Shown: positions 1-64,000 of the stretch, in pieces
Layout of the letters: each line of letters opens with the position of its first letter
Position numbering within the stretch: position 1 is the stretch's first letter
Origin: an uncultured Bacteroidota bacterium
Lineage (GTDB): Bacteria > Bacteroidota > Bacteroidia > Flavobacteriales > Flavobacteriaceae
Direction: 5' to 3'
Assembly: GCA_902550325.1 (NCBI GenBank)
Contig: CACCYT010000001.1
Coordinates: 109,174 to 173,173 of the forward strand
Length of the DNA stretch: 64,000 nt
Translations under genes and position numbers: made by a program
Notes under the pieces: model-generated
Told to the model about the DNA's origin: nothing
Database searches by the model: none
The model's input: only the letters and a program-made list of their open reading frames with translations

Positions 1-692
1 GAGATTTAGGTTTAGAAATACCAACTGAGGAGGTTCCTCTCAATCAAAAAATAATGGTTGAGATGGCCAAAAAGGCTCGAAAACCAGTGATAGTAGCTAC
101 TCAGATGATGGAGTCAATGATTGACAATTTAACACCATCAAGAGCAGAAGTTAATGATGTTGCAAATTCTGTTATGGATGGGGCAGATTGCATCATGCTT
201 TCAGCTGAAACGTCTGTTGGTAAATACCCTTGTGAGGTTGTTAGAAAGATTGGTAAAATTATATCTAGCGTTGAAAATGCAGAGTTTGGTTTAACACAAG
301 CCAGTTCAGTAAGCATCAATAAAGATCGACTAATTACAAACTCCATTTGCTATCACGCGGCATTGCTAGCAGATAGAATTAAAGCATCTGCAGTTTGTAC
401 TTTAACAAATAGTGGATATACAGGTTGGGAGATATCTTCATACAGGCCAAAAGCTCTCGTGCTTGTATTTACTTCAAATATTAGAATTTTATCTCAACTC
501 AATCTTCTTTGGGGTGTTAAGTGTATATTTTATGACAAACTTGAAAGTACAGATAAAACAGTTGAAGATGTTAATGAGCTGGCTCAGCAAAAGAGGTACA
601 TAAAAAAGGGAGATTTTGTAATTAATTTAGCAGCAATGCCAATTAAGGAAAAGGGCCAGGTCAATACTTTGAGAATCACCAAGGTTGAATAA
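1..692 (+). CDS. pyk: Pyruvate kinase, C-terminal part (5' end outside window)
   Basis: Frame is open from base 3 (DLGLEIPTEEVPLNQKIMVEMAKKARKPVIVATQMMESMI...MLSAETSVGKYP), characteristic pyruvate kinase motifs; the listed Met at 54 is internal. Confidence 0.95.
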   Translation, partial: DLGLEIPTEEVPLNQKIMVEMAKKARKPVIVATQMMESMIDNLTPSRAEVNDVANSVMDGADCIMLSAETSVGKYPCEVVRKIGKIISSVENAEFGLTQASSVSINKDRLITNSICYHAALLADRIKASAVCTLTNSGYTGWEISSYRPKALVLVFTSNIRILSQLNLLWGVKCIFYDKLESTDKTVEDVNELAQQKRYIKKGDFVINLAAMPIKEKGQVNTLRITKVE

Positions 693-695
693 ATC

Positions 696-1058
696 ATGGA
701 TTCTCAAAGACAAAAGAAGGTTTCAACTCTTATAAAAAAAGATATAGCCAAGATAATAGATTCTGTTTTGAGAAACAGAGCCTTTCAGGGTGTTTTGGTT
801 TCGGTTACTAATGTTAAAACAACTCCGGACCTTGGTCAGTGTAAAATTTTTTTAAGCGTTTTCCCATCCAGAAAAACAACTGATATTATTAATTTCTTAG
901 GTAATAATAAATTTGAGATCAAGCAAAAATTTATTTCGCTGGTAAAAGCTCAGCTTAGAGTTATGCCTGAAATTGAGTTTTTGATAGATGATTCACTGGA
1001 TTATATCGAGGGTATTGAGAATGCACTCAAAAATGGTGGAGAAAATCCAATCAAATAA
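696..1058 (+). CDS. rbfA: 30S ribosome-binding factor A
   Basis: 120 aa; small RbfA-like protein with SVTNVKTTPDLGQCKIFLSVFP and C-terminal PEIEFLIDDSLDYIEGIENAL. Confidence 0.9.
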   Translation: MDSQRQKKVSTLIKKDIAKIIDSVLRNRAFQGVLVSVTNVKTTPDLGQCKIFLSVFPSRKTTDIINFLGNNKFEIKQKFISLVKAQLRVMPEIEFLIDDSLDYIEGIENALKNGGENPIK

Positions 1059-1063
1059 TAATT

Positions 1064-2248
1064 ATGAAATCTACAGACTTCATTGCGCTGAAATATTTTT
1101 TTTCTAAAAAAAATTATAGTATTGTTTACATAATTTCTATTTTCTCTGTTTTAGTACTTTCTATAGCCAACTTCTCTTTCTTAACCATCTTGTCCGTATT
1201 TTCTGGCTTGGAGGAGTATTCCCTTTCATTTTCTAAATCATTTGACCCAGATATCAAATTAAAGTCTGCAACTGGAAATAGATTAGAAATGACAGAAAAT
1301 GATATTCAGTTAATTAAAGAAATTGAAGGGGTAGTAAGTGTTTCAAAAACAATTTTTGGTAAAGCGGTAATTCAAAATGGTGAGAAAACCGAATTCGCAG
1401 AGATCTTAGGCGTTGATGATGAGTTCAACAATGTGATATTGATTGATTCAATAATGGAAGTTGGCACTTTTTCAAAACCAGATAACTATACTTCTTTTAC
1501 AAGCAGCTCCATATCACAAAAACTAGATTTAACTTTATACAGCGCATCTGGTCAATATTTTGTTAATACACTTTCAGATGATTACGTGAACTTTTTTATT
1601 CAGCCTTTTAATAGTTCTGAAACATTAATTTCTAATGGTGTTTTTAGGACCAGAAATGATGATAATGAAAATAAAGTTATAGTAAGCCTTCCAATTGCTT
1701 CAAAATTATTTGGGTTTGAAAAAGATAATTACAGTGAGCTTTTGATAAAAACTAGCGGCGAATTATATGCCACAAAAGAGAATATAAAAAGATTATTCCC
1801 TAAACTTAGTGTATTAACGCATAAAGAACAAAATGAAACACTCTATAAAATAATGCAATCTGAAAGGTTGGTAATAATAGCAATCATGTTTTTTATTGTT
1901 TTGGTTTCCGCCTTTAATGTTATAGCTACCGTTTCAATGCTAATCATTGAAAAAGAGGCAAATATTAAAACTCTTAAAGCGCTTGGAATGAACACAAAAG
2001 AAATTTTTCAATTATTTTTCAAGCATGGACTACTAATTAATTTAAGCGGCTTAATAATTGGTCTTATTCTGTCAATTGTTCTAATTTATATACAAATTAA
2101 TTTTTCGATAATTTCAATTCCAGGTCTTGATGTTCCTTATCCGGTTTCATTAAAAGCAGGTAATATTGGGGTTTTAATGATCTCTGCCTTTTTTATTGCT
2201 GTTTTTTCATCTTACCTGGGAGCACTTGCCTCCAAAAAAATCAGTTAA
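1064..2248 (+). CDS. ABC transporter permease, LolC/LolE (FtsX/MacB-like) family
   Basis: 394 aa; N-terminal TM, large extracytoplasmic domain, three C-terminal TMs with IIEKEANIKTLKALGMNTKEIFQLF motif. Confidence 0.85.
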   Translation: MKSTDFIALKYFFSKKNYSIVYIISIFSVLVLSIANFSFLTILSVFSGLEEYSLSFSKSFDPDIKLKSATGNRLEMTENDIQLIKEIEGVVSVSKTIFGKAVIQNGEKTEFAEILGVDDEFNNVILIDSIMEVGTFSKPDNYTSFTSSSISQKLDLTLYSASGQYFVNTLSDDYVNFFIQPFNSSETLISNGVFRTRNDDNENKVIVSLPIASKLFGFEKDNYSELLIKTSGELYATKENIKRLFPKLSVLTHKEQNETLYKIMQSERLVIIAIMFFIVLVSAFNVIATVSMLIIEKEANIKTLKALGMNTKEIFQLFFKHGLLINLSGLIIGLILSIVLIYIQINFSIISIPGLDVPYPVSLKAGNIGVLMISAFFIAVFSSYLGALASKKIS

Positions 2249-3242
2249 GAACTGGCTCAGAATTAAATTGTTTTTTTAAATCACTGAATAAAAGTAGAAG
2301 CTCATCAGAACAATCTGTTGTTACCATAATATTTCGATATTTTTTAAAATCGGGGATTCCCCTAAAGTAATTTGAATAGTGTCTTCTGGTTTCTAAAACC
2401 CCCAACTTTTCACCCTTCCAATCAATTGACATTAATAGATGCTTTTCTGCCATTCTAATTCTTTCAGAAATTGTAGGGGGCTGCATATGTGTACCTGTTT
2501 TAAAGTAGTGTTTAACATGATTGAAAAACCACGGATTACCAATTGATGCCCTCCCAATCATAGCGCCATCTAGACCATATTTGTCTCTCATCTCTAAAGC
2601 TCTTTCAGGTGAGTTTACGTCTCCGTTTCCAAATACTGGTATTTTCATCCTTTGGTTATTTTTGACTTCTGAAATTAATTTCCAGTTGGCATTGCCTTTA
2701 TACATTTGAGCGCGGGTTCTTCCGTGTATAGCTATAGCTTTGGCTCCGGCATCTTGAATTCTCTCCGCCACTTCAACTATCTTAATTGATGATTCGTCCC
2801 ATCCTAATCTAGTTTTAACAGTTACTGGGAGTCTAGTTCTTTTTGCCATTTCTCTAGTTAACATTTCCATTTTGTTGATATCCTTTAGAATTCCTGCACC
2901 CGCTCCTTTACATACCACCTTTTTTACTGGACACCCAAAGTTTATATCAATGATATCCGGGTTTGTTTTCTCAACAATATCAATGGCTTTGAGCATTGAA
3001 TCTAAATTAGATCCAAAGATTTGAATTCCCACCGGCCTCTCCTTCTCATAAATATCTAATTTCATAACGCTTTTTACAGCATCCCTGATTAAACCTTCGC
3101 TTGAAATGAATTCAGTATAGACAACATCTGCTCCATTTTCTTTACATAGAGCTCTAAATGGGGGGTCACTTACATCTTCCATTGGTGCAAGTAATAGTGG
3201 GAAACTACCTAATTCTATGTCTCCTATTTTAACCATTTTCAT
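2241..3242 (-). CDS. dusB: tRNA-dihydrouridine synthase (DusB-like)
   Basis: LLLAPMEDVSDPPFRALCKENGADVVYTEFIS, INFGCPVKKVVCKGAGAGILKD, AIHGRTRAQMYKGNANW. Confidence 0.93.
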   Translation of the reverse strand: MKMVKIGDIELGSFPLLLAPMEDVSDPPFRALCKENGADVVYTEFISSEGLIRDAVKSVMKLDIYEKERPVGIQIFGSNLDSMLKAIDIVEKTNPDIIDINFGCPVKKVVCKGAGAGILKDINKMEMLTREMAKRTRLPVTVKTRLGWDESSIKIVEVAERIQDAGAKAIAIHGRTRAQMYKGNANWKLISEVKNNQRMKIPVFGNGDVNSPERALEMRDKYGLDGAMIGRASIGNPWFFNHVKHYFKTGTHMQPPTISERIRMAEKHLLMSIDWKGEKLGVLETRRHYSNYFRGIPDFKKYRNIMVTTDCSDELLLLFSDLKKQFNSEPVLN

Positions 3243-3306
3243 GCAAATTTAAACTAATATCTTTTAGACTATAAAGGGATTAATTAATTTATATTTGTAG
3301 GGTTCA

Positions 3307-5103
3307 ATGAGTTTGATAAGAAATTTTTGCATTATTGCGCATATAGATCATGGAAAAAGCACTCTTGCTGACCGGCTTCTTGACATAACTGGAACAATCT
3401 CTGACAGAGACAAACAAGATCAGTTGCTTGATGACATGGATCTTGAAAGAGAAAGGGGAATTACAATAAAATCTCATGCAATTCAAATGAATTACGAGCA
3501 TGAAGATAAGACCTACGTACTTAATTTGATTGATACACCTGGGCACGTTGATTTTTCATATGAGGTTTCTAGGTCCATCGCTGCCTGTGAAGGAGCATTG
3601 CTAATTGTAGATGCTGCTCAAAGTATTCAAGCGCAAACAATTTCAAATCTATACTTAGCACTAGAAAATGACTTAGAAATTATTCCTATTCTTAACAAAA
3701 TAGATTTGCCATCTGCAAAGCCAGATGAGGTTTCTGATGATATTGTTGATTTGCTTGGCTGTAAGCTTGAGGAAATAATAAGGGTTTCCGCAAAAACTGG
3801 GGAAGGGGTAAGTTCTATCTTGGAAGAAATAGTTAACAGAGTGCCTGCTCCAAAAAAATCAAGCAATGAGGAATTAAAGGCTTTAATTTTTGATTCTGTA
3901 TATAATCCTTTCAGAGGAATTGAAATTTATTTTAGGGTTTTCTCTGGAAAGATTAAAAAGGGGCAAGAAATTAAGTTTTTGGCAACAAATAAAAAATATT
4001 TTGCAGATGAGGTTGGTACGCTGAGCTTAAAACAAATCCCAAAGAATGAGATAGGTTGTGGAGACGTAGGCTATTTAATTACTGGGATTAAAAATGCCAA
4101 AGAAGTGAAGGTTGGAGATACAATTGTTGACTCCAAGGCAAATGAAACTTCGGCTGTCTCTGGTTTTGAGGAAGTTAAGCCTATGGTGTTTGCTGGTATA
4201 TACCCTGTTGACACTGACGACTATGAAGATCTTCGTTCTTCAATCGAAAAGCTTCAATTAAATGATGCGTCTTTGGTTTTTAGCCCTGAAAACTCTTCTG
4301 CACTAGGGTTTGGGTTTAGGTGTGGTTTTCTAGGAATGCTTCACTTAGAAATTATTCAAGAAAGGCTTGAAAGGGAGTTCAACATGTCTGTAATAACAAC
4401 TGTTCCAAATGTTTCTTATCACGCTTTCACAAAAAAAGATAGCAACAATGCATTAATTGTAAATACTCCTTCGGATCTACCTGAGCCCACCTACCTTGAT
4501 CGTGTTGAAGAACCTTATATCAATGCCTCTATAATAACAAAAGCAGATTTTGTTGGGCCAGTAATGAGCCTTTGTATTGAAAAAAGAGGAATACTTAAAA
4601 ACCAGACCTATTTAACAACTCAAAGGGTAGAGCTTATTTTTGATATGCCTTTGGCGGAAATTGTTTTTGATTTTTATGACCGACTTAAATCTATTTCAAA
4701 AGGTTATGCCTCTTTTGATTACAGTCCAATTGGATTTATGCAATCAAAGCTTATTAAACTTGATATACTCCTAAACGGAAATCCAGTTGATGCATTGTCA
4801 GCCCTGATTCATTTTGACAACGCATACTCTATGGGGAAAAAAATTTGTGAGAAGCTTAAAGAGCTTATACCGAGGCAACAGTTTGACATTCCAATTCAGG
4901 CTGCAATAGGTGCAAAAATCATTTCTAGGGAAACTGTTAAAGCTGTAAGAAAAGATGTTACTGCAAAATGTTACGGAGGTGATATTACAAGAAAAAGAAA
5001 GCTTCTTGAAAATCAGAAAAAAGGAAAAAAGAAAATGAGACAAATTGGTAATGTTGAAATCCCACAACAGGCTTTTATGGCTGTACTAAAATTAAATGAT
5101 TAA
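3307..5103 (+). CDS. lepA: Elongation factor 4 (LepA)
   Basis: 598 aa; [36 protein letters not shown]-terminal [39 protein letters not shown]. Confidence 0.98.
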
Positions 5104-5127
5104 CTTTAAATTGATTTAATTTTTTTT

Positions 5128-5610
5128 TTGAAAAATCTACTCTTTTTATTAGCCTTTGTGTTTTCTTTTAATACTTATGCACAAGTTGAAACCAAAGAGT
5201 TTCAGGATGGGTATCTAAGAGGCTATAAGAAGGCTTATTTAAAAAAAAATAGAGTGGATTTTAATGGCACACTAAATTTCAAAGATGTTTATTCGTGGAT
5301 CGAAATTAACAGTTTTCTCCATGGCAATTCTTATAATAATGAGATGAAGCAAAAAAACTATGAGAGGGGTTATTATAGTGGTTATTACAAAGTTTGTGGG
5401 TGTTTTTGTGATTTAAGTTATGGTTTAGGAGTGCGAAGAGACCTTAGGGCTTATGAAAAGATTAATAAAAACATATCTAAATATCGAAAAAAAATAAGCA
5501 ATTTAAAGGATAAGTTTGCAAAGACAAAACAAAACAGCTTATTGCTTGAAATTGATGAAAATCAAGAAACCATAAGATTAATTATGGCTTCGTGTAATGA
5601 GTTCTTATAG
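5128..5610 (+). CDS. Hypothetical secreted protein with Gly/Tyr-rich repeats
   Basis: Signal peptide MKNLLFLLAFVFSFNTYAQ (TTG start); GYLRGYKKAY and YERGYYSGYYK repeats, CGCFC cluster. Confidence 0.6.
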   Translation: MKNLLFLLAFVFSFNTYAQVETKEFQDGYLRGYKKAYLKKNRVDFNGTLNFKDVYSWIEINSFLHGNSYNNEMKQKNYERGYYSGYYKVCGCFCDLSYGLGVRRDLRAYEKINKNISKYRKKISNLKDKFAKTKQNSLLLEIDENQETIRLIMASCNEFL

Positions 5611-5631
5611 AAATTTTTAAAACAATTTGAA

Positions 5632-6429
5632 ATGAAAAAACTACTCTTATTATTTTTTATTTTACTCTTTTTTTCCTGCACTGCTGAAAACAATGATGGC
5701 TCAGACGTTGAAAATGATCCCACAAATGACTTAACAATTCCATTAAGCCTATATCAAAAAATATATAAAACAACCAGTGATATTTATATTGAGGGTGGGT
5801 ATGTTTACATAAACACTAATGGAGTGCCCGATCACAAAAGCCCTTATTTTTTAGGAACAGAATGGGAGACCCAACAATACGCAGCCTATGATGGTTCAAA
5901 CCCTTTTGTAACAAATTTTAATTTAAATCCCAATAGGATTTCCGCTTTGTCTTTAACTTTTAAAATACCCATTAGTCCTAGAAAAGGAAATGGAAATAAC
6001 CCAACAAGGATGGGTGAAATTGGCGTTTCTTTAAATGGTGTCCCTTTCTATAATCAATACGCTGGTATGAATCAGCCGTTAACAAGAGAGGTTAACTCAT
6101 TTGACCAATACAATGGGCACCCTGCTCCTATGGGGCCTGGCCAAGAAAATGGTACGAGCGGACGTTATCATTATCACATGGAGCCTTTCTGGCTCACTCA
6201 AAATCATGGCAAGAATGGTCTTATTGGCTTTCTTTTAGATGGCTTTCCAGTGTACGGCCCCCAAGAAAGTGGTAGAACAATTAATAGCTCTGACTTAGAC
6301 GATTACCATGGTCATAGCCACGCAACATCTGATTTTCCAGATGGGATATATCACTATCACACAACTGCAGATGATCCATATTTAAATGGAAGTGGATACT
6401 ATGGAACGCCTGGGACTGTTAGCCAGTAG
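5632..6429 (+). CDS. YHYH domain-containing lipoprotein
   Basis: Lipobox FSCTAEN; GRYHYHMEPFWL and GIYHYHTTADDPYLNG; LIGFLLDGFPVYGP. Confidence 0.85.
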   Translation: MKKLLLLFFILLFFSCTAENNDGSDVENDPTNDLTIPLSLYQKIYKTTSDIYIEGGYVYINTNGVPDHKSPYFLGTEWETQQYAAYDGSNPFVTNFNLNPNRISALSLTFKIPISPRKGNGNNPTRMGEIGVSLNGVPFYNQYAGMNQPLTREVNSFDQYNGHPAPMGPGQENGTSGRYHYHMEPFWLTQNHGKNGLIGFLLDGFPVYGPQESGRTINSSDLDDYHGHSHATSDFPDGIYHYHTTADDPYLNGSGYYGTPGTVSQ

Positions 6430-6958
6430 TTTATTAATTATGATTGTGCTTAGCTCATGTAGCGGCAACCATTCATTTATTAAAAAAAACTCTGAAAATC
6501 TTGATTTAAGCAAAAGAATTGTTGAGTTCAATCAAAGTGCATACACGGGTTTTGTATATGACACATTTGATAATGGTGATACGATTTCTGTAGAGTTTTA
6601 TAAGCTTGGGCTAAAACATGGAAATTGGAAGAAATTTTATATTGGTGGTTCTTTAAAAGAAGTAAGGGTTTTTAACAACGGGAAAAAAGAAGGGAAATAT
6701 GAGGGTTTTTACAACGATGGCAGTAAAAATTTTTCTTTTAATTTTTACAATGATGAATACCACGGAACCAACAGGATATGGGCTAAAAACGGACAGTTGA
6801 TTGAAGAATTAAATTATTTGAACGGCTATGAAAATGGCAGTCAAAAAGTTTGGTATTTGAATGGAAAAATAAAGTCAAATTATGTTATAAAAAATAACCG
6901 AAGATTTGGATTACTAGGAACAAAAAATTGTATTAATACAGGTGAAGAAGTTTTTTAA
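6401..6958 (+). CDS. YwqK/MORN-repeat-like lipoprotein
   Basis: ORF 6386-6958; likely start at 6401 (MERLGLLASSLLIMIVLSSCSGN lipobox); repeats such as GLKHGNWKKFYIGGSLKEVRVFNNGKKEGKYEGFYNDGS. Confidence 0.75.
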   Translation: MERLGLLASSLLIMIVLSSCSGNHSFIKKNSENLDLSKRIVEFNQSAYTGFVYDTFDNGDTISVEFYKLGLKHGNWKKFYIGGSLKEVRVFNNGKKEGKYEGFYNDGSKNFSFNFYNDEYHGTNRIWAKNGQLIEELNYLNGYENGSQKVWYLNGKIKSNYVIKNNRRFGLLGTKNCINTGEEVF

Positions 6959-7565
6959 ATTATTTTTGATAGCTTATTTTTTTATTACTTGCTCTAAACA
7001 AAAAGAAGCTTTGCCTTTTTATAACTCTCCTGATTTTACACCAATATTTGAAAAACCAAAAAAAGACTCTCACACTATAAATAGTTTTGTTTTTACGAAT
7101 CAAAAAAACGAAGATTTTGGAAGTAAAGATTTAATTGGGAAAATTCATGTAGCAAATTTCATTTTTACATCTTGCACGAATATTTGTCCTATAATGACTA
7201 CCAATATGACAAAAGTTGAAGGTGAATTTGCAAACGACAAAGATGTTGAACTTGTCTCTTTTACGGTCACACCATGGATTGATAACCCCGAGCTTTTAAA
7301 AAGGTATAAGAAAGATTTTACTTTAAATTCTAATAACTGGACCTTCCTTACGGGTGATAAAAACAAAATATACAAACTTGCAAGAGAGTCTTATTTTGCA
7401 GAAGAAGAAATCGGCTTTACCAAAGATAGTTCTGACTTTTTACATACAGAGCATTTTTTACTCATTGATAAAAAGATGCATATCCGTGGCATTTACAATG
7501 GAACGCTAAAACTTGAAATGTCCCAAATTATTAAAGACATCCAAACTTTAAAAGAGCTTGGTTAA
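6942..7565 (+). CDS. SCO1/SenC family lipoprotein
   Basis: GKIHVANFIFTSCTNICPIMTTNM (CxxxCP motif) and DFLHTEHFLLID; GTG start, lipobox FITCSKQ. Confidence 0.9.
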   Translation: MKKFFKLFLIAYFFITCSKQKEALPFYNSPDFTPIFEKPKKDSHTINSFVFTNQKNEDFGSKDLIGKIHVANFIFTSCTNICPIMTTNMTKVEGEFANDKDVELVSFTVTPWIDNPELLKRYKKDFTLNSNNWTFLTGDKNKIYKLARESYFAEEEIGFTKDSSDFLHTEHFLLIDKKMHIRGIYNGTLKLEMSQIIKDIQTLKELG

Positions 7566-7585
7566 TTTTTTAAATCTCTTTTACA

Positions 7586-10102
7586 CTATCTTGGAACAGA
7601 AATGTTTGCTCCAAAAAAAATAGCATTCAGAAAAAGTTTATTTGTTCCGTACCAAGTTCCCCTAAAGTTTGGGTTATCAGCAAAAAGTACAACTCTTCCA
7701 GAGCCTAATGCGGAAACAATCAAAGATGCTGAGCCTTTTAAATTGTTTTCCATATTGTTTTCTGACACATAACCATCCACATGAGGGTCTTCGGAATACA
7801 AGGCAACAGATGAATAATGGCTTTTTGATTTATTTAAAAAAACATTGTTATTCTTGTAGACAGGAATTGATTTATCCCTGTATCCAAATGCAAGGGGGTG
7901 TGTAAGATCTAGATCCACACTTAAAATAGAGCCGCCAATTGTTTCTCTCCCGATGTGCTCTCTAGCATCAATATACCTTTTTCTATGAAAAGTTGTGTCT
8001 TTTTTAGCCTCAACCAAAGATTCGTCAATAATGTCTTTTTTTATTGCCCAGCTAGAAGCGGTTCCGCTTGTTATCAAGGTGTTTCCTCTACTCACCCAAT
8101 CCTTTATCTTTTTAACATTTGTGTCTGATATTTGATTATACGAGCCTGAAACCATAATCAAGTTTGTATACTTATCCAACGAGACTCTGCTAAGTTGATT
8201 GAGCTTAATTTTTGTCAACGGAATATGCACACGAGTGTCCAACAAATGCCAAACCTCACCAGCTTCATACGCATTAACACCATCACCAATCAGCATTGCA
8301 ACACTAACTTTTTTGTTTATTCTAAAATAGTTGCTTCCTAAATCAATTCCTGAAGCACTATACCCTGTTTCTGAGCCAAAAACAGGAATGTTAAATTTTT
8401 CTTGAGCTGATTGAACAATTTGAAAAAGTTTTTCTGAACTAATTTTTTGTTTACTAACAGGTACCATCACGGCACCGTAGTTAAAACTCCTAATTGCGTT
8501 ATTAGTGTTGACTTTGATAGAAAATGGCTTGTGAGCTGAATAGCTAACAATTCCATTTTTATGAAGATGATTAAGTGCTGCAGGAGTATTATAATCATCC
8601 CAATCCAAAATGTACGCATAATTTGATCTAGAAACTTTTGAATTATTGACTGGCTCTTCTTTAACTCTGACCAATTTATTAACATCAAATGATCTCAACT
8701 CTTTGTGTTTCATGTTATAAAAGTTTGACACAGACCATGCAGAAGCATCATAAAAGACACTATCTAAATATTTGTCATGTGTTTCAAAAAAGTTCTTAAC
8801 CATTCTTGACTGCTCTTGGACTACAGGAACCACGTACTTGTCTTTGTTCTTGTAAACTTTAATATTGTGAATTAATAGCTTGTCAATAAAAGCTTTTGTT
8901 CTGTTTTTGTCATATATATCACCAAACTCATAGGCTTTTATTTTCTCACTTTTAAACTCCTCAAGCGCAGACTCAAAAAATCTTTTTTGGTAATCCCTTA
9001 AGGCTCCTTTGTTATCAACGGCCGCCTCAACTGTTGCCATTCCAGTTAGAAACTGGTTTCTAATTGTAAAACCAAAGGTCATTTCACCATAATTAGTTTC
9101 TTGTACATGGCCTCTTGAGCTTGCTTGTTCAAAAAGCAAAGCCAATCCGCCCTGCAAATCAGAATAAGTGGATCCATATCCTGGATACGTTTCATCAAAC
9201 AATTCTTTGGTAAAATAGAATGTGCCTATGCTGTCTAAATATTTTACATAATACTCTGCAAAAACTGGATATAATTCCAAGTTGTCCTTTGGAATTAATG
9301 GTTCTAATGATGCGCCAGTTTTTGGTGGGTCAAAGAAATAATTACTGTTTGTGCCCATTTCATGAAAATCTGCAACAACATTTGGATACCATTCATGAAG
9401 CCAATTAAGCTTTCCTCTGCTCTCGGGATGTATTGCTAAAAGCCAATCTCTGTTTAAGTCGAACCAATAGTGATTGGTTCTCCCTCTAGGCCATGATTCA
9501 TTGTGTTCTGCATCATTAGAATCTGCAACTAAATTTATTGATTTATATTGATTAGCCCATTGAGTGTGTCTGTCTCTACCATCAGGATTAAGTGCTGGGT
9601 CAACAAACACAACAGAGTTTTTTCTGAACCGATCAATTTTTTTATTTTTTGAGGCAACTAAAGTATATGCCGTTAGTAACGCAGCTTCAGATGTAGAGGG
9701 TTCATTTCCATGAATACTATACCCCATGTTTATTATTACTGGTAGTTTTTCATTAACAGAGCTTACGGCCCCTGGCTCGGTATATGTTAGATGCTCTTTT
9801 TTAATTTCTTCTAGGTTTTTTAAATTTTCAGATGATGAAATGCTAAGAAGAACTAAGCTTCTGCCTTCATGAGTTTTTCCATAGTTAATCAAATCAGCCT
9901 TTTCAGATAAAGATGACAGGTATTTAAAGTAAGCCAAAATTAAATCGTGTCTTGTGTGCTGATACCCTATTTCATATCCCAAAAACTCTTCAGGGGTTTG
10001 AATGTTTTCACTGTAAGGGCCAAATTTTTCTAAAAAATAATCTTGAGAGAATGAGTAATTGAAAGATATGGCTAAAATAAAGTAGTAAATAAGTTTTTTC
10101 AT
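7586..10102 (-). CDS. M14 family zinc carboxypeptidase, secreted
   Basis: Signal peptide; GYSIHGNEPSTSEAALL, DPALNPDGRDR, ADFHEMGTNSNYFFDPP, GGLALLFEQASSRG. Confidence 0.9.
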   Translation of the reverse strand: MKKLIYYFILAISFNYSFSQDYFLEKFGPYSENIQTPEEFLGYEIGYQHTRHDLILAYFKYLSSLSEKADLINYGKTHEGRSLVLLSISSSENLKNLEEIKKEHLTYTEPGAVSSVNEKLPVIINMGYSIHGNEPSTSEAALLTAYTLVASKNKKIDRFRKNSVVFVDPALNPDGRDRHTQWANQYKSINLVADSNDAEHNESWPRGRTNHYWFDLNRDWLLAIHPESRGKLNWLHEWYPNVVADFHEMGTNSNYFFDPPKTGASLEPLIPKDNLELYPVFAEYYVKYLDSIGTFYFTKELFDETYPGYGSTYSDLQGGLALLFEQASSRGHVQETNYGEMTFGFTIRNQFLTGMATVEAAVDNKGALRDYQKRFFESALEEFKSEKIKAYEFGDIYDKNRTKAFIDKLLIHNIKVYKNKDKYVVPVVQEQSRMVKNFFETHDKYLDSVFYDASAWSVSNFYNMKHKELRSFDVNKLVRVKEEPVNNSKVSRSNYAYILDWDDYNTPAALNHLHKNGIVSYSAHKPFSIKVNTNNAIRSFNYGAVMVPVSKQKISSEKLFQIVQSAQEKFNIPVFGSETGYSASGIDLGSNYFRINKKVSVAMLIGDGVNAYEAGEVWHLLDTRVHIPLTKIKLNQLSRVSLDKYTNLIMVSGSYNQISDTNVKKIKDWVSRGNTLITSGTASSWAIKKDIIDESLVEAKKDTTFHRKRYIDAREHIGRETIGGSILSVDLDLTHPLAFGYRDKSIPVYKNNNVFLNKSKSHYSSVALYSEDPHVDGYVSENNMENNLKGSASLIVSALGSGRVVLFADNPNFRGTWYGTNKLFLNAIFFGANISVPR

Positions 10103-10134
10103 TTAAATAAGTGTAATAATTAGGCGTTTAAAAA

Positions 10135-11502
10135 TTATTTATATTTTTTGTTTGCAGCATAAATTAATGCATTGTATAAGTTAACCATTTTGCCTGATTT
10201 TGAAAGCTTGGCAAATTCAATTTCTTCATCATAATCAAGCATCACTTCAGAGTTTACTTTAACACCTGAATCAATGATAATCCTTTTTAATTGGTGTGCT
10301 CTTAATTTTGGGAAATAAGACTTTAGTACCGCAGCAACACCCGCAACACAGGGTGAGGCCATTGATGTTCCACTATACCTTGCGTACTTGTTCTCAGGAA
10401 CTGCAGATTGAATTAAAACTCCTGGCGCAAAAACATCAACATTTATTTTACCGTAATTTGAGAAGCTAGCTTTCAAGTCCTTGCCAATAAAAGGGCTCAG
10501 TGCTCCTACTGTAATAAAGTTATCGGCTACCTCTTCTCCATTTTTATATGAGTCATTAGGGTATGCGGGTACAACGTCAAGATTATTATTGTCATTACCA
10601 GCTGCATTTACAATGAGAACATTTTTTGAGGCGGCATATTTAATTGCTTCTCTTACTTTGTCGCTGTGTGGTGAGAAGCCTTTACCAAAACTTGTATTTA
10701 TAATATCTGCACCGTTATCTGCAGCGTATATTATACCAAGTGCAATGTCTTTGTCGTACTCATCTCCGTAAGGAACAACCCTAAGGGTCATTATTTCAAC
10801 ATTATTCGCTACACCCTTCATGCCAAGGTTGTTGTTTCTTGCAGCTGCAATAATGCCCGCAACGTGAGTTCCGTGAGATTCGTCCTCTCTGGAATGCTCC
10901 ACTTTGTTATCTCCATAATATGTCTCTTCAAAATTATCTGGGTCATCCCCTGTGGTTCTTCCTTTAAAGTCATAATTTAAATAGTACTTAAGGGTCTCCT
11001 CTCCTCTGGCTTCAGCAAGTCGTTTGTCATAATCTTTCTGGGCTTCCTCTTTTTCTGGAAAATCCACTCCTTTGGCAAGAAGTCTTGTTAATTCTAACTG
11101 TTCGTAATAGGCTTCTCCTAAAAAGTTCCAACCATAAACATCATCTATAAATCCGTTTTTATCATCATCCATGTTGTTTCCTGGAATCTCTTTTTTGTTG
11201 ATCCATATATTACCTTTTAAATCCTCATGTTTTATATCGATTCCTGTGTCAAGAACTGCGACAACAACTGTTTTGCCCTCAGAATCCTTAATTAATTCCC
11301 TGTATGCTTTGTCAACACTCATGCCTGGAACACTGTCGTTAATTGGATCCAAGTGTTGCCAGTTATTTCTATTAAGGTCTGTTGAGAGTGTTATTTTTGG
11401 CACTACGCTTGGTGGATTGTCAAGAAGTTCGCCTGTTACTTTTAGTGTTTTACAAGATGTTAAAAACATTAAAAATATGCATGTGTATATTATGTTTTTC
11501 AT
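10135..11502 (-). CDS. S8 family subtilisin-like serine peptidase (lipoprotein)
   Basis: VVVAVLDTGIDIKHEDLKGN (Asp), ESHGTHVAGIIAA (His), YSGTSMASPCVAGVAA (Ser); lipobox LTSCK. Confidence 0.95.
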   Translation of the reverse strand: MKNIIYTCIFLMFLTSCKTLKVTGELLDNPPSVVPKITLSTDLNRNNWQHLDPINDSVPGMSVDKAYRELIKDSEGKTVVVAVLDTGIDIKHEDLKGNIWINKKEIPGNNMDDDKNGFIDDVYGWNFLGEAYYEQLELTRLLAKGVDFPEKEEAQKDYDKRLAEARGEETLKYYLNYDFKGRTTGDDPDNFEETYYGDNKVEHSREDESHGTHVAGIIAAARNNNLGMKGVANNVEIMTLRVVPYGDEYDKDIALGIIYAADNGADIINTSFGKGFSPHSDKVREAIKYAASKNVLIVNAAGNDNNNLDVVPAYPNDSYKNGEEVADNFITVGALSPFIGKDLKASFSNYGKINVDVFAPGVLIQSAVPENKYARYSGTSMASPCVAGVAAVLKSYFPKLRAHQLKRIIIDSGVKVNSEVMLDYDEEIEFAKLSKSGKMVNLYNALIYAANKKYK

Positions 11503-11608
11503 GTTTAGTTAGTTAATTTTTTGAAACCCTGAATTTAGTTAATTGTCTATAATTTTAAAACTATTATTCTTTATTATTTAAAGGTTTGGCTATATTTATT
11601 TTTAACTG

Positions 11609-13777
11609 ATGAAAAAACTTCAAAGAACCCTCTCTTTGCCTGGTGCAATTGCTGTTAGCGTTGGTGGCATGTTAAGCGGTATTTTTGTTCTTCCGGGACT
11701 TGCCGTTGGAATCACTGGCTCATCTGTTTGGCTTGCTTTTCTGGTTGCTGCTCTTTGTATTCTGCCTGCTGTTCTTTCTAAGTCAGAGCTTGCTACAGCT
11801 ATGCCTAAATCCGGTGGAACATATGTTTACATTGAAAGAGCCTTTGGGCCTTTATTTGGAACAATTGCGGGAATTGGTCTTTGGCTTTCTCTCCTCCTGA
11901 AAAGTGCTTTTTCGTTAGTTGGGCTTAGCTTCTATTTGTATGTGTTAATTGAAGTTGATGCCTCATATACCAAATACATTGCATTATTGGCTTTACTTTT
12001 TATCCTTCTTTTGAACGTGTTTGGAGTTAAAAAAGTTGAAAAGACTCAGCTTGTAATAGTAACCATCAGTATACTATCTCTTGTGACAATTGTTTTTTTT
12101 GGTTTTAACTCGTTTGATTCAAGATTGATGGATCCGGTTTTTACTGATGGTAGTTCAGGGTTTATTGCTGGGGTTGCTTTTTTATATATATCATATGCTG
12201 GAGTAACAAAAATAGCAGCAGTAGCCGGGGAAATTAAAAACCCTGAAAAAAACCTACCTAGAACTATGATTATTTCTTTGTTGTTAATCACAACAGTTTA
12301 TGTTTTGGTTGCTTTAGTTTTAGTTGGAAATGTTGACCAATCCGTTTTGTCAACAGACATTAAGCCAATACACACTTTATTTCAAACAATCGGAGGTGAT
12401 TATTTTGGGTATTTTGCAGCTGTTGTTGGTGTAATAACCTTAATGTCAATGGCTAACTCTGGTGTTTTAGCTTCATCTCGTTTTCCATTTGCTATGGCAA
12501 AAGACAAAATGATGCCGGGGTTTCTAGGATCAGTAAATTCTAAGTTTATGACGCCAGTTGCGGCAATTTTGACCACTTCTTTACTAATTGGTGTTGCTAT
12601 TGTTTATTTGGATGTTATAAAAATTGCAAAACTTGCAAGTGCCTTTAAGGTGCTGATGTTTATATTTAATGAGTTGTCTGTAATTGTTTTGAGGGAGACA
12701 AATGCCCAGTGGTATAGACCCTCTTTTAGATCTCCTTTATACCCATATGTTCAGTTGTTTGGAATTATTAGCGGTATTGTTCTTCTTGCTTTTTTAGGCG
12801 TTATGCCTTTGATTTCAGTGATGGGGGTTTTCATTCTTGGATTTTTAATTTTTTTAATCTACGGAAGAAATAGTGATAGGAGTGGTGTGATTTCTAATTA
12901 TGGGATTTTATCCTTTCTTTTCAAGGGTTCCTCATCTTCAAAAGCAATTATTAAAAATGAAGGTTACGGTGAGGTAACTGACGTTGATGCTGAGATTGTG
13001 GTGCCTTTGCTGGGTGATGAAAAATCAACTGAAATGTTGGTTGAAATTGCCTCGTCAATTAACGATAAATCAAAACTGAATACAGTAAACCTTGTAGAGA
13101 TTCCAAACCAAACGTTTTTGGAGGCAATTAAGATTGATTCTCCTATATCTGAATCAAAAAAAAGACGAGTATTGGCTTTAAAAAAGACAAAGAAAATTGA
13201 TGTATCCTATGAAAGTTTAACAACTCATGATGTTGCAAACTCGATTAATAATATCACAGGGCAGAGTGCTTGCAAGTGGTTGGTTATGGGCTGGGATGGC
13301 AGAGAAAGCTCTGGGATTTTTGTTGGAAACCCCATCGGCTGGCTTCTGAGAAACGTGAATTCAAGTCTAGCGCTTTTCAAAGACAATGGGGTTAGGGGGT
13401 TTTCAAAGGTGTTAATCGCAATTAGACCAGGGAGAAGAAACAAACGCTTTATTGATGTTGCTGACAAAATTTGCTCTCATTTTGGCGCATCACTAACCTT
13501 ATTAAATATTGTGGGCGAGTCTGACAACAATCAGAAAGTAAAAAGAACCGAGAAAAGTTCCTCTGAGTTGATCTCAGAAACTAAGTCAAAAGCTGTTGTT
13601 AAAATCATAAGAAGCAATAATCCAGTAGAAGCGATTTCAGAAGAGTCTGCAAGTTATGATTTATTGATTTTAGGAACGCCGGAAAAAGACAATTGGATTC
13701 GTGTGCTGTTTGGTGCTGGAGAAGACAGGTTTGTAAAAAAAGCTGCTTGCTCTGTTTTGCGACTTACCATTAAATAA
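11609..13777 (+). CDS. APC family amino acid permease with C-terminal UspA-like domains
   Basis: 722 aa; N-terminal multi-TM APC permease (LPGAIAVSVGGMLSGIFVLPGLAVG, MPKSGGTYVYIERAFGP); C-terminal YDLLILGTPEKDNWIRVLFGAGEDRFVKKAACSVLRL resembles UspA. Confidence 0.85.
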   Translation: MKKLQRTLSLPGAIAVSVGGMLSGIFVLPGLAVGITGSSVWLAFLVAALCILPAVLSKSELATAMPKSGGTYVYIERAFGPLFGTIAGIGLWLSLLLKSAFSLVGLSFYLYVLIEVDASYTKYIALLALLFILLLNVFGVKKVEKTQLVIVTISILSLVTIVFFGFNSFDSRLMDPVFTDGSSGFIAGVAFLYISYAGVTKIAAVAGEIKNPEKNLPRTMIISLLLITTVYVLVALVLVGNVDQSVLSTDIKPIHTLFQTIGGDYFGYFAAVVGVITLMSMANSGVLASSRFPFAMAKDKMMPGFLGSVNSKFMTPVAAILTTSLLIGVAIVYLDVIKIAKLASAFKVLMFIFNELSVIVLRETNAQWYRPSFRSPLYPYVQLFGIISGIVLLAFLGVMPLISVMGVFILGFLIFLIYGRNSDRSGVISNYGILSFLFKGSSSSKAIIKNEGYGEVTDVDAEIVVPLLGDEKSTEMLVEIASSINDKSKLNTVNLVEIPNQTFLEAIKIDSPISESKKRRVLALKKTKKIDVSYESLTTHDVANSINNITGQSACKWLVMGWDGRESSGIFVGNPIGWLLRNVNSSLALFKDNGVRGFSKVLIAIRPGRRNKRFIDVADKICSHFGASLTLLNIVGESDNNQKVKRTEKSSSELISETKSKAVVKIIRSNNPVEAISEESASYDLLILGTPEKDNWIRVLFGAGEDRFVKKAACSVLRLTIK

Positions 13778-13778
13778 T

Positions 13779-14633
13779 ATGAAACTGTATTCAATCGAGG
13801 CTGGGAAATTTAAACTAGATGGGGGCGCTATGTTTGGTGTTGTTCCAAAAAGTATTTGGCAAAGAACAAACCCAGCTGATTCTAATAACATGATTGAAAT
13901 GTCGGCAAGATGCCTATTAATAGAGGACGGGGAAAGGCTTGTTTTGATTGATACGGGTATGGGCAACAAACAAAGCGAGAAGTTTTTTGGTTATTATTAT
14001 CGCTGGGGCGAAGAAACACTGGGTTCATCGTTAAATAAGGCTGGATTTCATCCTGATGATGTGACAGATGTTTTTCTAACACATTTGCATTTTGACCATT
14101 GTGGAGGTGCTGTATCAAAAAAAGGGAAGGGCTCTCTTATAACCGCTTTTAAAAACGCTACTTATTGGAGCAACAAAGAACACTGGGGCTGGGCAACTAG
14201 TCCAAATAAAAGAGAAGTTGCTTCGTTTTTAAAAGAAAACATTCTTCCAATTGAAAAGTCTGGACAGCTTCAGTATGTTGAAAAAAACCCGTCTGATTAT
14301 TTAACAAAAACCGATTTAGGGTTTGATGTTCTTTTTGTTGACGGACATACAGAAAAACAAATGGTTCCAGTAATTAATTGTGGTGACAAGAAAATAGCCT
14401 ACGCCGCCGACCTTGTTCCTACTCATGGACACATACCGCTCCCTTACATTATGGGTTATGATGTCAGGCCGTTGTTGTCTTTAGATGAGAAAGAAAAATT
14501 TCTAAACCATTGTTATGAAAACAATATTTTCTTGCTTTTTGAGCACGACCCTAATGTTGAAGTGGCATCACTTTTGAAAACTGAAAAGGGCGTGCGGATT
14601 GATAAAAAACTAAACCTATCTGAGTTAATTTGA
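13779..14633 (+). CDS. MBL-fold metallo-hydrolase
   Basis: VFLTHLHFDHCGGAV, VLIDTGMGN, FVDGHTEKQMVP, AYAADLVPTHGHI. Confidence 0.9.
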   Translation: MKLYSIEAGKFKLDGGAMFGVVPKSIWQRTNPADSNNMIEMSARCLLIEDGERLVLIDTGMGNKQSEKFFGYYYRWGEETLGSSLNKAGFHPDDVTDVFLTHLHFDHCGGAVSKKGKGSLITAFKNATYWSNKEHWGWATSPNKREVASFLKENILPIEKSGQLQYVEKNPSDYLTKTDLGFDVLFVDGHTEKQMVPVINCGDKKIAYAADLVPTHGHIPLPYIMGYDVRPLLSLDEKEKFLNHCYENNIFLLFEHDPNVEVASLLKTEKGVRIDKKLNLSELI

Positions 14634-16480
14634 AAAAGTATTTGATTCTTATTTTATTGTTCTTTCCTGCCCTTGAAGCTCAGGCGCAGTACTGGCAACA
14701 GCATGCCGAGTATTATATGGACTTTAAGGTGGATGTTTCTGATTTTTCTTTTGCTGGCGATCAGGAGCTTGAGTACACAAACAACTCCCCTGACACAATT
14801 ACGAAAGTCTATTATCATTTGTTTTTCAACGCCTTTAGGCCTGGAAGCCAAATGGATGTTAGGTCTCGTACAATCCGAGATCCTGACAGACGAGTAGGTT
14901 CACGAATTTTTGAACTTAAAGAAGAAGACTATGGGGAGCTGAATGTAATCTCATTAAAACAAAATGGAAGGTCACTTGAAATTAGTCAACGTGAAACCAT
15001 TCTATTGGCAAAACTTAATAAACCTCTTATGCCTGGTGAAAAAACAATCCTGGATATGAAATTTGAAGGTCAGGTCCCAAAACAAATTAGGCGCTCGGGA
15101 AAAATGAGCAAAGAGGGGGTTCACCTTACCATGACCCAGTGGTTTCCAAAGCTGTCTGAATATGATTCTGAAGGTTGGCACCCAAACCCATATATAGCCC
15201 GTGAGTTTCATGGTGTATGGGGAAACTACACCGTCGATATCACTATTGATAAAAACTATGTGGTTGGTGGAACAGGTTATTTAATGAATGCCGATGAGAT
15301 TGGTCACGGTTATGCAAAAAAAACAAAATCAAAAAACAAGGAAACTTTGACTTGGAGGTTTTATGCGCCTAACGTTCATGATTTTGCGTGGGCAGCGGAC
15401 CCAGAATATGTACACGATATTGTAACATCAGACACTGGTGTTGATTTACATTTTTTTTATAAGCCCACAGTTAATATTGATGATTGGAAAAAGCTACAAG
15501 ACGACTCTTTGAAGCTTTTGGAATATTTTGAACAAAACATTGGCCCCTACCCGTGGAAACAATATTCAATTATTCAAGGAGGTGATGGGGGAATGGAGTA
15601 TGCGATGTGTACAATGATTACAGGTGAAAGGCCCTACCCGAGTCTGCTTGGGGTTACAGCCCATGAAATGTCTCATGCTTGGCACCAGCATTTATTAGCA
15701 ACAAATGAGGCGAAACACCCTTGGATGGATGAGGGGTTTACAGAATATGCAACATCACATGCTGTAAATTATGTAAATGGGGTTAGCCCTAAGTTTCCGA
15801 ATGAAAGCAGTTATGAAAGGTATTACGCACTGGCCAATTCAGGTGTTGAACAGCCCCAAACCGTTCACTCGGACAGGTATGACTTTAATTTTGCATACGG
15901 AGCTTCATCATATAGCAAGGGTTCTGTATTTATGGCTCAACTTGGTTATATAATTGGGGAAGAGAATCTTAAAAAAACGATTAAAAGATATTATGAAGAT
16001 TTTAAATTCAAACATCCTACCCCAAACGACTTTAAACGTGTTGCTGAAAAAGTGTCTGGTGTTGAGCTAGAGTGGTATTTGAACGACTGGACAAGAACAG
16101 CAAACAAAATTGATTATTCTTTGGACATTTCAGATGTTATTCAAAATAGGGTTGTAAAAATCAAAAGAAAAGGCAGAATACCTATGCCACTTGATGTTGT
16201 CGTTAGCTTTGATGACGGAAGCTCTGAAATGTATTACATTCCAAATGATCTTTTGTATCTAGACGATTCCAGCGCAGAAATGATAATCGGCCAAAAGATT
16301 GAACACCCTGTTTATAAAAACTCGTTGTCTGAAATAAATACTCTTGAATCTTGGAACTGGGTGACACCTGAATATTCTTTTGCGATAAATGGAAATAAGA
16401 AGATTACAAAAATTGAAATTGATCCATCAAAAAGGCTTGCCGACGTAAACAGTGCTGATAATTCAATCTCTTTTGAATGA
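14630..16480 (+). CDS. M1 family metallopeptidase (aminopeptidase N-like), secreted
   Basis: Signal peptide; GGMEYAMCT and VTAHEMSHAWHQHLLATNEAKHPWMDEGFTEYA (HExxH...E). Confidence 0.93.
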   Translation: MKKYLILILLFFPALEAQAQYWQQHAEYYMDFKVDVSDFSFAGDQELEYTNNSPDTITKVYYHLFFNAFRPGSQMDVRSRTIRDPDRRVGSRIFELKEEDYGELNVISLKQNGRSLEISQRETILLAKLNKPLMPGEKTILDMKFEGQVPKQIRRSGKMSKEGVHLTMTQWFPKLSEYDSEGWHPNPYIAREFHGVWGNYTVDITIDKNYVVGGTGYLMNADEIGHGYAKKTKSKNKETLTWRFYAPNVHDFAWAADPEYVHDIVTSDTGVDLHFFYKPTVNIDDWKKLQDDSLKLLEYFEQNIGPYPWKQYSIIQGGDGGMEYAMCTMITGERPYPSLLGVTAHEMSHAWHQHLLATNEAKHPWMDEGFTEYATSHAVNYVNGVSPKFPNESSYERYYALANSGVEQPQTVHSDRYDFNFAYGASSYSKGSVFMAQLGYIIGEENLKKTIKRYYEDFKFKHPTPNDFKRVAEKVSGVELEWYLNDWTRTANKIDYSLDISDVIQNRVVKIKRKGRIPMPLDVVVSFDDGSSEMYYIPNDLLYLDDSSAEMIIGQKIEHPVYKNSLSEINTLESWNWVTPEYSFAINGNKKITKIEIDPSKRLADVNSADNSISFE

Positions 16481-16821
16481 AACTAAAACCGATTAAAGAC
16501 AAAAAGAAAATCGCCGCGGTTTTTGAAAAAGGAAGAGTGATAAACGGAAAAAACATTTCTATTAGGGTGTATAAGCTTAAGGGTGAGGAGCAGGGCTATG
16601 TGATAAGTGTGCCAAAAAAAAACTTTCCTCTTGCTGTAAAAAGAAATTTAATAAAAAGAAGGCTTAGGGTTATTCTTTCGAAAAGGTTGTTTAGTGAGGT
16701 TGGCGATGGTGTTTCTTTTTTTATTATTTATACTTCAAAAAAGATCTTAACTTCCTTAGAAATTGGAAACGACTTTAAAAAAGCCCAAACGCTTTTAAGT
16801 GAATGGGCTAATCCCAGTTAA
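16477..16821 (+). CDS. rnpA: Ribonuclease P protein component
   Basis: 114 aa basic protein; YVISVPKKNFPLAVKRNLIKRRLRVILSKRL matches the RnpA RNR motif region. Confidence 0.9.
   Translation: MKLKPIKDKKKIAAVFEKGRVINGKNISIRVYKLKGEEQGYVISVPKKNFPLAVKRNLIKRRLRVILSKRLFSEVGDGVSFFIIYTSKKILTSLEIGNDFKKAQTLLSEWANPS
16775..16810 (-). terminator. Putative rho-independent terminator for the minus-strand DUF262-AlbA_2 gene, inside the rnpA 3' end
   Basis: Inverted repeat AGCCCA-AA-CGCTTTTAAGTG-AA-TGGGCT (16782-16809); read on the minus strand the hairpin is followed by TTTTTAAA. Confidence 0.55.
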
Positions 16822-18925
16822 ATTTAATGTGCTCGTTCATTTCACTTGGTTTTAAAGGTTGGGTAGAATTGCCCGTTCTTACAAAGAATTTTTCTGTTCC
16901 ATCAATTGAAAAATAAACCGGTTCTCTATATTTAGACTTAATTTTAATTTGACAGACCTCTTTGTTATCAATAGTGTGGAATTCAACGCTAAGATATTTG
17001 TCAAATGTTTTTCCTAAGTGTTTTTTTATAACCCCTCTCAAAACAAGCTCAAATCCATCACTGTCTCCTTTGCTAAGAACAGAGTAGTCGTTTTCAAGCC
17101 CTAAAACATTCCCGCTATCGTCAACACCAATCAGAAGGGTTCCTCCGTCGACATTTAAAAACCCAGCTACAGTTTTAGCGATTACAAGCTCTAATTTTTT
17201 GTTTAAAGCTCTATTAACCATGTCATATCTTAGGCTAGACTTAAACTCCAACTTCTGAGACTCTCCCTTTAAGATTATTTCCTTTAGCCCACCTGCGCTC
17301 TGGGTTGGTTCGTTTTTGAGATTTAACCTTGAGTCTAACATTTCTTTTATCTTTTCTGCCCTTTGATTGACGAAGAGTGAGTAATCGTCAGTGGAAATAC
17401 CAAAAGAATCTATTCCGTTAATTATATGTGTTTTTAGGGTTTCCTCTAGCCGTTCGTTTAAACTGCTAAACTCCTCAATGTAATCCGATGGAGCTTTTGC
17501 GCCTATTTTTCTTTTATTTAATTTGTCGCTGACAAGAGTAATGTTCATCAAGCTGTTTTCGTTTCTGATCTGGCTTTTCTTTAAGAAGGCTTTAGGGAAA
17601 AAATGATGATAGTTTTTGCTGTATGCTCTTTTTAGGTGGTTGTTGTCTAGGTTAACCTTTCCGTTATCTAAAAAATCTTTTGGTTCCTGAAAACAAAGCA
17701 GGCACAAAATGGATTTGCAAAAACTGCTACCAGCGCTAAATGGGTATTCTACAAGATCTGATTTATCAATATTTATGTTGAAGTCTTTATAGTCAGGTCT
17801 TTTGTTTTCAATAATCAGATCGACTCTTTTAATGTCCAAAGCAAGTTTTCCTTCAGTACTGCTGGAGTATCTTTTTGACAAAGACACTCTCCAAAACAGC
17901 TCTTGTAAAAACTTTGCTTGATTGCCATTTGGCCTGTCTTTTGTTTTGTAAAAAAAGTATGAAAACGGAACAAGCAATGAGTCGTACGGAAGAAGGCTTG
18001 AAACAGGAATTCTGTATACAGACTTGAAATAATCAATGCTCTCTTTTATGCTGTCTATAACATCTTCCCAAACAGCTATTATTTCATTTTTATCTAAATT
18101 AAGAACCACTTTTCTTTTGCACTCTTTATTTTTCGATAGGACAAAAGAGGTGGTAAAAAGCAGAACGGATGTGTAGATTGTGTCGTACTGAACACTTTCA
18201 AGTTCTTTTAAAAGGTTGTTATAGCTTTGTTGCATATCAAACCCCTTTTCCTCGTCATAGGTTTTGGCGGACATTATTTCAAACAACGTTAGTGTTTGTC
18301 CGCCGGTATTAATTCTCGTAAAAACCTCAATTGCAGAGTCAATGTCGTCTTTTCTTAGCACAACTGTTGAAAAATCATACTGTTGAAAAAGGTTGTGGTA
18401 GTTATTGATTTTTGTAATAAGATTGTCGTCAAAACTGTTTTTAAGCTCTATAAAATGCTCAGTAAAGTGAAGCACTTTGCTTAAAGATATGTAGTTTGAC
18501 TCTGATGTTTTTTCGTGAGTTATAATAGGGTCTTCGCTTTCATTTATGTCAAGGTCCAGATTAATATAAATTTTTGAATAATCTGTAACTTTTTTTTCCC
18601 CCACCTTTGTTATTTGAGCGCCCCTATACGCCGCATAAAGCGATGTGATTCTTTGTTGACCGTCCAAAACATATTGAATTTTAATGTCATCTGGAATTGG
18701 AGGAAGCTCTAGGTTTCCTATGTTTTTTATGTCGTTTAGTCTCTGTTTTGTTTCCCACAGAATGAATGTTCCGATTGGGTAGCCTTTTAATATACTATCC
18801 AGCAAGCTTGCTGTTTTGTCTATGCTCCAAACGAAATCTCTTTGAAATTTAGGGATCTTGATTTCCCCTTTAGATATTTCGTTTATCAGGTCGCTATATT
18901 TTTTCGAGTCTGGTTTTGGCTGCAT
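16808..18925 (-). CDS. DUF262 (GmrSD/ParB-like nuclease superfamily) - HNH-like - AlbA_2 (Schlafen-type) fusion protein
   Basis: N-terminal KIPKFQRDFVWSIDKTASLLDSILKGYPIGTFILWE and QYVLDGQQRITSLYAAYRG (DUF262); middle YHHFFPKAFLKKSQIRNENSLMNITLVSDKLNKRKIG (DUF1524/HNH-like); C-terminal ESQKLEFKSSLRY...TVAGFLNVDGGTLLIGVDDSGNVLGLENDY...FFVRTGNSTQPL (AlbA_2). Confidence 0.85.
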   Translation of the reverse strand: MQPKPDSKKYSDLINEISKGEIKIPKFQRDFVWSIDKTASLLDSILKGYPIGTFILWETKQRLNDIKNIGNLELPPIPDDIKIQYVLDGQQRITSLYAAYRGAQITKVGEKKVTDYSKIYINLDLDINESEDPIITHEKTSESNYISLSKVLHFTEHFIELKNSFDDNLITKINNYHNLFQQYDFSTVVLRKDDIDSAIEVFTRINTGGQTLTLFEIMSAKTYDEEKGFDMQQSYNNLLKELESVQYDTIYTSVLLFTTSFVLSKNKECKRKVVLNLDKNEIIAVWEDVIDSIKESIDYFKSVYRIPVSSLLPYDSLLVPFSYFFYKTKDRPNGNQAKFLQELFWRVSLSKRYSSSTEGKLALDIKRVDLIIENKRPDYKDFNINIDKSDLVEYPFSAGSSFCKSILCLLCFQEPKDFLDNGKVNLDNNHLKRAYSKNYHHFFPKAFLKKSQIRNENSLMNITLVSDKLNKRKIGAKAPSDYIEEFSSLNERLEETLKTHIINGIDSFGISTDDYSLFVNQRAEKIKEMLDSRLNLKNEPTQSAGGLKEIILKGESQKLEFKSSLRYDMVNRALNKKLELVIAKTVAGFLNVDGGTLLIGVDDSGNVLGLENDYSVLSKGDSDGFELVLRGVIKKHLGKTFDKYLSVEFHTIDNKEVCQIKIKSKYREPVYFSIDGTEKFFVRTGNSTQPLKPSEMNEHIKFNWD

Positions 18926-19029
18926 ATTCGTGTCAATTTACAATATTATTTAATTTTAAACATTTTAGGTGCTTTTTTAACATTTCTAAATGCCTTTGAT
19001 GTGTTTTTTTAACTTTATAGTAAAAACTT

Positions 19030-21840
19030 TTGAACCAAAACCCAGAACAAATAGCAAGAGATAAGATCGATCAGATGCTGTCTGATACCGGCTGGGTAGT
19101 TCAGTCAAAAGACAGGGTAAATCTATCAGCAGGGAAAGGAGTTGCATTAAGGGAGGCAAATACAGAATCAGGTTCTGCGGACTACATTCTATTTGTTAAT
19201 TCTAAGGCTGTTGGTGTTATTGAGGCGAAGGCAGAAGACCTTGGTTTTAAACTATTACAGGTTGAAGAACAGTCTGTACGCTATTCAAAAGACGCGATTA
19301 AAATAGGAAAATTTACCCTTGAGAGTGAGAAACCTTTTGTATACGAAAGTACGGGAACGGTTACAAGATTTACAGATTACAGAGACCCTAAACCAAGAGG
19401 TAGAAATGTCTTTAGTTTTCATAAACCATCTACTATTGAGGGATGGATTAAAAAAGGCATTTCATTAAGAGAAAGACTATTGTCGCTCCCAAATTTAGAC
19501 ACAACAGGACTACGACCAGCACAGATAGTTGCCATTGAAAATTTAGAGAATTCTTTCAAGAGGAATCGTCCAAAGGCACTTATTCAAATGGCTACTGGTG
19601 CAGGAAAAACATTCACCGCTGCAACGTTTATCTATCGATTATTAAAACATGTTGACGCCAAACGAATTCTATTTCTAGTTGACACCAAAAATTTGGGAGA
19701 ACAAGCTGAACAAGAGTTTATGACATTTCAACCCAATGATGATAACAGAAAGTTTACAGAGTTATATAATGTTCAACGATTGACCTCTAGTTACATCGCA
19801 TCGGATAGCCAAGTCTGTATTTCTACTATTCAAAGACTCTATTCAATCTTAAAAGGTGAGGAACTAGATGAGGGTGCAGAAATTGAAAATCCCGAAGAAA
19901 ATACATGGTTGAAAAATCAAATGACTAAAAAACAAGCGGTTCCTGTGGAATACACTGAAAAAGTACCTATTGAACAGTTTGATTTTATTGTAATTGATGA
20001 ATGTCATAGATCCATTTATAATCTATGGAAACAAGTCTTGGATTACTTCGATGCGTTTTTAATTGGTTTGACCGCAACCCCAGACAAGAGAACATTTGGT
20101 TTTTTTAATGAAAATGTAGTCAGTCAATACACCTATGAGGAATCTGTTACTGACGGCGTAAACGTTCCTTATGATGTTTACACCATTGAAACAGAAATAT
20201 CTCAAAAAGGGGAGACCATTAAGGCGGGTTGGTTTATCGATAGAAGAGATAAATTAACAAGGCAAAAACGTTGGCAACAAGAAGATGAGGATACCGAGTA
20301 CAAGAAGAATGACCTTGATAAGAAGGTTGTTAATCCAAGTCAGATTCGAAATATTATTAAGGAGTTTAAAAATGCCCTGAGAACTCAAATATATCCCAAC
20401 CGATTTGATAAGAATGGTGACTACGAGGTGCCCAAAACACTCGTTTTTGCCAAAACGGATAGTCACGCTGATGATATCATAAAGATCATCCGTGAAGAAT
20501 TTGATGAGGGGAATGATTTCTGTAAAAAAGTCACCTATAAAATTGATGAAGATCCTAAGTCTGTGTTAAATAGATTCAGAAACTCATATTACCCGCGGAT
20601 AGCAGTGACAGTTGACATGATTGCAACTGGAACGAATGTAAAACCCCTTGAAGTTTTATTGTTTATGCGCGACGTTAAAAGTGTAAACTATTTTGAACAA
20701 ATGAAAGGAAGAGGGACCCGCACCATCAACAATGACTCCTTACAAATGGTCTCTCGAGCTGCAATGAGTAAAACCCATTTTGTGATTGTAGATGCCATTG
20801 GCGCTACGAAATCAAAGAAAACAGATAGCCGTCCTCTTGAAAGAAAACCCACTGTCCCTATGAAAGATCTATTAGGTGCGGTTACTGTGGGTGTTGCAGA
20901 CGAAGATTTGTTCTTGTCATTATCAAATCGATTGATACGACTTGAAAAACAGATTACAGAGAAAGAGAAGGATAAGTTATTAGAGTACACAGGGGGTAAA
21001 AACCTAAAACAGATTACTAAGGAACTTATCAATGCCTATGATCCTGATGAGATAGAACAAAAATCTCAAGTTGAAATTGAAAAAATTCCCATTGAACAAA
21101 GAACCCCTCAACTAATAAAGGATACTAAGAAAAAAGTACAGGAGGACTTAGTTAGAACCGCTGCAGCAACATTCAATGGAGAACTCAACAATTACATTGA
21201 AAACGTCAGAAGAGAACATGAACAATTAATTGATCATGAAAATATTGATACAGTAACCAAAAGCGAATGGGATAAATCCTCAATTGAAAATGCAGAAATC
21301 ATTCTCAATGACTTTAAAGCGTATTTGGAACTCCATAAAGACGAGATCAAAGCATTGAGTATATTCTATAACCAACCTTATAACAGAAGAGAAATCACTT
21401 TCAATATGATTAAGGAAGTGATGGATAAAATCAGTCTAGACAAACCACTACTGTCACCAGTATCGGTGTGGAACGCATACACTACAGTTGAAGAAGTGAA
21501 AAGTGAATGTCCAAAAGATGAACTTACTGCATTGGTTTCCTTAATCCGAAGAGCTTGTGGAATTGACAGCGAGCTAACTTCTTATGATAAAACAATTGAG
21601 ACCAACTTTAAGAATTGGATTTTCAAACAAAATGCAGGAAAACATAATCGATTTACCCAAGAACAAATGGACTGGTTGCGCCTTATCAAGGATCACACCG
21701 TAAGTAGTTATCATGTTGAAATTGACGACTTGGACTATACCCCCTTTGACAGCAAGGGAGGTAGAGGTAAAATGTATCAACTCTTTGGCAATGAAACGAA
21801 AGAGATTATTAACGAACTCAATGAAGTACTAGCGGCATAA
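19030..21840 (+). CDS. hsdR: Type I restriction-modification system, restriction subunit R
   Basis: 936 aa, TTG start; IEAKAEDLGF, LIQMATGAGKTFTAATFIYRLL (Walker A), DFIVIDECHRSIYNLWKQVLDYFDAFLIGLTATPDKRT, VDMIATGTNVKPLEVLLFMRDVKSVNYFEQMKGRGTR. Confidence 0.96.
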   Translation: MNQNPEQIARDKIDQMLSDTGWVVQSKDRVNLSAGKGVALREANTESGSADYILFVNSKAVGVIEAKAEDLGFKLLQVEEQSVRYSKDAIKIGKFTLESEKPFVYESTGTVTRFTDYRDPKPRGRNVFSFHKPSTIEGWIKKGISLRERLLSLPNLDTTGLRPAQIVAIENLENSFKRNRPKALIQMATGAGKTFTAATFIYRLLKHVDAKRILFLVDTKNLGEQAEQEFMTFQPNDDNRKFTELYNVQRLTSSYIASDSQVCISTIQRLYSILKGEELDEGAEIENPEENTWLKNQMTKKQAVPVEYTEKVPIEQFDFIVIDECHRSIYNLWKQVLDYFDAFLIGLTATPDKRTFGFFNENVVSQYTYEESVTDGVNVPYDVYTIETEISQKGETIKAGWFIDRRDKLTRQKRWQQEDEDTEYKKNDLDKKVVNPSQIRNIIKEFKNALRTQIYPNRFDKNGDYEVPKTLVFAKTDSHADDIIKIIREEFDEGNDFCKKVTYKIDEDPKSVLNRFRNSYYPRIAVTVDMIATGTNVKPLEVLLFMRDVKSVNYFEQMKGRGTRTINNDSLQMVSRAAMSKTHFVIVDAIGATKSKKTDSRPLERKPTVPMKDLLGAVTVGVADEDLFLSLSNRLIRLEKQITEKEKDKLLEYTGGKNLKQITKELINAYDPDEIEQKSQVEIEKIPIEQRTPQLIKDTKKKVQEDLVRTAAATFNGELNNYIENVRREHEQLIDHENIDTVTKSEWDKSSIENAEIILNDFKAYLELHKDEIKALSIFYNQPYNRREITFNMIKEVMDKISLDKPLLSPVSVWNAYTTVEEVKSECPKDELTALVSLIRRACGIDSELTSYDKTIETNFKNWIFKQNAGKHNRFTQEQMDWLRLIKDHTVSSYHVEIDDLDYTPFDSKGGRGKMYQLFGNETKEIINELNEVLAA

Positions 21841-23306
21841 TGAGAAAAGATTGGAAAATCGTAAAGCTGGGCGAGTTTGCTACTCACGAAAAAGGCAAAA
21901 AACCAAAAAACCAAAAAGCTGAACAAGATGAGGTTTTTAAATTTCCTTACATAAATATTGAGGCTTTTGAAAAGGGTGTCATAGAAACATACACAGATGG
22001 TGAAAAATGCAGATTTTGTTTTGAAGATGATTTCTTAATGGTATGGGACGGGTCTCGTTCTGGTTTAGTAGGAAAAGGAATGAATGGAGCTTTGGGAAGC
22101 ACATTGGTGAGAATAAATTTACCGGGTATTGAAAATAAATATGCTTATCACTTTTTAAGTTCGAAATATCAAGAGATTAACACAAGAGCAAAAGGCTCGG
22201 GAACCCCTCACGTTGACCCTTATTTGTTATGGAATTATGACTTTTCAATTTGTTCTCTCCCCGAACAACGCACGATAGTAGCCAAGTTAGAAGAACTCTT
22301 TTCAGGTTTAGATAAAGGGGTGGCTGACCTCAAAAAAGCACAAGACCAATTAAAAGTTTATCGTCAAGCGGTATTGAAAAAGGCATTTGAGGGTGAGTTG
22401 ACAAAGAAATGGAGAGAACAACAAACCGGTTTGCCAAAAGCCGATGAATTGTTGGAACAAATTAAAGAAGAACGCCAAAAGCACTACGAACAACAATTAG
22501 AAAATTGGAAACAAGCGGTAAAGTTTTGGGAAGAAAATGGGAAAGAAGGGAAAAGCCCTGTGAAGCCTAAAAAATTGGTTAAAGTTTCCAACCTCTTACA
22601 GGAAGAACTTGACAAGTTAGATTCTTTACCAAATGAATGGCTTTACTCATATTTAGCTTTTGCGGGCGAACTTGCCCGCGGCAAATCCAAACATAGGCCA
22701 AGAAACGACTCAAAGCTTTTTGAAAACGGGAAATATCCATTTATTCAAACAGGAGACGTAAAGGCTCAAAAAATAATAACTTCTTTCGATAAGAAATATA
22801 GTGAGTTTGGTTTGCAACAAAGTAAACTATGGAAAAAAGGAACTTTATGTATAACAATTGCAGCAAATATTGCAGAAACTGGATTTTTGGGTATTGATGC
22901 TTGCTTTCCTGATAGTATTGTAGGTTTTACCCCATTCCGTGAAGTAATTGAAAATAATTTTATTGAGTACTTTTTTCAGTTAGCAAAGAATAGAATATCT
23001 GCTTATGCACCCGCCACTGCTCAAAAGAATATAAACTTAACAATCTTAGAGAATTTAGTTGTTCCATTTTGTTCTAGAAATGAGCAAAAACAGGTTGTTC
23101 AAGAAATCGAATCTCGTTTATCCGTTTGTGATAAAGTAGAAGAAAATATTACCGAAAGTTTAGAAAAAGCCAAGGCATTGCGCCAAAGTATCCTTAAAAA
23201 GGCCTTTGAGGGAAGGCTACTTTCAAACGAAGAAATAAAGAAGTGTAAAACAGCATCAGATTATGAGCCTGCAGCGGTTTTATTGGAAAAAATAAAAAAC
23301 TTATAA
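21840..23306 (+). CDS. hsdS: Type I restriction-modification system, specificity subunit S
   Basis: 488 aa with two target-recognition halves, each followed by a conserved spacer: RQAVLKKAFEGELTKKW and RQSILKKAFEGRLL; LPEQRTIVAKLEELFSGLDKG. Confidence 0.95.
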   Translation: MRKDWKIVKLGEFATHEKGKKPKNQKAEQDEVFKFPYINIEAFEKGVIETYTDGEKCRFCFEDDFLMVWDGSRSGLVGKGMNGALGSTLVRINLPGIENKYAYHFLSSKYQEINTRAKGSGTPHVDPYLLWNYDFSICSLPEQRTIVAKLEELFSGLDKGVADLKKAQDQLKVYRQAVLKKAFEGELTKKWREQQTGLPKADELLEQIKEERQKHYEQQLENWKQAVKFWEENGKEGKSPVKPKKLVKVSNLLQEELDKLDSLPNEWLYSYLAFAGELARGKSKHRPRNDSKLFENGKYPFIQTGDVKAQKIITSFDKKYSEFGLQQSKLWKKGTLCITIAANIAETGFLGIDACFPDSIVGFTPFREVIENNFIEYFFQLAKNRISAYAPATAQKNINLTILENLVVPFCSRNEQKQVVQEIESRLSVCDKVEENITESLEKAKALRQSILKKAFEGRLLSNEEIKKCKTASDYEPAAVLLEKIKNL

Positions 23307-23307
23307 C

Positions 23308-24834
23308 ATGACAGACTCAAGTATAATATCAAAAATATGGAACCTCGCCAGTGTACTCCGTGATGACGGTGTTGGCTATGGAGATTATCTAGAACAAATC
23401 ACCTATTTGTTGTTCCTTAAAATGGCGGATGAATTAAATAAACCGCCATACAGCAAGGGGTTAACTTTTCCCAAACTAAAAGATGTTGAGGGGAATCAAA
23501 TTGAGGACGGAGAAATCTGTAATTGGGAAACTTTATCCGCTAAGAGAGGTGCTGAATTGGAGTCGTTCTACAGTCAATTATTACGAAGTCTTTCAACGGA
23601 AAAAGGAATGCTGGGTCAAATTTTTACCAAAAGTCAAAATAAAATTCAAGATCCTTCAAAACTCCTTAAAGTCATCGACCTCATCAATAAGGAAGATTGG
23701 AATATGATGGGTGCAGATATCAAAGGAAAGATCTATGAAGGTCTATTGGAAAAGAATGCTATGGATAGTAGCGGAAGTTCTGGTGCAGGACAATATTTTA
23801 CACCCAGAGCGCTAATCAAATCAATAGTTGCGTGTATACAACCCAAACCACTAAAAACTATTGCGGATCCTGCGTGTGGTACAGGTGGATTTTTCTTGGC
23901 AGCGTATGATTGGATCGTTGAGAATAATTCCCTTGATCGAGACGAAAAGGAATTCCTAAAGAATAAGACCTTCTACGGTAATGAAATAGTCGCTAACACA
24001 CGTAGAATGTGTTTAATGAACATGTATCTACATAATATTGGTGAGATTGATGGGGATACTCCTATTAAGTCTGCTGATGCGCTAGTTTCAGATGACGGAC
24101 TAAGAGTAGATTATGTGTTGGCAAATCCTCCCTTTGGTAAAAAGAGTAGTATTACAATTACCAATGAAGATGGTGAAGCCGAAAAACAGGACATGAGTTA
24201 TAATCGTCAGGATTTTTGGGAGACCACCTCGAATAAACAATTGAATTTCTTACAACACATCAAGACAATGTTGAGGATTAATGGGGAAGCAGCAGTTGTT
24301 CTACCTGACAATGTTTTATTTGAAGGTGGTGCGGGTGAAGAAGTAAGAAAACAACTTTTGAAAACAACTGAACTACACACAATCTTACGTCTCCCCACAG
24401 GAATATTCTATGCACCTGGTGTGAAGGCAAATGTACTGTTCTTTACCAACAAACCCGCTAGTAAAGAAGCGTGGACCAAGGAAATATGGTTTTATGATTA
24501 TAGAACTAACATTCATCATACTCCTAAAAAAAGGGTAATGACAATGAAACATTTAGATGAGTTCATAAATCTTTACAGCTCCAAAAATATCAATAGAAGA
24601 TCAGAAACATGGTCTGAGGATAATGAAGAAGGAAGGTGGAGAAAATACTCTTACGATGAGGTATTGGAAAGGGACAAAACAAGTCTTGACATTTTCTGGA
24701 TTAAAGACAAGAGTTTAACAGATTTAGATAATCTTCCTGATCCAGATATTCTAGCCAATGAGATCATTGAAAACATTGAGTCTGGTCTTAGTAGTTTTAA
24801 GGGGTTGTCAGAACACCTTGATAATGATGAATAG
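23308..24834 (+). CDS. hsdM: Type I restriction-modification system, DNA methyltransferase subunit M
   Basis: 508 aa; AGQYFTPRALIKSIVACIQP, IADPACGTGGFFLAAYDW, DYVLANPPFGKKS (NPPF). Confidence 0.97.
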   Translation: MTDSSIISKIWNLASVLRDDGVGYGDYLEQITYLLFLKMADELNKPPYSKGLTFPKLKDVEGNQIEDGEICNWETLSAKRGAELESFYSQLLRSLSTEKGMLGQIFTKSQNKIQDPSKLLKVIDLINKEDWNMMGADIKGKIYEGLLEKNAMDSSGSSGAGQYFTPRALIKSIVACIQPKPLKTIADPACGTGGFFLAAYDWIVENNSLDRDEKEFLKNKTFYGNEIVANTRRMCLMNMYLHNIGEIDGDTPIKSADALVSDDGLRVDYVLANPPFGKKSSITITNEDGEAEKQDMSYNRQDFWETTSNKQLNFLQHIKTMLRINGEAAVVLPDNVLFEGGAGEEVRKQLLKTTELHTILRLPTGIFYAPGVKANVLFFTNKPASKEAWTKEIWFYDYRTNIHHTPKKRVMTMKHLDEFINLYSSKNINRRSETWSEDNEEGRWRKYSYDEVLERDKTSLDIFWIKDKSLTDLDNLPDPDILANEIIENIESGLSSFKGLSEHLDNDE

Positions 24835-24894
24835 TTTTTTAAAGTTTAGTAAATTTGCTTTGCATCAAGAACGCTAAGGCGTACCAACCGACAG

Positions 24895-24957
24895 CTCGTT
24901 GCACGGTGGTTTAGAATGCGGGGCTCCTCCCAAACTAACGAGAAATCCTAAATTCTC
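24895..24957. other. Structured intergenic sequence downstream of hsdM
   Basis: CTCGTT (24895-24900) pairs with AACGAG (24937-24942) around an inner GGTTT/AAACT pairing; GAGAA (24940-24944), overlapping the first stem, can pair with TTCTC (24953-24957). Locally GC-richer than the surrounding non-coding DNA. Confidence 0.45.
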
Positions 24958-24987
24958 TTGTTGCGGTTTAATTTAAATTGTAATAAA

Positions 24988-25116
24988 ATGAAAAAAAGAA
25001 AAATTCAAATAACCTTTTTTAAAAAAGAAAAGGCTACTCAAAAACTGTTTAATATTGATAAAGAATCCCTCGAACTTTATGCTGAAATGATGAGGGATAG
25101 GTATGGCAAGGTTTAG
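24988..25116 (+). CDS. Small hypothetical protein (42 aa)
   Basis: ATG...TAG read directly: MKKRKIQITFFKKEKATQKLFNIDKESLELYAEMMRDRYGKV; below the size cutoff of the ORF track. Confidence 0.4.
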   Translation: MKKRKIQITFFKKEKATQKLFNIDKESLELYAEMMRDRYGKV

Positions 25117-25306
25117 TGGCGAGGTTACTTTTCGTGTAAAGTTTAAAGACCTTGGTGTTCCTGTTGGTTTTGGAATGACCAATTCTATAATTTTTCACGA
25201 ATGTGCCACACAGATATATGTAAGGTCTGGCTGGTCAAAAATTTCTAGGAGCTTAAAAGACGAGAGGTTTGAAGTTGAAATAGTTGACAAAAAGATTGGT
25301 TGGTGA
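25103..25306 (+). CDS. Small hypothetical protein (67 aa)
   Basis: ORF overlaps the preceding small ORF by 14 nt and ends just before a terminator-like hairpin. Confidence 0.5.
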   Translation: MARFSGEVTFRVKFKDLGVPVGFGMTNSIIFHECATQIYVRSGWSKISRSLKDERFEVEIVDKKIGW

Positions 25307-25311
25307 TAAAT

Positions 25312-25341
25312 AAAAAAGCCCCTTATTTAGGGGCTTCTTTA
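25312..25341. terminator. Rho-independent terminator, possibly bidirectional
   Basis: AAAAAAGCCCC-TTATTT-AGGGGCTTCTTT hairpin between convergent genes. Confidence 0.8.
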
Positions 25342-25355
25342 GGATTAACAATGTT

Positions 25356-26075
25356 TTACCACTGTTTAACTAGAAGTCTCATAAACTTTTTTTCTTGCTC
25401 AAATCCAGAGTAGTCAATTTCACTAGACCTTTCTTCTCTTTCTTTAGCAAATTTTGGGTTTTTCTCTCTAAACTCTTGATTGTTTTTCCATCCATCTAAA
25501 TAGTCTGCATATGTTTTATATCCTGTAACATTCCATGCTGACGCATCACTGTCAGGACCACCTACACTAATACCGCCTGTGGCAAAAGACCTAAAATCTC
25601 TTGGATATTTTTCGTTCATATCTCTTACCATCATTCTCCATTTTCTTAGCTCTGCATTGTCTTCTGAGCTAAAAACTGTTACCATTTGGAACGGATAAAT
25701 GTCGTCGCTAGACTGGTAAAACCTCCAGCCATTTGCCGAAAACACATTTTCATCGACAAAAGAATTCATTTTAGATGCAAACAACTGCCAGGAAGTATCT
25801 CCAAACTCTGGCGAATAGAGTTTTGCCATAGCTTCTGCTTCACCGCTAAATATTAACTCGTGAGTGAAGTTAAGGTCCGCTGCAGTAAACATTATTGCGT
25901 AAAGACTTACGGTTACTCCCTCATACTTGTTATTTGAGAAATAATCATCAATTAGTTTAACTACCATTTCCTCGTTTTCCGGCGCAACTTTTACTGCATA
26001 TGCCGAGAACCTGTTGCTTTGAGAGAATGAAAAAGCAAAAACCAATATCATTATAAAACTTAAAAAATTTTTCAT
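25356..26075 (-). CDS. Hypothetical secreted protein
   Basis: 239 aa with signal peptide MKNFLSFIMILVFAFSFSQS; no family recognised. Confidence 0.65.
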   Translation of the reverse strand: MKNFLSFIMILVFAFSFSQSNRFSAYAVKVAPENEEMVVKLIDDYFSNNKYEGVTVSLYAIMFTAADLNFTHELIFSGEAEAMAKLYSPEFGDTSWQLFASKMNSFVDENVFSANGWRFYQSSDDIYPFQMVTVFSSEDNAELRKWRMMVRDMNEKYPRDFRSFATGGISVGGPDSDASAWNVTGYKTYADYLDGWKNNQEFREKNPKFAKEREERSSEIDYSGFEQEKKFMRLLVKQW

Positions 26076-26130
26076 GGTTATTTTATTTAAAATTAAACGG
26101 CAAAGTTAATGAATTTCTATTTTTTTTTCT

Positions 26131-26574
26131 TTAAGAAAAGGTCAAAAACATTGCGGTGTGTGGAATGTTGTCCTCAAGATACTCATCACCTTTTGGAACA
26201 AAGCCGTGGAAAGTATAAAATTCAGTCAAATAAGACTGCGCAGAAATTTTAACAATATCTTCGTTTTTCTTTTTTAAATATTTTAAAGACTCTTTAACCA
26301 AGGCGTGCCCATACCCTTTACCTCTATGCGTTTTTTTTACAACTGTTCTTCCAAAGGAAGCTTCTTTAAAATATGTGTTTTTAGGAAAAATTCTAGTATA
26401 TGCACAAAGGATATTGTTTTCATATAATAAAAGGTGGTCTGCTTCAGCGTCTCTTCCATCAACATCTTGGTAGGGGCATTCTTGTTCAACAATAAAAACT
26501 TCTGATCTCAAGCTAAAAATTTTTTCAACCTCTTCTTTAGAGAGGTCGCACCACTTTTTAATAATTGTTTGCAT
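26131..26574 (-). CDS. GNAT family N-acetyltransferase, ElaA-like
   Basis: ORF runs to 26631 but the likely start is MQTIIKKW at 26574; FSLRSEVFIVEQECPYQDVDGRDAEADHLL, GRTVVKKTHRGKGYGHALV. Confidence 0.88.
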   Translation of the reverse strand: MQTIIKKWCDLSKEEVEKIFSLRSEVFIVEQECPYQDVDGRDAEADHLLLYENNILCAYTRIFPKNTYFKEASFGRTVVKKTHRGKGYGHALVKESLKYLKKKNEDIVKISAQSYLTEFYTFHGFVPKGDEYLEDNIPHTAMFLTFS

Positions 26575-26575
26575 T

Positions 26576-27013
26576 TTAAGAGTCTTTTTTGTTGATTTTA
26601 TTAACTCTTCTTTCGTGTCTTCCTCCTTCAAATTCAGTGTTGAGAAATATTTCTACGATTTCAATGGCTTCTTTTTTTTCTAAAAATCTAGCTGGTAATG
26701 ATAAAACATTTGCATTATTATGAGACCTAGATAGTTTGGCTGTTTCCTTATTCCAACATAATGCTGACCTAACTCCTTTGTGTTTATTTGCAGACATACT
26801 AACCCCTATTCCGCTTCCACATATTATTATACCTTTTAAGCTATCATCATTAGAGACTTGCTCTGCTAACGGATGTGCAAAATCTGGATAATCTACACTC
26901 TCTTCGCTGTCACAACCTAAATTATTTACGCCATAACCCTTACTTTCTAAAACTTTTTTTATTTCGTTTTTTAAAGTTGTTCCTGCGTGATCATTTGCTA
27001 ATAATATGTTCAT
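26576..27013 (-). CDS. rpiB: Ribose 5-phosphate isomerase B
   Basis: LLANDHAGTTLKNEI, GIIICGSGIGVSMSANKHKGVRSALCWN, HNNANVLSLPARFL. Confidence 0.95.
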   Translation of the reverse strand: MNILLANDHAGTTLKNEIKKVLESKGYGVNNLGCDSEESVDYPDFAHPLAEQVSNDDSLKGIIICGSGIGVSMSANKHKGVRSALCWNKETAKLSRSHNNANVLSLPARFLEKKEAIEIVEIFLNTEFEGGRHERRVNKINKKDS

Positions 27014-27378
27014 AAGGTTCTTAGTAATTGTTTATAAGTTTGATTGTTTTTGATAACTGTTTTTTTATCATCCTTTTTTAACAAATTTAAGCTAATTATT
27101 GACATAATATTTTTTTTGATTTATCAACCGTTATCGTTTTAATAGTATTTTAATATCTTATCTAACTCTTTGTATATAAGCGTTCTTAGAGTTTACATTT
27201 TTGTTTATGTTATGTTAATAACCCTCGTATGCTTATATGTTGTTTTTTTTATAGTACATATTAACAAACAATCATCATTATAGGTATTTATATTTTATAA
27301 TTATAATATTAGTGATTAATAACAATTGTTGATTTTTATAAAATTTAATCAATTAAGACATAATTTTATAAATTCTTA

Positions 27379-29478
27379 ATGAACAGAATAGATTTAAACA
27401 TTTTAGAAAAAAAAGCGGCTAGGTTGTTTTTTGAAAACAAGAAAAAAACCTATAACATCAAGCAAATTAAGTTTTTTTTAAATGTAAAGATTGATTCAAT
27501 TTATATTAAAGATTTGTTGAAAAACCTTTTCCTTAAAAAATGCATCAATATTAATGAGCATGATAAATACAGCTTTAACAAAAGTTTGGTTTTTTTAGTT
27601 GGTATTATTGGAAAAAGAAAAATAAAACTGATTGATTTGGAATCATCAGCTGAGTTAGATATTAGTAGAAAAGAAAGCGCAGGGTTTTTTGAAAACGATG
27701 AGGTATATTATTCTATTAATAAGAAAGGAAAAGTTAATATTTTATCTGTCAAAAAAAGAACAGATCAAAAGTTTGTTGGAGAGGTAGAAATAAATAAAAA
27801 TATTAAAAGTGTATTTATAAGAAAACAAAATGTACGTTTTATTATCGATGATAAGCAAGCAAAGAAAGAAGATTTAGTTGTAATGAGACTAAAAGACTGG
27901 AAACATGAAGATCCAGAAGGAGAGGTTTTAAAAGTTATTGGAAAAGCAAGCGATAGTGAGGCACAAACGCACGCTATTTTGGAAGAGTTTTCTCTTCCTT
28001 ATGTTTTTTCAGACAAGGTTGAACAAGAAACAAATAATATAAAAAAAGAAGAAAGTTTAGAAAAATACAGGGAAGATCACAGCACTAAATTAACATTTAC
28101 AATTGATCCTGATGATGCTAAGGATTTTGATGATGCCTTATCATTTAAGAAGCTTGATGATTCGAGTATAGAAGTTGGTGTTCATATTGCTGATGTATCC
28201 CATTATGTTAAGAAAGAAACCGAGCTCGATAAAGAAGCTTTTTATCGAGCAACAAGTGTTTATTTGGCAGACAGAGTTGTTCCTATGTTGCCAGAAAAAC
28301 TTTCTAATGATCTTTGCTCTTTAAATCCTAAAGAAAAAAAGAATGTCTTTTCTGTTTTTTTTATTTTTAGTAAAAACCATAAAATTTCAAACATAAAGTT
28401 TTGTAAATCTCTCATCGTTTCTGACGAGAGGTTTTCCTATGAAGAAGCACAACACATAATAGAGAATAAAGAGAACACTATTCCTGCGGAAAAAACAATA
28501 TCGGGTAATGAAAAAAAAGTAAACAAAAACCTTTTTAACTCAATAAAAAAACTTTATTCAATATCTAAATCGCTTAAAAAAGAAAGAGAAGATAAAGGGT
28601 CTATTTTTTTTAATAAAGAGGAAATAAGATTCAAAGTTGATGAAAAAGGAAGCCCTGTAGGATATAAAATAAAGAAGCAAAAAGAAGCAAATTTTCTAAT
28701 TGAAGAATTTATGCTTTTGGCAAACAAAGCAGTTGCCACAAAAATTAAAGAAAACACAAGATCAGGGGTTTACAGAGTACATGATTTGCCAGATGAAAAA
28801 AAATTAGTAGAAATTGAAAGGTTTGTAAAAAACCTAGGATATAATAATAGGCTTGTAAATTCACAAAACATAAATAAAGAAATAAATACTTTGCTAAAAG
28901 CATGTGAAGGAAAGCCCGAAAAAAATGTCATAGATATGATGGTAATAAGAGCGATGAGTAAGGCAAAATACAGCTCACAAAACATAGGTCATTTTGGACT
29001 TAAGTTTGAAAACTACTCTCATTTCACATCACCAATTAGGAGATATCCAGACCTTATGGTTCACAGAATTTTATTTTCAATCCTGAAGAAAGAAAAATAC
29101 TATGACAAAGAAATAGAAGAAAAATGTTTTCATTGTAGTCAAAGAGAGGAGTTGGCCACCAAAGCTGAAAGAGCCTCCACCAAACTAATGCAGGTAAAAT
29201 ACATGTCAAAACGTCTAAATGAAAAATTTGCAGGGATTGTTTCTGGCATAAATGAAAGAGGCATTTTTGTTGAAGTGATTTCAAACAAATGCGAAGGCTT
29301 TGTCAGAATGAAAGACATTCCACACGACTACTTTGTTTACAATTACAAAACAAACTCTTTAATCGGTCAAAACACAAAAGAAGAATACTGCCTAGGCGAT
29401 AAGGTTTTAATAAGGGTAGAAAAAACCAATCTAGAAAAAAAACATATTGATTTTAAGATTCTCAGCAAGTCGGAATAA
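27379..29478 (+). CDS. rnr: Ribonuclease R
   Basis: TFTIDPDDAKDFDDALSF, VGVHIADVSHYV, AKYSSQNIGHFGLKFENYSHFTSPIRRYPDLMVHRIL, C-terminal S1 domain. Confidence 0.96.
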   Translation: MNRIDLNILEKKAARLFFENKKKTYNIKQIKFFLNVKIDSIYIKDLLKNLFLKKCININEHDKYSFNKSLVFLVGIIGKRKIKLIDLESSAELDISRKESAGFFENDEVYYSINKKGKVNILSVKKRTDQKFVGEVEINKNIKSVFIRKQNVRFIIDDKQAKKEDLVVMRLKDWKHEDPEGEVLKVIGKASDSEAQTHAILEEFSLPYVFSDKVEQETNNIKKEESLEKYREDHSTKLTFTIDPDDAKDFDDALSFKKLDDSSIEVGVHIADVSHYVKKETELDKEAFYRATSVYLADRVVPMLPEKLSNDLCSLNPKEKKNVFSVFFIFSKNHKISNIKFCKSLIVSDERFSYEEAQHIIENKENTIPAEKTISGNEKKVNKNLFNSIKKLYSISKSLKKEREDKGSIFFNKEEIRFKVDEKGSPVGYKIKKQKEANFLIEEFMLLANKAVATKIKENTRSGVYRVHDLPDEKKLVEIERFVKNLGYNNRLVNSQNINKEINTLLKACEGKPEKNVIDMMVIRAMSKAKYSSQNIGHFGLKFENYSHFTSPIRRYPDLMVHRILFSILKKEKYYDKEIEEKCFHCSQREELATKAERASTKLMQVKYMSKRLNEKFAGIVSGINERGIFVEVISNKCEGFVRMKDIPHDYFVYNYKTNSLIGQNTKEEYCLGDKVLIRVEKTNLEKKHIDFKILSKSE

Positions 29479-29495
29479 AATATTATTTTTAAAAT

Positions 29496-30140
29496 ATGCT
29501 AGAGTTTTTACCAGCGGTTCCACTTGGTATTCTGTTATCATTTTCTTTTGGACCATTGTTTTTTATCCTTCTTGAAACAAGTATTTCAAAAGGCATAAAA
29601 CAGGCTTTTTTTATTGACGTTGGTGTTGTTGCGGCTGACATTACCTTTTTTTCAGTTGCATATTTCGGGGCAAGCAAGCTTATCACAGAAGAAAACCAGC
29701 CGGCATTATTTGTTTTAGGCGGTGTTTTGCTTTCCTCATATGGCGTGCTTTCTTTTTTTAAAACATATAAAAAAAGAAAGAAACAACAAAAAGGAAAAGT
29801 AAAGGTTATTCAAACACCAAACCTTTTTTCCTTAGCTATAAAAGGATATTTGCTTAACATAATAAACGTTGCCGTGTTGTTCTTTTGGACAGGCGTTCTA
29901 TTTGTAATAGGTCCTAAGTTTGAAATGGAGACAGGAAAAATTTGGCTCTTTTTTTTGGCAACCGTTTCAACGTATATTATTGTAAACCTTTGCAAGTACT
30001 ATTTCGCAAGCAAGCTAAAGACAAAACTTACTGACTCAATACTTTATAAAATGAAGCAAGTTCTTAACCTCTTTGTTTTTGTTTTTGGTGTTTATTTGGT
30101 GGTGTCCGGTTCTATGCCTTCGGTTATAGTCTTAAATTGA
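29496..30140 (+). CDS. LysE family translocator
   Basis: PLGILLSFSFGPLFFILLETSISKGIKQAFFIDVGVVAADITFF; multi-TM, 214 aa. Confidence 0.75.
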   Translation: MLEFLPAVPLGILLSFSFGPLFFILLETSISKGIKQAFFIDVGVVAADITFFSVAYFGASKLITEENQPALFVLGGVLLSSYGVLSFFKTYKKRKKQQKGKVKVIQTPNLFSLAIKGYLLNIINVAVLFFWTGVLFVIGPKFEMETGKIWLFFLATVSTYIIVNLCKYYFASKLKTKLTDSILYKMKQVLNLFVFVFGVYLVVSGSMPSVIVLN

Positions 30141-30210
30141 GGCACCGAGCGGATTCGAACCGCTGTACAAGCTTTTGCAGAGCTCTGCCTAGCCACTCGG
30201 CCACAGTGCC
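30140..30210 (-). tRNA. tRNA-Cys (anticodon GCA)
   Basis: Minus strand reads GGCACTGTGGCCGAGTGGCTAGGCAGAGCTCTGCAAAAGCTTGTACAGCGGTTCGAATCCGCTCGGTGCCT; cloverleaf with CTGCAAA anticodon loop and GGTTCGAATCC T arm. Confidence 0.95.
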
Positions 30211-30236
30211 TTTTAAGGCATCAAAAGTAACAATTT

Positions 30237-30593
30237 TTAAACATCCGTTGAACTTAATGTTACAGAGACTGTTTCTACATCACCATCGATCGGCGGGTTG
30301 ATCTTCGTAACAGTTATAGATACATGCTTTGAATGAGCACACTCATTATGAATTCTTTTAATAATTTTTGCCGCAACAGTTTCTATTAGCTTTGACCTTA
30401 TGGCCATTTCTTCCACAACTATTTGTGTAACCAACGAATAATCCACCGCCTGATTAAGGTCATCATTTTGATGCGAAAGTTTATTTTTTACATCTACTGC
30501 AGCATCAACACGATAGTCAGAGCCAATAACGCCCTCTTCATCAAGACAGCCGTGGTATGCATACACCTTTATATTATTTACATGTACTTTCAT
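30237..30593 (-). CDS. folB: Dihydroneopterin aldolase
   Basis: 118 aa; VYAYHGCLDEEGVIGSDYRVDAAVD, DYSLVTQIVVEEM, LIETVAAKI. Confidence 0.9.
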   Translation of the reverse strand: MKVHVNNIKVYAYHGCLDEEGVIGSDYRVDAAVDVKNKLSHQNDDLNQAVDYSLVTQIVVEEMAIRSKLIETVAAKIIKRIHNECAHSKHVSITVTKINPPIDGDVETVSVTLSSTDV

Positions 30594-30644
30594 TTTTCAA
30601 AAATATAAAATGAACACCTCATTTATAAATTAATTAACTTTGAT

Positions 30645-32318
30645 TTGGTGAAAGAATCCAAAAATTTTATAGAAATTATTATTGATCAGGACCTTGAGCA
30701 AGGCTTTGATCCTGCCGATCTTTGTTTTAGGTTCCCGCCCGAACCAAATGGTTATCTGCACGTTGGTCATGTTAAAGCAATTGTTTTAAATTTTGAGTTA
30801 GCCAAAAAATACCAAGCAAAAATCAACCTTAGGTTTGATGACACCAATCCCGAAAATGAAGATCAAAAATACATTGACGCTATTAAAGAAAACATCTCTT
30901 GGCTCGGATACAGCTGGGATAAAGAGTGCTATGCTTCCGATTATTTCCAACAACTTTATGATTGGTCTGTTCAATTAATAAGTGAAGACAAGGCATATGT
31001 CGACTCTCAGTCATCCGAAGAAATTGCCAAACAAAAAGGCACCCCAACAGAACCAGGAAAAAACAGCCCCTATAGAGACCGGCCAACTCATGAAAGCCTT
31101 TCAATTTTCAATGATATGAAAAACGGAAAGTCTTCACCCGGACAACATGTCTTAAGAGCAAAAGTTGATATGTCTTCACCAAATATGTTAATGAGGGATC
31201 CTGTTATCTACAGAGTTCTTAACGCCTCACACCCCAGGACAAAAACTGACTGGGTAATTTTTCCAATGTATGATTGGACACACGGAGAGTCCGACTATAT
31301 TGAACAGGTTTCACATTCCCTTTGCACTCTAGAATTCAAACCACACAGAGATTTATACGACTGGTTTTTAGACCAAGTTGTTGACCCAAAAAAAATTCGA
31401 CCAAAACAGCGAGAGTTTGCTAGACTGAACTTAAGCCACACCATAACCTCTAAAAGAAAACTTTTGTTTTTAGTAGAAAGCAAGATAGTTGAAGGATGGG
31501 ATGATCCACGAATGCCAACCATATCAGGATTAAAGAGAAGAGGCTATACACCCGAAGCCTTAAAAAACTTTGTAAAATCTGCGGGTGTAGCAAAGAGAGA
31601 TAACATTATAGAAATGTCTCTTTTGGAGTTTTGCGTGAGAGAAGACCTAAATAAAAAGTGTAATAGAATGATGGTTGTCCAAGAGCCTGTAAAAATTACA
31701 ATTACAAACCTGGAGGATAATCACAAAGAAATACTTGTGGTGGAAAATAATCCTGAGGACCCCAGCGCTGGAAGCAGAGAAATGTTATTTACAAAGACCA
31801 TACTGATAGAAAGATCGGATTTCATGATTAATCCGCCAAAAAAGTTCTTCAGACTCTCTGTTGGAAATGAAGTTAGGTTAAAGGGCGCATACATTATTAA
31901 GGCAAATGAAGTTTTGCTAGACGAAAACCAAGCTGTCGCAGAAATACTATGCACTTATGACCCCAAAAGCAAAAGCGGATCTGGATCAGAGGAAAGCAAA
32001 AGAAAAGTTAAGGGCACCCTTCATTGGGTTTCATCAGAAAAAAACACCAAGGTTACAATAAGGGAGTACGACAGGCTTTTCGCTCACCCATCACCAGGGC
32101 AGTTCCCAACAGACAAATTACAGTCTATTTTAAACAAAGACTCTATGTCTGTACACGCTGGGTATGCAGAATTGGCCCTATCAAAATCCAAAGCCGGTGA
32201 TTCATTTCAGTTTCAAAGAAAAGGATATTACATAGCAGACAAGGACTCATCTGAAGAATTACTTGTTTTTAATAAAACAGTTTCTTTAAGAGACAATTGG
32301 AAGAATAAACATAAATAA
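30645..32318 (+). CDS. glnS: Glutamine--tRNA ligase
   Basis: FRFPPEPNGYLHVGHVKAIVLNF, NLRFDDTNPENEDQKYIDAIKENI, SKRKLLFLVESKIVEGWDDPRMPTISGLKRRGYTPEA. Confidence 0.96.
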   Translation: MVKESKNFIEIIIDQDLEQGFDPADLCFRFPPEPNGYLHVGHVKAIVLNFELAKKYQAKINLRFDDTNPENEDQKYIDAIKENISWLGYSWDKECYASDYFQQLYDWSVQLISEDKAYVDSQSSEEIAKQKGTPTEPGKNSPYRDRPTHESLSIFNDMKNGKSSPGQHVLRAKVDMSSPNMLMRDPVIYRVLNASHPRTKTDWVIFPMYDWTHGESDYIEQVSHSLCTLEFKPHRDLYDWFLDQVVDPKKIRPKQREFARLNLSHTITSKRKLLFLVESKIVEGWDDPRMPTISGLKRRGYTPEALKNFVKSAGVAKRDNIIEMSLLEFCVREDLNKKCNRMMVVQEPVKITITNLEDNHKEILVVENNPEDPSAGSREMLFTKTILIERSDFMINPPKKFFRLSVGNEVRLKGAYIIKANEVLLDENQAVAEILCTYDPKSKSGSGSEESKRKVKGTLHWVSSEKNTKVTIREYDRLFAHPSPGQFPTDKLQSILNKDSMSVHAGYAELALSKSKAGDSFQFQRKGYYIADKDSSEELLVFNKTVSLRDNWKNKHK

Positions 32319-32346
32319 CATAACTTTATAATTAAACAAAGACAAC

Positions 32347-32901
32347 ATGATCAACCTTTATAAAAAAGCAATTTCCAAAACTATTATTTTTTCATCACTA
32401 ATCTTGTTAGTCTCGTGTGCAGATCAAGTGTCAAAAAAATCTGTCGACACCGCGGCTCAACTAGAAAAAGACTTAGAAATGTATCAAGACGTTTGGAACG
32501 CTTTTCTTGCAGGTGATACAAGCGTTATTAATCCAAATAATTTTACCGAAGATGTTGTTGTTGTTACTGCAGAAGGGGATATTGTAGGCATAGAGGACGT
32601 TAAGAACCACTACTTAAATTATTTAACAGGCTTTAGCGACATAGAATGGAAAATCAAAGATGCATTTGGTCAAGGAGACAGGCTGGTTAAGCACTGGAAC
32701 TTTAAGGGTAAACACACCGGTGATTTTTTTGGCATCCCAGCAACCGGCAATTTACTTGATCTTTCTGGAACAACAATGGTAACAATGAAAGACGGTAAAA
32801 TAGCTAAAGAGCACGACTTTTTTGATATGAAATCCATGTTAGATCAGCTCTTATCTTCTGAGGGAGATGTGGTTATAGATGAATATCAGCCAGTAAATTA
32901 A
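32347..32901 (+). CDS. NTF2/SnoaL-like lipoprotein
   Basis: Lipobox LVSCADQ; FGQGDRLVKHWNFKGKHTGDFFGIPATGNLLDLSGTTMVTMKDGKI. Confidence 0.75.
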   Translation: MINLYKKAISKTIIFSSLILLVSCADQVSKKSVDTAAQLEKDLEMYQDVWNAFLAGDTSVINPNNFTEDVVVVTAEGDIVGIEDVKNHYLNYLTGFSDIEWKIKDAFGQGDRLVKHWNFKGKHTGDFFGIPATGNLLDLSGTTMVTMKDGKIAKEHDFFDMKSMLDQLLSSEGDVVIDEYQPVN

Positions 32902-33608
32902 ATTAAAAGATCTTTAACCAGGTTGTCCAATTCGTCTAACGTATACATATACAGATTCAAAAGGCTTACTCTTGTCTCAAAATATTTTAACTGTATTGTT
33001 AGATTAGACCTTAGCTCTTCGTCTTTATTAATGGACTCATGTAAAAGATTTGCATAGCTATTTATTGAAACTGAGTTGTCCTCAGCTGCTAAAACAATTT
33101 TTGGATGCTCCTCTGTCAAAACCTTAATAAGTTGCTCCTTTAAAGATTTTTCATATTCAACAGACGTTTTTAGCCTTGAGAAGTTCAGCGTATGTAGCCT
33201 AGTTAGCGCTTCTTTAACGCTTTCGGAACTTACAAACTTAATATTACCAGAATTTATCATTGAAGTGTACCTGTTCATCGGTGGTTCGAAATCCCTATAG
33301 TAAATTAAATTGAATTCAACCCTACCCTTGCTGGAAGTGATTTTTATTATCTCATCAACATCGAACTCAGAACTTATAAGTTCAGAATAAAGAGCTATGT
33401 CGTCGTTCCAGGCCGCAAGTCTTTCATCACAATATTTTTTTATTTCGTAAACCTCCTTCTCAATACTTGTTAAAACCTTTATCCTCTCTTTGTTGTCATT
33501 TCTTTTAATTGCTAATTGATTAAACCAAAAAGAAACTGTAACACCCAAAACAATGACAAGAAAGTCAAACAAATAAGGTTTAAAGCCCTTAAGCTTTTTT
33601 TTGCTCAT
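32898..33608 (-). CDS. Hypothetical membrane-anchored protein (DUF6090-like)
   Basis: N-terminal LFDFLVIVLGVTVSFWFNQLAIKRNDNKERIKVLTSIEKEV. Confidence 0.55.
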   Translation of the reverse strand: MSKKKLKGFKPYLFDFLVIVLGVTVSFWFNQLAIKRNDNKERIKVLTSIEKEVYEIKKYCDERLAAWNDDIALYSELISSEFDVDEIIKITSSKGRVEFNLIYYRDFEPPMNRYTSMINSGNIKFVSSESVKEALTRLHTLNFSRLKTSVEYEKSLKEQLIKVLTEEHPKIVLAAEDNSVSINSYANLLHESINKDEELRSNLTIQLKYFETRVSLLNLYMYTLDELDNLVKDLLI

Positions 33609-33617
33609 TATTGGCGT

Positions 33618-34616
33618 TTAATCAATAGCCCCTAGATCTGCGGGTGGATCATCTTTTTTTGGCGGCGCTTTTAATGTAGAGCTCATGTCATTGCTGTCTT
33701 TAGCTTTTTTAGCCTTCTTCATTTCTTCACCAATTTGGTTACTTGCTGTAAATGATGCCACCATATTATTTAACATCTCAGATCCAGCCTGAGGAGAGTT
33801 GGGCATTAATATAAGGTTGCTGTTGCTTGCAGAACCCACAGACTGTAGTGTGTCGTAGTGCTGGGTAACAACAATTAAAGCAGACGCTTCTTGGGAGTTA
33901 ATATCGACACCGTTTAAAACCTTAACAGAGTCCTCTAGACCCCTAGCAATCTCTCTCCTTTGATCGGCAATACCCTGGCCCTGCAGCCTTTTGCTTTCAG
34001 CCTCCGCCTTTGCTCTTTCCACAATCAAAATTCTTTGAGCATCTCCCTCAAATTGAGCGGCAACTTTTTCCCTTTCTGACGCATTAATTCTGTTCATGGA
34101 GTCTTTAACTTGAGCATCTGGATCAATGTCAGTAACAAGGGTCTTGATTATGTCAAAACCATAATTTAACATTGCGTCATTTAACTCTGCCTTAACTGCT
34201 ACAGCAACATCGTCTTTCTTTTCAAAGACGTCATCCAAGATCATTTTCGGAACTTCCGCCCTTACAACATCAAATACATAAGAGGTTATCTGGTCTTGTG
34301 GAAAATCAAGCTTATAAAAAGCATCATAAACCTTGTCTTTTATGACCTTATATTGTACAGATACTTTAATTTTTACAAAAACATCATCCTTTGTTTTGGT
34401 TTCCACCACAACATCTAGCTGTTGAATTCTCAAGCTTAATCTGCCTGAAACATTGTCTACAAGAGGAATTTTAATTTGCAGCCCAGATTGTCGTACACTT
34501 AAAAACTTACCAAATCTTTCAACAATGGCTGCTGATTGCTGTTTGACAATGAAAAAAGTTCCAAAGATTAATGCAAGAAAAGTAAGTAGTATAATTGGTG
34601 TCAGAAGATATCCCAT
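33618..34616 (-). CDS. SPFH domain (stomatin/prohibitin-like) protein
   Basis: IVKQQSAAIVERFGKFLSVRQSGLQIKIPLVD, RAKAEAESKRLQGQGIADQRREIARGL. Confidence 0.93.
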   Translation of the reverse strand: MGYLLTPIILLTFLALIFGTFFIVKQQSAAIVERFGKFLSVRQSGLQIKIPLVDNVSGRLSLRIQQLDVVVETKTKDDVFVKIKVSVQYKVIKDKVYDAFYKLDFPQDQITSYVFDVVRAEVPKMILDDVFEKKDDVAVAVKAELNDAMLNYGFDIIKTLVTDIDPDAQVKDSMNRINASEREKVAAQFEGDAQRILIVERAKAEAESKRLQGQGIADQRREIARGLEDSVKVLNGVDINSQEASALIVVTQHYDTLQSVGSASNSNLILMPNSPQAGSEMLNNMVASFTASNQIGEEMKKAKKAKDSNDMSSTLKAPPKKDDPPADLGAID

Positions 34617-34676
34617 AGTTTTTTCCTTTTAATTTACGATTTTTTCTGCAAAAAATAAAGCAATCTCCTCTGTTAA

Positions 34677-36149
34677 TTAAACCAGTATAGACCCGACCCG
34701 TTTTAAGACTTCGTCTTTTCCTAAAAAAACCATAAGTTCAAACAAATCTGGACCAGCCAGCTTTCCAACAAGACAAAGCCTCATAGCCCCCATTGATTTA
34801 CCAAACCCAATGGTTGAGCACTCGTTTAGCAAAGCCTTAAGCTCCTCAGCGTTTCCAAAACTTTTTTCTAGAGCAGTTTTGTATTTTCTTAAAAATGAGA
34901 GGGAGTCATCATTCATCAACTTGTGTTTTAGACCGGTCTCAACCTCTTGCTGCCCAAATAAATAGCCATATTCAATTTCAATATCGCCTAGCCTATCCAG
35001 ACGGGGTTTAATTAAGTCAATAGCATCTTTTGAAACAGCTAACCCATTCTCTTCCCCCAGTTCAGACAATCTTTTAATAATGTCTTCTGATGACAATTTT
35101 TGTATGTGTTGTGTGTTTAGCCAAATAAGCTTTTCAAAATCAAACTTAACACCACTCTTTCCAACCGAATCAATATCGAATGATTCAATGAGTTCGTCTA
35201 TTAAGTAAACTTCTTTGTTGTCCCTTTTAGACCAGCCTAACAAGGCCATATAGTTTATCAAAACCTCTGGTAAAATACCGAACTCTTTAAAACCCACATA
35301 TTCTTCTTCACCATTTTCCCATTTCAAAGGAAATACAGGAAAGCCAAACTTTTTTCCATCTCTTTTTGAAAGCTTCCCTTTTCCACTTGGTTTTAAAATT
35401 AGGGGTATATGCGCAAAAGATGGGGGTGACCAACCAAAAGACTTATATAAAAGAACATGAAGCGGAAGGGACGGCAACCACTCTTCCCCCCTAATTACAT
35501 GGCTGATATTCATAAGATGGTCATCAACAACATTTGCAAAATGGTATGTAGGCATCTGATCTGATTTAAAAAGCACTTTATCATCAAGCTCTCTACTAGA
35601 AACCTCAATTTTCCCCCTTATTTCATCATAAAAACCGATAACCTTCTCCTCCGGCATTCTAAAACGAACAACGTAAGGAGTTGTTTTCAAAAGGTCTTCA
35701 ACTTCATTTTTTTTTAACGAAAGAGAGTTAACAAGCTTTAACCGGTTGTGCGCATTGTAAATAAATGTCTTTCCTCTTTTCTCATGATTTTTTCTATGCT
35801 TATCCAAGTCCTCAGCCCTATCAAAAGCATAGTAAGCGCTACCGTTTTCAATTAACTCATTTATATATTCTTTATAAATACCCTTCCTTTCACTTTGCTT
35901 ATATGGACCATACTCTCCACCTAGAGACGGTGATTCATCAGGCGTTAAACCACACCAATTTAAAGCTTCTTCAATATATTTATAACTTCCCTCAACCTCC
36001 CTTTTTGTATCAGTGTCCTCAATTCTTAAAATAAATGATCCGCTATTTTTCTTAGCAAGCAGATAGTTGTAAAGAGCGGTTCTTAACCCGCCCACATGCA
36101 ATGGGCCTGTTGGGCTTGGCGCAAACCTAACTCGTACTGGACTAGGCAT
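34677..36149 (-). CDS. gltX: Glutamate--tRNA ligase
   Basis: VRVRFAPSPTGPLHVGGLRTALYNYLLAK, LRIEDTDTKREVEGS, GKGKLSKRDG. Confidence 0.97.
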   Translation of the reverse strand: MPSPVRVRFAPSPTGPLHVGGLRTALYNYLLAKKNSGSFILRIEDTDTKREVEGSYKYIEEALNWCGLTPDESPSLGGEYGPYKQSERKGIYKEYINELIENGSAYYAFDRAEDLDKHRKNHEKRGKTFIYNAHNRLKLVNSLSLKKNEVEDLLKTTPYVVRFRMPEEKVIGFYDEIRGKIEVSSRELDDKVLFKSDQMPTYHFANVVDDHLMNISHVIRGEEWLPSLPLHVLLYKSFGWSPPSFAHIPLILKPSGKGKLSKRDGKKFGFPVFPLKWENGEEEYVGFKEFGILPEVLINYMALLGWSKRDNKEVYLIDELIESFDIDSVGKSGVKFDFEKLIWLNTQHIQKLSSEDIIKRLSELGEENGLAVSKDAIDLIKPRLDRLGDIEIEYGYLFGQQEVETGLKHKLMNDDSLSFLRKYKTALEKSFGNAEELKALLNECSTIGFGKSMGAMRLCLVGKLAGPDLFELMVFLGKDEVLKRVGSILV

Positions 36150-37198
36150 TAGTAGTTTATTTTTTTCATTCTTTCGGGAACCCGTTGGTTCATTATTTTA
36201 AACCATAAGGGTGGAACTAGACTTAAAAGTATTGAAGTGGGGTATCCGTACGGGAGCTGAGGACTTTCGTCATAACAGTCCAATATTTGATATTTTTTTG
36301 AGGACTTGTAGTGGTGATCACTGTGTCGCGTCAGCTCATACAACACTATTCTGCCAATACTGTGATTTGAATTCCAAGAGTGACATGTTTGTACACGCTC
36401 GTACCTTCCAGATCCCGTCTTAACTCGCCTTAATCCATAGTGTTCAATGTAATTGATTGTTTCAAGGAATAGAAACGAGATTATTCCTATGCTCACACAG
36501 AAAATAAAAGCCCCAGAGCCAAAGAATTGCCATATTGTATATAGATATGCGGATTGTATTAGCAAATACCAAAGCATATCATTTTTTATTGAGTAAAACA
36601 CTGATCCTGAGCGATTTAGAAGTTCTTTTTGCTTTTTCCAAGCATCTATATACTGTTTTGTCACAGAGCTAATCCAAAAGCCATAAACACTCTGTTTGTA
36701 TCTGGCTGATGCCCCATCTTTTGGCGTACCAACGTTTGTGTGGTGTCCAAAATTATGTTCGATATAAAAATGCATGTAAAGGCATGGCAATAGTAATATT
36801 TTAGAAAGAGTTTTTTCAAAAACTGAAGATCTGTGACCTAATTCATGGGCTACATTTATTGCGTTTGTGGCTAGGACTACCCCCCCAGACAAAGTAATTC
36901 CAACAATTTCAAAAACCGTATAACTATTGTTTGTTATGATATAGACACCCCAAAAAACTGTAGCGTATACAATTGGTACATTTAGGTACAGCATTAGGTC
37001 AAAAAGCTTGTTAACCCCTCTTTTTTCTACATCCTCCTCGCTAAGGTTTACGTTATCTTCCCCGACTATGAGCTCCAGTAAAGGAATTACCACAAATGCA
37101 TACAAAACGGCCGAGTATGTTAAAACCCCATTTGATATGAACGAAACAACACATGCCAAAGGTATTGTGTATGCGGCTAAGTATTTTAGATCTTTCAC
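36149..37198 (-). CDS. AlkB-type alkane 1-monooxygenase / membrane fatty acid desaturase superfamily
   Basis: Histidine boxes HELGHRS, HNFGHHTNVGTPKDGASAR, TRHSDHHYKSS and NYIEHYGLRR. Confidence 0.85.
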   Translation of the reverse strand: MKDLKYLAAYTIPLACVVSFISNGVLTYSAVLYAFVVIPLLELIVGEDNVNLSEEDVEKRGVNKLFDLMLYLNVPIVYATVFWGVYIITNNSYTVFEIVGITLSGGVVLATNAINVAHELGHRSSVFEKTLSKILLLPCLYMHFYIEHNFGHHTNVGTPKDGASARYKQSVYGFWISSVTKQYIDAWKKQKELLNRSGSVFYSIKNDMLWYLLIQSAYLYTIWQFFGSGAFIFCVSIGIISFLFLETINYIEHYGLRRVKTGSGRYERVQTCHSWNSNHSIGRIVLYELTRHSDHHYKSSKKYQILDCYDESPQLPYGYPTSILLSLVPPLWFKIMNQRVPERMKKINY

Positions 37199-37271
37199 AC
37201 GGCAAATATATAAAATCGTTCACCTTTTTTATAATATGTTTGGACCTTATATATTTGCAGAAAAATTTTAA

Positions 37272-37694
37272 GTGATTGATTTTGTTTACAATACAGATTT
37301 TAGACTTTCAAACAAAGAGGTTTTTTCAAGATGGCTAATCTCTGTGACTAAAGTGGAGGGTTATCTAATAGACACTCTTGTTTTTTTATTCGTTGACGAT
37401 AACGAAATATTAGAAATGAATAAAAAGTTTTTAAAACACGATTATTACACAGATGTTATCACATTCGGAGATCTTAAAGACAAAAAAATTTCAGGAGACA
37501 TTGCAATTAGCATTGAAAGAGTTTTAGACAATTCGAAAACTTATGGCGTAGAGTTTGAAGATGAGCTAAAAAGAGTTATGGTTCACGGCTTACTACACAT
37601 CATGGGCTATAACGATAAAGCAAGCAATGACAAGTCGGTAATGTCTCAGAAAGAAAAAAAAGCAATAAAGATGTTTCACGTGAAACACGTATAA
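37272..37694 (+). CDS. ybeY: Endoribonuclease YbeY (rRNA maturation factor)
   Basis: KFLKHDYYTDVITFGD, DIAISIERV, VMVHGLLHIMGYNDKA; C-terminus MFHVKHV is encoded by the parS palindrome. Confidence 0.93.
   Translation: MIDFVYNTDFRLSNKEVFSRWLISVTKVEGYLIDTLVFLFVDDNEILEMNKKFLKHDYYTDVITFGDLKDKKISGDIAISIERVLDNSKTYGVEFEDELKRVMVHGLLHIMGYNDKASNDKSVMSQKEKKAIKMFHVKHV
37672..37687. promoter_or_regulatory. parS centromere site (ParB binding), perfect palindrome
   Basis: TGTTTCACGTGAAACA, exact match to the bacterial parS consensus. Confidence 0.93.
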
Positions 37695-37695
37695 T

Positions 37696-39567
37696 ATGTT
37701 CAACGAAGAATATGATTTAATAGTGGTTGGGGCCGGTCATGCTGGAAGCGAAGCTGCAGCAGCAGCAGCAAATATGGGCTCTAAAACATTATTGATCACA
37801 ATGAATCTGCAAAATATTGCACAAATGTCCTGTAACCCTGCCATGGGTGGAATAGCAAAAGGTCAGATTATTAAAGAAATTGATGCTCTTGGCGGATATA
37901 GTGGTATTGTCACTGATTTCTCAGCTATACAATTTAAAATGCTAAACAAATCCAAAGGCCCTGCGGTTTGGAGCCCGAGAGCACAATCTGATCGAATGAT
38001 GTTTTCTCAAAAATGGAGAGAACTTCTCGAAGAAACACCAAACCTTGATTTTTATCAAGATTCGGTAGTTGGCCTGCTTGTCGAAAAAAATAAAATTAAA
38101 GGAGTAGTTACTCAACTTGGTTTACAAGTTAAATCAAAGACTGTTATACTAACTAACGGCACATTTCTTAACGGTCTCATTCATGTTGGTGATAAACAAT
38201 TTGGAGGAGGAAGGGTTGGTGAAAAAGCATCGTTTGGAATTACAGAAAACCTAACCACCCTTGGCTTTGTCTCAGGCAGGATGAAAACCGGAACTCCACC
38301 AAGAGTTGATGGAAGATCACTCAATTATAATAAAATGGAAGAGCAGCCAGGGGATACTAACCCCGGACGTTTCTCCTATTTACCCTCATCGCCCGTTTTA
38401 ACAAATCAAAGAAGCTGCTACGTCACATACACAAATACTAAAACACACGATTTACTTAGGGAGGGGTTTGATCGCTCACCAATGTTTAATGGAAGAATTA
38501 AGAGTGTCGGCCCTAGATATTGCCCCTCTGTTGAAGATAAGATTAGTAGATTTTCAGAGAAAGATAGACATCAAATTTTTGTAGAGCCTGAAGGCTGGAA
38601 CACTGTAGAGGTCTATGTTAACGGTTTTTCTACATCTCTTCCAGAAGAGATTCAATATAAAGCTCTAAAATCAGTACCAGGCTTTGAAGATGTTAAGTTT
38701 TTTAGACCAGGATACGCTATCGAATACGACTACTTCCCCCCAACCCAACTTAAACATTCATTAGAAACAAAACTTGTTGAAGGTCTTTTCTTTGCAGGTC
38801 AAATAAACGGTACAACTGGTTATGAGGAGGCAGCTTCTCAAGGGCTTATGGCCGGAATAAACGCTTCATTAAAACTCTCCGGCAAAGAACCATTTATTTT
38901 AAAAAGAAATGAAGCCTACATTGGTGTTTTAATTGATGATTTAATTACTAAAGGAACTGACGAGCCTTACAGAATGTTTACCTCCAGAGCTGAGTTTAGA
39001 ATGCTCTTAAGGCAAGACAATGCTGATCTTCGCCTTACCGAAATATCTAATAATATTGGCCTTGCATCTAACGATCGTCTATCAATCGTTATGTCCAAAA
39101 AGAAAAAAACAGAACATATGATGGATTTTATAAAAAATCTTAGCGTTAAGCCTAAAGAAATTAACGAAACCCTTATTGCCAAAGGTTCCTCATCTATTTC
39201 ACAATCGATGAAGCTATTCAAATTGTTTTCAAGACCTCAGCTTGCATTCAAAGATATATCATCAATTGAGTCTGTTGCAAACTATTTAATAGACAACAAC
39301 GTAATGACTGAAATTATCGAACAGGTCGAAATACAAGTCAAGTATTCTGGATATATTGATAAAGAAAGCTCAAATGCAGAAAAACTAAATGCTTTAGAAA
39401 ACATATCTATACCGAAAAATTTCGATTATTCTAGGCTTAAGTGTTTGTCTTCTGAAGCAAAGTCAAAACTCGAAAACATAAAACCAGTTTCTCTTTCTCA
39501 GGCCTCAAGGATAAGCGGTGTGTCACCCGCAGATATTAGCGCCATGCTTGTGTTTATGGGTAGATAG
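37696..39567 (+). CDS. mnmG: tRNA uridine-5-carboxymethylaminomethyl synthase MnmG (GidA)
   Basis: DLIVVGAGHAGSEAAAAAANMGSKTLLITMN, QMSCNPAMGGIAKGQIIKEIDALGG, INGTTGYEEAASQGLMAG. Confidence 0.97.
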   Translation: MFNEEYDLIVVGAGHAGSEAAAAAANMGSKTLLITMNLQNIAQMSCNPAMGGIAKGQIIKEIDALGGYSGIVTDFSAIQFKMLNKSKGPAVWSPRAQSDRMMFSQKWRELLEETPNLDFYQDSVVGLLVEKNKIKGVVTQLGLQVKSKTVILTNGTFLNGLIHVGDKQFGGGRVGEKASFGITENLTTLGFVSGRMKTGTPPRVDGRSLNYNKMEEQPGDTNPGRFSYLPSSPVLTNQRSCYVTYTNTKTHDLLREGFDRSPMFNGRIKSVGPRYCPSVEDKISRFSEKDRHQIFVEPEGWNTVEVYVNGFSTSLPEEIQYKALKSVPGFEDVKFFRPGYAIEYDYFPPTQLKHSLETKLVEGLFFAGQINGTTGYEEAASQGLMAGINASLKLSGKEPFILKRNEAYIGVLIDDLITKGTDEPYRMFTSRAEFRMLLRQDNADLRLTEISNNIGLASNDRLSIVMSKKKKTEHMMDFIKNLSVKPKEINETLIAKGSSSISQSMKLFKLFSRPQLAFKDISSIESVANYLIDNNVMTEIIEQVEIQVKYSGYIDKESSNAEKLNALENISIPKNFDYSRLKCLSSEAKSKLENIKPVSLSQASRISGVSPADISAMLVFMGR

Positions 39568-39568
39568 T

Positions 39569-39584
39569 TGTTTCACGTGAAACA
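39569..39584. promoter_or_regulatory. parS centromere site (ParB binding), perfect palindrome
   Basis: TGTTTCACGTGAAACA immediately after the mnmG stop codon; second copy about 1.9 kb from the first. Confidence 0.93.
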
Positions 39585-39594
39585 AAAAATTAAA

Positions 39595-40413
39595 ATGAAA
39601 GTTAAAGACCATTTTCTAACAGGTGAATCTTTTGAAATTAAAAAAGTCTCAAAAGGGGTTATGTCTACTTTTCCTAAAATTAATAACAAGAAGCTAAAAC
39701 CATACTATAATTCTAAAAGCTATTACTCACACAACACCACTAACTCTATAATGTCATTGCTTTACAGTTGGTCATCTCGTTTTATGACAAAAAAAAAGAT
39801 AAACTTAATCTCAGGCCTCTTGAAAAATAAAGGCTCTTTGTTGGATTTCGGATGTGGTAAAGGGGATTTTCTTTTAGCGGCAAAGAAAAGGGGTTTTGAT
39901 GTTGCTGGTATCGAGTTTCTCCCTGGTGTTCAAAAAGAATTAAATAAAAAAAATATTAAGTTTTATGAAAAGATTGAACAACTATCTAAAACCGTCAGCG
40001 CAATCACTTTTTGGCATTCGTTAGAGCACCTCAACAACCCAAACCAAGCCCTTGTTTTAAGTAGAAAAAATTTAAAGGAAAGCGGGATACTTATAGTTGC
40101 TGTCCCAAACTACGATTCGTTCGATTCAAAATACTACAAAAGTTTTTGGGCAGCTTTTGACGCTCCACGACATAGGGTTCACTTTAACAAAATAGGAATA
40201 ATAAACACCGTTCAAAAACACGGATTCAAACACCTGTATAACAAACCAATGTTTCTAGATGCAATTTATATTTCAATTTTGTCTGAAAAATATAAAGGAA
40301 CTAAAATGTATTTCTTGTTTGGCTTTTTTGTTGGCCTTGTTTCGAATTTATTTGCTTTATTCTCGAAACAATACAGCTCAAACATATTTATTTTTGAAAA
40401 AATAAATTATTAA
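39595..40413 (+). CDS. Class I SAM-dependent methyltransferase
   Basis: SLLDFGCGKGDFLLAAKKRGFDVAGIEFLPG, ITFWHSLEHLNNPNQAL; the ORF-track start at 39568 (MFHVKQ) lies in parS, so the true start is more likely ATG 39595. Confidence 0.85.
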   Translation: MKVKDHFLTGESFEIKKVSKGVMSTFPKINNKKLKPYYNSKSYYSHNTTNSIMSLLYSWSSRFMTKKKINLISGLLKNKGSLLDFGCGKGDFLLAAKKRGFDVAGIEFLPGVQKELNKKNIKFYEKIEQLSKTVSAITFWHSLEHLNNPNQALVLSRKNLKESGILIVAVPNYDSFDSKYYKSFWAAFDAPRHRVHFNKIGIINTVQKHGFKHLYNKPMFLDAIYISILSEKYKGTKMYFLFGFFVGLVSNLFALFSKQYSSNIFIFEKINY

Positions 40414-40532
40414 GCGTTTTTTAGACCTTTTTCTCTTTTAACAAGCCTGAAGTCTAAATATCCACAATCCTTGCTTAAACATAAAATATAGAAGTTTTTT
40501 ATCACACAAAATGTTTTAAACACAACAAATCT

Positions 40533-40724
40533 TTATTTCGATTCTTCTTTTCGTTTTTTAGCTTCCTCAACTTTTTCCTCAAAAAGGTCTTTAAATTTCT
40601 TAGCTGTATTTGTTCTTTTTTCCTGATGCTTCTCAGCTATAGGTGCTATAATATCTTTTAATAGGTAGCTGGCAATTAAAAATAATAAAGCCACAATAGA
40701 GTATTTTATTATCTTTTTTTTCAT
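40533..40724 (-). CDS. Small hypothetical membrane protein
   Basis: 63 aa with N-terminal TM and charged C-terminus. Confidence 0.4.
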   Translation of the reverse strand: MKKKIIKYSIVALLFLIASYLLKDIIAPIAEKHQEKRTNTAKKFKDLFEEKVEEAKKRKEESK

Positions 40725-40758
40725 TCAATTGTTTTGTTTAAATCTAACAAAATTAAAT

Positions 40759-41004
40759 TTAAAGGTTTTTGATTAGTGAATACAAGTAGCCACAAAACCC
40801 TACGAAATTAAGTAAAGACAGGTTATACTGTTTTGTTTTTTGAGTTTGAACGGTTATTAATGCTAACCCAATCAACATTCCAATTTTTCCTTGATTCGTG
40901 TCAATAAAAAAAGGTGAAATCATCATGAAAATTGTTCCAATATAAATTACAACAAGCCTGTATAGTCTATCGTTTTTTTTAAGCTTTTTTTTCTTAACCC
41001 CCAT
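40759..41004 (-). CDS. Small hypothetical membrane protein
   Basis: ORF to 41043; likely start MGVKKKK at 41004; two or three TM stretches. Confidence 0.45.
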   Translation of the reverse strand: MGVKKKKLKKNDRLYRLVVIYIGTIFMMISPFFIDTNQGKIGMLIGLALITVQTQKTKQYNLSLLNFVGFCGYLYSLIKNL

Positions 41005-42010
41005 GTATAAGCTTAGTTGTCTTAAACGCAATATCTGTAGCAATCATTGAAAGCTTTACGTTTCTTTTGGACTCATAGATTGCATTTTCAAAACCCGAAC
41101 TTAAAGCCTCGATATTCTTTTCAGTTATAAACTTTGAAAATGCAGTAAAGTTAAATTCTGTTGAGGGTGTAAATGAAACAAGTTCATTAATTTCTATGTT
41201 TTTTAAATATGCTTGCCTTAAAACCTCAATGGAATATTTAAAAAAACCTTGAGCATCTTGTTTATCCATTTTTCCAATTCCCCGTGACCAGTTTACGAGT
41301 TCAGCCAAACTTTTCGAGCTTCTGTTTGACTGAAAAGCACTTCTCATTAGCTCACTGAATAAAGATTCAAACTCACTGTTTTTTAATATATCATTATTTT
41401 TTTTTCTTTCACCACAACTAATTATCTGGCATCTTGAAATTATTGTGGGCAACAACTTCCTTATGTCATCGGTTAATAAAATGAAAACAGTTTTATTACC
41501 AGGCTCTTCGATAGTTTTAAGAAGCATGTTAGACGCCTCTTCATTCATCCTTTCGGCCATCCAAATAATTATAATCCTATAATTAGAATAAAAAGGAGCT
41601 ATAGATAATTTTTTAATCAAAGACCTAATTGAGTCAATATTGATTATGGGCTGCTTATTTCCATAACCACTACTTTCTTTCCATTTTGACATAGATACTT
41701 TTAAACCAGACTCAATAGCCATTGAAGACCAATTGTTATAGTGGAAATCGTATAGATCTTTTTTTTTGTTATTAGATATTGGAATGGGGAATACAATATG
41801 CAGATCTGGATAAGAAAGTGCGTTTATATCTTTAATTATTTTATTTTGAATCACAGGATTTGTTTCGCTGGACAAAAGGATTTTTTTTGCAAACTCTAAT
41901 GAAACTTTCAACTCGGTTTCTGATCCATCAGACTCAAATATTAATGCATTTGGGATTCGTTTTGAGTGAATAATTACTTCTAGCTCCTGACTGATATTTC
42001 TAGACTCCAT
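40994..42010 (-). CDS. holB: DNA polymerase III delta' subunit-like protein
   Basis: IPNALIFES, YSNYRIIIIWMAERMNEEASNMLLKTIEEPGNKTVFILLTDDIRKLLPTIISRCQII. Confidence 0.85.
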   Translation of the reverse strand: MESRNISQELEVIIHSKRIPNALIFESDGSETELKVSLEFAKKILLSSETNPVIQNKIIKDINALSYPDLHIVFPIPISNNKKKDLYDFHYNNWSSMAIESGLKVSMSKWKESSGYGNKQPIINIDSIRSLIKKLSIAPFYSNYRIIIIWMAERMNEEASNMLLKTIEEPGNKTVFILLTDDIRKLLPTIISRCQIISCGERKKNNDILKNSEFESLFSELMRSAFQSNRSSKSLAELVNWSRGIGKMDKQDAQGFFKYSIEVLRQAYLKNIEINELVSFTPSTEFNFTAFSKFITEKNIEALSSGFENAIYESKRNVKLSMIATDIAFKTTKLIHGG

Positions 42011-42064
42011 TATCCTTTAAATTTAATATTTAAAACTTACAAATAACATATATTTGATTCTATT

Positions 42065-43246
42065 ATGAAAACGATTGATCATTTCAATTTTAAAGATAAA
42101 AAAGCACTCATCAGGGTTGACTTTAATGTTCCTCTTGAAAACGGAAAGGTTATTGATTCAACAAGAATCCGGTCTGCTGTACCAACAATATTAAAAATTC
42201 TTCAAGACGGTGGAGCATGTATTTTAATGAGTCATCTTGGGCGACCAAATGGGTTTGAAAAGAGCCTTTCCTTAATTCAAATTAAATCAGTCCTCGATAA
42301 TATCTTAGCAATAAAAACAAAATTCTGTGAAGATTGTATTGGCAAAATAGCGGAAGAAGCATCTGATAAATTATCTATGGGTGAGGTTTTAATTCTAGAA
42401 AATTTGCGCTTTTATAATGAAGAAACCAAAGGAGATGAAGTGTTTTCTAAGAAGCTTTCTAAGCTTGCAGATTGTTACATAAATGATGCTTTTGGAACTG
42501 CACATAGACCACATGCATCAACAACCGTGGTTGCAAAATATTTTGAAAACAAATTTTTTGGTAAGCTGCTTGAAAAAGAAGTTCTTGCTATTAAAAGAGT
42601 AATTAGTAATGGAAAGAGCCCTATACTTGCTGTTTTGGGCGGCTCTAAAATCTCTTCTAAAATTCCAATTATCGAAAATATTATAGATAAGGTTGACGAT
42701 ATAATAATCGGAGGGGGCATGGCCTTCACATTTATTAAAGCACTTGGGGGTAAAATCGGACAATCCATTCATGAAGACTCTATGCTTAAAAAGTCTTTAA
42801 GCATTTTAAAATTAGCTAAAGAAAAAAACACAAAAATTCATTTACCAGTGGATGTAGTTTGTGCCAAGGAGTTTAAAGAGGGTGCTGTCTCAAAAGTATT
42901 TTCAATTAACTCAATTCCTGATGAATATGAAGGCTTGGACTCTGGACCAAAATCTGTAGAAAAATTTAAACAAATTATTTTGTCCTCAAGCACAATTTTA
43001 TGGAACGGGCCAGTAGGTGTTTTTGAGCTCAATAGCTTTTCAAAAGGAACAAAAGAAATAGGAGAAGCAATAGCTGAAAGCACAAAAAAGGGTGCTTTTT
43101 CACTAGTTGGAGGCGGAGATTCGGTTTCGGCAGTTAAGAAGTTTAAATTAGAAAAGGAAGTAAGCTATGTTTCCACAGGCGGCGGGGCGATGCTTGAGAG
43201 CTTGGAGGGTAAAATTTTACCCGGTATTAGTGCGTTGGCAAAATGA
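42065..43246 (+). CDS. pgk: Phosphoglycerate kinase
   Basis: ALIRVDFNVPLENGKVIDSTRIRSAVPTI, LMSHLGRPNG, INDAFGTAHRPHAST, VGGGDSVSAVKKF. Confidence 0.98.
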   Translation: MKTIDHFNFKDKKALIRVDFNVPLENGKVIDSTRIRSAVPTILKILQDGGACILMSHLGRPNGFEKSLSLIQIKSVLDNILAIKTKFCEDCIGKIAEEASDKLSMGEVLILENLRFYNEETKGDEVFSKKLSKLADCYINDAFGTAHRPHASTTVVAKYFENKFFGKLLEKEVLAIKRVISNGKSPILAVLGGSKISSKIPIIENIIDKVDDIIIGGGMAFTFIKALGGKIGQSIHEDSMLKKSLSILKLAKEKNTKIHLPVDVVCAKEFKEGAVSKVFSINSIPDEYEGLDSGPKSVEKFKQIILSSSTILWNGPVGVFELNSFSKGTKEIGEAIAESTKKGAFSLVGGGDSVSAVKKFKLEKEVSYVSTGGGAMLESLEGKILPGISALAK

Positions 43247-44220
43247 AAAAGATTCTGTTTGTAATAATTATTCTATTTGTTCTTCAATCCTGTGGAGAAA
43301 AGAATGCTGTATATAAGCCGGAGTCATCTGGAAGAATTAATTCAATAACAGTTGTGCTTGACAATAAAAGTTGGGACAATAAAATTGGAGATAAGATAAG
43401 GGCATTATATGCTGATGAATTTATGGGGCTTCCACAGATTGAGGAAAGATTTACCTTAAAGCAAATGCCTTATGAAGCATTTAATGGTTTTTCCAGAACA
43501 AGCCGCAATATTATATTTATCAATAAAAAATCTGAGATTGACTATCAATTCCAAAAAAACAAATTTGCCAACCCTCAAATTTACCTAGAGATAAGCGGAA
43601 CCAGCCTTCAGTCAATAATAGAACAATTAGATTTATCAAGTAATGAGGCTATTAGAAAATTTTCAAATGGTGAAATTGAAGAAAATAAAAGAAGGATACT
43701 CAAATCAACAATGAATGACCTCAAGCCTATTGATGAATTCTCAATAAGTATTAAAATGCCTTCTGCATACAGCCTATATAAAGAGGATAAAAACTTTATT
43801 TGGTACCAAAAGCCTATTGACAAAGGGCATTCAAACCTGATAATTACCGAACTATTTGTTGGCAAAGATGTTTTTGATTACACAATAGATGAGGTAACAA
43901 GCTTGAGAGATTCTGTTGGTCGAAGTTTTTTACTTGGTAGAAATGAAAATAGCTTTATGATAACCGAAAAGGAATACCTTGCCCTACAAAAAAAAGTTAA
44001 CTATTATGGAACAAAAATGTTAGAAACAAGAGGGACGTGGGAGGTCCAAGGTGATTTTATGGGAGGACCATTCATAAATTATATTGTGGAAGATAAGGTA
44101 AATAATAGGCTTCTTTTAGTAGAGGGGTTTGTATTTGCTCCATCAAAAAGAAAAAGAGATAATATCATTGAATTGGAAGCAATTATAAAGTCGATAAAGT
44201 TTAAAAAAGGTTCTATTTAG
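43243..44220 (+). CDS. DUF4837 family lipoprotein
   Basis: [63 protein letters not shown]. Confidence 0.75.
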
Positions 44221-44395
44221 ACTCCTTGTCCTCTTCTTTATCTTCTTCTTTAGTTGCTTTTTTAAATTCTTTTATGCCCTTACCAAAACCCCCCATAAGT
44301 TCAGGAATTTTTTTACCTCCAAAAAGTAACAGAATTACAGCTACAATTATAATTATTTGCCAAGGACCAATTGCATAAAATAAATATAAGCTCAT
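44213..44395 (-). CDS. tatA: Twin-arginine translocase TatA/TatE family subunit
   Basis: [42 protein letters not shown]. Confidence 0.93.
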
Positions 44396-44485
44396 ACTAA
44401 ATATTTAATGCTAATTTAAAAATAAAATTTACTCTTTCATTGATTGTAATGTAAAACTTACTGTTTGTTATATTTGCTATTCTAG

Positions 44486-45340
44486 ATGGAAAGCTCAAAA
44501 AAGAATAATATAAAAAAAAGAGAATCTAAAAATTACAGGCTTGTTATTCAAGAAGAAAAAACCTATAAAGAAAAATTTAAACTTAAACTATCAAGGACTA
44601 ATGTTTTTTTGACAGGAACTTTTATTTCCTTAATAATTGTTTCAATCACAACCTCAATAATATTTTTCACACCAGTTCGTGAATACATTCCGGGCTATGA
44701 CACCACAAAAATGAGAATACAAGCAATAAACAACCTAGAAAAACTAGACTCTCTAATCAATCAATTGTCAATAAATGAAAACTACCTTCAAGCTGTTTTC
44801 CAAACAATAAATGGTGAAGATTACAAGAACATATACACAAATGAAAGCCAAAGGATAAGTGTAGATCTTTCGGAGTTGGATATGAGCCTCAGAGTTGAAG
44901 ATTCAATTCTTAGAAAAGTTGTTGAAAGAGAAGATAAGTTTAACGTTATTGAATCGGAGACACAAACATTAAACCTAGAAATGTCTTCCCCTGTAAGAGG
45001 TATAATTATAGAGTCTTTTGATGTTTCCATCAAACACTATGGCGTCGATATTGTCTTGAAAGAACAAACACCGATAAAAGCTGTAGCTGACGGAATTGTT
45101 CTATTGTCTGAGTGGACAATTGATTCTGGACACACTGTAATTGTATATCACAAAGACCAACTTACAAGCGTATACAAACACAACTATCTATCAAAAGTTA
45201 AAACAGGGGATTATGTAAAGCAGGGCCAAGTAGTTGCTCTTTCAGGAAACACGGGAGAACTAACCAGTGGACCTCACCTACATTTTGAGCTTTGGGACTC
45301 AAATGGCCCTATAAACCCTGAGGACTTTATTATTTTTTAA
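44486..45340 (+). CDS. M23 family metallopeptidase
   Basis: HYGVDIVLKEQTPIKAVADGIVLLSEW, YKHNYLSKVKTGDYVKQGQVVALSGNTGELTSGPHLHFELWDSNGPINPEDFI. Confidence 0.92.
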   Translation: MESSKKNNIKKRESKNYRLVIQEEKTYKEKFKLKLSRTNVFLTGTFISLIIVSITTSIIFFTPVREYIPGYDTTKMRIQAINNLEKLDSLINQLSINENYLQAVFQTINGEDYKNIYTNESQRISVDLSELDMSLRVEDSILRKVVEREDKFNVIESETQTLNLEMSSPVRGIIIESFDVSIKHYGVDIVLKEQTPIKAVADGIVLLSEWTIDSGHTVIVYHKDQLTSVYKHNYLSKVKTGDYVKQGQVVALSGNTGELTSGPHLHFELWDSNGPINPEDFIIF

Positions 45341-45346
45341 TAGCCT

Positions 45347-46852
45347 ATGATCAGTCTTATTGCAAAAGTCGTGGCTCATTTTAGGGTTAATAAAATAAAA
45401 AAAACATACACAAAAGCTACTAAAATCCAAGAGGATATACTCCAAAGGTTAGTTAAAAAAGCGATGAAGACAAAATTTGGAAAATACCATGGGTTCAAGA
45501 AGATTTCAAATTATGATAATTTCAAAGAAAAGGTACCGATCAGGGATTACGAATCCTTTAAACACTATATAAATGATATCCAAAAAGGTCAAGAAAACAT
45601 ACTTTGGCCAGGAAAGCCAAAGTACTTGGCTAAAACATCAGGAACAACAAGCGGAGTTAAACTTATTCCTATAACAAAAGAATCTTTACCCTATCATATA
45701 AATTCATCAAGAGATGCAATACTCTTTTATATTAAACAAACTGGAGATAGTGGGTTTTTAAATGGTAAAAATATTTTTATTCAAGGCTCACCAGTGCTAG
45801 AGCATTTGAACGGAATTCTTATTGGGAGACTTTCTGGAATAGTAGCCCATCATGTTCCAAAGTATTTACAAAGCAGAAACCTACCATCAATGAAGACCAA
45901 TTCAATAGATGATTGGGAGTCAAAAATTGATGCTATCTGTGAAGAAACACATGAAAAAGATCTAAGAGTGATCGGAGGAATACCATCATGGGTACAGATG
46001 TATCTGGAGAGGCTATTACATAATCAAAAAGAAAAAAAAATAATCAATTTATTTAAGAACCTTTCATTATTTGTTTACGGTGGAGTAAACTTTGAGCCAT
46101 ACAAAAGAATTTTCTTAAAACTCATTGGTAAAAAAATCAACACAATTGAATATTATCCTGCATCAGAGGGATTTTTTGCATATCAAAATGACCAAAATGA
46201 CCCCACACTTCTTTTGCAGTATAATTCTGAAATTTTTTATGAGTTTGTCGAGGTTGACCAGATTGAAAAAAAACGACCGAATCGCTTAAATCTATCACAG
46301 GTTAACCTTAATAAAAATTATGTAATGATAATTTCAACAAACGCAGGTTTGTGGGCCTATAATACCGGTGACACTGTTATGTTCAAATCAATTAATCCAC
46401 CAAAAATAATCGTAACAGGAAGATATAAACACTACATATCAGCATTTGGAGAGCATGTTATTTCCTCAGAAGTGGAGCAAAGTATAAAGTATGCAATAGC
46501 CAAGACCAAACAATTGGTCAAAGAGTTCACTGTCGCACCAATGATTGATGTTTCAAAACCAGACTTGCCTCACCATGAGTGGTGGATCGAATTTGATAAA
46601 GACAGTAGCCCGATTGATAAATTTGCAGAAATTGTTGATTCTGAAATGAAGAATCAAAACATATATTACAAAGACCTGGTAGAGGGAAAGGTTTTACAAC
46701 CATTAAAAGTGGTCAATGTGCCAATGGGAACATTTAAAAACTATATGAAATCCCTGGGAAAATTAGGTGGCCAAAACAAGGTTCCACGACTATCCAATAA
46801 TAGAGAATTTGTCCATGGTTTAAATAAGTACATTAAAAAAAATAGAATCTAA
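45347..46852 (+). CDS. GH3 auxin-responsive promoter family protein (acyl-adenylate-forming)
   Basis: LAKTSGTTSGVKLIPITKESLPYH, IEYYPASEGFFAYQ, TGDTVMF; 501 aa. Confidence 0.88.
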   Translation: MISLIAKVVAHFRVNKIKKTYTKATKIQEDILQRLVKKAMKTKFGKYHGFKKISNYDNFKEKVPIRDYESFKHYINDIQKGQENILWPGKPKYLAKTSGTTSGVKLIPITKESLPYHINSSRDAILFYIKQTGDSGFLNGKNIFIQGSPVLEHLNGILIGRLSGIVAHHVPKYLQSRNLPSMKTNSIDDWESKIDAICEETHEKDLRVIGGIPSWVQMYLERLLHNQKEKKIINLFKNLSLFVYGGVNFEPYKRIFLKLIGKKINTIEYYPASEGFFAYQNDQNDPTLLLQYNSEIFYEFVEVDQIEKKRPNRLNLSQVNLNKNYVMIISTNAGLWAYNTGDTVMFKSINPPKIIVTGRYKHYISAFGEHVISSEVEQSIKYAIAKTKQLVKEFTVAPMIDVSKPDLPHHEWWIEFDKDSSPIDKFAEIVDSEMKNQNIYYKDLVEGKVLQPLKVVNVPMGTFKNYMKSLGKLGGQNKVPRLSNNREFVHGLNKYIKKNRI

Positions 46853-46875
46853 AAATTAAGGTTTAATTTTATTTT

Positions 46876-48144
46876 GTGAATATATTAATTGTTGGTTCAG
46901 GGGCTAGAGAAAGTGCGTTTATTTGGAAGCTAAGTCAATCTAGAAAAAATATCAATATTTTTTCAATTAACCCAAATGCTGGTGCTCAAGAATTGTCAAC
47001 CCCAATATACACACAAAAGGAAGATTTAAAATTCATAAAATCAAAAGTAATTGATCTAAAAATTGACATGGTTTTGGTTGGTCCCGAAATTCCTTTAATC
47101 AATGGAATTCAAGATTATTTAAAAAAATACCCCCTAACAAAAAAAACTGCAGTAATAGGACCTTCAAAAAAAGGAGCAAAACTTGAAGGCAGTAAGGATT
47201 TTGCTAAAAATTTCATGCAAAAATATAATATTCCAACAGCAAAATACAGATCTTTTTCACAAGCTCAAATTCAAGAAGGGCTAGATTATCTGGAGACAAT
47301 CAAACCGCCATATGTTTTAAAGGCTGACGGACCCGCCTCAGGCAAAGGAGTTTTAATAATTGATAATATTATAGAGGCAAAAACACAATTAGAAGAAATG
47401 TTGCTTGGTAAGTTTGGAGAATCGTCAAAAACTGTAGTTGTTGAAGAGTTTCTTGATGGAATTGAAATGTCATGCTTTGTTTTATTTGATGGAAAAAATT
47501 ATAAAGTTTTACCATATGCAAAAGATTATAAAAGAATTGGAGAAAATGACACTGGCCTAAATACTGGCGGTATGGGTTCTGTTTCTCCTGTACCATTTTT
47601 AGATAAAACTTTAAAACAAAAAATCGAAGATAAAATCATAAAACCTACAGTTGAGGGTATTAAAAACGAGAATATTGATTATAAAGGTTTTATTTTCATT
47701 GGGTTAATAAATGTTAATAACGAGCCCTATGTAATAGAGTATAATGTTAGAATGGGAGACCCTGAAACGCAAGTGGTATTATCAAGATTAAAAAACGATT
47801 TTATGGATCTCCTGATTAGTTGTTATCACCAAACCTTGGACGAGTTAGAATTGGCGGTGGACTCAAATTATTTTGTAAACATTGTATTAGCCTCAGGTGG
47901 ATACCCAGGGAAATATGAGATAGGAAAAGTAATTTCGGGTATTGACAGTGTTGAGGGAAGTGTGATATTTCATGCAGGTACATTAAAGAAAAATGATGAG
48001 GTTTATACAAATGGGGGAAGGGTTTTATCAGTTGTGTCAACTGCCCCCAATTTGAAGGAAGCCCTTAAAAAATCATATAAGACAATCTCTAAAATACAGT
48101 TTCAAGGAAAGACTTTTCGAAAAGATATTGGATTTGATTTATAG
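46876..48144 (+). CDS. purD: Phosphoribosylamine--glycine ligase
   Basis: NILIVGSGARESAFIWKLSQS, VLKADGPASGKGVLI, NTGGMGSVSPVPF, NVRMGDPETQVVL; GTG start. Confidence 0.96.
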   Translation: MNILIVGSGARESAFIWKLSQSRKNINIFSINPNAGAQELSTPIYTQKEDLKFIKSKVIDLKIDMVLVGPEIPLINGIQDYLKKYPLTKKTAVIGPSKKGAKLEGSKDFAKNFMQKYNIPTAKYRSFSQAQIQEGLDYLETIKPPYVLKADGPASGKGVLIIDNIIEAKTQLEEMLLGKFGESSKTVVVEEFLDGIEMSCFVLFDGKNYKVLPYAKDYKRIGENDTGLNTGGMGSVSPVPFLDKTLKQKIEDKIIKPTVEGIKNENIDYKGFIFIGLINVNNEPYVIEYNVRMGDPETQVVLSRLKNDFMDLLISCYHQTLDELELAVDSNYFVNIVLASGGYPGKYEIGKVISGIDSVEGSVIFHAGTLKKNDEVYTNGGRVLSVVSTAPNLKEALKKSYKTISKIQFQGKTFRKDIGFDL

Positions 48145-48369
48145 AAAAGAGTGAGCTGTTACATCTTTATCTTCCTCACCAGACTTATCATACTTTATTA
48201 GCTGAAGAGTCCAATACAGCAAGGCCGAGGCAATAACTAACATCAAACTAAAATTGATGGCGTTCTGAAAAATCCAGTTAGAAATTTCTAAACGAATGAA
48301 GTCAAAGGGTATAAATAAAACTTCTACGAATAGAAACTCAATTGCTGCAAATAAATCTTTTACCTCCAT
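48139..48369 (-). CDS. DUF6341-like small membrane protein
   Basis: 76 aa; AIEFLFVEVLFIPFDFIRLEISNWIFQNAINFSLML...EEDKDVTAHSFL, next to purD as in other Flavobacteriia. Confidence 0.7.
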   Translation of the reverse strand: MEVKDLFAAIEFLFVEVLFIPFDFIRLEISNWIFQNAINFSLMLVIASALLYWTLQLIKYDKSGEEDKDVTAHSFL

Positions 48370-48428
48370 AGTATATGCTTTTGCAAATTTACTCTAATTT
48401 TGAATATAGTTTATATATTTAATTAAAA

Positions 48429-49040
48429 ATGTCAGTAAGCTCAGTTTGTAATAAGGTCTTTAAAATAGCCATTGATGATTACCACATTTCTAACTCTGTA
48501 GACGGGGAAAAAACCAACCCCTTCAATGATTCTTCATCGCTTGAAAAAATCATTTATAATAAGTGCTGGATTGATACTGTTCAGTGGCATTTAGAGGACA
48601 TTATAAGAAAACCAAATATTGAGCCCTCTGAAGCCTTAAAAATAAAAAGAAGAATTGACTCAAGTAATCAAGACAGAACTGATATTGTTGAAGAGTTGGA
48701 TGATTACTTTTTTAAAAAATATTTCTCAGAAACCCCTAAACAGGAAGCAATTTTAAATACAGAAACTCCAGCTTGGGCTATTGATCGATTATCAATCTTG
48801 TCATTAAAAATATATCATATGAAAGAGGAGGCTGAAAGAGATACTGCCTCAACAGATCATAGAAAAAAATGCTCATCTAAACTGAGCATTTTAATGGAGC
48901 AAAAATCAAATTTATCCATGGCTATAGATCAATTATTTGATAACATTTCAAATGGAAAAGTAAGAATAGCAACCTATAAGCAAATGAAAATGTATAATGA
49001 TGAATCCCTAAACCCAGAGCTTTATTTGCAAAATGATTGA
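48429..49040 (+). CDS. DUF4254 domain-containing protein
   Basis: CWIDTVQWHLEDIIRKPNIEPSEALKIKRRIDSSNQDRTDIVEELD. Confidence 0.8.
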   Translation: MSVSSVCNKVFKIAIDDYHISNSVDGEKTNPFNDSSSLEKIIYNKCWIDTVQWHLEDIIRKPNIEPSEALKIKRRIDSSNQDRTDIVEELDDYFFKKYFSETPKQEAILNTETPAWAIDRLSILSLKIYHMKEEAERDTASTDHRKKCSSKLSILMEQKSNLSMAIDQLFDNISNGKVRIATYKQMKMYNDESLNPELYLQND

Positions 49041-50067
49041 TGAAAAAAAGACCTTAATTCTTAGATTTTCATCTTTAGGAGATGTGGTAATGACGATTCC
49101 AGTTCTCCGATGTCTTGAAAAAAAACATCCAAATGAAAAATTTGTTTTTGTCACAAGAAAAAAGTTTACTCCTTTTTTTTGTGAATTTAAAAACATAACA
49201 TTTTTTGAAGCAGACTTTAAAAAAAGACACAAAGGGGTTTTTGGACTTATAAGGCTTTTTAGGGATCTAAAAAAAACCAACCCGAATAAAATTGCGGATC
49301 TTCATAGCGTATTAAGAACACGCCTTCTAAAGTTTTTGTTTCAACTATCATTTCACGTGGTTGTTTCTGTTGATAAAAAAAGAAGTGAAAGAAAAGCGCT
49401 TACAAGAAAAAAAAATAAAATATTCAAACCATTAACATCAGTTTATTTTAATTATCAAGAGGTGTTTAACAAGCTTGGGTTTAATATTGACTTAACCACA
49501 GATCATTATTTCCCCCCATCTAAAAAATTTAATTTAAATACTGAAAAGATTGAATTAACAAGCCGAAAGCTAATAGGGGTTGCCCCCTTTGCTAGATATT
49601 CAACAAAGATGTATCCCCTAGATTTAATGCAGAAAGTAGTAGGGTTTTTAGACCAAAAACATACGGTTTTTTTATTTGGCTTTGGAAAATTTGAAATGGA
49701 TATAATTGAAAAATGGTCTAAAGCATTTAAGAATGTTTATTCAAGTTCAAGTTTGGGTGGATTTGAAAATGAAATTGCATTAATTTCAAATTTAGATTTA
49801 ATGATATCAATGGATTCTGCGAATGGTCATATAGCATCTATTTATAATGTGCCTGTTATCACCATTTGGGGGCTTACCCATCCTTATACTGGTTTTTCAA
49901 CCTTCTGTTCAAGGCCTGAAAATCAATTATGTGTTGATAGAGAAAAATACCCCATGGTACCCAATTCTATTTACGGGAACAAGGATCTTGATGGATATGA
50001 AGATGCAATGAGGTCAATAAGTTACAATGAAGTGTTGACAAGAGCTGAGGCAATTCTAACCTATTAA
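49033..50067 (+). CDS. Glycosyltransferase family 9 (heptosyltransferase-like)
   Basis: LILRFSSLGDVVMTIPVLRCLEKKHP, LMISMDSANGHIASIYNVPVITIWGLTHP. Confidence 0.88.
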   Translation: MIDEKKTLILRFSSLGDVVMTIPVLRCLEKKHPNEKFVFVTRKKFTPFFCEFKNITFFEADFKKRHKGVFGLIRLFRDLKKTNPNKIADLHSVLRTRLLKFLFQLSFHVVVSVDKKRSERKALTRKKNKIFKPLTSVYFNYQEVFNKLGFNIDLTTDHYFPPSKKFNLNTEKIELTSRKLIGVAPFARYSTKMYPLDLMQKVVGFLDQKHTVFLFGFGKFEMDIIEKWSKAFKNVYSSSSLGGFENEIALISNLDLMISMDSANGHIASIYNVPVITIWGLTHPYTGFSTFCSRPENQLCVDREKYPMVPNSIYGNKDLDGYEDAMRSISYNEVLTRAEAILTY

Positions 50068-50351
50068 ATATCATCAAAATTAATTGTTATTTTATCACCT
50101 AATGGTTTTGAAATACAGGCAAGAACAAAACCTTCGTTTTGCTCCTCATCAGAAAGGGCATATACATCTTCCATTTCTGCTTTGCCTGAAACAACTTTAC
50201 AGATACATGTAGTACAGATGCCACCTTGACATGAATGTGGGGCATCAATTCCATTTTCTAAAGCACCGTCTAATATCGTCTTATCAGAATCCATGACAAA
50301 TTCAAGTTTTTCATCATCTAAAATTACTGTTACATTTGTAGTGTTCGCCAT
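50064..50351 (-). CDS. 2Fe-2S ferredoxin
   Basis: APHSCQGGICTTCICKVVSG and FVLACISKP (CxxxxCxxC...C plant-type ferredoxin). Confidence 0.9.
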   Translation of the reverse strand: MANTTNVTVILDDEKLEFVMDSDKTILDGALENGIDAPHSCQGGICTTCICKVVSGKAEMEDVYALSDEEQNEGFVLACISKPLGDKITINFDDI

Positions 50352-50390
50352 ATTCGTGCAATGATATGAAATATTTTAGAATTAAATACG

Positions 50391-52730
50391 ATGTATAAAA
50401 AGCTAAGCCTGATTTTTTTGACAATATTATTTATTTCTTGTTCTGCAAAAAAAGAGCCTATTGTTTCACTAACACCACTTAAGGCAAAATTTAATATACT
50501 TTTCAACGGTAATCTTTTTTTAGAGGAAGGTATTAATAAACTTAAGGACCTCTACCTGGAAAACTATTGGGAAATATTACCACCAATCATGATTAATAAT
50601 GTACTTGAATTAGAATCAGATTATCCGACTAAAAACTTCACAAGATCTGAGGAAAAAGCAATAAAAGTTATTCAAAGGTTTGGAAATGAAAACAATACAG
50701 ACTCAGATTATATCAATAAGGCTTACTTGCTTCTTGGAAAATCTAGATTTTACGACAAAAGGTTTATTTCTTCTCTGCAAGCTTTCAATTATATAACAAA
50801 ACAGGAAAAAATAACTGACGTTTGGTGTGAAGCAACCTTTTGGAAAGCACTAATTAATTCTAATTTAGGACAAAGAAACTTAGCTTATTCAATAATTGAT
50901 CAGGCACTCAAAAAGGAAGCTCTTTCAGATGAGAATAAATCAAAATTATACCTGGCTAAATCGGAGGTCAACTATTCTAATAAAGAATACGACTCATTAA
51001 TTTCTAATTTGAAAAATTCGATTATTTTCTCAAAAGATAAAAATCAAAACGCAAGGTCAAATTTTATAATTGGGCAAGTTTATATGCAGAAGGGCCTAAA
51101 AGATTCATCAAACGTTTATTTCTCAAAAACAATTAAATCACATAAGAGTAAAGCCTCTGGCCTGGTAATCAATGCCAAGCTATTTAATTTAAATCTAAGC
51201 AAAGAATCAAATGAAAAGGATTTTTCAAATCTGAGTTCTGACCTGAGAAGTTTTAACCAAATTCCTAGGATAAATTTTTATAATGCAAAAAAACTATTGC
51301 TAATAAATGAAGACGTTAAGGCAAAAACTCTTTTAAAAAAAGCAATTAGAATTAACGAAAGAGACATAAACCTATTTACCAATGCCTACAACGAACTTTT
51401 CTTAACAGAGCTAAAAAATAAAGAATACTTAGTTTCCTCAAATTATTTGGACACCTTAATCACATACTATGATCCTAATTCAAAGAGTTATTTACTCTTG
51501 AACGAGCAAAGAGAGAAGTTAAACTTAATTTCAGATTTAGTCCAACAAAACAAAAAAATTGATTCATTGATATATATGAGCCAATTTTCTGATGAGGAAA
51601 TCAACACGATGCTAAACAATAAAGAAAACGAGTTAAATATAATTAATGAGGAAAAAACAAAAACTTTAAACACATCCCTAAGTTCATTTTACTTTGATAA
51701 TCAACTTGCTATTCAAAATGGAAAAAGAATTTTTTTAATAAAATGGGGAAACCGAACGAATGTTGACAATTGGAGAACTTATTCCGTTGGGTCTTCAAAT
51801 ACAGTTTTGCAAAATGAAAATAAGCAAGATGTTATAGAAGATTTTAGATCTTTTAATGATCTTCCTAGATCAAAACAAGATAAAGACAGTCTTTTGAATA
51901 TTTCTAATGAAAACCTCTCAAAGCTAGGGTTGTATTTATATGAATATTTCAATGACAAAATAAGTTCAGAGGATGCACTGTCAAAAGTTAAGTTAATGGG
52001 AAAAGTTCAAGAGAAAGAGTTCCTTCAAAGCAAATACTATTTACATCAAATATATTCATCAAACGAATTTAACGCACCTAAAAAAGCAATGGAGATTAAG
52101 GAGTTTATTACAATTAATTATCCGCAGTCAACTTATGCAAAGTTTTTGAGCAATCAACAACTTGAAGCACTTTCAGAAAACACTAAAGACTCTTTAGTCG
52201 GTTATATTAAAAATATAATCGAATTAAATAAGCACCCATTAGCATTAAAAGTTATTGATTCATTAATTAATTTATCAGCAAGTAGAGACTTTAGGTTTAA
52301 TTTATATGAACAAAAGCTGAAAGTATTAGGTAGGCTTTACAAACCAAGTAAATATTTGGAAGAGTTAAAAAATATAAATGTCCTTTATCCAGAAAAGACA
52401 GACTATTTATCAAAAAAAATTAAATACGTTGAGGGTCTTGTAGAAAATAAAATTTCATATAGCGACAACGATTATATTTTAGCTTTTATTTACGACGAAA
52501 AAAAAATGCATGAATTGCTAAGTGGGTATGGATTTGTTCAGGAACCATATGAAAAGAACACATATCTTTTAGTTAAATATGGTTTAGGCAGTAGAGTTGA
52601 GGCGGAAGAGTTTGTGGACTTGATTATGCAAAACAAAAAAATATTGTCAAACGATAAATATTTTGTACTTTCGACCTCCCAGTATATTAATATGCTGGTT
52701 TTTAAAACATTAGAAATAAATAAAAATTAG
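50391..52730 (+). CDS. porW: TPR-containing lipoprotein, probable type IX secretion component PorW/SprE
   Basis: Lipobox FISCSAKKEP; TPLKAKFNILFNGNLFLEEGINKLKDLYLENYWEILPP; long helical repeats; next to bactofilin and atp genes. Confidence 0.7.
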   Translation: MYKKLSLIFLTILFISCSAKKEPIVSLTPLKAKFNILFNGNLFLEEGINKLKDLYLENYWEILPPIMINNVLELESDYPTKNFTRSEEKAIKVIQRFGNENNTDSDYINKAYLLLGKSRFYDKRFISSLQAFNYITKQEKITDVWCEATFWKALINSNLGQRNLAYSIIDQALKKEALSDENKSKLYLAKSEVNYSNKEYDSLISNLKNSIIFSKDKNQNARSNFIIGQVYMQKGLKDSSNVYFSKTIKSHKSKASGLVINAKLFNLNLSKESNEKDFSNLSSDLRSFNQIPRINFYNAKKLLLINEDVKAKTLLKKAIRINERDINLFTNAYNELFLTELKNKEYLVSSNYLDTLITYYDPNSKSYLLLNEQREKLNLISDLVQQNKKIDSLIYMSQFSDEEINTMLNNKENELNIINEEKTKTLNTSLSSFYFDNQLAIQNGKRIFLIKWGNRTNVDNWRTYSVGSSNTVLQNENKQDVIEDFRSFNDLPRSKQDKDSLLNISNENLSKLGLYLYEYFNDKISSEDALSKVKLMGKVQEKEFLQSKYYLHQIYSSNEFNAPKKAMEIKEFITINYPQSTYAKFLSNQQLEALSENTKDSLVGYIKNIIELNKHPLALKVIDSLINLSASRDFRFNLYEQKLKVLGRLYKPSKYLEELKNINVLYPEKTDYLSKKIKYVEGLVENKISYSDNDYILAFIYDEKKMHELLSGYGFVQEPYEKNTYLLVKYGLGSRVEAEEFVDLIMQNKKILSNDKYFVLSTSQYINMLVFKTLEINKN

Positions 52731-52733
52731 ATT

Positions 52734-53138
52734 ATGGCAGAGAATAAATTTTTTTCATCACCATCCGTAGATATAATTGAGTCATCCACAAAAATTGTAG
52801 GCGATATTTACTCAAAAGCAGACTTTAGAATTGACGGTATTGTTGAGGGAAATATAACAACAACTGGAAAAGTTGTTGTTGGAAAATCAGGTAAAATCAA
52901 TGGTAAAATCAATTCTTCTAATGCTGATATTTCTGGCTCTGTTTCTGGTAAAATTGAAGTTTCTGAAACACTCTCATTGATGTCCGAGTCATTAATCCAG
53001 GGAGATATTGTAACAGGAAAACTTTCAGTCGAAGAAGGTGCTCAAGTAGATGCTTCAATATCGATGAAATCTGGTAAACAGCTGAAAGCTGTTGAAGGCA
53101 AATCAGAAAACAAAATACAGTCTGAAAAAACAGCCTAA
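52734..53138 (+). CDS. Bactofilin (polymer-forming cytoskeletal protein)
   Basis: STKIVGDIYSKADFRIDGIVEGNITTTGKVVVGKSGKINGKINSSNADISGSVSGKI. Confidence 0.93.
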   Translation: MAENKFFSSPSVDIIESSTKIVGDIYSKADFRIDGIVEGNITTTGKVVVGKSGKINGKINSSNADISGSVSGKIEVSETLSLMSESLIQGDIVTGKLSVEEGAQVDASISMKSGKQLKAVEGKSENKIQSEKTA

Positions 53139-53325
53139 TCCTTTATTGGTTTTTGTTGTAATTAGTTTTGAAATGGGGATCATCATGTTCCTTTTTTCAA
53201 GACTTGGTAAGTGGCTGGATTCTCATTATAATTTCCAAAAATTATTTACTTTTTCACTTACATTTTTAGGTTTTATTTTAGCGTTCTACATTGTTTATAA
53301 ACAAGTAAATAAACTTAATAAATAG
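53092..53325 (+). CDS. AtpZ/AtpI-like small membrane protein
   Basis: 77 aa with two TMs (FEMGIIMFLFSRLGKWLD...FILAFYIVYKQ), directly upstream of atpB. Confidence 0.65.
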   Translation: MKANQKTKYSLKKQPNPLLVFVVISFEMGIIMFLFSRLGKWLDSHYNFQKLFTFSLTFLGFILAFYIVYKQVNKLNK

Positions 53326-53384
53326 CTTTATTTTTTAACTAATTATCCTAACTTTGGGGGCATATATTTTACAGAAAACCTGAA

Positions 53385-54470
53385 ATGTTTTTTTCAAAAA
53401 AATTTCTACTTGTAACTCTATTTTCAACTTTAGCTTTTTGTAGTGCTTTTTCAGCTGAACCCTTTGATGAAAAGAAGGATAAAAAAACAGAGATTAAAAA
53501 ATATATTACCCATCACCTAAAAGATTCTCACAGTTTTTATTTGACCTCTTACACAAAAGCTGATGGAAAAAAAGTTTACATAGAATTACCACTGCCTGTA
53601 ATTTTATACGATAATGGTTTCAAGTTTTTTATGTCATCTGACTTTAAGCATGGCAAAGAGGTTGTAGCCGATAGTGAAAGTTTTTACAGAATGAATTATG
53701 ATAATAATAAAATTTATAAGACAAACAGTCAGGGTGATATAATTAAAGATGAATACGGTAAAATAACAAATGAAAAACCTTTAGATTTTTCAATTACAAA
53801 AAATATTGTAACCATACTTCTTGTTTCCTTTTTGATGTTATTTTTATTTAACTCACTTGCGAGATCGTACTTAAGAAACAATGGTATCGCTGATGGTGTA
53901 GGTAGATTTTTGGAGCCAATAATTTTATATGTTAGAGATGAAATTGCCATTCCAGGAATTGGACCAAAAAAGTACAAAAATTACATGAGTTATCTTTTAA
54001 CAGTCTTCTTCTTTATATGGTTTTTGAATATGCTAGGACTAACACCTTTAGGCGTTAATGTTACCGGAAATATAGCAGTAACATTTTCCTTAGCCTTATT
54101 AACTTTTTTACTAACTAATTTAACCGCTAATAAAAATTATTGGGGACATATTTTCTGGATGCCAGGAGTGCCAATACCGCTTAAAATAATATTGGCACCA
54201 ATCGAATTTTTAGGCTTATTTATAAAGCCTTTTTCACTACTAATACGTTTATACGCAAATATTCAAGCTGGACATATTGTACTATACAGTCTGATAGGTT
54301 TAATGTTTGTTTTTCAAAATTTGATAGGTAGTAGCTTGTCTTTTGCACTTGCATTTTTTATATCAATTATTGAGATTTTAGTAGCGTTATTACAAGCGTA
54401 CATTTTCACAATGTTATCCGCGCTTTATTTTGGATTTGCTGTTGAGGAGCATGGTGAAACTGAACATTAA
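53385..54470 (+). CDS. atpB: F0F1 ATP synthase subunit a, with N-terminal extension
   Basis: LNMLGLTPLGVNVTGNIAVTFSLAL, EFLGLFIKPFSLLIRLYANIQAGHIVLYSLIGL; signal-peptide-like N-terminus. Confidence 0.95.
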   Translation: MFFSKKFLLVTLFSTLAFCSAFSAEPFDEKKDKKTEIKKYITHHLKDSHSFYLTSYTKADGKKVYIELPLPVILYDNGFKFFMSSDFKHGKEVVADSESFYRMNYDNNKIYKTNSQGDIIKDEYGKITNEKPLDFSITKNIVTILLVSFLMLFLFNSLARSYLRNNGIADGVGRFLEPIILYVRDEIAIPGIGPKKYKNYMSYLLTVFFFIWFLNMLGLTPLGVNVTGNIAVTFSLALLTFLLTNLTANKNYWGHIFWMPGVPIPLKIILAPIEFLGLFIKPFSLLIRLYANIQAGHIVLYSLIGLMFVFQNLIGSSLSFALAFFISIIEILVALLQAYIFTMLSALYFGFAVEEHGETEH

Positions 54471-54486
54471 TAAATGAATAAATTAA

Positions 54487-54693
<207 letters not shown>

Positions 54694-54708
54694 TAATTTT
54701 TAAATTTT

Positions 54709-55209
54709 ATGGAAAAATTAATTGAAGAGTTTTCAATTGGTTTGTTTTTTTGGCAAACCGTTATTTTCTTGTTGTTAATCTGGTTATTGAAAAAGTATGC
54801 ATGGACTCCGATCCTCAATACAATTAATGATAGGGAGGAAGGCATAAAGAATGCTTTAGAGTCTGCCGAAAAAGCAAGAGAGGAAATAAAGACATTAAAG
54901 GCTAGCAACGATAAGGTGCTTAAAGAAGCTAAAATTGAACGAGATAATATTTTAAAGGAAGCCAGTAGTTTAAAAAAGTCAATCTTAGAAGAGGCTAAAT
55001 CTCAGGCGAAAACAGAAGCCCAGAAAATTATAGACAACGCCAACGACTCGATTAAAAACGAAAAGGAAGCAGCTGTTTCAGAAATTAAAAAACAAGTTGC
55101 GTCACTTTCAATTGAAATTGCTGAAAAACTTATAAAAGAAAAGCTTTCAGATGATGATAAGCAAATGAAAATTGTCGAAGCATTAATAAAAGACGTTAAA
55201 CTTAAATGA
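54709..55209 (+). CDS. atpF: F0F1 ATP synthase subunit b
   Basis: FFWQTVIFLLLIWLLKKYAWTPILNTINDREEGIKNALESAEKAREE. Confidence 0.95.
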   Translation: MEKLIEEFSIGLFFWQTVIFLLLIWLLKKYAWTPILNTINDREEGIKNALESAEKAREEIKTLKASNDKVLKEAKIERDNILKEASSLKKSILEEAKSQAKTEAQKIIDNANDSIKNEKEAAVSEIKKQVASLSIEIAEKLIKEKLSDDDKQMKIVEALIKDVKLK

Positions 55210-55751
55210 TCAACACTAGGGCTGCAAACAGATACGCAAAAGCTTTTTTGAGCATTACAGAATCAAAAAACGATCTGATGATAATGTTTAAAGACATGAG
55301 TTCTGTAAAAAAGGCATTTGAAGAATCTCATGAGTTAAAGCTATTTATTGATTCAAAAGTTATAAAAGACAATGATAAAGTAGAAACCTTGAAAGAAGTG
55401 TTCACTGACTTGTCAATTCAATCAACAAACCTACTTATGCACTTAATGAATAGTGGTCGTATTGATTTGTTTGATGATGTTGCGAAATGCTTTGTCGATC
55501 TTTATAATGAAAAAGTAGGTAACCAAAATGTCACCTTGATTTCGGCAACAAAATTATCGGAAGAGTTATTAAGAGAAATTAAATCCAAAGTGAAATCCTT
55601 AACATCTAAAAATGTTCACCTAACCAATAAAGTGGATAAAAATCTGATTGGAGGCTTTATACTTAAGGTTGGGGATAAGCAATATGACGCTAGCTTTAAA
55701 CAACAATTGAAAAACTTAGAGCAAGAATTTTTCAATACATCAATACAATAA
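55206..55751 (+). CDS. atpH: F0F1 ATP synthase subunit delta
   Basis: AANRYAKAFLSI...IGGFILKVGDKQYDASFKQQLKNLEQEF. Confidence 0.95.
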   Translation: MINTRAANRYAKAFLSITESKNDLMIMFKDMSSVKKAFEESHELKLFIDSKVIKDNDKVETLKEVFTDLSIQSTNLLMHLMNSGRIDLFDDVAKCFVDLYNEKVGNQNVTLISATKLSEELLREIKSKVKSLTSKNVHLTNKVDKNLIGGFILKVGDKQYDASFKQQLKNLEQEFFNTSIQ

Positions 55752-55754
55752 ATT

Positions 55755-57332
55755 ATGGCAGATATAAAACCAGCTGAAATATCAGCAATTATAAAAAAAC
55801 AATTAACCGGATCAGATATTGGTCCTTCATTGGCAGAGGTTGGGACAGTTCTTCAGGTTGGAGATGGGATAGCAAGAGTTTATGGTCTATCAAATGTACA
55901 ATACGGAGAATTAGTCATGTTTGAAAATGGAATGGAAGGTATCGTATTAAACCTTGAGGAAGACAATGTTGGAGTAGTTTTACTGGGGCCATCTAAAGAT
56001 GTTAAAGAGGGAGATACAGTAAAGAGAACAGAAAGAATTGCATCGATTAATGTTGGTGATGGTGTAGTTGGAAGAGTAGTTAATACTCTTGGTGAGCCAA
56101 TTGATGGAAAAGGAAAAATTAAAGGAAAAATGTATGAGATGCCACTTGAAAGAAAAGCACCAGGCGTAATATACAGACAACCCGTTAACGAGCCTTTACA
56201 AACTGGAATAAAATCCATTGATGCTATGATCCCTGTGGGAAGAGGGCAAAGAGAGTTAGTAATAGGAGATCGTCAAACGGGCAAGACAACAGTTTGTATC
56301 GACACAATTATAAATCAAAAAGAATTTTTTGATGCCGGGCAACCTGTATATTGTATTTATGTTGCAATTGGGCAAAAAGCATCAACAGTTGCTGGAATTG
56401 CAAAAACCCTGGAAGAAAAAGGAGCCCTTTCTTATACTACAATAGTAGCTGCAAACGCTTCAGACCCTGCACCTATGCAAGTTTATGCACCTTTTGCTGG
56501 AGCGGCAATTGGAGAATATTTTAGGGATACGGGCAGACCTGCTTTAATTATTTATGATGATTTATCAAAGCAAGCTGTTGCATATAGAGAAGTTTCACTT
56601 CTTTTAAGAAGGCCACCTGGTCGCGAAGCTTATCCTGGAGACGTATTTTATTTGCATTCAAGATTGCTGGAGAGATCAGCTAAAGTTATCAATGATGATG
56701 GTATTGCAAAAAAAATGAACGATCTTCCTGATAGTCTTAAGCCTATAGTTAAAGGAGGCGGTTCCTTGACAGCGTTACCAATAATTGAAACACAAGCAGG
56801 AGACGTTTCTGCGTATATTCCTACCAACGTTATTTCTATTACAGATGGTCAGATTTTTCTTGAATCAGATCTGTTTAACTCAGGAGTAAGACCCGCAATC
56901 AATGTTGGAATCTCTGTTTCGAGGGTGGGTGGATCCGCTCAAATTAAATCAATGAAAAAAGTTGCAGGTACTCTCAAACTTGATCAAGCTCAATTTAGGG
57001 AATTACAAGCCTTTGCTAAATTTGGATCAGATCTGGATCCTGTAACACTGGGTGTAATTGAAAAGGGAAAAAGGAATGTTGAAATTTTAAAGCAAGCACA
57101 AAATGATCCATTTACGGTTGAGGATCAAGTAGCCATTATATACCTAGGTTCAAAAAACCTTTTGAAATCTGTTCCTGTTGATAAGATAAAAGAATTTGAA
57201 AAGAAGTTTTTGGACTTGATGAATGTAAAGCATAAAAAAACTCTTGACATAATTAAGCAAGGTAAGCTTACAGATGATGTATTATCTACTTTAGAAAGTG
57301 TAGCCGCAGATCTTTCATCGTCCTATGAATAA
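55755..57332 (+). CDS. atpA: F0F1 ATP synthase subunit alpha
   Basis: [75 protein letters not shown]. Confidence 0.99.
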
Positions 57333-57339
57333 TTAATAG

Positions 57340-58200
57340 ATGCCAAATTTAAAAGAGATAAGAAACCGAATTACGTCAGTAACTTCAACAATGAAGATAA
57401 CTAGTGCGATGAAAATGGTTTCAGCGGCTAAGCTTAAAAAAGCACAAGATGCGGTTACTGCCATGAGGCCTTATTCTGAAAAATTAGGAGAGTTGATGTC
57501 TAGCTTTTATGACATAATTTCATCATCCAGTGTGTCTCAATTATCTGAAAGTAGAGATATTAAAAATATTCTTTTAATCACAATATGTTCTAACAAAGGG
57601 CTTTGTGGTGCATTTAATTCTAATGTTGTTAAAAAAGCTATTTCCCTAAAAAATCAATCAAGTTTTTCAAAAGCAAATTTCAGTTTCCTTGTTATTGGTA
57701 AAAAAGCAAATGATATAATTTCAAAAACAGAAAATGTAATTTCAAATCACAGTAGTATTTTTGAAAACATTAATTATGATGACACAGCAACTATAGTTGA
57801 CAATATAATTGAATTATTTATAAATGGTGAATATGATCATGTGGAGCTTATCTACAATACATTTAAAAACGCTGCTAATCAAACTACCATTTCAGAACAA
57901 TTTTTGCCGATTTCTGCTCCAGAAGATTCAGAAGTTTTATCTGATTATATTTTTGAACCCTCAATGGAACAAATTGTTTCTGACTTGGTGCCCAAGTCAT
58001 TAAAAATACAACTATTCAAAGCAGTAAGAGATTCATTTGCGGGCGAACACGGAGCTAGAATGACAGCTATGCATAAAGCTACAGACAATGCAAGCGAACT
58101 CAAAAGTGAATTAGTTCTAACGTATAATAAAGCAAGACAAGCTGCAATTACAAATGAAATTCTTGAAATCGTTTCTGGAGCTGAAGCGCTGAACGGTTAA
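57340..58200 (+). CDS. atpG: F0F1 ATP synthase subunit gamma
   Basis: EIRNRITSVTSTMKITSAMKMVSAAKLKKAQ, EHGARMTAMHKATDNASEL, YNKARQAAITNEILEIVSGAEAL. Confidence 0.97.
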   Translation: MPNLKEIRNRITSVTSTMKITSAMKMVSAAKLKKAQDAVTAMRPYSEKLGELMSSFYDIISSSSVSQLSESRDIKNILLITICSNKGLCGAFNSNVVKKAISLKNQSSFSKANFSFLVIGKKANDIISKTENVISNHSSIFENINYDDTATIVDNIIELFINGEYDHVELIYNTFKNAANQTTISEQFLPISAPEDSEVLSDYIFEPSMEQIVSDLVPKSLKIQLFKAVRDSFAGEHGARMTAMHKATDNASELKSELVLTYNKARQAAITNEILEIVSGAEALNG

Positions 58201-58634
58201 TGAAAGTCAAGATAATTAATAAGTCTAATAATCAAAACCCCTTTTATCAAACTAGTGGATCTTCAGGAATGGATCTTAGGGCATTTTTATCATCTTCCGT
58301 TATTTTATTGCCTGGCGAAAGAAAATTAGTACCCACAGGTATATATCTAGAAATTCCTGAAGACTATGAAGCACAAGTTCGTTCTAGAAGTGGACTCGCA
58401 TTAAAAAAAGGCATATCAGTTTTAAATTCACCTGGGACAATTGATGCTGATTATAGGGGGGAGATAGGTGTTATTTTGATTAATTCTTCTAAAACTCCAT
58501 TTGAAGTAAAGCCTTCAGATAGAATTGCTCAGCTTGTTTTTGCAAAAATAGTTAAAGTTAATTGGCAAAATTCATCAAACCTTGATGAAACAGAAAGATC
58601 TTCAAGGGGTTTTGGTAGTACCGGGACTAATTGA
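58200..58634 (+). CDS. dut: dUTP diphosphatase
   Basis: QTSGSSGMDLRAF, VRSRSGLALKKGISVLNSPGTIDADYRGEIGVILIN, RSSRGFGSTG. Confidence 0.97.
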   Translation: MKVKIINKSNNQNPFYQTSGSSGMDLRAFLSSSVILLPGERKLVPTGIYLEIPEDYEAQVRSRSGLALKKGISVLNSPGTIDADYRGEIGVILINSSKTPFEVKPSDRIAQLVFAKIVKVNWQNSSNLDETERSSRGFGSTGTN

Positions 58635-58663
58635 TATATTGATAGATTCGAATTTTTGAAAAA

Positions 58664-59866
58664 TTGGTAAACATCAAGACATATTGCTTAATTTTTATAT
58701 TCTTTTTCAGTAGCTGGGCCTTTTCCCAAACCACAAAAATTAAACAGCTTGAGAGCCAAAGGATTTTAATTAAAAAGGAAATTGAAAATATTAACGCATT
58801 ATTATTTGATAACTCAAAGACAACTAAAATTGCATATAATGATCTGGAAAACATTTCAATTAGAATATATAAAAATCAGGAGCTGATCAAGTTGACCAAT
58901 CAGCAAATCAATATTTTAACAAATGAAATTGATAAAAAAAATGATTCAATTGATTTTCTTGAAAGCGAAATAAAACAAGTTAGAGAACAGTATTCACTAA
59001 TGATTAAAAACTCATACAAAAGTAAACTTAAAGAATCTAGACTGATGTTTTTACTTTCTTCTGATGATTTTTTACAGGCCTTAAAACGTTCTAGGTATAT
59101 AAATCAATTTTCAAAGGACAGAAAAAGAGTAGCTAATAAAATCTCAAATTCAATAAAGCTGTTAGATAAAAAAATTGTAACATTAGATTCCCTGAAATCT
59201 GACAAAAACAATTTACTTACACAAAATGAAGAAAATCAAATCAATTTAGAAGCTGAAGAAAAATCAAAAGAAAGATTGATATTTGGATTAAGAAGAAAGG
59301 AAAAGGCATACAAAAAACAAATCAATGAAAAACAAAAGATTTCAATAAACCTTGATAAAGAAATTGATCGTCTAATCAAAGAGGCAATAAGAAAGTCTAA
59401 TGATGAGTCTGACAATAACCTATTTAAACTAACACCAGAAGCAAGGGCACTTTCCGAAAAGTTCAGTGCAAATAAGGGAAATTTACCTTGGCCTGTTGAG
59501 AGAGGTGCGGTAATACAAAAGTTCGGTTTACAACCCCACCCTGTAGTCAGAACAACCAAGATTCAAAGTAATGGTCTAGTTATTGCCACCACAAAAGATG
59601 CTGAAGTTAGAACGGTATTTAACGGCACTATTCTTTCAATTTTAAAATTTAAAGGCAGTAATATTACCGTACTCGTTCAGCACGGAAGTTATATCACAGC
59701 TTACAAAAACATTGATGAAGTTTATGTTGAAAAAGGAGAAAAGGTTTCTGCTTTGCAGAAAATAGGAAAAGTATTTAATCCAAAAGACGGCTCTAAATCA
59801 ACGTTGCAGTTTAGTATTTTTAATAACACCAAAGCTATAGATCCATACATGTGGATTGTAAAATAA
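58664..59866 (+). CDS. Murein hydrolase activator EnvC-like / M23 peptidase-domain protein
   Basis: Signal peptide, long coiled coil, C-terminal degenerate LytM domain; TTG start. Confidence 0.88.
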   Translation: MVNIKTYCLIFIFFFSSWAFSQTTKIKQLESQRILIKKEIENINALLFDNSKTTKIAYNDLENISIRIYKNQELIKLTNQQINILTNEIDKKNDSIDFLESEIKQVREQYSLMIKNSYKSKLKESRLMFLLSSDDFLQALKRSRYINQFSKDRKRVANKISNSIKLLDKKIVTLDSLKSDKNNLLTQNEENQINLEAEEKSKERLIFGLRRKEKAYKKQINEKQKISINLDKEIDRLIKEAIRKSNDESDNNLFKLTPEARALSEKFSANKGNLPWPVERGAVIQKFGLQPHPVVRTTKIQSNGLVIATTKDAEVRTVFNGTILSILKFKGSNITVLVQHGSYITAYKNIDEVYVEKGEKVSALQKIGKVFNPKDGSKSTLQFSIFNNTKAIDPYMWIVK

Positions 59867-59867
59867 A

Positions 59868-62645
59868 ATGTCCGTAGACACGAAAAAAATAAAAGAGGAA
59901 ATAATTATAGAGGGTGCGGAGATGCATAACCTAAAAAATATAAATTTAAAAATTCCAAAAAAAAAATTAATAGTTATTACAGGTCTTTCAGGTTCCGGCA
60001 AGTCAAGTTTAGCATTTGATACAATATTTGCTGAAGGTCAGAGAAGGTTCATTGAAAGTTTATCTTCATACGCAAGACAGTTCTTAGGTAAAATTAAAAA
60101 ACCTAAAGTAAAAAAAATAAATGGCTTGTCTCCCGCAATTGCAATTGAACAAAAAGTAAATAATTCAAATCCAAGGTCAACCGTTGGAACGAGCTCAGAA
60201 ATTTATGATTATCTGAAATTACTTTACTCTAGAATTGGAAAAACATATAGTCCAGTAACAAACAAAGAAGTAATTATTGATACCCTTGATACGGTTATTG
60301 ATTATATAGGTAGTTTTAGCGAAGGAGATAAGTTTTTAGTTATGGTCAAACTTAACTGCCCAGAAAATATTGAATTAAAAAAATACTTAAATCTATTTCT
60401 AGATGAAGGTTATGCCCGAATAGAGTCGGACGGAGTCATTTATCAAATAGAGGATTTCAATTCTAAAAATAAAGAAAAACTCTATTTGGTTATTGACAGA
60501 TCTATTTACAAAAATGATAAAGATTATTTAGACAGGATCACTGACTCAATTGAAAACGCTTTTTATCAAGGAAATGATGAGGTTTACATAAAAACTTTGA
60601 AGGATGGTTGCTATAGATTGTTTTCAAAAAAATTTGAGCAAGATGGTATAAAGTTCATTAAACCAACAGAACATTTATTTAGTTTTAACAACCCATTTGG
60701 AGCGTGTAGTAATTGTAACGGATATGGTGATATAATGGGAATTGACCCGGAACTTGTAATACCAAACACCAGCCTTTCTGTTTATGAAAATTGTATTGCA
60801 CCTTGGAGAGGACAGAAGCTAAGCAAGTACAAAGATTTACTTATAAAAAACTCTCAAAAATTTAATTTCCCTATTCATCGCCCATATTTTAAATTAAGTA
60901 AAAATGAAAAAAAACTAATTTGGGAGGGTAATGAATATTTTAAAGGAATCAATTACTTCTTTGCCAAACTTGAAAAAAAAATGTACAAAATTCAAAACAG
61001 AGTTATGCTCTCGAGGTACAGAGGAAGAACTCTATGTACTGTATGTGGAGGGACACGGCTTAGAAAGGAGGCAAATTACGTTAAAATAAATGGATTATCC
61101 ATCTCTGATTTAGTACAGCTTCCAATTGATGAGGTTTTAGATTTTTTTAATAAAATTGAACTATCAGAAACAGATTTAAAAAAGTCTAATAGAATCATTG
61201 TAGAAATAAAAAACAGATTGTCGTTTTTATGTAAAGTGGGACTTCCATATTTAACCCTAAACAGGAAATCAAATACTCTTTCAGGTGGTGAAACTCAAAG
61301 AATAAACATAGCAACATCAATTGGTAGTGCACTAGTTGGGTCAATTTATGTGTTGGACGAACCCAGTGTTGGCTTACATCCTGAGGATACAACAAAACTA
61401 ATTTCAATTTTACAGAATTTAAGATCCATAGGGAATACAGTCATAATTGTTGAACATGATGAAGACATAATTAGATCAGCAGACCAAATTATTGATTTAG
61501 GCCCTGGGGCTGGAACTTTAGGAGGTGAGGTTGTTGCTCAAGGATCTTTAAATCATATTATAAAGTCAAAAACGATTACAGCTAAATATCTTCAAAACCA
61601 AAATGAAATTCCCATACCGTCAAAAAGAAGAATTAGCAATAGAAAAATTGTACTTAAGGGTTGCAGGGAAAATAATTTAAAGGACATCAACATAAGCTTT
61701 CCCTTAAACTCTTTAGTCTGTGTAACTGGAATCTCTGGAAGTGGAAAAACAACACTAGTAAAAAAAATATTGTACCCCGCTTTGTTACAATCAAAAGGTA
61801 TTTATACAACTAAGCCTGGTCAATTCTCATCCATTAGTGGAAATTTGGATGATATAAACACTATTGAGTTCATTGATCAAAACCCCATCGGCCAATCTTC
61901 TAGATCAAACCCTGTTACATATATAAAAGCATATGATGACATTCGCAACCTTTTTGCTAAACAATCAGCATCTAAACAATTCTCATTTAAGCCAAAACAT
62001 TTTTCATTTAATGTCGATGGAGGAAGGTGTGATGATTGCAAGGGGGAGGGCACAATAAAAGTTGAAATGCAGTTTATGGCAGACATCAATTTAATTTGTG
62101 AAACATGTAAAGGAAAAAGATTTAAAAAAAATGTTCTACAAGTAACATATCAAAATAAAAACATTGATGATATTTTAAAAATGACAATAGACGAAGGTTA
62201 TAATTTTTTTCATGAAAATGGTCAAAATAAAATTGCAAATAAATTAAAAGCTTTAATTGATGTCGGCATGGGCTATGTCAACTTAGGACAATCCTCATCA
62301 ACTTTGAGCGGTGGTGAAGCACAAAGAATTAAGTTAGCATCTTTTATATTAAAAGGGCAATCAGCCGCCAAAACACTATTTATTTTTGATGAGCCAACAA
62401 CTGGCCTTCATTTCCATGATATTAAAAAACTACTAAATTCGTTTAACCATTTAATTAGTTACGGCCACTCAATCATAGTAGTAGAACACAATATAGAACT
62501 AATAAAGTCTTCTGATTACATTGTAGATCTTGGGCCGTATGGTGGAATAAAAGGAGGAGAATTAATTTTTGAGGGACCACCTGAAAAATTGGTGAAAAAC
62601 AAAAAATCTCTTCTTACTAAATTTTTAAAAACTAAACTTGGATAA
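59868..62645 (+). CDS. uvrA: Excinuclease ABC subunit UvrA
   Basis: VITGLSGSGKSSLAFDTIFAEGQRRFIESLSSYARQFL, LSGGETQRINIATSIGS, VTGISGSGKTTLVKKIL, LSGGEAQRIKLASFI, CDDCKGEGTIKVEMQFMADI. Confidence 0.95.
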   Translation: MSVDTKKIKEEIIIEGAEMHNLKNINLKIPKKKLIVITGLSGSGKSSLAFDTIFAEGQRRFIESLSSYARQFLGKIKKPKVKKINGLSPAIAIEQKVNNSNPRSTVGTSSEIYDYLKLLYSRIGKTYSPVTNKEVIIDTLDTVIDYIGSFSEGDKFLVMVKLNCPENIELKKYLNLFLDEGYARIESDGVIYQIEDFNSKNKEKLYLVIDRSIYKNDKDYLDRITDSIENAFYQGNDEVYIKTLKDGCYRLFSKKFEQDGIKFIKPTEHLFSFNNPFGACSNCNGYGDIMGIDPELVIPNTSLSVYENCIAPWRGQKLSKYKDLLIKNSQKFNFPIHRPYFKLSKNEKKLIWEGNEYFKGINYFFAKLEKKMYKIQNRVMLSRYRGRTLCTVCGGTRLRKEANYVKINGLSISDLVQLPIDEVLDFFNKIELSETDLKKSNRIIVEIKNRLSFLCKVGLPYLTLNRKSNTLSGGETQRINIATSIGSALVGSIYVLDEPSVGLHPEDTTKLISILQNLRSIGNTVIIVEHDEDIIRSADQIIDLGPGAGTLGGEVVAQGSLNHIIKSKTITAKYLQNQNEIPIPSKRRISNRKIVLKGCRENNLKDINISFPLNSLVCVTGISGSGKTTLVKKILYPALLQSKGIYTTKPGQFSSISGNLDDINTIEFIDQNPIGQSSRSNPVTYIKAYDDIRNLFAKQSASKQFSFKPKHFSFNVDGGRCDDCKGEGTIKVEMQFMADINLICETCKGKRFKKNVLQVTYQNKNIDDILKMTIDEGYNFFHENGQNKIANKLKALIDVGMGYVNLGQSSSTLSGGEAQRIKLASFILKGQSAAKTLFIFDEPTTGLHFHDIKKLLNSFNHLISYGHSIIVVEHNIELIKSSDYIVDLGPYGGIKGGELIFEGPPEKLVKNKKSLLTKFLKTKLG

Positions 62646-64000
62646 GATTTTTTTTATCACTGAATTTATTTCATTAGAAATTCCCATTGCATAAATCAAA
62701 ATAATATAAACTGCAGAAACTGATACAGATTTTACAATTATTTCAACCAAATAGTTATGATTAAAATCAACTGAATCAGTTATAAAAAAAAGAATTGCAA
62801 TCAGGATAAATACCTTAAGTGTACTCAAAGAGTAAGGTTGTATTTTAAGCTTATATTTTAAGTAGATGATTTTAAGAAAAGTAAAAACAAATATTACAAT
62901 TAATGTAGATAAGGCAGCTCCATTAATGCTATATAAATCGATCAGCTTATCATTAAGAAAATAAACAGAAACAGCCATCAACAGCGAAAAGGGTAATGTT
63001 ATTTTATAAAATTTTGCTGTAGCAAGAATTGCAGGTCCACAACCAAAGCTCATTAAAATCAGTTTGCTTACGGATATTATTAAAACAACCAAAACAGCAG
63101 TCGAATATGAGGAATCTAAAATCAAATTGTAAAAAGGATTTACATTTAAATTTATCAGTAAGAAAAACAGTCCTGATACTATAATTAGATTAAGCGAGCT
63201 TTTTTTATAAAGGGTTTCAAGACCCTTAAAATCATTTTCATTTAGCGCTTTTGCAACAAGAGGATTTACTATTTGAAACATAGCTCTTCCAGGAATTTCA
63301 ACAACAGTCGCAATAAAAACAGCTACAGCATAAAATGCTGTTTGTGATATTACTTCTTTTTGAGGAATCATAAACTTATCAATATCAATTAATATACTGG
63401 CAGCTGATCCTGCTAAGAAAATAAATAGTGAATAGGTTAAAATTTCACCTATGTTTTTGGGAATAGAAAAATAAAATTTTGGAAGGTATAAATAAAAAGA
63501 ATAAATCATCATAATCAAAAGCCTCACGTAATAAAAGCCAGTTAGCCACCAAATAAAATTCTCCTTTGTTATTTGTCCAAGATAAACCAAGGTCAGTAAA
63601 ATCAGAATTGACAGTCTTGGAAATATTTCTTTTAAAAAATTCCCAAATACAGTCTTCAATTGAACCCTAGACCAAGAATAAAAAACCTCAAAATAAGAAG
63701 TTGCAAAAGCTACTAAAAATATTACCCAAACATAAGAATCAATTATTGGATTCTGGACTGATAAAAAATGACCGATTGTGTCATGAAATTGCACTACCAA
63801 TATTGAAATTGGAATAATGGTTAGTAATGGAATAAAAATGACGGACGACATGAAAACATCTTTTTCAACTTTATTATCGTAGGAAGAAAAATATTTTATA
63901 ATTGTATGTTGACTTCCGAATGAAACTAGCGGCATTAAAAGATTTGAAGTAGCTAGTAAAAAAATAACAAGTCCATAATATTCAGCTTGAAGGAAAGCTG
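62625..64000 (-). CDS. Oligosaccharide flippase / polysaccharide biosynthesis membrane protein (5' end beyond window)
   Basis: Frame continues to the window edge (AFLQAEYYGLVIFLLATSNLLMPLVSFGSQHTIIKYFSSY); many TMs, MATE/Wzx-like. Confidence 0.85.
   Translation of the reverse strand, partial: AFLQAEYYGLVIFLLATSNLLMPLVSFGSQHTIIKYFSSYDNKVEKDVFMSSVIFIPLLTIIPISILVVQFHDTIGHFLSVQNPIIDSYVWVIFLVAFATSYFEVFYSWSRVQLKTVFGNFLKEIFPRLSILILLTLVYLGQITKENFIWWLTGFYYVRLLIMMIYSFYLYLPKFYFSIPKNIGEILTYSLFIFLAGSAASILIDIDKFMIPQKEVISQTAFYAVAVFIATVVEIPGRAMFQIVNPLVAKALNENDFKGLETLYKKSSLNLIIVSGLFFLLINLNVNPFYNLILDSSYSTAVLVVLIISVSKLILMSFGCGPAILATAKFYKITLPFSLLMAVSVYFLNDKLIDLYSINGAALSTLIVIFVFTFLKIIYLKYKLKIQPYSLSTLKVFILIAILFFITDSVDFNHNYLVEIIVKSVSVSAVYIILIYAMGISNEINSVIKKILSKFSF

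Follow-up and report, generated by a model that had tools for sequence, protein, structure and literature searches.

A gene in a 64,000-nucleotide stretch of DNA from an uncultured Bacteroidota bacterium (in the following, the window) encodes a protein which joins a DUF262-HNH part of the BrxU type to a Schlafen-type AlbA_2 domain. This DUF262-HNH-AlbA_2 fusion is a genuine family, and its genes are linked to methylation-based systems. Nucleases of the GmrSD/BrxU type attack chemically modified virus DNA, and the Schlafen-type domain of animal antiviral proteins cuts transfer RNA. As best explanation of the window protein, we propose with moderate confidence an accessory anti-phage nuclease of methylation systems, in which a BrxU-type part is combined with a Schlafen RNase effector. 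The fusion appears to be an undescribed variant within the GmrSD/BrxU group, distinguished by a Schlafen-type domain as its second module. The positions of all features are given in Table 1.

Table 1. Features of the fusion gene, its protein and the adjacent type I operon (window positions; residues refer to the fusion protein).
Feature	Position	Strand	Evidence or remark
DUF262-HNH-AlbA_2 fusion gene	16808..18925	-	complete ORF, 705 aa, ATG at 18925, stop at 16808
DUF262 / GmrSD_N ParB-like NTPase domain, residues 11-221	18263..18895	-	PF03235 E 4.5e-33; 115.5 bits, cut-off 33.2
DGQQR motif, residues 88-92	18650..18664	-	D88, G89, Q91, R92 in 63/64 relatives; Q90 in 58/64
HNH / DUF1524-like region, residues 426-535	17321..17650	-	invariant residues, GmrSD_C in relatives, BrxU fold
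HHFFP motif, residues 440-444	17594..17608	-	at the place of BrxU DHIYP (D474, H475), by motif, not by printed alignment
Linker from HNH part to AlbA_2, residues 538-545	17291..17314	-	low confidence; sole segment with pLDDT < 50
Schlafen AlbA_2 domain, residues 555-691	16853..17263	-	PF04326 E 6.3e-18; 65.9 bits, cut-off 25.3
E555, first triad acid	17261..17263	-	27/27 of fused clade; invariant in 11 diverse AlbA_2 rows
E560, second triad acid	17246..17248	-	27/27 of fused clade; 11/11 diverse AlbA_2 rows
D603, third triad acid (second D of GVDD)	17117..17119	-	26/27 of fused clade; 11/11 diverse rows; aligns with D of SLFN13 GVDD
Divergent spacer, fusion gene / hsdR	18926..19029	.	104-bp intergenic; promoter-like sites by consensus only
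HsdR, type I restriction subunit, 936 aa	19030..21840	+	PADLOC REase_I E 4e-48; PRK11448 E 2e-108, under curated cut-off
HsdS, type I specificity subunit, 488 aa	21840..23306	+	PADLOC Specificity_I E 7e-75
HsdM, type I N6-adenine methyltransferase, 508 aa	23308..24834	+	PADLOC MTase_I E 2e-185

The open reading frame of the fusion gene contains zero internal stops. A Pfam search of the 705-aa protein left its HNH/DUF1524 part without a match, with nothing at E < 1. A segment of this middle region reads YHHFFPKAFL...N...N...LNKRKIG, and all 48 rows of an alignment (A1) have H440, H441, P444, N457 and N461. GmrSD_C (PF07510) was found in 10 of the 48 aligned relatives but is absent from the window protein's own Pfam matches. 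Where the HNH of PF07510 has E/D-H-N-N, the window protein has H-H-N-N, the first catalytic residue being H and not D or E. The N-terminal DUF262 domain gave profile matches to BrxU and SspE. Besides DGQQR, it contains LLDS at residues 41-44, which corresponds to the (R)LFDS-type nucleotide motif, with D43 conserved in 60 and S44 in 63 of 64 relatives.

The AlphaFold model, calculated from the 48-row alignment, has a mean pLDDT of 87.1. With Foldseek against the PDB, BrxU (7p9k) was the top match (E 2e-13 over 621 columns) and DndI (9jfl) a further one (E 4e-4). Residues 1-535 correspond to BrxU, and the tail matched DIP2311, the DNA-binding and tRNase domains of SAMD9, SLFN13, SLFN11, SLFN5 and SLFN14. 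BrxU, a single-chain type IV restriction enzyme of the GmrSD family (7p9k/7p9m) and the best structural match, has the same order of DUF262 and DUF1524/HNH and shares the DGQQR and LLDS-type motifs as well as the association with BREX. It differs by the lack of AlbA_2 and by DHIYP in place of HHFFP, and sequence similarity between the two proteins is mainly limited to DUF262. BrxU mutated at S42, Q101, R102, D474 or H475 neither confers resistance nor cleaves DNA; NTP is still hydrolyzed when D474 or H475 is mutated, i.e. the NTPase is separable from the nuclease, and ATP converts dimers to monomers (PMC8565348). S44, Q91, R92, H440 and H441 of the window protein sit at the motifs of BrxU S42, Q101, R102, D474 and H475, with H440 at the position of D474. 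For the DUF262-HNH half, we propose from its homology to BrxU that it may cut DNA in an NTP-gated manner.

An earlier note on this DNA had described a 705-aa, three-domain protein of GmrSD/BrxU kinship encoded next to a type I RM operon. This observation is confirmed. The coordinates given there are exact, with the ORF on the minus strand; DUF262 and AlbA_2 were identified by Pfam, and an HNH/DUF1524-like region is indicated by its invariant residues, the GmrSD_C of relatives and the BrxU fold. The structure prediction which had been suggested as a check gave BrxU for residues 1-535 and SAMD9/SLFN for the tail, and the kinship agrees with BrxU as top Foldseek match and with the presence of DGQQR. 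HsdR, HsdS and HsdM are encoded across the 104-bp gap.

In the AlbA_2 domain, E555 and E560 are spaced by five residues, as in SLFN13, and D602 is not invariant across 11 diverse rows of the AlbA_2 subfamily. A profile of these 11 rows finds the structures of SLFN12, SLFN13, SLFN14 and SLFN11 with E 2.6e-10 to 4.5e-9, and the EFK and GVDD motifs align. The SLFN13 structure 5yd0 carries the file label Schlafen 8. For SLFN13, a tripod of E205, E210 and D248 was described as putative active site, and the human SLFN13 equivalents were mutated (PMC5862951). SAMD9L has the AlbA_2 triad E186/E198/D243, and with E198/D243 mutated it no longer shuts off translation or restricts virus (PMC11221667). Judged from its residues, the AlbA_2 domain of the window protein is probably catalytic; such a triad may be widespread in bacterial AlbA_2 proteins generally. 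The closest AlbA_2 relatives in the genomes of the family show 42-50% identity. Those of about 260-280 aa appear to combine two membrane segments with AlbA_2. In those of 455-484 aa, AlbA_2 appears to be preceded by a membrane segment and a periplasmic domain of solute-binding type, the N-terminal parts of these receptor-like proteins being judged by eye. AlbA_2 would thereby occupy the output position of a receptor in its closest relatives, which argues for an effector. Because the triad is intact and the closest relatives have the domain in this position, we consider the AlbA_2 tail more likely to be a second (RNase) effector than a sensor.

Rather unlikely, in our view, is a type IV-like restriction enzyme whose AlbA_2 tail merely binds nucleic acid, thereby positioning or recognizing DNA or oligomerizing, and cuts no RNA. 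For pAgo proteins, a DNA-binding function is ascribed to AlbA_2 by some authors (PMC6299218), the SAMD9 domain binds DNA (7ksp), and K562, K576, K584 and R683 are invariant basic residues. Also, GmrSD-family proteins carry other add-on domains, for which a phylogenomic survey gives DUF4268, DUF4357 and DNA_binding_1, and not AlbA_2 (PMC4619093). However, binding alone would not need all three acidic positions strictly kept, receptor-like relatives use AlbA_2 as output, and the 535-aa relatives, which lack AlbA_2, show conservation on their own. Nucleic-acid or ligand sensing by AlbA_2, as the earlier note had suggested, whereby recognition of phage nucleic acid or a ligand would activate the DUF262-HNH nuclease, would be in line with the AlbA_2 fusions of several defence proteins, e.g. 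an AlbA_2-NACHT protein also encoded at one of the family's loci (L017). BrxU and SspE, however, are gated through NTP binding and hydrolysis by DUF262, and the AlbA_2 triad is intact and nearly invariant in a domain placed at the output position in its closest relatives; sensing is not borne out by these data and clearly improbable.

Relatives of the window protein were searched in 84,980 genomes with confirmation by tblastn, resulting in 76 loci. At 26 of them (window excluded), collinear fused relatives with 51-63% identity are encoded, which belong to Bacteroidota, Alpha- and Gammaproteobacteria, Myxococcota, Zixiibacteriota and Calditrichota as well as to one Fraserbacteria MAG and one Nitrosopumilus MAG. 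Shorter relatives, of about 535 aa and lacking AlbA_2 (L024-L028, L033-L035, L039), show 38-48% identity and are conserved in their own right. Loss of AlbA_2 was rejected for L020, where no AlbA_2 remnant is present at the locus and the relative is genuinely short; L019 is cut off by the contig end. Pairwise dN/dS values (Nei-Gojobori, five groups of close relatives) were mostly 0.00-0.1 in all four regions, AlbA_2 included, and the highest value, 0.36, was obtained for the HNH region of one pair. Therefore, every part of the protein is maintained by purifying selection. An ORF artefact, chance or misassembly is ruled out by the intact ORF, the 26 genomes with collinear relatives and the purifying selection.

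Recognizable defence neighbors are present at 17 of the 27 fused loci, window counted, and the partner systems fall into seven or more different kinds. In type I operons, the fusion gene is located between hsdR and hsdM in the same orientation, in the order HsdR-fusion-HsdM-HsdS (L007, L008, L021, L037). In BREX loci, it follows PglX-PglZ-BrxL (L014 by scanning; L013, L015 and L017 by gene clustering), and L062 contains BREX genes and, at its contig end, the start of the fusion gene. Other fusion genes come after a type IIG enzyme and a HATPase protein (L038), after an SNF2 helicase, a IIG enzyme and an SMC-like ATPase (L009), after the D12 methyltransferase and AlwI endonuclease of an AlwI RM system (L010), after DruE-like and UvrD helicases (L032), or after an HsdR-like fragment (L016). 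Further ones lie in Eco57I/DrmMI-like methyltransferase loci (L018, L023) or near a type I R and an N6-methyltransferase (L002). About ten of the 27 loci, some of them on short contigs, have no recognizable defence partner, and the scanned neighbors included neither Ssp nor Dnd genes. A PF02384 methyltransferase is encoded at a distance of up to 12.5 kb from the fusion gene in 14 of the 26 genomes, compared with 0.60 expected from the genome-wide PF02384 density in the same 26 genomes (Poisson P 5e-15, for a distance set after the data were seen and for relatives which are not independent). Given seven or more kinds of partner, this linkage to methyltransferases does not depend on a single lineage.

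In the window itself, the hsdR-hsdS-hsdM operon on the plus strand is divergent from the fusion gene, and rnpA and the fusion gene are convergent with an overlap of 14 bp. The genome of a sister species in the same genus (G151) has rnpA, a GNAT gene, rpiB and rnr in an order matching the window. Between rnpA and the GNAT gene, this genome contains McrC- and McrB-like genes, two C5-cytosine methyltransferases, an HTH protein and a CAP-like protein, which were assigned mainly by reading the sequences, with Pfam AAA domains in the McrB-like protein. Since McrBC-like and C5-methyltransferase genes are located there where the window has the fusion and hsd genes, the rnpA/GNAT site is a defence slot with exchanged content, both times modification-linked restriction genes.

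The position between hsdR and hsdM (L007, L008, L021, L037), or after brxL in BREX, would also suit a protein that belongs to the partner RM or BREX complex or regulates it, e.g. for self-control or as alleviation factor, instead of a free-standing nuclease. Against this very unlikely role, close relatives are found beside unrelated partners (type I, BREX, IIG, AlwI, DruE-like) and elsewhere alone, and BrxU acts independently inside a BREX locus (PMC8565348). The window protein is not an Hsd subunit, as it matches no HsdR, HsdM or HsdS family in Pfam, PADLOC or NCBIfam, and fusion genes are also found in loci without Hsd genes. A mobile housekeeping or gene-regulatory protein outside defence, which the lack of defence neighbors at L004, L006, L011, L012 and L045 might suggest, is hardly credible in view of the methyltransferase linkage in 14 of 26 genomes versus 0.6 expected, the BrxU fold and the defence-island swap in the sister species.

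The best PADLOC model for the window protein is that of the candidate defence protein PDC-M55C (E 4.7e-61, residues 2-530), a 554-position model without AlbA_2. A multi-gene PDC-M55 system was rejected, as no consistent PDC-M55A (PDLC04707) partner was found in 17 relative genomes; any match was obtained in 7 of these 17, and strong ones only in G315 and G316, on contigs other than that of the fusion gene. SspE and DndI of phosphorothioate systems have the DUF262 fold in common with the window protein but sense phosphorothioate marks, whereas the systems linked to the window family are methylation-based. The AlbA_2 RNase domains of SLFN13, SLFN11 and SAMD9L have the fold and the E-E-D triad in common with the window tail. 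Vertebrate Schlafens possess a two-lobed, U-shaped N'-domain, whereas the window protein has one AlbA_2 lobe, which is fused to a restriction-type nuclease and not accompanied by a helicase. In excerpts of a 2026 survey, GmrSD-type HNH enzymes and Schlafen RNases are separate BREX auxiliary effectors (PMC12839542), i.e. two proteins, in contrast to the window protein with both types in one polypeptide. NCBIfam has no model for the window protein, and in the open-access literature, no paper was found on DUF262 together with AlbA_2, on PDC-M55 or on CbCash. With a PADLOC candidate model for the N-terminal part only, this fits the description of the protein as under-described in the earlier note. 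A survey of homologue neighborhoods had been named there beforehand as a check which could refute the defence reading, and association with RM and BREX was found. As a whole, the earlier interpretation is partly supported.

For the accessory nuclease with a Schlafen RNase effector, the following mechanism is conceivable. The DUF262 NTPase would gate the HNH nuclease, and incoming DNA would be cut, the target probably being DNA against which the partner system is ineffective, e.g. modified phage DNA. AlbA_2 would most likely be a second RNA-cutting, tRNase-like effector, which is held inactive until DUF262-HNH engages its target and which may then be released or activated by the NTP-gated cycle, thereby stopping translation in cells where restriction fails. 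DNA cutting and the nature of the DNA trigger, like the Schlafen RNase activity and its coupling to the DUF262-HNH cycle, are what we infer from the observations described here. Because the partners include systems with different marks, targeting of modified DNA as a complement to each partner is slightly favored over targeting of DNA lacking the partner's methyl mark. BrxU complements BREX by modified-DNA targeting and acts independently although it is encoded inside the BREX locus (PMC8565348). More tentatively, and with doubt prevailing, the protein could be a factor with two warheads, whose BrxU-type HNH first cuts invading (modified) DNA and whose Schlafen-type domain, upon a strong trigger, cuts tRNA so that the cell is shut down. 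If true, type IV-like restriction would be directly tied to abortive infection in a combination assembled at least two times. The conserved single-chain fusion would then show restriction and translation shut-off wired within one molecule, and it represents a compact system for how the Schlafen domain, common to human SLFN and SAMD9, is restrained.

The fusion recurs outside the clade of the window protein (clade A). Clade B, with the same architecture, comprises proteins of Sinorhizobium (L097), haloarchaea (L098, L099) and another flavobacterium (L082). Over the DUF262-HNH half, they share about 22-24% identity with the window protein, with a 94-residue stretch alone aligning in the case of L082 (37%), and their AlbA_2 domains are 38-46% identical to that of the window protein. 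In the DUF262-HNH tree, clade B is placed apart from clade A, and unfused clades lie between the two. A single origin of the fusion was rejected, the tree with all fused proteins together having a log-likelihood lower by 154 (p-AU 1e-41), a result to be read with caution as the tree program warns of some long branches joining. Since a second, deeply diverged DUF262-HNH clade bears the same AlbA_2 subfamily, the pairing of DUF262-HNH and AlbA_2 was probably made more than once, namely twice. Unfused sisters of clade B from Nostoc (772 aa) and Paracoccus (652 aa) have other C-terminal extensions, for which no Pfam match was obtained; the end of the protein after DUF262-HNH therefore seems to be a place where a second module can be added. 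Two clade-B loci are located near methyltransferases or RM genes, and the gene of the unfused Nostoc sister adjoins drmC.

The site between rnpA and the GNAT-rpiB-rnr block is a defence hotspot. In G151, a genome of the same genus, it carries an HTH gene, a pair of genes resembling C5-cytosine methyltransferases, and others that are McrB/McrC-like, and in the window the same slot is occupied by the fusion gene together with the type I RM system. Across rpiB-rnr of the window, G+C decreases to ~0.27-0.28 vs. ~0.35-0.39 in the preceding genes.

In type I operons containing the fusion gene, hsdS is followed by one or two small conserved genes (~190-215 and ~300 aa). The genome-search match of the Pacificibacter maritimus fusion gene contained one in-frame TGA and its ORF begins ~25 codons late; inactivation or a start shift is possible.

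Other proteins with AlbA_2 were also detected. Downstream of the fusion gene in the BREX locus L017, a 1089-aa AlbA_2-NACHT protein is encoded (PF04326, E 3e-9; NACHT, E 2e-5). This may be a defence protein of the NLR-like kind whose effector is a Schlafen domain. The flavobacterial loci L081 and L084 (and L085-L096) showed apparent layouts of a solute-binding domain, a membrane segment and AlbA_2, or of two TM segments and AlbA_2, and these proteins look like receptors with a Schlafen-type output domain. Other C-termini were found in clade B DUF262-HNH proteins, with extensions lacking Pfam hits of ~250 aa in Nostoc (near DISARM drmC) and ~130 aa in Paracoccus (near two large helicases).

Coordinates of the features described
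Feature	Location
Defence genes, G151 contig C3	L106:544-8600
Low G+C, rpiB-rnr	window 26000-29000
Small genes after hsdS	L007:14934-15500; L008:14901-16370; L037:5428-6967
P. maritimus fusion gene (L013)	G302:C2:378561-380663
AlbA_2-NACHT	L017:14715-17981
Clade B, Nostoc	L108:6001-8319
Clade B, Paracoccus	L107:6001-7959
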